From a virus: DNA of 24,666 nucleotides. A model generated the notes under the pieces. That model was not told the origin of the DNA and searched no databases. It saw only the letters and a list, made by a program, of their open reading frames with translations. Below, piece after piece: positions 1-24,666 of this stretch (position 1 is the stretch's first letter; each line of letters opens with the position of its first letter). The stretch is taken from positions 1-24,666 of IMG/VR virus record IMGVR_UViG_3300014501_000424; one strand, 5' to 3'. Made by a program: the position numbers and the translations under genes.

Positions 1-2
1 GG

Positions 3-737
3 CTCCTCTTCGGCAAGCCGTTTCATAGCCCGGTCGACGATCTGCCCGATCCGCCGCTCGGTCCGCCGCTCGATGGCCGCAACGACGTTCTCGTTCTCGT
101 CGGAGGGGATTTCCGCGAGCACCATTGCGATCTGCGGCACATGATCCGTGTCATTGCCGCCTCGCGCCCCTTTCAGCTCGATTCGGCCGAGGACGAGCCG
201 TCTTCGCAGGCGCAAAACGCCGGCGCGACAGCAGCCCCAGCGGCCGATGCCGATTGGCCGCTGTTTCCGATGACGCGGCTGCGTCCGGAACAATTGATCG
301 GCTCGATTCTGCAGAGCACGTCGCTGCGTACGATCGATCAGCACTCGCATCTCTTCGTGCGCGCGAAGCGCTACTTCCAGGAAAACGAGTTCGTCAAGCA
401 GTATGGCGACCTGGGCGACAACGAGCTCGACGAGCGGTCGGGCACGATTGCGCAGGCCCTGTTGCGGATGAACGGCAAACTCGCCTCCGAAGCCCTCCGT
501 GCCGAAGGGATGAGCGCGACGAGCCGCATCGCCAGCTTTGCCGACACCGACGAAACGTGCCTCGAGACATGCTATCTCGTCGCCTTGACCCGCAGGCCGA
601 CACAAGCGGAGAACGACTATTTTCTGCCGCAGCTCGCCTCTGCCGCAAAGTCGGGGCGGAAGGACGCGCGCACCCAAGTCGTCGAAGACATCTTCTGGAG
701 CCTGTTCAACTCACCGGAGTTCTCATGGAAGCATTGA
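3..737 (+). CDS. DUF1549/DUF1553-type planctomycete protein, C-terminal part
   Basis: The reading frame is already open at the left edge, so only the C-terminal ~244 residues are present. The stretch DLRHMIRVIAASRPFQLDS matches the late part of DUF1553 (a basic residue followed by an IRVIAxSRPFxLDS-like segment). The end, with LTRRPTQAEN and WSLFNSPEF, matches the usual family ending in which a final ALLNSxEF-like motif precedes the stop. Such proteins are large, usually exported and occur in great numbers in Planctomycetes. They are commonly paired with a DUF1501 gene just downstream. Their biochemical role is not settled; a link to polysaccharide use is often suggested. High GC and codon use differ from everything after ~750, which marks this as host chromosome rather than phage. 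Confidence 0.85.
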   Translation, partial: LLFGKPFHSPVDDLPDPPLGPPLDGRNDVLVLVGGDFREHHCDLRHMIRVIAASRPFQLDSAEDEPSSQAQNAGATAAPAADADWPLFPMTRLRPEQLIGSILQSTSLRTIDQHSHLFVRAKRYFQENEFVKQYGDLGDNELDERSGTIAQALLRMNGKLASEALRAEGMSATSRIASFADTDETCLETCYLVALTRRPTQAENDYFLPQLASAAKSGRKDARTQVVEDIFWSLFNSPEFSWKH

Positions 738-784
738 GAAGGCCCGATTTCCCTGCCGTAAGTCCTTTCCCAGCAATCAGATAA
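725..784 (+). pseudogene. Possible interrupted start of the next host gene (DUF1501-like?) at the phage junction
   Basis: An ATG at 725 overlaps the end of the DUF1553 gene and opens a short frame that begins MEALRRPDFPAVS and stops after 19 residues. DUF1501 genes usually follow DUF1553 genes and start with a twin-arginine signal containing RRxFL, which the first ten residues resemble. The composition changes abruptly within this short frame. The simplest reading is that the phage integrated a few codons into this gene and left its first residues here, the rest lying beyond the far end of the element. This is inference: a 19-residue match is weak, and the other junction is not in the window. 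Confidence 0.35.
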
Positions 785-816
785 AACTTTCCACTTTTTT
801 CATCTTCCCCCGTCTT

Positions 817-879
817 GTTTGTGCAATTTTGCGGGTATTTGCGGTCATTTGCTCCCCGTTTGTGCAAGAGTTTGTGCAA
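817..879. repeat. Three direct copies of GTTTGTGCAA beside the junction
   Basis: Exact copies lie at 817-826, 858-867 and 870-879. Between the first two, TTTGC recurs at roughly ten-base spacing (about 828, 838 and 848). The cluster sits 60-130 bases inside the phage side of the host junction. Short direct repeats in that position are typical of integrase arm-binding sites, which is the favoured reading. Iterons or repressor sites are alternatives. No coding function is likely: the overlapping frames have no family features. Confidence 0.5.
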
Positions 880-964
880 AGGGAGCGGTAAGCCCGTCTG
901 TTCCACTAGCGAAGCGAAGCACGACGAGCCACCGCCCCCGCTCCCATCGTACCCGCCAAGCAAC

Positions 965-1010
965 AAAAAATCCCCTGCCACACTCCCTCTTGGGACACTG
1001 CGACAGGGGA
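965..1010 (-). terminator. Rho-independent terminator after the small membrane gene pair
   Basis: On the minus strand TCCCCTG (1010-1004) pairs with CAGGGGA (977-971). A further inner stem with a small bulge closes around the AAGA loop near 990, and a run of six T follows (970-965). It lies 21 bases past the stop of the minus-strand gene that ends at 1031, and so should end that transcript. Confidence 0.75.
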
Positions 1011-1030
1011 CGAGCCGCGACAGGGGCGGC

Positions 1031-1237
1031 TCACGGCTCTTGCGGTTCAGGGGGAGCAACAGGCACGACAGGGGCGACCCGCAATCCCGTCTTCCATTCG
1101 GGGCGACCATCGAACGACGTATCGTGAGTTTCTTGGAACGCTGGGACTTTGTGATTGTCCGACGAGGCGGAAAGCAACCACACCCCCAACAACGTCCCCA
1201 GTGGAATCACGAACAGCAGGAAGAACACCGCTCCCAT
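1031..1237 (-). CDS. Small single-span membrane protein (68 aa)
   Basis: From the ATG at 1237 the product is 68 residues. It opens with a strongly hydrophobic segment (roughly residues 2-22, GAVFFLLFVIPLGTLLGVWL) followed by a polar region and a proline-rich end (APPEPQEP). This predicts one membrane span with a short exported or cytoplasmic tail. GGAAGAG upstream of 1237 gives a fair ribosome site. A longer TTG start at 1297 would overlap the stop of the preceding gene but adds no recognisable features. It lies 56 bases after another small membrane gene and before a terminator, so the two are probably one transcript. Holin or spanin-like roles are possible because such pairs are common in phages, but no family signature was recognised. 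Confidence 0.55.
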   Translation of the reverse strand: MGAVFFLLFVIPLGTLLGVWLLSASSDNHKVPAFQETHDTSFDGRPEWKTGLRVAPVVPVAPPEPQEP

Positions 1238-1293
1238 TGATTGCTCTTCCCGATTCGTCCGCAACCCCCCAGCGATTGATTCTTGTAGTCGGC

Positions 1294-1476
1294 TCAATTT
1301 CTTTCCCTTTCTGATTTCCGAGCAACGAAGCGACGAACGACCGTAAAGCCGACGAGCGATCCACCGATCACAAGCGGCGACGATGCGGCCGTGAAATCGT
1401 CATGCGACACCCGCACGATGATTACGCCTAGAACAGTGGCCAGAAAAACGACGATCACAAAGGTTCGTTCTTTCAT
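1294..1476 (-). CDS. Tiny membrane protein with two hydrophobic segments (60 aa)
   Basis: The start ATG at 1476 follows GGAG with eight-base spacing, which decides it over the longer upstream frame. The product is 60 residues with a hydrophobic segment at about 6-22 (FVIVVFLATVLGVIIV) and a weaker one at about 33-50 (SPLVIGGSLVGFTVV), ending in a basic tail (RRFVARKSERERN). This fits a two-span inner membrane protein. A promoter-like TTGACA motif lies about 77 bases upstream, just after the terminator of the preceding genes, so this pair may be transcribed separately. Small two-span phage proteins are often holins, but that is only a possibility here. Not recognised as a named family. Confidence 0.55.
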   Translation of the reverse strand: MKERTFVIVVFLATVLGVIIVRVSHDDFTAASSPLVIGGSLVGFTVVRRFVARKSERERN

Positions 1477-1529
1477 CGTTCCCACTCCGTTCGGGATGCA
1501 AACAGGGACGAATTGCCCCCAACAATTTG

Positions 1530-1558
1530 AGCGCGCCAAAGTTTCCCCCCCTTGTCAA
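1530..1558 (-). promoter_or_regulatory. Promoter-like motif TTGACA-N15-GGCGCGCT
   Basis: On the minus strand a perfect TTGACA (1558-1553) is followed after exactly 15 bases by GGCGCGCT (1537-1530), about 54 bases before the start codon of the two-span membrane gene. The same arrangement occurs upstream of csrA at 3250-3278. TTGACA fits a -35 box, but the second element is not a normal -10 box. It may be a phage-specific promoter or an operator. Confidence 0.45.
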
Positions 1559-1616
1559 TGCCCGAACCGCAATTCCGCCAAGATTGCGACAAATGCACGG
1601 AAAACCCCTACCAATG

Positions 1617-1646
1617 AAAAAACACCCCTGAAACTCTCCAGGGGTG
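1617..1646 (-). terminator. Rho-independent terminator after the csrA-led gene group
   Basis: On the minus strand CACCCCTG (1646-1639) pairs perfectly with CAGGGGTG (1630-1623) around an eight-base loop and is followed by six T (1622-1617). It sits 30 bases past the stop of the gene ending at 1677, closing the transcript that starts with csrA. Confidence 0.85.
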
Positions 1647-1676
1647 CCTACAACGCATCGGAGCGAAGGGGTGTCT

Positions 1677-2090
1677 CTATCCCTTGAACAGTTTGGCAAT
1701 CGCTCCTGCCTCGTCCAGTGCTTCCTTGAACTCATCCACCGAACCGCACTCCCCGATCGCGTCGGCCAGTGCCTTCGCGTCGTCGTAGTTGCCACCGAAC
1801 TTGTCTTGGACGAGGGCAATCGCCGCTTTGATCTTGGTAGGCGTCAATCCGTTGGATTCCACCTTGCCTTTCTTCGGCGGTTTCTCGCCCGCGACTACGT
1901 AACGAAGTTCAATCTTCGCCCTGTTGACGGACGGGCCGGCGGGGGCCGTTGTCCATGTCCAATCAGGATCGGCTTTAATGTCTGCGTACTTTGCTTCCCT
2001 GTTCTTTCTAAGGACTTTCAGGATAACGGCGTATTTTGCTGCGTTGTCGTCGCCCGCCACTGGGGGAACTCCCTTTGGTTTTTTTACCAC
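1677..2090 (-). CDS. Helical protein, possible DNA-binding paralogue A (137 aa)
   Basis: The chosen start is GTG at 2090, after AAAGGG, giving a 137-residue protein beginning MVKKPKG. The longer frame to 2204 adds an unconserved stretch. The N-terminal half (about residues 18-55) holds AVILKVLRKNREAKYADIKA, which looks like the first helices of a helix-turn-helix or winged-helix unit. A lysine-rich linker follows, then a C-terminal helical region (about 85-135) ending in VDEFKEALDEAGAIAKLF. The same layout appears in the gene just upstream (2132-2569), from which it is 41 bases away. Planctomycete genomes carry many small proteins of this general design, where the N-terminal part is thought to recognise DNA. 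A regulatory role is inferred from that and from its place in the left arm. No exact family is claimed. Confidence 0.6.
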   Translation of the reverse strand: MVKKPKGVPPVAGDDNAAKYAVILKVLRKNREAKYADIKADPDWTWTTAPAGPSVNRAKIELRYVVAGEKPPKKGKVESNGLTPTKIKAAIALVQDKFGGNYDDAKALADAIGECGSVDEFKEALDEAGAIAKLFKG

Positions 2091-2131
2091 GATGAAACAC
2101 CCTTTCCGTTGGGTTTGAGGATTGAACAGGT

Positions 2132-2569
2132 TTAGGACAAGAGTTTTTCGAGCGATTCGCCATACTGTTGAACTAAGGCAAGTGCCTTTTTGTAGCCGCC
2201 GCAAGAGACGATAAACGACATTACAAGTGCCGCTTGGCTTGCGACACCCTTTGCCCCCTCGTCAGCGTCGACCGCTTCGAGGATCAACTCGGACAATCCA
2301 TCGTCGGCGGGGGTGTGCGAATCAGGAACACCCGTAAGACCGTGCTTGTTCGTATTTGGCAATTTGCCCCTTCCATTCTCGACGGGAGTGATTCCCAATT
2401 CTTTGCGGACACGACCGAGCAATACGCCACCGACCTTTTCCCGCTTCCCAAACACCTTGATCCACTGGGGCGATTCTTGTACGTCCGATGATCTTGCGTC
2501 TGGAACCGCTTTAAGCACTTGACGAATGATTTCCCGTTTCTGTTCGATTTTTTCGCGGAGCATCATCAT
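2132..2569 (-). CDS. Helical protein, possible DNA-binding paralogue B (145 aa)
   Basis: Three ATG codons in a row (2569, 2566, 2563) follow AAAAGGG; any could be used, and the first is taken here. The longer frame to 2623 lacks support. Residues ~8-30 (EKIEQKREIIRQVLKAVPDA) and the following DVQESPQW parallel ILKVLRKNREAKYADIKADPDW of the neighbouring 1677-2090 gene. The C-terminal VSCGGYKKALALVQQYGESL parallels that protein's end. The middle has a polar linker (HTPADDG). Two paralogues in tandem suggest duplication followed by divergence. Its ribosome site lies inside a repeated leader box that also precedes csrA, so the two may be controlled together at translation. A DNA-binding regulator is the favoured but unproven reading. 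Confidence 0.6.
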   Translation of the reverse strand: MMMLREKIEQKREIIRQVLKAVPDARSSDVQESPQWIKVFGKREKVGGVLLGRVRKELGITPVENGRGKLPNTNKHGLTGVPDSHTPADDGLSELILEAVDADEGAKGVASQAALVMSFIVSCGGYKKALALVQQYGESLEKLLS

Positions 2570-2573
2570 AAAA

Positions 2574-2590
2574 CCCTTTTCGCTAGTGGA
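2574..2590 (-). promoter_or_regulatory. Leader box TCCACTAGCGAAAAGGG over a ribosome site
   Basis: Read on the minus strand, this box ends in the AAAAGGG that serves as ribosome site for the gene starting at 2569. A near-identical box (TCCACTAGCGAAAGGG) covers the csrA ribosome site at 3215-3230. A partial copy, TTCCACTAGCGAAG, lies in plus orientation at 901-914 near the junction. Conservation extends well beyond the ribosome-binding purines, which suggests a protein or RNA target. Confidence 0.5.
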
Positions 2591-2633
2591 GAGAACAAAG
2601 AACAAAGCACAATCTACCGACACCCCTACCCGA

Positions 2634-2846
2634 TTACAAGCGACCGCTAATCAAGAGGGAAACAAGCAACCATAGGAACAGGCAAAGTACAGCGATTATC
2701 ACCTTCATTGCTAGAAGGTCTTTCCGATGCTCACGCCGTTCCTTTCGGAGTTTCCCGATACGACGAGCCATTTGAGCAAGCATCGACCATACCGCCTTTT
2801 GCCGTTCGGCCGTCATGCGTGCCGCAAGAGCGAAGACCTTTTTCAT
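2634..2846 (-). CDS. Small basic tail-anchored membrane protein (70 aa)
   Basis: The ATG at 2846 overlaps the csrA stop in an ATGA junction, so translation is probably coupled to csrA. GAAGG just upstream also serves as ribosome site. The 70-residue product is strongly basic and helical up to about residue 47 (KLRKERREHRKDLLAMK) and ends with one hydrophobic segment (about 48-66, VIIAVLCLFLWLLVSLLI). This predicts a tail-anchored protein with its basic part in the cytoplasm, where it could touch nucleic acid or acidic proteins. No family was recognised. The tight coupling with csrA is the only functional hint. Confidence 0.6.
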   Translation of the reverse strand: MKKVFALAARMTAERQKAVWSMLAQMARRIGKLRKERREHRKDLLAMKVIIAVLCLFLWLLVSLLISGRL

Positions 2847-3205
2847 GGCAACGCCTTCACGTCTGCCGAGACCGATAGATGGCAAACCACAGGCGGATGA
2901 ATTGGTGGGCTGGAATTGACGAACACAGGCGGATGATGAGGCAAGCATTTCTTGCGATTGGGAAGAAACCAACGCCAGATAATCCGCATCCCTTTCCCAT
3001 CGTCCGCTATCTCTTCCACGTCCGATTCCCGCTCTTCATCGGTCTCCGCTCTTCCATCGTCCTTAATCTCCGCACGTAAGACCTTGACGTGAAACGGGCA
3101 GTTTATCCCTAACGTCGCCCGATTGCCCGACACCTTCAACACCTTCACGGTTACCGTCTGCCCGATCGTCAATGATTCGCCTACCCTTCGACTGAGAACA
3201 AGCAT
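2843..3205 (-). CDS. csrA: Phage-borne CsrA-family RNA-binding regulator with long C-terminal tail
   Basis: Residues 1-50 are a clear CsrA domain: MLVLSRRVGESLTIG opens it, GNRATLGI forms the central strand and VKVLRAEI closes it. The residues that bind GGA-containing RNA hairpins in known CsrA proteins (Leu4, Val40, Arg44, Glu46, Ile47) are all present. CsrA dimers bind GGA motifs in mRNA leaders and usually block ribosome access or change mRNA stability. The start ATG at 3205 follows AGGGAG with seven-base spacing. The protein is 120 residues, about twice the usual 60-70. Residues ~51-80 are acidic and polar and the last ~35 are rich in proline, histidine and hydrophobics (HHPPV and HPPVV), encoded partly by a 13-base direct repeat. 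It leads a minus-strand group that ends at the terminator at 1617. Its own leader carries GGGAG in a repeated box, so autoregulation is plausible. Confidence 0.9.
   Translation of the reverse strand: MLVLSRRVGESLTIGQTVTVKVLKVSGNRATLGINCPFHVKVLRAEIKDDGRAETDEERESDVEEIADDGKGMRIIWRWFLPNRKKCLPHHPPVFVNSSPPIHPPVVCHLSVSADVKALP
2888..2936. repeat. 13-base direct repeat CACAGGCGGATGA in the csrA tail
   Basis: Exact copies lie at 2888-2900 and 2924-2936, 36 bases apart and therefore in the same frame. On the minus strand they encode the repeated HPPV in the C-terminal tail of the CsrA protein. This suggests that the tail grew partly by a short duplication. Confidence 0.8.
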
Positions 3206-3214
3206 TTCTAAACT

Positions 3215-3230
3215 CCCTTTCGCTAGTGGA
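3215..3230 (-). promoter_or_regulatory. Leader box TCCACTAGCGAAAGGG over the csrA ribosome site
   Basis: On the minus strand the box runs into AGGGAG, the csrA ribosome site, seven bases from the ATG. It contains GGGAG, which includes the GGA core that CsrA proteins bind, so the product could repress its own translation. The same box, with one A inserted, lies before the gene starting at 2569. Confidence 0.5.
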
Positions 3231-3249
3231 ATGAACCTTCCAGCGATTA

Positions 3250-3278
3250 AGGGCGCCATCGTGTCGCCGAATTGTCAA
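3250..3278 (-). promoter_or_regulatory. Promoter-like motif TTGACA-N15-GGCGCCCT before csrA
   Basis: On the minus strand a perfect TTGACA (3278-3273) is followed after exactly 15 bases by GGCGCCCT (3257-3250), 45 bases before the csrA start. It shares spacing and second element with the copy at 1530-1558, differing at one base in the second box. It probably drives the csrA-led transcript or binds its regulator. Confidence 0.45.
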
Positions 3279-3386
3279 GGGTAATCCACCACAATTCCCC
3301 CGCACTCGGTAGAAGTCCTATCATGCGAGAACCCGCTATTCGCCATGATGAGCCGTTGGAAAGGCACCCCATAATACAGACAAAGA

Positions 3387-3406
3387 TTGCCTCATCTTGC
3401 CTCATC
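3387..3406. repeat. Tandem ten-base repeat TTGCCTCATC x2
   Basis: TTGCCTCATC occurs twice head to tail in the non-coding stretch upstream of csrA. It could be a pair of operator half-sites on one DNA face; its function is unknown. Confidence 0.7.
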
Positions 3407-3875
3407 TAGTCGGCTCTAAGTGGGGCAGAAACTCTGCCGGCTTTCGGCCCTTCCCGCCTACCTTCGGATGCAGTGGAGTTGTGCTGTTCTTTGTGCAAGG
3501 GAACGTGAGCAAACCCCTATTTCCATAGTGTCACACGCATTGCGTCTATCTCTCCGTAGTCCTGATAGGACTATCAAGCCACTTTCCCCGCCCTATTCCT
3601 GCCGTCCCTTGCTCCTACCCGCACCCCCCGCTCCGTCGCATATACGCCCCGTAGGACGCATCCAAGCGGTAGAAGGCACGAATACTGCCCCTCGTCGCCC
3701 CCGTATTGTCTGCGATTATCCTGATTATCCAGGGGCGAAGGCAGAAGGGGTGCGAGTGCGTAGCGGGCAAAGGGCAAAAAAAGTCCGACCCCCACCCCCC
3801 CTACCGCGACTGTCCCCTTTCTCTAATTCCAAGAAAATGATTTCGTAATTGGTAATGGTCTTACTCTTATATGTT

Positions 3876-4382
3876 ATGGAAACTTACCAAGACAGATACT
3901 CAATAGGCGACAAGTTCAATCGGCTTACTCTTCAAGAGATATTACCCAATAACAGATGCGAAAGTGTTTGCGAGTGCGGCACCATCAAACACTTTCGCAC
4001 TTCTAGCGTCATACATGGAGAAACTAAATCTTGTGGTTGCCTCCGGAATGAACTGGTAGCAGAAATCAATCGAAAAGGTATCAGGGGAAAAGGCAATAGA
4101 AAGCATGGCAAGAAAGGTACTCGCATATACATCACTTGGAAGGCAATGAAACAGCGGTGCTATAACGAACGGTGCAAGTCATATCCACATTACGGAGGAA
4201 GAGGTATCAAGGTATGCGACCGCTGGCAGGACTTTGCGAACTTCTACGCCGATATGGGCGACAAGCCGGAAGGTCTATCTATTGACCGAATAAATAATGA
4301 CGGGCACTACTCGCCAGATAACTGCCGATGGGCGACACGTAAGGAGCAAAATCGCAATCAACAAAGGCACCGCCAACATTGA
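3876..4382 (+). CDS. HNH-like phage protein with N-terminal zinc-ribbon-like domain
   Basis: From the ATG at 3876 the product is 168 residues. Residues 8-56 resemble the short domain that begins GDKFNRLTL and holds paired cysteines (CECG at 32-35, SCGC at 52-55), probably binding zinc. Residues ~85-162 carry the phage-common block with YGGRGIKVCDRW, SIDRINNDG and NCRWA, usually annotated as an HNH-type or homing endonuclease-like domain. Such proteins are mobile in phages and may cut or bind DNA. No good ribosome site is seen; TTG at 3849 and ATG at 3855 are alternative starts. It follows the long non-coding stretch and precedes the methyltransferase. A relative on the other strand lies at 15008-15604. 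Activity as a nuclease is inferred, not shown. Confidence 0.75.
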   Translation: METYQDRYSIGDKFNRLTLQEILPNNRCESVCECGTIKHFRTSSVIHGETKSCGCLRNELVAEINRKGIRGKGNRKHGKKGTRIYITWKAMKQRCYNERCKSYPHYGGRGIKVCDRWQDFANFYADMGDKPEGLSIDRINNDGHYSPDNCRWATRKEQNRNQQRHRQH

Positions 4383-4457
4383 ACCCCCTTTGATTCCCGT
4401 CGAGTAGGTGTCCCCCCCCTTTCCCCAAAAAAAGAACCTTAGCACTCTACCTAATGA

Positions 4458-5264
4458 GTGGAAGCCAACCTGATCAAGTGCTGCGATTGTGTCGAGGGGA
4501 TGAAGTCCCTGCCCGACAACTCGATACCTTTGACGGTGACAAGTCCCCCCTACGATAGCATCCGAGATTACGACGGCTACTCTTTTGACTTTCCCGCTAT
4601 TGCCGAGCAACTGTATCGCATAACGAAACTCGGTGGCGTTGTCGTTTGGGTAGTCGCCGATGGAACTATCAAGGGAAGTGAGAGCGGAACGAGTTTCAGG
4701 CAAGCACTCGGCTTCCTAGATATTGGCTTTCGGCTACACGATACGATGATTTATCAAAAGGCAAATCCCCAACCGAACAACGCTCGACGCTATGAACCGT
4801 CCTTTGAGTTTATGTTTGTATTGAGCAAGGGGAAGCCGACGACGTTCAACCCGCTTCTACTGCCTTGCAAGATGGCCGGCAGGATAAATGCCGGAACTAG
4901 AAGACACGATCCCAAAGGCGTACTAGAAGCGAAGGACGGCAACGGCAAGCCATATAAACCCACTAAGCCCAGGCCGAATATATGGACTTATGCCGTTGGT
5001 TCGTTCTTTCATCGTTCCGATCCCCTTTGCAAACTTCATCCAGCGACGTTCCCCCTTGAACTCGCCAAAGACCATATAAGTTCGTGGAGCAACGAGGGCG
5101 ATTTGATACTTGACCCGATGGTAGGAAGCGGTCAAACCGCCATAGCCGCTATGCAACTCGGCAGGAAGTATATCGGGTTTGATTGCTCGCAAGAGTATTG
5201 CGACCTAGCACAGAAGCGATTGGAGTGGTATCGGGAGAAAAAAGACCTTCACCCGCCTAGATAG
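4458..5264 (+). CDS. Orphan DNA methyltransferase (beta class, N4-cytosine or N6-adenine)
   Basis: The catalytic motif TSPPY (residues 28-32, followed by DSIRDY) comes first. The AdoMet-binding motif DPMVGSGQT (219-227) with the following YIGFDCSQEY is near the C-terminus. That order defines the beta class. SPPY, rather than DPPY or NPPY, favours N4-cytosine methylation. The length of 268 residues is usual for phage enzymes. The GTG at 4458 is the likely start since no better in-frame start exists; its ribosome site is poor. No restriction endonuclease is adjacent, so it is an orphan, probably shielding phage DNA from host restriction or marking DNA for regulation. It sits between the HNH-like gene and the virion genes, with only three bases to the next start. 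Confidence 0.9.
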   Translation: MEANLIKCCDCVEGMKSLPDNSIPLTVTSPPYDSIRDYDGYSFDFPAIAEQLYRITKLGGVVVWVVADGTIKGSESGTSFRQALGFLDIGFRLHDTMIYQKANPQPNNARRYEPSFEFMFVLSKGKPTTFNPLLLPCKMAGRINAGTRRHDPKGVLEAKDGNGKPYKPTKPRPNIWTYAVGSFFHRSDPLCKLHPATFPLELAKDHISSWSNEGDLILDPMVGSGQTAIAAMQLGRKYIGFDCSQEYCDLAQKRLEWYREKKDLHPPR

Positions 5265-5267
5265 TTT

Positions 5268-6023
5268 GTGGCAATCTCCGTCGTTCAAGTTTCATCCGCA
5301 GGCCAAGGGGCTTACGTTCCATCGGTTTCTACTCCTATATTTGATTCTAATGTCACAACTGGAAACAGTATCGTTGTCGGCGTATTTGGCTTTAACGACT
5401 ATGCTATCTCGCCATATAACGCACTAGAGGTGACGGATTCGGTTGGCAACAGTTACACAAACATCGCCTTCAATCAATCCAGCGATGGCGGGCCAGGATC
5501 GGCCGTCGGACCTTTTGTCGGATTCTGGATGGCTAACAATGTGACGGGGGGGGTTGATGTTACCACTACCTTAACAGTGGTAAGCGGCACGGTCGGCAAC
5601 TTCTCCATAGTTGCTTGCGAGGTTTCTGGTATTGGTTCCACCATTGACAATGAAAATGTCGCTTACGGCACAAGTGACCCGCCGACTGCCGGAGCGTTAT
5701 CTACGGGCAATGCTAATGATATAATCTTTGTGGGTTTCGCTAATGGCACCTACGGGGCTTCTCTAACGAGTGTCTTCCCGCCGGTCGGCTACACGGTGTT
5801 ATACGAAGACATCGACGCCACGACATACACTATCGCTGGCTGTTTAGCTTACAAGATAGTTAGTACGACGTTATCCGATGTTGATCCAACATTCACTTCG
5901 ACATCAGGGACCGAAAACTGGTACGGTTGTGGTGTAGCCGTCGAAGCGGGAGGGACTATTCCCGGCTTCCTTCTCTGCAATGGTCTTCCTGTTTCGCTTA
6001 ATGGACTTCCAGTTTATATATAA
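5268..6023 (+). CDS. Beta-rich virion surface protein (251 aa)
   Basis: GTG at 5268, three bases after the methyltransferase stop, begins MAISVVQVSSAGQG. The protein is rich in Thr, Ser, Val and Gly with no long helices. Motifs such as TTGNSIVVGVFGF, VTDSVGNSYTNIA, FWMANNVTGG and FSIVACEVSGI match a widespread Ig-like/jelly-roll repeat in phage and surface proteins. There, a TxGNxLVV strand is followed by VTDSxGNTYT and VxxxEVSG strands. The last ~20 residues (LLCNGLPVSLNGLPVYI) form a short hydrophobic tail that resembles in style the tail of the next protein. It is probably displayed on the capsid or tail. The exact structural role is unknown. No ribosome site is evident, so coupling to the upstream gene is likely. 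Confidence 0.65.
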   Translation: MAISVVQVSSAGQGAYVPSVSTPIFDSNVTTGNSIVVGVFGFNDYAISPYNALEVTDSVGNSYTNIAFNQSSDGGPGSAVGPFVGFWMANNVTGGVDVTTTLTVVSGTVGNFSIVACEVSGIGSTIDNENVAYGTSDPPTAGALSTGNANDIIFVGFANGTYGASLTSVFPPVGYTVLYEDIDATTYTIAGCLAYKIVSTTLSDVDPTFTSTSGTENWYGCGVAVEAGGTIPGFLLCNGLPVSLNGLPVYI

Positions 6024-6026
6024 GGT

Positions 6027-6647
6027 ATGTCGTCTCAATCCTTATTTCCTAGTACCGTTGTCTCAAATGTCTCCCTCACGGGTTTTTCCCAAAATGGCAA
6101 CATCACTTGGACAAATCCAACTAACGTTGAAACGACGAATGCCGTATATACAACTGCCATAACATCAACGTCCAATCCTTATTCTTACATCCTCACTTGT
6201 ACAAACTTTGGGTTCTCAATTCCCAGTGGCTCAACAATCAACGGAATCTCTGCTGCGATTATCGGGCATGTAAGCATCACGACGAGGGGGCAGGACTTGC
6301 AAGTGTCCTTGTTGAAGGCAGGAACAGGCGTAGGAAGCAACTACGCAACGCTGCAAGGTGTTGGCATTACCGGATCAACGACGGACGTGACAGAAACTTA
6401 TGGGAGTGGCACGACAGACTTATGGGGAACGACGTGGGCATATACCGACATCAACAGTAGTGGTTTCGGTATCGGATACGAAGGACAGAGCGATACCAGT
6501 AACTGCACCTTTTCGATTGACTCAGTGAAATTGACGGTCTATTACACTGGGGGAGCGGCAGGAAGTAGCTTACTACTTACACCTATGAATAGCTCTAATT
6601 GCATTACACCATTGAACAGCAAGAATTGCGTTGTCCATTGGTTCTAG
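6027..6647 (+). CDS. Beta-rich virion-associated protein (206 aa)
   Basis: The ATG at 6027 lies three bases after the previous stop. The protein is Ser/Thr/Gly-rich with alternating strands and includes SGSTINGISAAIIGHV and the ending SIDSVKLTVYYTGG. That pattern (GxTIxGIxVxI...V..V.L.Y) is common in phage baseplate, fibre and particle-surface proteins and suggests a jelly-roll fold at about residues 20-180. The last ~25 residues (LLLTPMNSSNC, ITPLNSKNC) hold a near-repeat of TPxNSxNC, of unknown purpose. Its stop lies one base from the stop of the antisense fibre gene. Function in the virion is inferred from fold and neighbours. Confidence 0.65.
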   Translation: MSSQSLFPSTVVSNVSLTGFSQNGNITWTNPTNVETTNAVYTTAITSTSNPYSYILTCTNFGFSIPSGSTINGISAAIIGHVSITTRGQDLQVSLLKAGTGVGSNYATLQGVGITGSTTDVTETYGSGTTDLWGTTWAYTDINSSGFGIGYEGQSDTSNCTFSIDSVKLTVYYTGGAAGSSLLLTPMNSSNCITPLNSKNCVVHWF

Positions 6648-6648
6648 G

Positions 6649-8271
6649 TTATAGACCGCCTGATTGAATCAGGAACGGAGTGCCAGGATTCACAATCATA
6701 AACCCGCTTGAAATGCTCGTCCCTATTTGTTGCCGCACGTCACCGCTCGCAAATCCGCCAGACATAAAGCCGCCGGACGATAGACATAGCTGCCCGCTTC
6801 TGCCAACCCATACTGGTTGTCCGTATTGTGCGAAGTTCGTTAGACCCGACGCATTAGTTCCGCCAATCCCCTGCGAAACAAGATTAACACCTAGTGTAAC
6901 GCCCGAACTGAATTGTCCGGCCACAACACCAACTGCCGGCATTCGACCGCTCACACTTGCCATAGCAATCCAAAGATTCCCGCTTGGCGAAATGGCAACA
7001 GCGTAGGCTCCGCTGATTAGCTCTTGTGTGATTGGATTAACACCTGCGTTCGTCGGGAATGGTGCAACATTCTCCGCATAAGTAGCAGTCAGTCCGTTGA
7101 TCGCACCGCTTGCTAACTGAAACAGACCAACGGCACCACTGGCGATATTCCCAGATGTTACAGCGTTATTACCTATGTCACCACTTGTAATACTACCAGA
7201 AGTTATACTAGCTCCACCTCCGCCACTCCAGCCAGCGAACCCACTAGCCATATGGAAGAGACCAACGGCACCACTGGCGATATTCCCAGATGTTACAGCG
7301 TTATTACCAACGTCCCCACTAGTGATGATTCCGCTAGACAAGGTGAAGCTACCGCCCCCGCCTACTCCCGACGCTAATGCCGACTGCGGGATACTGCCCG
7401 ATGCGTAGTTCGGTGTATTCACGGAAGCCGCTCCAAGGTCTCCCGACGTTACAATTCCACTCGCCAATGAGAAGCTAACGGGTAGTACGCCACTCGCAAT
7501 CGAGCCACTGACTACCGAAGCATTCGCAAGCATTCCGCTACCTACAATTCCACTCGACAATGAGAAGGCCGGTGGGATAACGCCGGAAGCAATCTGCCCC
7601 GATGTAATCTGACCAACCGAGAATGCACTACCTAAGTGATACTGCCCGATAGACCCCGAACTTATGTTCCCAGAATTGACGGCGTTATTGCCAATGTCCC
7701 CTGAAACTACGATTCCCGAAGTAAGGGTAAAGCTACTGCCGCCCACTCCCGACGCTAAGGCGGTTTGCGGGATACTGCCCGAACTATAATTCGGTGTATT
7801 CACGGAAGCCGCCCCCAGCGATCCCGATGAAATGATCCCACTAGACAAGGTGAAACTAGAAGGCAGCACACCGGAAGCGATCGACGAGGCAACTACCGAA
7901 CCGGCCCCAAGCATACCAGAACTAATTTGACCGGACGTTATCCCCGTTAAGTATGTTGCAAATACAGCGGCAGGTGTATCAAGGAAGACATTGAGATTTG
8001 CCCCACTGAAATTGACGTTGGTATTTTGGTATGAAGATTGGTAGATGGTATTGCGTTGTATCTGCCCTCCACTCCATACACCTAATCCTGTTTCCCAATT
8101 TGTATTGTCGGTACAGACATAGGGTACAGTCGCCGATACCATCCCGCTTGATATACAACCGCTCGCAAACGATTGGTATCCAGTCGTCGGCCCGTTCAAT
8201 ACTAGATTTCCGCTTGTCCCTGGATTACCGCTACAAGTTTCCCAAACGCGATCCGCATACGAAATTGCCAT
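6649..8271 (-). CDS. Repetitive tail-fibre-like protein, on the opposite strand
   Basis: The ATG at 8271 gives MAISYADRV, and residues 1-~95 match a common fibre N-terminus: ADRVxET, a GYQSF strand, TDNTNWETGLGVW, and FLDTPAAVFATY. From ~100 to ~400 the chain is built of SGxIxSGxIG-type units (TSGDIGNNAVTSGNIASG and relatives), a pattern expected of a trimeric beta-structured shaft. Two ~128-residue super-repeats are visible, each with GAASVNTPNY followed by SGSIPQ. The C-terminal ~140 residues are non-repetitive and resemble a fibre tip domain. The product has 540 residues; GTG at 8295 is an alternative start. It is antisense to its neighbours, convergent with the gene ending at 6647 and divergent from the one starting at 8307, so it needs its own promoter. 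A host-receptor fibre is the likely role. Confidence 0.8.
   Translation of the reverse strand: MAISYADRVWETCSGNPGTSGNLVLNGPTTGYQSFASGCISSGMVSATVPYVCTDNTNWETGLGVWSGGQIQRNTIYQSSYQNTNVNFSGANLNVFLDTPAAVFATYLTGITSGQISSGMLGAGSVVASSIASGVLPSSFTLSSGIISSGSLGAASVNTPNYSSGSIPQTALASGVGGSSFTLTSGIVVSGDIGNNAVNSGNISSGSIGQYHLGSAFSVGQITSGQIASGVIPPAFSLSSGIVGSGMLANASVVSGSIASGVLPVSFSLASGIVTSGDLGAASVNTPNYASGSIPQSALASGVGGGGSFTLSSGIITSGDVGNNAVTSGNIASGAVGLFHMASGFAGWSGGGGASITSGSITSGDIGNNAVTSGNIASGAVGLFQLASGAINGLTATYAENVAPFPTNAGVNPITQELISGAYAVAISPSGNLWIAMASVSGRMPAVGVVAGQFSSGVTLGVNLVSQGIGGTNASGLTNFAQYGQPVWVGRSGQLCLSSGGFMSGGFASGDVRQQIGTSISSGFMIVNPGTPFLIQSGGL
7124..7829. repeat. Direct repeats within the fibre gene
   Basis: A 50-base sequence is exactly repeated at 7124-7173 and 7259-7308, 135 bases apart, a whole number of codons. 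A longer diverged pair, about 7339-7444 and 7724-7829, lies ~385 bases apart and carries the same GATACTGCCCGA and TTCGGTGTATTCACGGAAGC blocks. Both reflect duplication of shaft units and could recombine to lengthen or shorten the fibre. Confidence 0.85.
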
Positions 8272-8306
8272 ATGCTTTATATAGTCGCACTCCACTACAT
8301 ATTCCT

Positions 8307-9614
8307 ATGGCACTCTGCGGACAACCCATCGGCTCTAATCCAATCTGCGGGGATGGAATCATTCTTGCGACCTATCTGGAAACTTCTAGCGGTGGGACAG
8401 TGGGCGGCGGTGCGATCCTTCGTCAGTATGTTTCGGCGAACTCAATCGGCACCTTTCTGTACGATTCCTTTTGGGATTCTCCCAACGACCTAAACCAACA
8501 TGAAGCCGATACAGGGCAGACGTGGAATAGTTCCCCTACCTACTTTGAGATTGAAGAAGGCGGATTCGTCAATACCATCGAAACCGGACCTATCTTCGCC
8601 ACGATCAACAGTGGCCAAAGCAATCTTTCACTCGGTTCGACTTTCACTCTTGATGCGGTTTCCCCTGGATACATCGGCGTAGTGTTCCGCTATCTCAATG
8701 CCACGAATTATTGGGTAGTCCAGTACGAACAACCGAACGCGGCTTTCAGGATTTTGGAAATAACAGGGGGACTATCTAGCCAATTCGCCTACGCCGTTCT
8801 TTCCCTGGACTACGGGACACCCTATACGCTCAATGTGTATGCGAACGGCGGGACGATCATTGCCGACCTAGCAGGAACGGAGATCAGCACGACCGATGCA
8901 ACGTCCTTCCTTACGAGTACGACCGTGGGACTTTTCTTGAACTCGTTCCCTGGACTAGGAACGGGATTCACAAACTTTCAGGCAACACTGCCCGCGTTCT
9001 TCAATACCGCAAGCGGTGGGGGACTTGCGGGCGGCGGAGCGATTTACAATCAAGTGATGCTAGATGTTTCCGACGGCGGAACACTCTGCGGCGGGCAACT
9101 CGATTACGACGTAAATGGAGTGGAATACTACTTCCCGCCAAGTTCGGGGGGAGCACTGGGGAGCGGGGCGGCTTCACCGCTTCAAGAGTTGTACAACTAC
9201 CCAAGCGGCGGAACACTCGGCAATAGCTCGGCACTCCCCGAAGCGACCTACACGCCTACGTCGAACGGAGGGACACTAGGCGGCGGCAGTGCCATCGTAT
9301 CACATTTCTTCACGGTGCCCGTTGGGGGCGGGGGACTGGCAAGCGGCAACGCCATTACGACCGAAGTGATCGGCTATCTTGGCACAAAGACAATCACCGT
9401 ACAGGCGATCGCCGATTTAACCGGCTTCCCCCTCGTCTTCACCTTCCGCATTCCTTCCGTGCTTGTGAAGCGTATCCAGGCGACGGACGACGACGAGAAC
9501 ATATTGCCCACCGAATTAGTTGCGGCAGTTGAAGGCCAGACGTGGGCAGTGGTGCGGACGAATCTATCAAGCACGGAAGAAACCGTGATTACATTACAAT
9601 ACGGAAACCATTAA
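8307..9614 (+). CDS. Modular virion surface protein: lectin-like domain, GG-repeats, DUF2341-like end
   Basis: Start ATG 8307 (MALCGQPIG), 435 residues; the upstream in-frame stretch is antisense to the fibre and is rejected. Residues ~50-230 look like a concanavalin/laminin-G-type sandwich (LYDSFW, GVVFRYLNATNYWVVQY, LNVYANGGTIIADLAG). Residues ~236-355 form about six units of 19-24 residues centred on GGxLGGGxA (for example SGGGLAGGGAIYNQ and NGGTLGGGSAIVS), with a single unit near 28-38. Residues ~360-435 (GFPLVFTFRIP, DDDENILPTEL, VITLQYGN) resemble DUF2341, a small sandwich typically found next to laminin-G domains. The next gene starts with the same repeats and carries that lectin domain. 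Such proteins are probable carbohydrate-binding decorations on the particle. No ribosome site is evident. The role is inferred from domains only. Confidence 0.7.
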   Translation: MALCGQPIGSNPICGDGIILATYLETSSGGTVGGGAILRQYVSANSIGTFLYDSFWDSPNDLNQHEADTGQTWNSSPTYFEIEEGGFVNTIETGPIFATINSGQSNLSLGSTFTLDAVSPGYIGVVFRYLNATNYWVVQYEQPNAAFRILEITGGLSSQFAYAVLSLDYGTPYTLNVYANGGTIIADLAGTEISTTDATSFLTSTTVGLFLNSFPGLGTGFTNFQATLPAFFNTASGGGLAGGGAIYNQVMLDVSDGGTLCGGQLDYDVNGVEYYFPPSSGGALGSGAASPLQELYNYPSGGTLGNSSALPEATYTPTSNGGTLGGGSAIVSHFFTVPVGGGGLASGNAITTEVIGYLGTKTITVQAIADLTGFPLVFTFRIPSVLVKRIQATDDDENILPTELVAAVEGQTWAVVRTNLSSTEETVITLQYGNH

Positions 9615-9616
9615 CT

Positions 9617-10450
9617 ATGACATGCTGCGGCATACAAACATACACAGAGATTAGCACCGGCGGGACACTGGGGAGCGGCACCGTTGGTATTACCACAAAC
9701 TTTGAGAACGCATCCGGCGGCATTCTTGGTAGTGGGTGTGCCCTCGTCTCTACAAACAATCTCTACGATGGGTATCTCGGTATCTTCCATTTGATTGAAC
9801 AGGGCATCGGCGTACCTACCGACTACTTCAACTCGACTGGATCGGCGGATGGTCAAGCGGGACTGCCCCCCTTGAATCCGATTCAAGTGCAAGGAAGTTT
9901 ATTCTGGCCGACGGACAATCTGTTTAATGGCGGGCAGTATGTCTCTACTCCCATCGACAGTACGAACGGAGATTATTCCGTTACCCTTTGGGCGAAGATA
10001 GAAGGTATGTATCTTAATCGCCTCTTTTTCAGTCGAGGGAAAACGAACACTCAAACAGGCGAAGGGGTGAGCATCACACTAGGCCACACCGCCGGTAATC
10101 AGATTGTCGGAACGGTTCAAGTCGTTGGGGCGAGTGGATGGAATACCTATACCCTTACCAGTATCGCAACCGTCGATACCGCCGATACATGCTGGCATCA
10201 CTTCGGTCTAGTGTTTCAATCTGGCGTAGGCGTATGGCTCTATATCGACGGCGTAGAACAGGCGACGATTACGGTTGTTGAAACGGAACTTGTACCGAGT
10301 ACGACAACGATAAACTTCGGACGAGTGATTGACTACGGATACTTTGTAGGGGAGATGGAAGAGATACGATACCTGCCTTCTGCGTTGAGTGCGGAATGGA
10401 TCGCAGTAGAGTATGCGAACATATGCGGGGACATTTACACAGTCGCATAG
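9617..10450 (+). CDS. Laminin-G/lectin-like virion protein with N-terminal GG-repeats
   Basis: The ATG at 9617 lies two bases after the previous stop and gives 277 residues. Residues 13-44 are two units of the same GGxLGSGxx repeat seen in the upstream protein (TGGTLGSGTVGI and SGGILGSGCAL). Residues ~50-265 are a laminin-G-like concanavalin-type sandwich: YLGIFHLIEQG, DYSVTLWAKIEG, CWHHFGLVFQSGVGVWLYIDG and the closing VGEMEEIRYLPSALSAEWIAVEY. These follow the family order of HLNE, FTxSxWxK, WHHVAxTxDG, LYVDG and DEVRIYxRALSxxEI. Such domains bind sugars or mediate adhesion. With the gene before it, this looks like a split version of the DUF2341-LamG pair common in surface proteins. It is likely exposed on the virion. 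Confidence 0.75.
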   Translation: MTCCGIQTYTEISTGGTLGSGTVGITTNFENASGGILGSGCALVSTNNLYDGYLGIFHLIEQGIGVPTDYFNSTGSADGQAGLPPLNPIQVQGSLFWPTDNLFNGGQYVSTPIDSTNGDYSVTLWAKIEGMYLNRLFFSRGKTNTQTGEGVSITLGHTAGNQIVGTVQVVGASGWNTYTLTSIATVDTADTCWHHFGLVFQSGVGVWLYIDGVEQATITVVETELVPSTTTINFGRVIDYGYFVGEMEEIRYLPSALSAEWIAVEYANICGDIYTVA

Positions 10451-10482
10451 TGATTATGCGAGCGGGAACGATACATACATTT

Positions 10483-11064
10483 ATGGCAAGCGAACGATTT
10501 GAGAAATCAGTCGAAGGACTTCTGAAACGGGGCGACGTAGTACCAGAACCCGAACCCAAGAAACCGAGGGCAGGGAAGATCATACCGCAATACATTACGG
10601 CCGGCGACAAAACGCAAACCATTACTGCATGGGCAAAGGAACAGGGAACGAGTACGCATACCATCGCCGAGCGGTGGAAAAAGGTACAAGCGGGCAAGAT
10701 GACGGAAGATGATTTTCTCCATAAGAGAATCAGTCCAGTCGAGCTAGTTCATAATAATAAAAAGAACTCACTAGAACGCACGAACAAAATACGGGTGAAG
10801 TCCCTGGAAACTTTGTTTAGTGCCATTGACCGCAACGTGCTTCCCAAGATCGAAGGTGAGATAAAAGCATGTATGCAGGGAGAACAAGACGGGCCAGGGC
10901 TGAAGCTACTTTACAAATGGCGAACCCTGTTACCGGTACAGAAACTCGACGAGATACTAGATGCACACAAAGGCATTAAGGCAAACTTCGCTTTCATCAT
11001 GGGGCAGGGGCAAACGCAACTCCCTGGAAAGCCAACCGACAACGATATCGAAATAATCAAATAG
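10483..11064 (+). CDS. Putative terminase small subunit (DNA-binding)
   Basis: The product from ATG 10483 (MASERFEK) has 193 residues; ATG 10456 is an alternative. Residues ~43-72 (QTITAWAKEQGTSTHTIAERW) look like a helix-turn-helix. The C-terminal two thirds are helical and charged (ISPVELVHNNKKNSLERTNK, LLYKWRTLLPVQKLDEILD), consistent with an oligomerisation region. The gene stops five bases before the large terminase gene, the usual place of the small subunit, which recognises the packaging site and hands DNA to the motor. The helix-turn-helix is unusually similar to units in the HNH endonuclease at 15008-15604. Assignment rests mainly on position and the DNA-binding motif. Confidence 0.65.
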   Translation: MASERFEKSVEGLLKRGDVVPEPEPKKPRAGKIIPQYITAGDKTQTITAWAKEQGTSTHTIAERWKKVQAGKMTEDDFLHKRISPVELVHNNKKNSLERTNKIRVKSLETLFSAIDRNVLPKIEGEIKACMQGEQDGPGLKLLYKWRTLLPVQKLDEILDAHKGIKANFAFIMGQGQTQLPGKPTDNDIEIIK

Positions 11065-11069
11065 GAAGA

Positions 11070-12455
11070 ATGGTCACACAAAAACTACTAGATTCACTTG
11101 AATGGGGCGACTGCTGGAGGAACAAGCGAAGCGGATATATCTACAAGCACTTCGTACCGCACGAGGGGCAACAGGCCATACTCGACAATACGAAGGCGAT
11201 TTACTTGCTCGCACTCGGCGGAGTGGGTAGCGGGAAAACGGCGTGCGGGTGTTTGTGGTTGATGGGAGAAGTAGAGAAGCACGAGGGGAAGGGAGAATAT
11301 CTCATCGTCGCCCCGACGCAATGTACGGCGAACTCCGCCACATTGAAGGTATGGGAGAAGACGGTACGCGGCACGCCCCTGGATGGTCGCTTCATCTACG
11401 ATAAGAGCAATCCCCGATACATACTGCCCCAAGGCGGGATTATCTATTTCCGCAGTGGAGAGGGTTCGCTAAGTGGTATCCATCCCCACGCGGTCCTATG
11501 CGACGAATTGGGCGACTGTTCGGAAGATGTATGGATTACCGTAAAGGAAAGAATCGTAGATAGTCCCACTAGCCGCATACTCATTAGCACAACTCCGTAC
11601 CCCAACAAGTATTCATGGATAAGATCGGAAGTGATCGCACAAGCAGACAAGAATAACGAGGACTACTTCTACCGCTGTTTCCCGACGAGTATGAACCCCC
11701 GCCACGATCCCCGCAAGGTGAAGAACGCACAACTCACCTTACCCGATTACCGCTTCAAGATGGATTATTTGGGTTTGTATGAGGCACCCCCGTCCCTCGT
11801 CTATACCTTCATCGACAAGGATGGGAACGATTGTTTCTTAGATCGCTTGCCGTTGAATGAAATGGGCGAACCGTCCCTACCGCAAGCCAAGGGATACTTC
11901 GGCTCATTGGATTTCGGAGGGACTGCGGCAACGTGTGCCATTGTCGGTATGCTCGACGTGAATGATTGTTTGTGGGTTCTCTGGGAATACTACAATATGC
12001 AGAAGCATCAAGACATTGAAAAGGTACTATTCGACCTACGGGAGTGGAACGCTAGTTTTGAGGAAAGAACCGGCAGGAAGATTTCTATATGGTGGTGCGA
12101 CCATCGACCCGAAATCATCGTGGCACTTCGACGAGGGGGGATCAACGCCCGCCCCGCAAACAAGAAAGGACTAGGTAGGCAGAGTGGAAAAGAACTCGGA
12201 ATCAGTATGGTACAAAGTCGCATCCGCACCGGACGGATCAAGGTCTTAAAAGCAAACTGCCCGAACTTGAAAATCGAAGCCGCCGACTACCGCTATCCAA
12301 TGGTCGACGGCGAAGTAGTGAGTACGACGCCGATTGACAATAACAGGGATCACGCATTAGATGCCCTTCGCTATCTTGTGAGTGGGATAGATCGAAAGGC
12401 ATTCGGGCGAATGGCTAGAAGCTATGTTTTGCAAGGGGGGAATCTTGATGAGTAG
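11070..12455 (+). CDS. terL: Terminase large subunit (packaging ATPase and nuclease)
   Basis: Residues 50-57 are a Walker A motif (GGVGSGKT) and 141-146 a Walker B motif (AVLCDE). STTPY (173-177) is the ATPase coupling motif. The C-terminal RNase H-like nuclease follows, with acidic candidates in GSLDFGG (Asp281), WWCDHRP (Asp344) and RDHALDALRY (Asp427/Asp431). The length of 461 residues is usual. The enzyme docks on the portal, drives DNA into the empty head and cuts it. The start ATG follows AGGAAGA closely and lies five bases after the putative small subunit. Its last codons overlap the start of the next small gene, so the packaging and head genes are probably one transcript. Confidence 0.95.
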   Translation: MVTQKLLDSLEWGDCWRNKRSGYIYKHFVPHEGQQAILDNTKAIYLLALGGVGSGKTACGCLWLMGEVEKHEGKGEYLIVAPTQCTANSATLKVWEKTVRGTPLDGRFIYDKSNPRYILPQGGIIYFRSGEGSLSGIHPHAVLCDELGDCSEDVWITVKERIVDSPTSRILISTTPYPNKYSWIRSEVIAQADKNNEDYFYRCFPTSMNPRHDPRKVKNAQLTLPDYRFKMDYLGLYEAPPSLVYTFIDKDGNDCFLDRLPLNEMGEPSLPQAKGYFGSLDFGGTAATCAIVGMLDVNDCLWVLWEYYNMQKHQDIEKVLFDLREWNASFEERTGRKISIWWCDHRPEIIVALRRGGINARPANKKGLGRQSGKELGISMVQSRIRTGRIKVLKANCPNLKIEAADYRYPMVDGEVVSTTPIDNNRDHALDALRYLVSGIDRKAFGRMARSYVLQGGNLDE

Positions 12456-12609
12456 GACAAGACGATTCAGGGGCGACGTACCGAAAAGCAAAGCGGAACG
12501 CAATATCTTTCATCATCAACACGTAAAATCGTTGAAGGAAGGTTTCGAGCGATACCAAGCCAAGCGGCAACAATACATCGCCAAGATGAGGAAAGACAAT
12601 GACGGCTAA
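12448..12609 (+). CDS. Small basic protein between terminase and portal (53 aa)
   Basis: The ATG at 12448 overlaps the terminase stop (GATGAGTAG) and is preceded by AAGGGGGG, a strong ribosome site. The 53 residues are basic and helical (SRTRRFRGD, SLKEGFERYQAKRQQYIAK), without a recognised domain. The good ribosome site and the overlaps at both ends argue that it is translated. A role in packaging or head assembly is suggested by position only. Confidence 0.6.
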   Translation: MSRTRRFRGDVPKSKAERNIFHHQHVKSLKEGFERYQAKRQQYIAKMRKDNDG

Positions 12610-12832
12610 ACAAACGAGCGACCAGAAATTGAAGTCCTTTCACGGCGGGTTCGACATACTCGACGCACTCCCCGACGCAAGACAAGTCAAGGGGAAAAGC
12701 AGGGATACGAAGAAAGAACAGGCGATACGGGAAACAAAGCACAAGGAAGCACTAGATATATCGGCAAGGGAAAGGAAGCGAAGGGATTACTTGACCATCG
12801 ACAACGAAAGGATTTGGACGGTAATCCGATAG
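12599..12832 (+). CDS. Small charged protein before the portal gene (77 aa)
   Basis: The ATG at 12599 overlaps the previous gene by 11 bases and follows GAGGAAAG. The 77 residues are highly charged and lysine-rich, probably helical (RDTKKEQAIRETKHKEAL, ISARERKRRDYLTIDNER). No family was recognised. It lies seven bases before the portal gene. It may be an accessory head protein; nothing in the sequence decides this. Confidence 0.6.
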   Translation: MTAKQTSDQKLKSFHGGFDILDALPDARQVKGKSRDTKKEQAIRETKHKEALDISARERKRRDYLTIDNERIWTVIR

Positions 12833-12839
12833 GGGGAGC

Positions 12840-15011
12840 ATGACATTAGTAGGCGAGTACGGAAAGGGGTGGGGCGGTGATAAAAAACAACTACTCCAAC
12901 AATTTGAGCTAACAGTATTTGCGGCGGCGAAGAAACACGCGGCACGTATTGCGGGGGTTCGCCTTCGACTTTATACGCATACGCTTAGCGACAATACCCG
13001 ACGGCTTGGAAAGATTGAAACGAAGGGATTGAACTTCTGGGAACGGGAAACCCTAGTCAAACGATGCGAGACAAAATATCTAAACACTGGACAAGACCTA
13101 GCAGAAGTGATGAAGCACCCTGCGATAGATTTGCTCCACAAGCCGAACCCTGTTCAGCACGGCCGCGAGCTATTCACGTATATTGAACTAGAACGGGCAA
13201 TCAGTGGTAGCGTCTATATCCATCACATTGACTATCAAGGCGTACCCGCGATCCTATGGCTTCTGCCTTCCTATCTCGTCAAGGTGAATCAGGGGGATGA
13301 TGGGTTTCCCGATGAATACCGATTCGGGAACGCAAGCTTCAAGCCAAAAGAAATGCTTGTCGATACGACCGAGAACTTATACGCACCGTACAGCGGTCTT
13401 CCAGGGCAATCCCCTGTTAAAGCCGTAATGAAGGTACTCGGCTTGCAGTATGACGTAATCGGCAAACTTAGTTCGCTCCTACGCTCCCCGCGTGCTTCGA
13501 TGATCCTTCGCCCCAAGTCCGAGTTTAATTCGCTTTCGGACGAAACAAGGGAACTATGGCACCGACAAGCCGCACAATTTAAGTCGTCGATGGAAAACGA
13601 CATAATGATTTTGGATGAAGACGCGGAAGCGACTATCCTTAATGCCATACCCGCCGATTTGAGTGCGATAGAGATAATGAAACTGGTCGAACGCGAAGTA
13701 GCGAAGGCGTTCGGAATGAACCTTACAATCTTGGTAGGCGGTGGGGAACAAGCGAATCGGGCACACTACCAAGCGGCCGTTTCGGAATGGCTACAAGGGG
13801 GCATTCACTCCCGCTTAATGGAACTAGAAGAATGGTTAAACTACAAATATCTTCCCCTGTTCCCTGATAGTGAGGATTTGTTTTTCGCCTTTGATGATCC
13901 CGAACCGAAGAGCGAAATAGATCAAATGAATCTGTATGTTACCGGAGCAGGCGGGCCAGTCATCACCGTCGACGAATCACGCAGCGCCCTCGGGTTTCCG
14001 CCCCTTCCAGATTCGCAGGGGACGCGATTACGGGAACTCGTCACCGAACAACCAGGCGACGAGGGGAGCGGGCCGACACCGGAGGGCGACGGAAGCGACC
14101 GTGAAGACGAGCCACTGTTACCGCTCGACGATGCCCGCTCAATCGTCGCCAGCGTCGTCAAGGGGGAGCTACCCCGCGACAGTGGGATTGAATTGCTTCG
14201 CACCTACGGAATGCCCCTGGAACGAGCTACGAAGATTATGGGCAGTGCTGGAATGCGGAAGACCCCCGCACGGCGTACCAACGTCCCACCAAACGGAAGC
14301 CAACTAATCCCGATCCTCCGCAAGCACTTTCAGGAATGGCGTAAAGCGGCACTTGCGGCAGTCCATAAATCGGCGACAGGAATTGAGCGGAAGGACATTG
14401 ACGGGGGAATCGTCGTCAAGGGTTTGCCCGATGCCTTCGTTCCCGTTGGCGATTGGGATGCATCCTTAGCTGCCGATGCCTTCCCAGTTATTTCAATGAT
14501 CTTCAAGGATGGCGGGAACAAACTACTCGGTAGGGTAGGTGCAAGCCCGAAAGTGTATGACGTGTTTAATCCCAAGGCGGCGGAGTACGCCCGTCAGGCG
14601 ACGTTGGATTTCGCAAAATCCACAATGGATTCGACAACGAAGGACTTGAACCAAGCACTCGCCGAAACTAGGGAAGCCATTGCGAGCGGCTTGGAAGTAG
14701 GCAGCACCGTCAATGAATTGAGCGACCGAGTAGGCGAGATTTTCGACGGCTTGGAAGATAGCCGATGCAAGATGATCGCTCAAACCGAATCGGCAAGAGC
14801 ATACAATTTCGGCCTAAGAGACAGTGCGAAAGAATCGGGTGTAGTGAAGGAATTACGTTGGCTTACAACGTCCGATCCATGTCCGGTTTGCTTGGAATTG
14901 GAGGGCACACTAATTCCGCTCGATTCGGATGATCTGCCCCCCCAGCACTGCAATTGTTTCTGCTGCCTTGAAGAAATCATTGACGAGAGCGTACTAGATG
15001 ATGCTGGCTAA
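12840..15011 (+). CDS. Portal protein fused to MuF-like head morphogenesis domain
   Basis: ATG 12840 follows AGGGGGAGC; the product has 723 residues. Residues 1-~400 have portal features: a helical N-terminus, LLHKPNPVQHGRELF, the PVKAVMKVLGL helix, IDQMNLYVTGAGG and DESRSALGFPPL. Portals form the dodecameric ring at the tail vertex through which DNA passes. A low-complexity acidic linker (~410-450) leads to a helical segment. Residues ~560-712 match MuF/SPP1 gp7-like proteins: MIAQTESARAYNFG, LRWLTTSDPCPVC and the terminal PPQHCNCFC. CPVC (681-684) and HCNC (703-706) could bind a metal. MuF proteins are minor head proteins that act near the portal and may leave with the DNA. They are usually separate genes, so this fusion is notable. 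The stop overlaps the antisense HNH gene by four bases. Confidence 0.85.
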   Translation: MTLVGEYGKGWGGDKKQLLQQFELTVFAAAKKHAARIAGVRLRLYTHTLSDNTRRLGKIETKGLNFWERETLVKRCETKYLNTGQDLAEVMKHPAIDLLHKPNPVQHGRELFTYIELERAISGSVYIHHIDYQGVPAILWLLPSYLVKVNQGDDGFPDEYRFGNASFKPKEMLVDTTENLYAPYSGLPGQSPVKAVMKVLGLQYDVIGKLSSLLRSPRASMILRPKSEFNSLSDETRELWHRQAAQFKSSMENDIMILDEDAEATILNAIPADLSAIEIMKLVEREVAKAFGMNLTILVGGGEQANRAHYQAAVSEWLQGGIHSRLMELEEWLNYKYLPLFPDSEDLFFAFDDPEPKSEIDQMNLYVTGAGGPVITVDESRSALGFPPLPDSQGTRLRELVTEQPGDEGSGPTPEGDGSDREDEPLLPLDDARSIVASVVKGELPRDSGIELLRTYGMPLERATKIMGSAGMRKTPARRTNVPPNGSQLIPILRKHFQEWRKAALAAVHKSATGIERKDIDGGIVVKGLPDAFVPVGDWDASLAADAFPVISMIFKDGGNKLLGRVGASPKVYDVFNPKAAEYARQATLDFAKSTMDSTTKDLNQALAETREAIASGLEVGSTVNELSDRVGEIFDGLEDSRCKMIAQTESARAYNFGLRDSAKESGVVKELRWLTTSDPCPVCLELEGTLIPLDSDDLPPQHCNCFCCLEEIIDESVLDDAG

Positions 15012-15604
15012 CCTTGTTTCTTCGGCTTCGTAGTCAATGCCTCTTCAACTGACCATCCATCTAAAAGACGGTCCTTGATTATTGTCCGCTTCACCCCTAG
15101 ATGCCTTGCCCATTCCGCTATCGTCCTTCGCTCACCCGCAAAGTCCAGATAATGAAATCGCTTTGCTTCCGTCGTCAATGCCTTTTCAAGTGGCCAGCCC
15201 CGATTTAATCTATCCCTAAGCGTATGCTTATGCACGCCGATTTCCCTTGCCCATTGCGTTACGGTCTGCCGCCGTCCCTTGTATTCAATGAAGCGATTAC
15301 GGGAAGTATTGTTGTGTTGCTCCGTCATCGTCGCAAGCCGTACATTTGCAGGCGTATAGTTCCCGTCGTTGTCCTTTCGCTCAATCGTCAATCCGTCCGG
15401 TATCTCGCCAAGGTCTTCTAGGAAGTTTGCGAAGTCCTGCCACCGCTCGCAAACCTTAATGCCCCTGCCACCATATCGATCGTAGTGGTCGTGCTTCTCA
15501 TTCTGGCAACGTGCCTTCATGCCTTGCCATATCTGATAAGTCCTACTCGCCCGCTCCCCTATTGCTCGGCTTGCGTGTCCATGTTTAACGTGTTTGCTAG
15601 TCAT
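15008..15604 (-). CDS. HNH-type homing endonuclease-like protein with two C-terminal helix-turn-helix units
   Basis: ATG 15604 follows AGGAC at short spacing; 198 residues. Residues ~22-100 carry the phage HNH-like block (YQIWQGMKARC, YGGRGIKVCERWQDFANF, NDGNYTP). It resembles the 3876-4382 protein but lacks its zinc-ribbon-like domain. Two positions differ from that relative: SIDR becomes TIER, and NCRWA becomes NVRLA. Residues ~107-145 and ~154-192 are two copies of a helix-turn-helix unit (TVTQWAREIGVHKHTLRDRL and TIAEWARHLGVKRTIIKDRL), each ending GW-x-ExALTT, as in DNA-binding tails of homing endonucleases. It lies antisense in the middle of the head genes and overlaps the portal stop by four bases, as expected of a selfish insertion. 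It may be active or partly decayed. Confidence 0.8.
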   Translation of the reverse strand: MTSKHVKHGHASRAIGERASRTYQIWQGMKARCQNEKHDHYDRYGGRGIKVCERWQDFANFLEDLGEIPDGLTIERKDNDGNYTPANVRLATMTEQHNNTSRNRFIEYKGRRQTVTQWAREIGVHKHTLRDRLNRGWPLEKALTTEAKRFHYLDFAGERRTIAEWARHLGVKRTIIKDRLLDGWSVEEALTTKPKKQG

Positions 15605-15667
15605 GTCCTACAGTTTAACATAAAAAGCACCGATAGCAATATAAATACATTGAGCGGAGGACTAATC

Positions 15668-15841
15668 ATGCTTGACCAAAACCTACTAGAAGCACTCGAC
15701 GACGTAAGAGCGAAATGCAATCGGGCGACCATCGGCTACCAAGATGCAATGCGAATCATCAAAAGCCATTTCGAGCCATACGACAAGACGGACATAATCC
15801 AACCAAAAGAGAAGTTCGGGGAGACGGAGTACATTGAGTAA
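15668..15841 (+). CDS. Small hypothetical protein (57 aa)
   Basis: ATG 15668 follows GCGGAGGAC, the best ribosome site in the window, which rules out the longer upstream frame. The 57 residues (MLDQNLLEALDDVRAKC, YQDAMRIIKSHFEPYD) are probably two helices. No family was recognised. It restarts the plus-strand series after the antisense HNH gene and overlaps the next gene by eight bases. Confidence 0.65.
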   Translation: MLDQNLLEALDDVRAKCNRATIGYQDAMRIIKSHFEPYDKTDIIQPKEKFGETEYIE

Positions 15842-16025
15842 GAATATCATTTGGGCAGAATGCTATATGAAGGGAGACGATACCGACGCGATCGCTAGAA
15901 GGTTCTTCAACTACAATCCATATCAGGAATCGAGACACAAGGCGGGACAACTCCATTGGAGTAGGCGACCGTGCGGGGATCAGGATTGTTGGGTACTCCG
16001 CTTGACGGAGAAGGTGGAAGAATGA
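15834..16025 (+). CDS. Small hypothetical protein, TTG start (63 aa)
   Basis: The likely start is TTG at 15834, five bases after GGAG and overlapping the previous stop. The 63 residues (SKNIIWAECYMKGDDTDAIARRFF) have aromatic and charged residues and a paired cysteine region (RRPCGDQDCW) but no known domain. Its stop overlaps the next start in an ATGA junction, so it belongs to the same translated series. Confidence 0.55.
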   Translation: MSKNIIWAECYMKGDDTDAIARRFFNYNPYQESRHKAGQLHWSRRPCGDQDCWVLRLTEKVEE

Positions 16026-16384
16026 GCGGAGAAATGAAATGGGACGGGGAGCGATACGCGGCGAAGGTGCAACGTAGTCAAGAAACGAAAATGAAAGTGA
16101 TAGTACGGGAAGTGCGAAACGAAGTGATACAAAACATATCCACCAAAGGGCCGCCCCCGTCTGATCCAGGGAATCCCCCGCATACTTTGACGGGGCACCT
16201 ACGGCGTAGTATCGCCACCGATGTAGATGTTGAAGATGGGGAGGTAGTCGGGTACGTGGGGACGAATGTAAAATACGCTCGGCGATTGGAACTCCCTACC
16301 GAGTTGAACCGTAGCTACCTACTGTATTCGTGGAATCGGATAAAGGACGACATCGCCCGAATTGCGAAAGGAAAGATTGAGTAG
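16022..16384 (+). CDS. HK97 gp10-like minor head/tail-joining protein
   Basis: ATG 16022 follows GGTGGAAGA and overlaps the previous stop (ATGA); 120 residues. The centre HTLTGHLRRSIATDV followed by VVGYVGTNVKYARRLE is the hallmark of HK97 gp10-type proteins, which have TGxLRxSI, then VGTxVxYAxxxExG. Family members occur at the head-tail junction or act in tail completion. Its place between small head genes and the protease is earlier than usual for gp10, which normally lies after the capsid gene. A second completion protein is encoded at 21659. Confidence 0.75.
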   Translation: MSGEMKWDGERYAAKVQRSQETKMKVIVREVRNEVIQNISTKGPPPSDPGNPPHTLTGHLRRSIATDVDVEDGEVVGYVGTNVKYARRLELPTELNRSYLLYSWNRIKDDIARIAKGKIE

Positions 16385-16398
16385 AGGATAAATACATT

Positions 16399-17226
16399 AT
16401 GGAACAGATAAAAAACGAATGGTACGGGCGACACGGATACAAGTCCTTTACCTTCGACGGCTACACGATACCGATGAAGGACGATGGTTTTGATAAGGAA
16501 CTTGAAACGCTCTTGAAGGAAGCGGACGATAAAGGACTACACTACAAGCGGGAATGGATCGGATTCGACGGCGTTGAATGTAAGGCGGCTACTGATGAAG
16601 AGCCGCAAAAGAAAGTGCTGCTTACCGCGAGCACTTCGGACGTTGATTCCGACCGCGACATAGTGCTTGCAAAAGGGATTTCGTTGGCAAGATATAGGAA
16701 GAACCCTGTTTTACTATGGTCGCACAATTCGGAACTCCCGCCAGTCGGAAAAGCACTATGGACTAAGGTAGTCGATGGGAAGTTAAAGCAGGAAGCCGTC
16801 ATTGCCAAGCGACCAGCCGACCTACCGCCTACCGTGGAATGGTTCGCGTCAACCATTTATGCACTTATCGAGGAAGGCATATTGAAAGGCGTTAGCATAG
16901 GTTTCTTGCCTCTTAATTATCGAGATATATCGGAGAAGGAACTTATAGCGAATCCACATTGGGCGAGTGGTCGTAGGATATTGGATAAAAGTTTGTTACT
17001 TGAAGTATCGTTCGTGAGTATGCCTAGCAATGAAAATGCCCTTTGTGAAGCGGTCACTAAGGGACTACACAAAAAGGATCACTTGTCCGAACTTGGGTTC
17101 GATGTACCTATGTCCGATCCTATGGAATACACCTGGACGGCTTCTGACCTATTCATCCCGACAAGGGAAGTAGTCCTTACGCAGGAACAGAAGGAAACAA
17201 ATCTCTTGAAGAAAAAGTGTTTGTGA
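16399..17226 (+). CDS. Prohead protease (HK97/U35-like serine protease)
   Basis: ATG 16399, 275 residues. The core has STSDVDSDRDIVLAKGI, then NPVLLWSHN with the catalytic His109, KGVSIGFLP with the catalytic Ser166, and LLLEVSFVSMPSNENA with Glu202 in the usual third position. These enzymes cleave the scaffolding part of the capsid protein and other inner proteins during head maturation. The N-terminal ~60 residues and the C-terminal ~50 (TWTASDLFIPTREVVLT) lie outside the protease fold and may act in scaffolding or self-cleavage. It precedes the capsid gene by a 229-base leader containing two terminator-like hairpins. Confidence 0.9.
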   Translation: MEQIKNEWYGRHGYKSFTFDGYTIPMKDDGFDKELETLLKEADDKGLHYKREWIGFDGVECKAATDEEPQKKVLLTASTSDVDSDRDIVLAKGISLARYRKNPVLLWSHNSELPPVGKALWTKVVDGKLKQEAVIAKRPADLPPTVEWFASTIYALIEEGILKGVSIGFLPLNYRDISEKELIANPHWASGRRILDKSLLLEVSFVSMPSNENALCEAVTKGLHKKDHLSELGFDVPMSDPMEYTWTASDLFIPTREVVLTQEQKETNLLKKKCL

Positions 17227-17266
17227 TGCGTAAATAATGTGGATTGTAATCTATTCATAGCAAAAC

Positions 17267-17309
17267 AAGCCGGCCCTTTCTGTTGAGCCATTAGGGGACG
17301 GCTTTTTTT
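17267..17309 (+). terminator. Rho-independent terminator after the protease gene
   Basis: AAGCCGGCCC (17267-17276) pairs with GGGGACGGCTT, with one mismatch, around a loop of about 17 bases, and is followed by seven T. It lies 40 bases past the protease stop and should reduce read-through into the capsid gene. Confidence 0.7.
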
Positions 17310-17340
17310 GTTTCATTTTCTAAGGTAGGTGCATAGATAC

Positions 17341-17440
17341 TTGGTCGGCGTATCAGTCGGAGTCGAGTGATCTATCAGGCGAAAGCCGGAGATTAGACAC
17401 CCTTACTAGGCGGAGATTACGAGGCGTAATCTTTTTTTAT
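17341..17440 (+). promoter_or_regulatory. Structured leader of the capsid gene
   Basis: Between two terminator-like hairpins lies a ~70-base stretch with a GGC-GAAA-GCC tetraloop hairpin (about 17378-17387). It also has two copies of CGGAGATTA (17387-17395 and 17411-17419), the second forming the 5' arm of the final hairpin. The arrangement resembles an attenuator or structured 5' leader. No known riboswitch class was recognised. A promoter for the capsid gene may lie here too, but no clear -10/-35 pair was seen. Confidence 0.45.
17414..17438 (+). terminator. Terminator-like hairpin 17 bases before the capsid start
   Basis: AGATTACG (17414-17421), a three-base loop AGG, and the perfect complement CGTAATCT (17425-17432), then a run of T to 17438. 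GAGGG, the capsid ribosome site, follows at once. This is a canonical terminator shape, placed where it would act on the capsid transcript itself. Confidence 0.75.
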
Positions 17441-17455
17441 AGTGAGGGTAATACT

Positions 17456-18928
17456 ATGCCTACTGAACCAGTGGCAGCAAACGAGCCGTCGAACGACGAG
17501 CTATTCAACAAACTCGCATACCGAGTAGAAACTAAACTAGCCGAGAAAGCCGCGACATTCGGCGAAACAAACAAGAGCGAAATCGAAGAGCTACGCAAGG
17601 AAGTAGCTCTAATGAAAAAGTCCCCGCCTAACTACGCGGTGGCAAAAGAGAAGACCAAGACCTTTCTAGGCGAGTGGTTGAAGTGCGTCAAAACTATTCA
17701 ATCAACGCATACAAGCCCGGATCAAAAGGGTGCGGCTTGGAATGAAATGCAAGACAAGTGGGATCAGAAGACCTTGCAGAATCAGACAACTTCAACGCAG
17801 GGCGGATTCTTAGTTCCGCCGCAATTCTCCGACGGTATCTTGCGAATGAGCAATCTCAATCAAGTGATCTTCCGTCCCGATGGATCGGCCGCAAATGTAG
17901 TCGATATGTGGTCGGATATCATGTATTACCCAGTATTGGATATGTCGGGTACTCCTACCGGTCAAGGCGATAGTGCCTTTGCTGGCGGTCTTGTCACTCA
18001 GTACGCGGCAGAAGGTACTGCCCCAAGTACGACCGTCGTAAGCAATTGGCGGCAATTGAAGATACAGGCGGACAAACAAATTGCTCTGGTCGAGATGACC
18101 AACGAACTCCTACAAAACTCACCATACAACGCCGAGAAAATCGTCACCGATGTTTTACAAGAGGAGCTTTACAGTAGATTTGATTGGCAAACCTTTAATT
18201 CCAACGGCGAAAACGTCCAAGGCATTCTTGATAGTGCTGGCTTGGTTTCCGTCAATCGAGTGACAGGGGGAGCGGTAGGACTTGCCGACCTAGCACACTT
18301 GCTAGGGCACGTACATCCGAGATATGCCGCAGGGTATATTTTCTGTTGCCAACCGAAGACCTACTCGTCATTATTGCAGATCACTTCCAGCAATACCGGC
18401 GGACAACTGGTCATGTGGCCGAACAATAACACGATCAACGATGTGCCGACGATGCGTGCCTTTGGTTTCCCGATCATGCTGACCGACAACGTACCCGCAC
18501 TAGGACAACCAGGCGACGTATGCTTAATCAATCCTTCGCTCGGCTACACGATCGGTATCAATCGCAATGTCGAGATTGCATTGAGCGAACACTATGCCTT
18601 TAACTTGGACGCTACGGCTTTCCGTATTACGTTCCGAGCGGGCGGAAGTGTCAATTACCCGTATCCGATTATCTTGAAAGACGGTGTTTCTGTGGTTTCC
18701 CCGTTCATCGCACTAGGTACGCAAGGTTCTAGTTTCTTCATGACGAAACCCGATCGAAAGAACGGTGGCAAGCCAGATAGAGACAAGCACGGTAAGTATG
18801 TGAGCGAAAAGGACGGGGACGGCAATGCCGTTAATCCCGTACAGTCGCAAGCGAACTTCGCCAAGCAACCGGCCGAGTATGGAGACCCGCACCGCGTAAG
18901 CGGATTAGATGGATCGCATAAAGCGTAA
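17456..18928 (+). CDS. Major capsid protein (HK97 fold)
   Basis: ATG 17456 follows GAGGG with eight-base spacing; 490 residues. Residues ~12-55 are a charged coiled coil (DELFNKLAYRVETKLAEK, NKSEIEELRKEVALMKK), the delta or scaffold domain normally removed by the protease. The mature part begins near QNQTTSTQGGFLVPPQFSD (109-126). The pattern QGGFLVP, then LVEMTNELLQNSP, DWQTFNSN and a long E-loop/P-domain is typical of HK97-type shells. Several hundred copies build the head. The last 60 residues (431-490) are a hydrophilic extension rich in Lys, Asp and Gly, outside the usual fold, and may face the capsid surface. It is set apart from the protease gene by a structured leader and is followed by a strong terminator. 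Confidence 0.95.
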   Translation: MPTEPVAANEPSNDELFNKLAYRVETKLAEKAATFGETNKSEIEELRKEVALMKKSPPNYAVAKEKTKTFLGEWLKCVKTIQSTHTSPDQKGAAWNEMQDKWDQKTLQNQTTSTQGGFLVPPQFSDGILRMSNLNQVIFRPDGSAANVVDMWSDIMYYPVLDMSGTPTGQGDSAFAGGLVTQYAAEGTAPSTTVVSNWRQLKIQADKQIALVEMTNELLQNSPYNAEKIVTDVLQEELYSRFDWQTFNSNGENVQGILDSAGLVSVNRVTGGAVGLADLAHLLGHVHPRYAAGYIFCCQPKTYSSLLQITSSNTGGQLVMWPNNNTINDVPTMRAFGFPIMLTDNVPALGQPGDVCLINPSLGYTIGINRNVEIALSEHYAFNLDATAFRITFRAGGSVNYPYPIILKDGVSVVSPFIALGTQGSSFFMTKPDRKNGGKPDRDKHGKYVSEKDGDGNAVNPVQSQANFAKQPAEYGDPHRVSGLDGSHKA

Positions 18929-18947
18929 TGAACTTCGACGAGGGACT

Positions 18948-18977
18948 AAGGCACGCTAGAAATGGCGTGCCTTTTTT
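18948..18977 (+). terminator. Strong terminator after the capsid gene
   Basis: AAGGCACGC (18948-18956) and GCGTGCCTT (18965-18973) form a perfect stem around an eight-base loop, followed by T through 18977. It lies 20 bases past the capsid stop and touches the stop of the convergent glycosyltransferase gene, keeping the two transcripts apart. Confidence 0.9.
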
Positions 18978-19935
18978 ATTTCTGATCCAACCATTTGAGA
19001 ACGTAGTTGAAGGGATCACGCGAATTAAATGCCGAGTACGAAGCGTAGTTGTATAGCCCCTCGAATGCGTCCCATACTTCGGAGCACCCCTTCAACTCGG
19101 CGTATTCGTCGGGCAGGGGATCGGGGAGCAAATGCAACACGTTCCCCGCCGGATCAAGATCGTAGCAATACAGGGGGAAATGCTTCGTCCAAACAATGAA
19201 GACGGGACTTGTGCAACAACCAGCAACGTGCCCGATCCCTGAATCAATCGCTAGGGTGCCCGTAGCTCGTTCGATGAGGCAATACAACTCTCCCGCTTCT
19301 GCGTAGTCCCGATGCTCCCAGATCGCATTGGGAGAGACGGCAAGCCCTGCCTGGACGATCGCGTTCCCATTCGGCGACCAGTCGAGCAAGACCGGCACAA
19401 GGTTCCGCTTCGATAGCTCGCGGCAAAAGTCCGCGACGTCGTAGGGGTTCAAGTCCTTCTCTGGCCCACCGCTTGCCCCCTCGTAATGGATCAGGAACGC
19501 CCCTTCATTCGGGGGAAGCGAAGCGTACCAATCATCTACCCGCTTCGCTTGTTCTTCCTGATAGGTGCAATCGTAGGTACAGAGATCGGCGATGGTCGCC
19601 AATCCGAACTCCGCGAGAAGGCATTGCGGCACCTTCGTACAAACACCGTCCCAATCGTATTCAGGGTGTCCAAACTGGATATACAGGCAGCGGTCATATT
19701 TGAGATTGTCGATCCACCGCATTGAATAATCCGTCTTCCTTGATGAAAACCATTCTTTGACGAGATCGGCGTATAGGTCGCCTGTACCAAGGGAAGACAT
19801 AACGGAGAACTCGCAATCAGGATAGTAGTAGCGAAGGTGCGAAAGGACGCAACGGAATTGAACGTGGTCGCCTAGACCGTGGTTGAAGCGTAGTAGGACA
19901 TTCTTTTTGCCGGCGAGATTGTTTGCGGTAATCAT
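18976..19935 (-). CDS. GT9-like glycosyltransferase (heptosyltransferase family), antisense in the head genes
   Basis: The chosen start, ATG 19935, gives 319 residues beginning MITANNL. NVLLRFNHGLGDHVQFRCVL (12-31) has the GxGD loop that opens GT9 enzymes. The C-terminal half has IDSGIGHVAGCCTSPVFIVW, matching the family DSGxxHLAxxxGxPVxxLFG sugar-nucleotide site. This family moves heptose or other sugars from a nucleotide donor to lipopolysaccharide core or related acceptors in the cytoplasm. Here it is embedded between the capsid and connector genes on the opposite strand, so it is an acquired cargo gene. It may modify host surface sugar to block other phages, or decorate virion proteins. 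No ribosome site is obvious. Its start codon lies 10 bases from the next plus-strand start. Confidence 0.8.
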   Translation of the reverse strand: MITANNLAGKKNVLLRFNHGLGDHVQFRCVLSHLRYYYPDCEFSVMSSLGTGDLYADLVKEWFSSRKTDYSMRWIDNLKYDRCLYIQFGHPEYDWDGVCTKVPQCLLAEFGLATIADLCTYDCTYQEEQAKRVDDWYASLPPNEGAFLIHYEGASGGPEKDLNPYDVADFCRELSKRNLVPVLLDWSPNGNAIVQAGLAVSPNAIWEHRDYAEAGELYCLIERATGTLAIDSGIGHVAGCCTSPVFIVWTKHFPLYCYDLDPAGNVLHLLPDPLPDEYAELKGCSEVWDAFEGLYNYASYSAFNSRDPFNYVLKWLDQK

Positions 19936-19948
19936 ACATATAGGTATG
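19933..19948. repeat. Inverted repeat CATAC-ATATAG-GTATG at two divergent starts
   Basis: The two arms (19933-19937 and 19944-19948) contain the start codons of the antisense glycosyltransferase gene and of the next plus-strand gene, facing away from each other. With only ten bases between the starts, each promoter must lie inside the other gene or further off. The dyad could be a shared operator, or simply chance around two ATGs. Confidence 0.5.
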
Positions 19949-20077
19949 CAATACAAAACTAAACAACTCGTCGCCATTCAGCCGCAGTGCGACGACGTAC
20001 CCGAACAAGTGTCGGCACCCGTCAAACCCAAGAAACCAAAGAAAAAGAAAAAGGACAAGAAAAAAGGTGGGAAGTAA
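19946..20077 (+). CDS. Tiny lysine-rich protein before the head-tail connector (43 aa)
   Basis: From ATG 19946, 43 residues beginning MQYKTKQLVAIQPQCDD and ending in a run of lysines with proline and glycine (KPKKPKKKKKDKKKGGK). AGG is too close for a good ribosome site. The stop is directly followed by the connector ATG, which supports a real coupled gene. The lysine tail suggests nucleic acid or acidic surface binding. The name and function are unknown; it could also be a chance frame. Confidence 0.4.
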   Translation: MQYKTKQLVAIQPQCDDVPEQVSAPVKPKKPKKKKKDKKKGGK

Positions 20078-20998
20078 ATGCCGAGTATTCTCTGGAACGA
20101 TCCCCTACTAGCGAAGTTCAATTTCCAACCAAGCCAAGAGGCACAAATTACCGCCATCATTCAAGCGGTAGATTTTGCCATTGACCGCGAGACGAAAAGA
20201 AACATTCTCTATAATCAATGGGATCGCTGTTTCACGATGCTCGGCACTGGCGAAATCCATCTATCATCTTGGCCAGTTGAAGCCGTCCTTCGCGTAATGG
20301 ATCGACAAATCTTCTGCGTTCAGATCGCAGGCACCGCGACAATCAACAATGTCTCTACAACTACGTCGAGCGTAATCTTGACGCAGATTAGCGGGGGTAT
20401 CTCTACGGTGACGATGCTCACCTATGCCGCCTACCCGACGTTGAATGCACTGGTAGAGGCGATCAACAATGTCGCTACCTTTTCGGCAACACTGGGGCAA
20501 AGCATCGACGGGGATTTGCCCTCGTCGGACTTGAAGGCGGGGCAGAGTGTGGCAATCACTACCCAAACGCCTACCGGTGCCTTGGCCGTCTGGACGGGTG
20601 CCCCTGGAAGTTTCGGACTAGCAACACCCGACTTGCCAATTCTGAATCTTTTCTATGGCACTCAATTCGGGGATCGCTTCGCAGCAGGGTTCAATGGATA
20701 CGAACCGTCGCCTGCACGGATGCACGCGGGCAATCAATCCGAAGTGTGGCCATATCAGAAGATCAGAGTCGTTTGGACGGGCGGATATGGGAACGACGGA
20801 CCTTGTCCCTACCCCGAAGACCTTGCTTCCGTAGTGGCACAAATGACGGGATACATGGCGACCGACAGGACGGGGGTTATCACAAGCGAAAACTTCGGAG
20901 TAGGCAAATACCAGTATAGCGTAGGACAAGTGCAACTCGACAAACTCCCGCTTACTTACAGGAAGATATTGAATAGCTATAAGTTCAGGAAGGTCTAA
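20078..20998 (+). CDS. Head-tail connector (adaptor, gp6-like) with inserted beta domain
   Basis: 306 residues from ATG 20078. The N-terminus (residues 1-77, WNDPLLAKFNFQPSQEAQIT, AIIQAVDFAIDRETKR, then LSSWPVEAVLRV) fits a gp6/gp15-type adaptor, whose first helices dock on the portal and which then has a P-x-xxxV strand. The C-terminus (~224-303, YQKIRVVWTGGYG, PYPEDLASVVAQMTGYM, LTYRKILNSYK) completes the adaptor. Between them, ~78-222 is an inserted, strand-rich region with YPTLNALVEAINN and FSATLG, a pattern also seen in flagellin-hook-like inserts. Such adaptors join portal and tail. The neighbours at 21002, 21659 and 22121 support this. The insert is larger than the core adaptor module. 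Confidence 0.75.
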   Translation: MPSILWNDPLLAKFNFQPSQEAQITAIIQAVDFAIDRETKRNILYNQWDRCFTMLGTGEIHLSSWPVEAVLRVMDRQIFCVQIAGTATINNVSTTTSSVILTQISGGISTVTMLTYAAYPTLNALVEAINNVATFSATLGQSIDGDLPSSDLKAGQSVAITTQTPTGALAVWTGAPGSFGLATPDLPILNLFYGTQFGDRFAAGFNGYEPSPARMHAGNQSEVWPYQKIRVVWTGGYGNDGPCPYPEDLASVVAQMTGYMATDRTGVITSENFGVGKYQYSVGQVQLDKLPLTYRKILNSYKFRKV

Positions 20999-21001
20999 TG
21001 T

Positions 21002-21445
21002 ATGAGCATTTCGCAACAGGCACAAACAGCGATCGACATTTACGACGTGGAGTATCCACGCGGTTCGACCGGTGCCTACGTTCGCACCTATACCTTGACG
21101 CAATCTACAACCATCCTTTACCTGGACAATACCGAAACCATCGACAAAACACATAAGCAACGACGCGAGCAACAAATGGGAATCGTGATGAGTGAAGACC
21201 CGCTCGTATGGGAGAACTTGCACGACTGCTGCGTAATCAATGGTACTCAATTCCGAGTTTGCCACCGTGAGGATTTGGGAAGTAAGGGATTGTATTTCTG
21301 GTTTAGTGTAGAGGAAGATATAAACCCTGGAAGTTTATCCGAGTACATTTCAGGGGGCGGACTTGTCGGCGGCGTCTCTACCGCTAGTTTTATGGGAACA
21401 CTCGGCGGAACACCTAAGACATTTCACAAAGGGGAAAGCATATGA
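21002..21445 (+). CDS. Head closure / head-tail joining protein (147 aa)
   Basis: ATG 21002 follows AGGAAGG with nine-base spacing, three bases after the adaptor stop. The N-terminus (YDVEYPRGSTGAYVRTYTLTQSTT) and centre (WENLHDCCVINGTQFRVCHRED) resemble small beta-barrel stopper proteins that follow the adaptor in siphophages and seal the head. The C-terminal ~35 residues (SGGGLVGGVSTASFMGTLGG) are glycine-rich. Assigned by order and shape; sequence identity with known stoppers is low by eye. Its stop overlaps the next start (ATGA). Confidence 0.6.
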   Translation: MSISQQAQTAIDIYDVEYPRGSTGAYVRTYTLTQSTTILYLDNTETIDKTHKQRREQQMGIVMSEDPLVWENLHDCCVINGTQFRVCHREDLGSKGLYFWFSVEEDINPGSLSEYISGGGLVGGVSTASFMGTLGGTPKTFHKGESI

Positions 21446-21666
21446 ACTACTGGATTTCAAGAAAGAACAAATGGACTACATCAACGACCGGAAGCAAATA
21501 CAAACTATTCCAGCATTCCGTCAATCGGGGATTTATCCTTAACATAAAGCAAGCGACCAGTACGGCCGCATTGCATCGGGTAGCCGATACGCTGAAATCA
21601 ACGGACTATCTACGGGCGTGCGAGTGCCGACTACACAACTGCGATACCTTGGGAGAGCATGACTAA
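21442..21666 (+). CDS. Small protein between head closure and tail terminator (74 aa)
   Basis: ATG 21442 overlaps the preceding stop and follows AAAGGGGAAAG. The 74 residues (MNYWISRKNKWTTSTTG, SVNRGFILNIKQATSTA) are basic with several cysteines near the end (ACECRLHNC). No family was recognised. The overlap at both ends (the next gene starts at 21659) supports translation within the tail-joining group. Confidence 0.6.
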   Translation: MNYWISRKNKWTTSTTGSKYKLFQHSVNRGFILNIKQATSTAALHRVADTLKSTDYLRACECRLHNCDTLGEHD

Positions 21667-22078
21667 TTCGCTAACAGGGGCAATACTCAATTTCTACGCT
21701 AGTTCGCCGAACAACGCGAAACTACAAGCGGACGTAGGCGACGGGTTCTATACGGATGAAATGCCGTTCAATACCCTTCGCCCCTACATAGAGATTGAAC
21801 AGACGGGGACGCATACCTACGCCGAGTGCAAGGCGGCAGGGGCACGCGGGCGGATTGAAGATATCATGATCGCGTTCAACGTCTATGCGAAGGATAGGGA
21901 CACCGCCGAGCAAATCTTGTACGACGTAGAAGCCCTGTTCCTGAACACGACATCGCGGCTCACCCTGGATAACTATACTCACTATACGCAGTACCTAGAA
22001 AATCGCGTCTTCGCCTACGATCAGTATGGTTGGCTTGGGAGTTGCGAAATTAAGTATCGACTGCAAAATCTGCAATAG
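21659..22078 (+). CDS. Tail completion / tail terminator protein (139 aa)
   Basis: ATG 21659 follows GGGAGAGC and overlaps the previous gene by eight bases. The pattern FYASSPNNAKLQADVG, RPYIEIEQTGTHTYAECKAAG, IMIAFNVYAKDRDTAEQILYDVEALF, then a final strand GSCEIKYRLQ fits DUF3168-type tail terminator proteins. These have a central beta sheet and the AxxLxxxVxxLL helix. They cap the tail tube at the head end. Its position just before the tail tube gene fits. Confidence 0.75.
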   Translation: MTNSLTGAILNFYASSPNNAKLQADVGDGFYTDEMPFNTLRPYIEIEQTGTHTYAECKAAGARGRIEDIMIAFNVYAKDRDTAEQILYDVEALFLNTTSRLTLDNYTHYTQYLENRVFAYDQYGWLGSCEIKYRLQNLQ

Positions 22079-22120
22079 AAAGGATACATACAAAGGGAAG
22101 CATTTTGTAGAGGGTTAAGT

Positions 22121-22525
22121 ATGACAACGCCAGTTTTATATCCAGGGACAATCGGAAGCGTAATTTTCAATAGCGTCGATCTTAGGGTTCAGAAATGGAC
22201 TTTCGGAGAAAAGGGCACCGTCAATGAAACGACAACTAAATCGGACGGCGGATACTACAAAGGTGTCGTTACTAAGATGAAGGGTGCGGGAAGTTTCGAG
22301 GCGATCTACGATAGTACCATCAACGGGGGCACCGTCCCACCGTTGAAGATTGGATCGCAAGCATCGGCAAACTTCCAATTTGATACCGGCGGTGTGCAGA
22401 TTACCTGCCCGATCATCACGATTACGGATTGCGACTATACAAGCGACCGTGATGGAATGCTTACCTATACATGCACCTATGAGACATACGGGACATATAC
22501 GCTACCCACTCAACTAACATCATAA
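22121..22525 (+). CDS. Major tail tube protein (134 aa)
   Basis: ATG 22121 follows AGAGGG. The 134 residues are mainly strands: GTIGSVIFNSVDLRVQKWTF, KMKGAGSFEAIYDS, PPLKIGSQASANFQFDTGG and ITCPIITITDCDYTSDRDGM. This is the two-sheet tube fold in which G-x-V-x-x-N, GxGSFxAxYD and LxxGxxxxxxF strands recur. Many copies form the tail tube. Size and place before the assembly chaperone and tape measure genes are as expected for siphophages. Confidence 0.75.
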   Translation: MTTPVLYPGTIGSVIFNSVDLRVQKWTFGEKGTVNETTTKSDGGYYKGVVTKMKGAGSFEAIYDSTINGGTVPPLKIGSQASANFQFDTGGVQITCPIITITDCDYTSDRDGMLTYTCTYETYGTYTLPTQLTS

Positions 22526-22542
22526 GGAACGCCATATAGAAA

Positions 22543-23064
22543 ATGATAGATGCCCTCTGCCGCTCCCCCGTCCCATATGCCTTTGACGGCAAGACCTACG
22601 AAATCTCTCCATTAACAGAAGGCGACTTTGCGGACTTTGTTTCTGCGGTACGTTGGCGAACACTCCACGAACTCTTGCAAGTTCCAAACTGCCCGCAAGA
22701 GATAATCAATGAAGAGTATAGGGCAGCACCAAAAAAGATACTCGGCATGAGTAGTCCAGAAATCTATGAACAGATAGAAGCACAGTGGGCAGTTGTCGAA
22801 ATGGTTTATCTCGGCCTTCGCGGTAGGCATCCCGACATTACGAGGGAAGCGATAAGCAAGTGGGATTCCTATACAACCCATCGGATGCAAGAAATACTCT
22901 TAATCATTTCGCAACCGTGGTGCTCCCTGGACGATGAGAATAAAAAAAAAGCCCAAGCACTACGGACGTGCAAGACGGCGGAGGAAGTGGAAACGTGGAT
23001 GGTACAGGAAGCGAATGCACGGATAGCGAAAAAGAGCGAATTGAAATCTTCTCCCGCCAAGTAG
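22543..23064 (+). CDS. Tail assembly chaperone (lambda gpG-like product)
   Basis: ATG 22543, 173 residues, with YAFDGKTYEISPLTEGDFADF at the start and helical VRWRTLHELLQVP, AQWAVVEMVYLGLRGRHPD. This opening (strand, then PLTxxDxxxx and a helical body) is typical of tail chaperones that bind the tape measure protein until the tube grows around it. Near the end a run of nine A (22942-22950) and GAAAAAG (23028-23034) lie in the phase needed for -1 slippage into the overlapping frame to 23363. It would then make two products, short and long, as in lambda G and GT. Position between tail tube and tape measure genes fits exactly. Confidence 0.8.
   Translation: MIDALCRSPVPYAFDGKTYEISPLTEGDFADFVSAVRWRTLHELLQVPNCPQEIINEEYRAAPKKILGMSSPEIYEQIEAQWAVVEMVYLGLRGRHPDITREAISKWDSYTTHRMQEILLIISQPWCSLDDENKKKAQALRTCKTAEEVETWMVQEANARIAKKSELKSSPAK
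22942..23034 (+). promoter_or_regulatory. Candidate -1 frameshift sites in the tail chaperone gene
   Basis: Site 1: nine A at 22942-22950, read as AAA AAA AAA in the chaperone frame, a perfect A AAA AAA slippery heptamer. Site 2: G AAA AAG at 23028-23034, in phase, where slipping AAG to AAA is perfect and the preceding codon mispairs at one base. Both lead to the frame that stays open to 23363. In that frame a stop (TAA) lies at 22941, just before site 1, so slippage must occur after it. Site 2 gives the smoother joined protein (ARIAKK to ERIEIFSRQV). Confidence 0.65.
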
Positions 23065-23363
23065 ATGCCTATCGCAAGGCACTCGAAAATCTCGGTCTTA
23101 CTCCCGACATATTGAAAACTCTATCTTGGAATCAACTGTGGCTACTGACTACCGATAATCCCCTGGACGGTCATACGGGAACAAAGCGGTTCGGAACTCT
23201 TATACAGGCGGCCGAATATCTTGAAAGAAATAAGCATTCGCCAACCATAAATAAGGAATGCCAGACGAGAAAATCGCAGAAGCATTCATCAAAATCACAG
23301 CCGATCACGCCGACCTTAAAAAGAAACTCGGCGAATCAAAGCACTTGCTTGGGGACTTCGTAG
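22944..23363 (+). CDS. Frameshift extension of the tail chaperone (gpT-like part)
   Basis: Open in the -1 frame from 22944 to 23363. The meaningful part starts near 23035 with ERIEIFSRQVDAYRKAL, then ENLGLTPDILKTLSWNQLWL, TDNPLDGHTG and LIQAAEYLERNKHS. A GTG at 22968 exists but has no ribosome site, and the early part is a shadow of the other frame with GGGSG-type sequence. So production by frameshift is more likely than independent start. The frame overlaps the tape measure start at 23258 by about 105 bases, and its last ~35 residues are Ser/Lys-rich. In lambda the T domain links the chaperone to the tail tube protein. Confidence 0.65.
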   Translation, partial: KKSPSTTDVQDGGGSGNVDGTGSECTDSEKERIEIFSRQVDAYRKALENLGLTPDILKTLSWNQLWLLTTDNPLDGHTGTKRFGTLIQAAEYLERNKHSPTINKECQTRKSQKHSSKSQPITPTLKRNSANQSTCLGTS

Positions 23364-24666
23364 GGGAAGCAAAGAAATCCCTTCTAGCTTTTGGCGGAGT
23401 GCTCGCGGCGGGCTTCACGTTGGAAAAGATAATCGAGGCGTTCGCCCATGCGGAAGTGGCGACCAATCAACTGAAAGCCGCCCTTACGTCCATCGGTGCC
23501 CCTGTTACAAGCACGATGCATAAACTAGAAGAGTACAACGATACGCTTCTAGCGAATACGACAATCGGCCACTCGGCAGCAATGGAAGCCGAAAAGTTCG
23601 CTATCACTCTCGGCGTACCCGTCCAACACCTTGAAGCAATCACAACCGCCGCCATCGGTCTTTCCCGCGTCTATTCCATAGATTTGCAATCCGCTACCAA
23701 GATGGTAACGGAAGCAGGCGAAGGGTACTTCACGAAACTCCAACGCATGATACCCGCCTTGAAGAATGCCAAGAATGCGGAACAGGCAAGAGCTATCGTA
23801 TCCGAACAAGTACGGAAAGGACTTGTCCTAGAAGCCGAGTACATGGATACGTTGTCGGGTATGTGGGCACAATTTGAGAACCACTTGCACGGCGTAGCGG
23901 TGGCACTGGGGACGATGCTTGCCCCTGCCTTGAAGGTGGGGACGGAACTACTAGACCAACTCGCAATCCATATGAAGGATATTCTCGTAAAGGTAGGGGC
24001 CGCGTCCTACGACATACCGAACCTATCGAAGATGCTCAACGGATTGTTTTCCACTCTGAAAGGTTCGGGCGGTATCTGGGATTGGTTCGGTAAGGCAGTG
24101 GTCTCGGTCGCTCAAACTATGGTGAGTGCCTTCGATAGTATGGTGGGAGCGGTGGAAACACTCGGCGAATCACTTGCCGCTCTCAAAGGTTTGATGGAAG
24201 GTATCCGCGACGTGAAGGCGGGCAACACCGGCTTTCAACAATGGATTGCTAGGGTAGTTGCAAATGGAATGGTGGGCGATCCAAAGAATATCGAAGCGAC
24301 AAGGAAGGCACTACTAGAAGATCAGGCACGTCAGAAGGACGACAGCAAAAAGGCAGTCGTCGATTGGAAGAAACTGATTGAAGAACTACGGGGAAAGATA
24401 AAGCCGCTTCCGTTCGCGGGTGTCCCTGGACTACCTGGAGGCAATGCAAAAGAGAAAAAAGAAAGTATGTATGAAGTGGGCAAGATCTTTCACGGCACTG
24501 GTAGTGATGCCTTGGCGACCGGCGGTGACATTAAAAAGCTGGGGGACCGCATCATATCGAAGAAAGACGTAGTGAAGGTGGAAGCCGCTCGAATGCCGAT
24601 AGTCGCTTTAAGACCGGGACAAGTCGCACCGAAACCACTGAAACGAGTACCGCGACCGAAGCGACC
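23258..24666 (+). CDS. Tape measure protein, N-terminal part
   Basis: ATG 23258 with AAGGA close upstream opens a frame that runs off the right edge (469 codons). It starts MPDEKIAEAFIKITADHADL and has KKLGESKHLLGDFVGEAKKSL, then a hydrophobic stretch (LLAFGGVLAAGFTLEKIIEAF). Long helices follow (ATNQLKAALTSIGAPVTST, VSEQVRKGLVLEAEYMDTLS), and further hydrophobic segments occur near GSGGIWDWFGKAVVSVAQ. This is the usual tape measure design: helical, with hydrophobic patches, following the chaperone. It sets tail length and is ejected during infection. The later part (residues ~395-469) is Lys/Pro/Gly-rich and low in complexity. Confidence 0.85.
   Translation, partial: MPDEKIAEAFIKITADHADLKKKLGESKHLLGDFVGEAKKSLLAFGGVLAAGFTLEKIIEAFAHAEVATNQLKAALTSIGAPVTSTMHKLEEYNDTLLANTTIGHSAAMEAEKFAITLGVPVQHLEAITTAAIGLSRVYSIDLQSATKMVTEAGEGYFTKLQRMIPALKNAKNAEQARAIVSEQVRKGLVLEAEYMDTLSGMWAQFENHLHGVAVALGTMLAPALKVGTELLDQLAIHMKDILVKVGAASYDIPNLSKMLNGLFSTLKGSGGIWDWFGKAVVSVAQTMVSAFDSMVGAVETLGESLAALKGLMEGIRDVKAGNTGFQQWIARVVANGMVGDPKNIEATRKALLEDQARQKDDSKKAVVDWKKLIEELRGKIKPLPFAGVPGLPGGNAKEKKESMYEVGKIFHGTGSDALATGGDIKKLGDRIISKKDVVKVEAARMPIVALRPGQVAPKPLKRVPRPKR

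Follow-up and report, generated by a model that had tools for sequence, protein, structure and literature searches.

An orphan tail on a phage-borne CsrA, probably acquired by extension of the reading frame into non-coding DNA

A gene of the CsrA family with an orphan C-terminal tail lies at positions 2843-3205, on the minus strand, of a 24,666-base metagenomic virus record of IMG/VR, the whole of which is the window analyzed here. The open reading frame begins with ATG, encodes 120 amino acids and closes with a TGA stop. Judged from its sequence, this gene is a genuine CsrA-family member in which the RNA-binding residues L4 and R44 are kept, and it is probably an ordinary phage-borne csrA whose frame now continues through formerly non-coding DNA to the point where the next gene begins.

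The RNA-binding core

The CsrA family of Pfam (PF02599) matches residues 1-49 (E 5.8e-17, 61.8 bits, curated cut-off 27), PHROG 9500, described as a "CsrA-like regulator", spans residues 1-59, and the alignment to solved CsrA structures ends at residue 57-58. The likeness to Escherichia coli CsrA (45 bits over residues 1-57) includes the predicted order of elements in the core fold and residues L4, R6, R7, V40, V42, R44, E46 and I47, but H43 is replaced by L and E45 by A, an acidic stretch follows past residue 48, and the tail of 47-50 residues has no counterpart. L4, R6, R44 and E46 are conserved across the 19-22 CsrA sequences aligned, and L4 and R44 are critical for RNA binding (PMC7652899). 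The original prediction that a phage encodes a CsrA whose RNA-binding surface is intact is supported, with L4, R6, R7, R44 and E46 kept and positions 43 and 45 changed. The scores fall under the NCBIfam equivalog cut-offs for TIGR00202 and NF002469 (62.9 of 70.1 and 63.6 of 73 bits), so that the protein is a member of the family and not a callable equivalog of chromosomal CsrA.

In the AlphaFold monomer, residues 1-50 have a pLDDT of 73-79, and five strands and a helix at residues 45-63 are predicted in the order β1-5 and α1; a Foldseek search with this low-confidence full-length model returned no CsrA match. Residues 50-73 are still coding-like, with the maximum of the cumulative coding score at residue 73, and the Pfam match, the model and this score together delimit a core plus acidic helix at residues 1-73 (2987-3205, minus strand). 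A 22-nt repeat of 77% identity (2992-3013 and 3049-3070, 57 bp apart and in frame) is found within residues 46-72, its copies encoding EIKDDGRA and EIADDGKG.

By family resemblance, residues 1-49 and the helix that follows would very likely form the usual dimer and bind GGA-containing mRNA leaders, and the protein may repress or stabilize phage messages, host messages or both during infection or lysogeny. The leader of csrA itself has four GGA triplets in about 100 nt, a count that 14% of random stretches reach and that is therefore uninformative. GGA enrichment in the leaders of phage genes was likewise rejected as evidence for targets, as ribosome sites alone would suffice for the difference (1.6 vs 1.2 per 66 nt).

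Phage and host setting

The gene sits among tailed-phage genes. Pfam and PHROG matches in the 24.7-kb record include HNH endonucleases, a DNA methylase, a terminase-like ATPase, a portal-MuF fusion, a maturation protease, a major head protein and connector or neck proteins. The DUF1553 family is characteristic of Planctomycetota and their relatives, and the C-terminal part of DUF1553/PSD1 is weakly matched, under the curated Pfam cut-off, by an open reading frame at the left end (141-737). This frame therefore probably belongs to flanking host DNA and the record to a provirus, which probably comes from a planctomycete-like bacterium. Pattern scans of viral contigs with the terminase, the major head protein, the whole CsrA and the genes at 1677-2204 and 2132-2572 found no relative. 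No sister phage emerged among the csrA loci that were fetched, which have only weak HNH, methylase or MuF matches to the other genes of the record.

Several other features of the record were noted. Two HNH-endonuclease-like paralogues on opposite strands, at 3849-4382 (plus) and 15008-15604 (minus), are 53% identical over 96 residues. A 540-residue protein (6649-8271, minus strand) with many degenerate repeats of the SGxITSGDIGNNAVTSGNIASG type and no Pfam match is probably a tail fibre or adhesin. A cargo-like frame of 313 residues (18976-19917, minus strand), also without a Pfam match, separates the major head protein from a head-tail gene and is encoded on the strand opposite to theirs.

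Survey of viral CsrA proteins

Two pattern scans of viral contigs yielded 66 viral csrA genes, 60 of them distinct, all from phages other than that of the window; two steering alignments with invented rows set only the degeneracy of the search patterns, and the loci and comparisons reported are of real sequences. The 60 distinct proteins are 53-126 residues long with a median of 66, and five have at least 80 residues. Against this median the 120 residues of the window protein are, as first estimated, about twice the normal length. Its core is up to 60% identical to those of the viral CsrAs found, and the five nearest (L007, L008, L009, L030 and L031, 55-60% identity) end at residue 61-69. A single viral CsrA, L053 (IMGVR_UViG_3300005525_000955, 126 residues), also exceeds 100 residues, but its C-terminal part is unrelated to the window tail; the other 59 have 53-93. 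The outcome named beforehand as speaking against the tail, namely relatives that end near residue 60, was largely borne out: 59 of 60 end before residue 100 and the closest ones at 61-69. For phage records (14 matches) and plasmids (44 matches), the similarity stops at residue 47-49 among the matches listed.

The survey also turned up other departures from the short core. The C-terminal part of L053 (6001-6381) may be an added domain; a 78-residue viral CsrA (L062, 1075-1311) has a tail holding CDSCHGAGCEGC, a zinc-knuckle-like CxxC-CxxC arrangement; and insertions within the core comprise about 30 residues in L071 and L072 (from 6001) and, following strand 2, about 12 residues in L024-L029 (from 6001). 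One candidate, L006, was discarded as a phage CsrA, its csrA standing beside an aspartokinase gene in a record that is listed as phage but is from Acinetobacter. Most viral CsrAs are thus short cores, and their ends vary widely, which gives single long tails their context.

The C-terminal tail

Residues 74-120 and the stop (2843-2986, minus strand) form a tail rich in proline, histidine and cysteine, set apart by the lack of relatives, by composition and by pLDDT. The cumulative coding score declines past residue 73, and residues 71-120 score under all 402 in-gene windows of 50 codons from the same phage; among stop-free off-frame windows they fall at the 27th percentile. The deficit lies in the amino-acid composition, which is heavy in Arg, Cys, His and Pro, and not in the choice of synonymous codons, a component that taken alone stands at an unremarkable 22nd percentile. 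At 50 residues composition is weak evidence, and scores as low are reached by 4 of 48 C-terminal pieces, albeit shorter ones, from the other viral CsrAs. None of the six frames over the tail DNA has a coding signal, the region gives no signal of RNA structure (z -0.49), and a 50-codon open run has a chance probability of 10-14%. In the AlphaFold model, pLDDT is 49-60 from residue 71 onward, with no secondary structure past residue 63. Relatives of the tail were sought by pattern scan of viral and genome contigs, in 50,697 phage records (at E up to 1) and in the 66 viral csrA loci (best E 0.03); none was found in the first two and nothing of note in the third. The only match in the single genome-contig scan proved spurious, a large unrelated frame sharing AETDEERE. 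On these grounds the tail reads like translated non-coding DNA, and a recent accident appears likelier than a conserved working part.

Part of the tail had been attributed to a 13-base duplication. An exact direct repeat, CACAGGCGGATGA, is indeed present at 2888-2900 and 2924-2936, each copy encoding HPPV and both in frame because they are spaced 36 bp apart, but it makes up no more than 26 of the tail's 150 bases, and the local duplication would merely have doubled HPPV inside the tail.

The point at which the coding signal stops, near residue 73, adjoins GGGAAAGGG, and in a metagenomic record such a place invites the explanation that a sequencing or assembly indel near codon 70-73 shifted the frame off a true stop nearby. 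This we consider very improbable: neither of the other two frames on the strand has a stop soon past residue 73 or is coding-like, so that an indel does not bring back a CsrA of the usual short length. The idea of a frameshift into the downstream frame, giving a fusion of CsrA to a membrane protein, was rejected, as that frame is not coding-like over the tail.

The proposal that the tail tethers CsrA or recruits a partner found no support, given its lack of relatives and its non-coding-like composition. A rival reading gives the tail a function as a short, proline-rich peptide that binds a metal or a partner through C87, H90, H91, H103, C108 and H109, in the manner of FliW-binding C-termini. 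It draws on the density of these residues: six Cys or His in 23 residues are absent from the phage's own genes and present in 0.2% of six-frame windows, the feature having been picked post hoc. The CxxC-CxxC tail of L062 and the extended C-termini that serve as FliW-binding surfaces in other bacteria (PMC7366521, PMC7652899) favor it as well. The tail is, however, neither conserved nor predicted to be structured, its composition is that of non-coding DNA, and it has no similarity to solved CsrAs past residue 58, all of which makes such a function doubtful. The comparison with the FliW-binding CsrAs of Bacillus, Campylobacter and others is itself partial: the window protein, like them, exceeds the gammaproteobacterial length, but its tail is much longer, rich in proline and histidine and predicted to be disordered. 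The window proteins scanned included none that would point to a fliW-like gene, and no alignment to any family or solved CsrA that would liken the extension to those of other long CsrAs runs past residue 59.

The downstream gene and the ATGA junction

The gene that follows csrA (2634-2846, minus strand) encodes a basic protein of 70 residues whose one strongly hydrophobic stretch is C-terminal, and it starts at an ATGA that overlaps the csrA stop. The earlier description of csrA as fused through this ATGA to a tail-anchored basic protein is correct as to the overlap and the hydrophobic stretch, but the two genes share the ATGA in different frames and are unfused. Two further leftward frames follow: a gene at 2132-2569 (minus strand), whose codon-position GC resembles that of other phage genes, and a gene at 1677-2090 (minus strand) with a GTG start at 2090 and GGAAAGGG just before it. 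Searches of Pfam, PHROG and NCBIfam matched neither the 70-residue protein nor the product of 2132-2569, family searches with 1677-2090 gave no match, and a pattern scan of viral contigs found no relative of the 70-residue protein. An intrinsic terminator with a 13-bp stem and a T run (1620-1649, minus strand) closes the cluster, and the close packing of the four frames, csrA first, suggests a single transcription unit. A 28-nt motif, CCACTAGCGAAA, stands directly upstream of csrA (3209-3236, minus strand), where it contains CCACTAGCGAAAGGG, and again, with 82% identity over 28 nt, upstream of the third gene (2569-2596, minus strand); a 13-nt part recurs at 901-913 (plus strand) near the left end. 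It may act as a common regulatory leader or operator.

The junction bears on how the extension came to be. An ATGA overlap is common at the ends of viral csrA genes (16 of 66), and this counts against an extended frame, since the stop at 2843-2845 is then ordinary in kind and perhaps settled, not accidental. The frequency of such ends also suggests that the extension may serve translational coupling, and the main rival to frame extension holds that it has been kept to carry ribosomes to the ATGA, tying translation of the 70-residue membrane-type protein to that of csrA. The peptide sequence would then be free to drift, hence its odd composition. The overlap itself, the open frame across the tail DNA and the strong terminator at the end of the four genes are in keeping with such coupling. 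The 70-residue frame, however, has a weak coding score and no relatives, and the GAAGG-like ribosome site that precedes it may make coupling unneeded; we therefore hold this explanation to be unlikely, if deserving of attention.

Extension of the frame of an ordinary phage csrA remains the reading that we prefer. An ancestral stop would have been lost near residue 73, or a small indel would have occurred there, giving a recent extension of 47-50 residues that continues as far as the TGA contained in the ATGA with which the next gene starts. The resulting peptide is probably disordered and without selection for a specific function. Loss of the stop is inferred and not observed, since no close relative of the phage was found.

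Conclusions

The presence of CsrA in phages is already published: a 2020 survey found csrA in 30 of 2,517 phage genomes and recognized variable C-terminal ends as a trait of the family (PMC7366521), the CsrA of Burkholderia phage JC1 (gp47) has been reported as possibly virion-associated (PMC9144972), and in 2025 knockdown of the phage csrA homologue PTXU04_00028 was described to give smaller plaques (PMC11879866). The window gene resembles these phage-encoded CsrAs in being carried by a tailed phage or provirus, differs in the length of its product, and adds a further member with an orphan tail. A new CsrA from a little-sampled phage group thereby joins a known but poorly understood class. 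There is a small chance that the tail is a de novo, lineage-specific functional extension, such as a Cys/His metal- or partner-binding peptide that redirects the phage CsrA, perhaps together with the membrane protein encoded next to it; if the tail were functional, loss of a stop codon in a phage regulator would have given rise to a new peptide.
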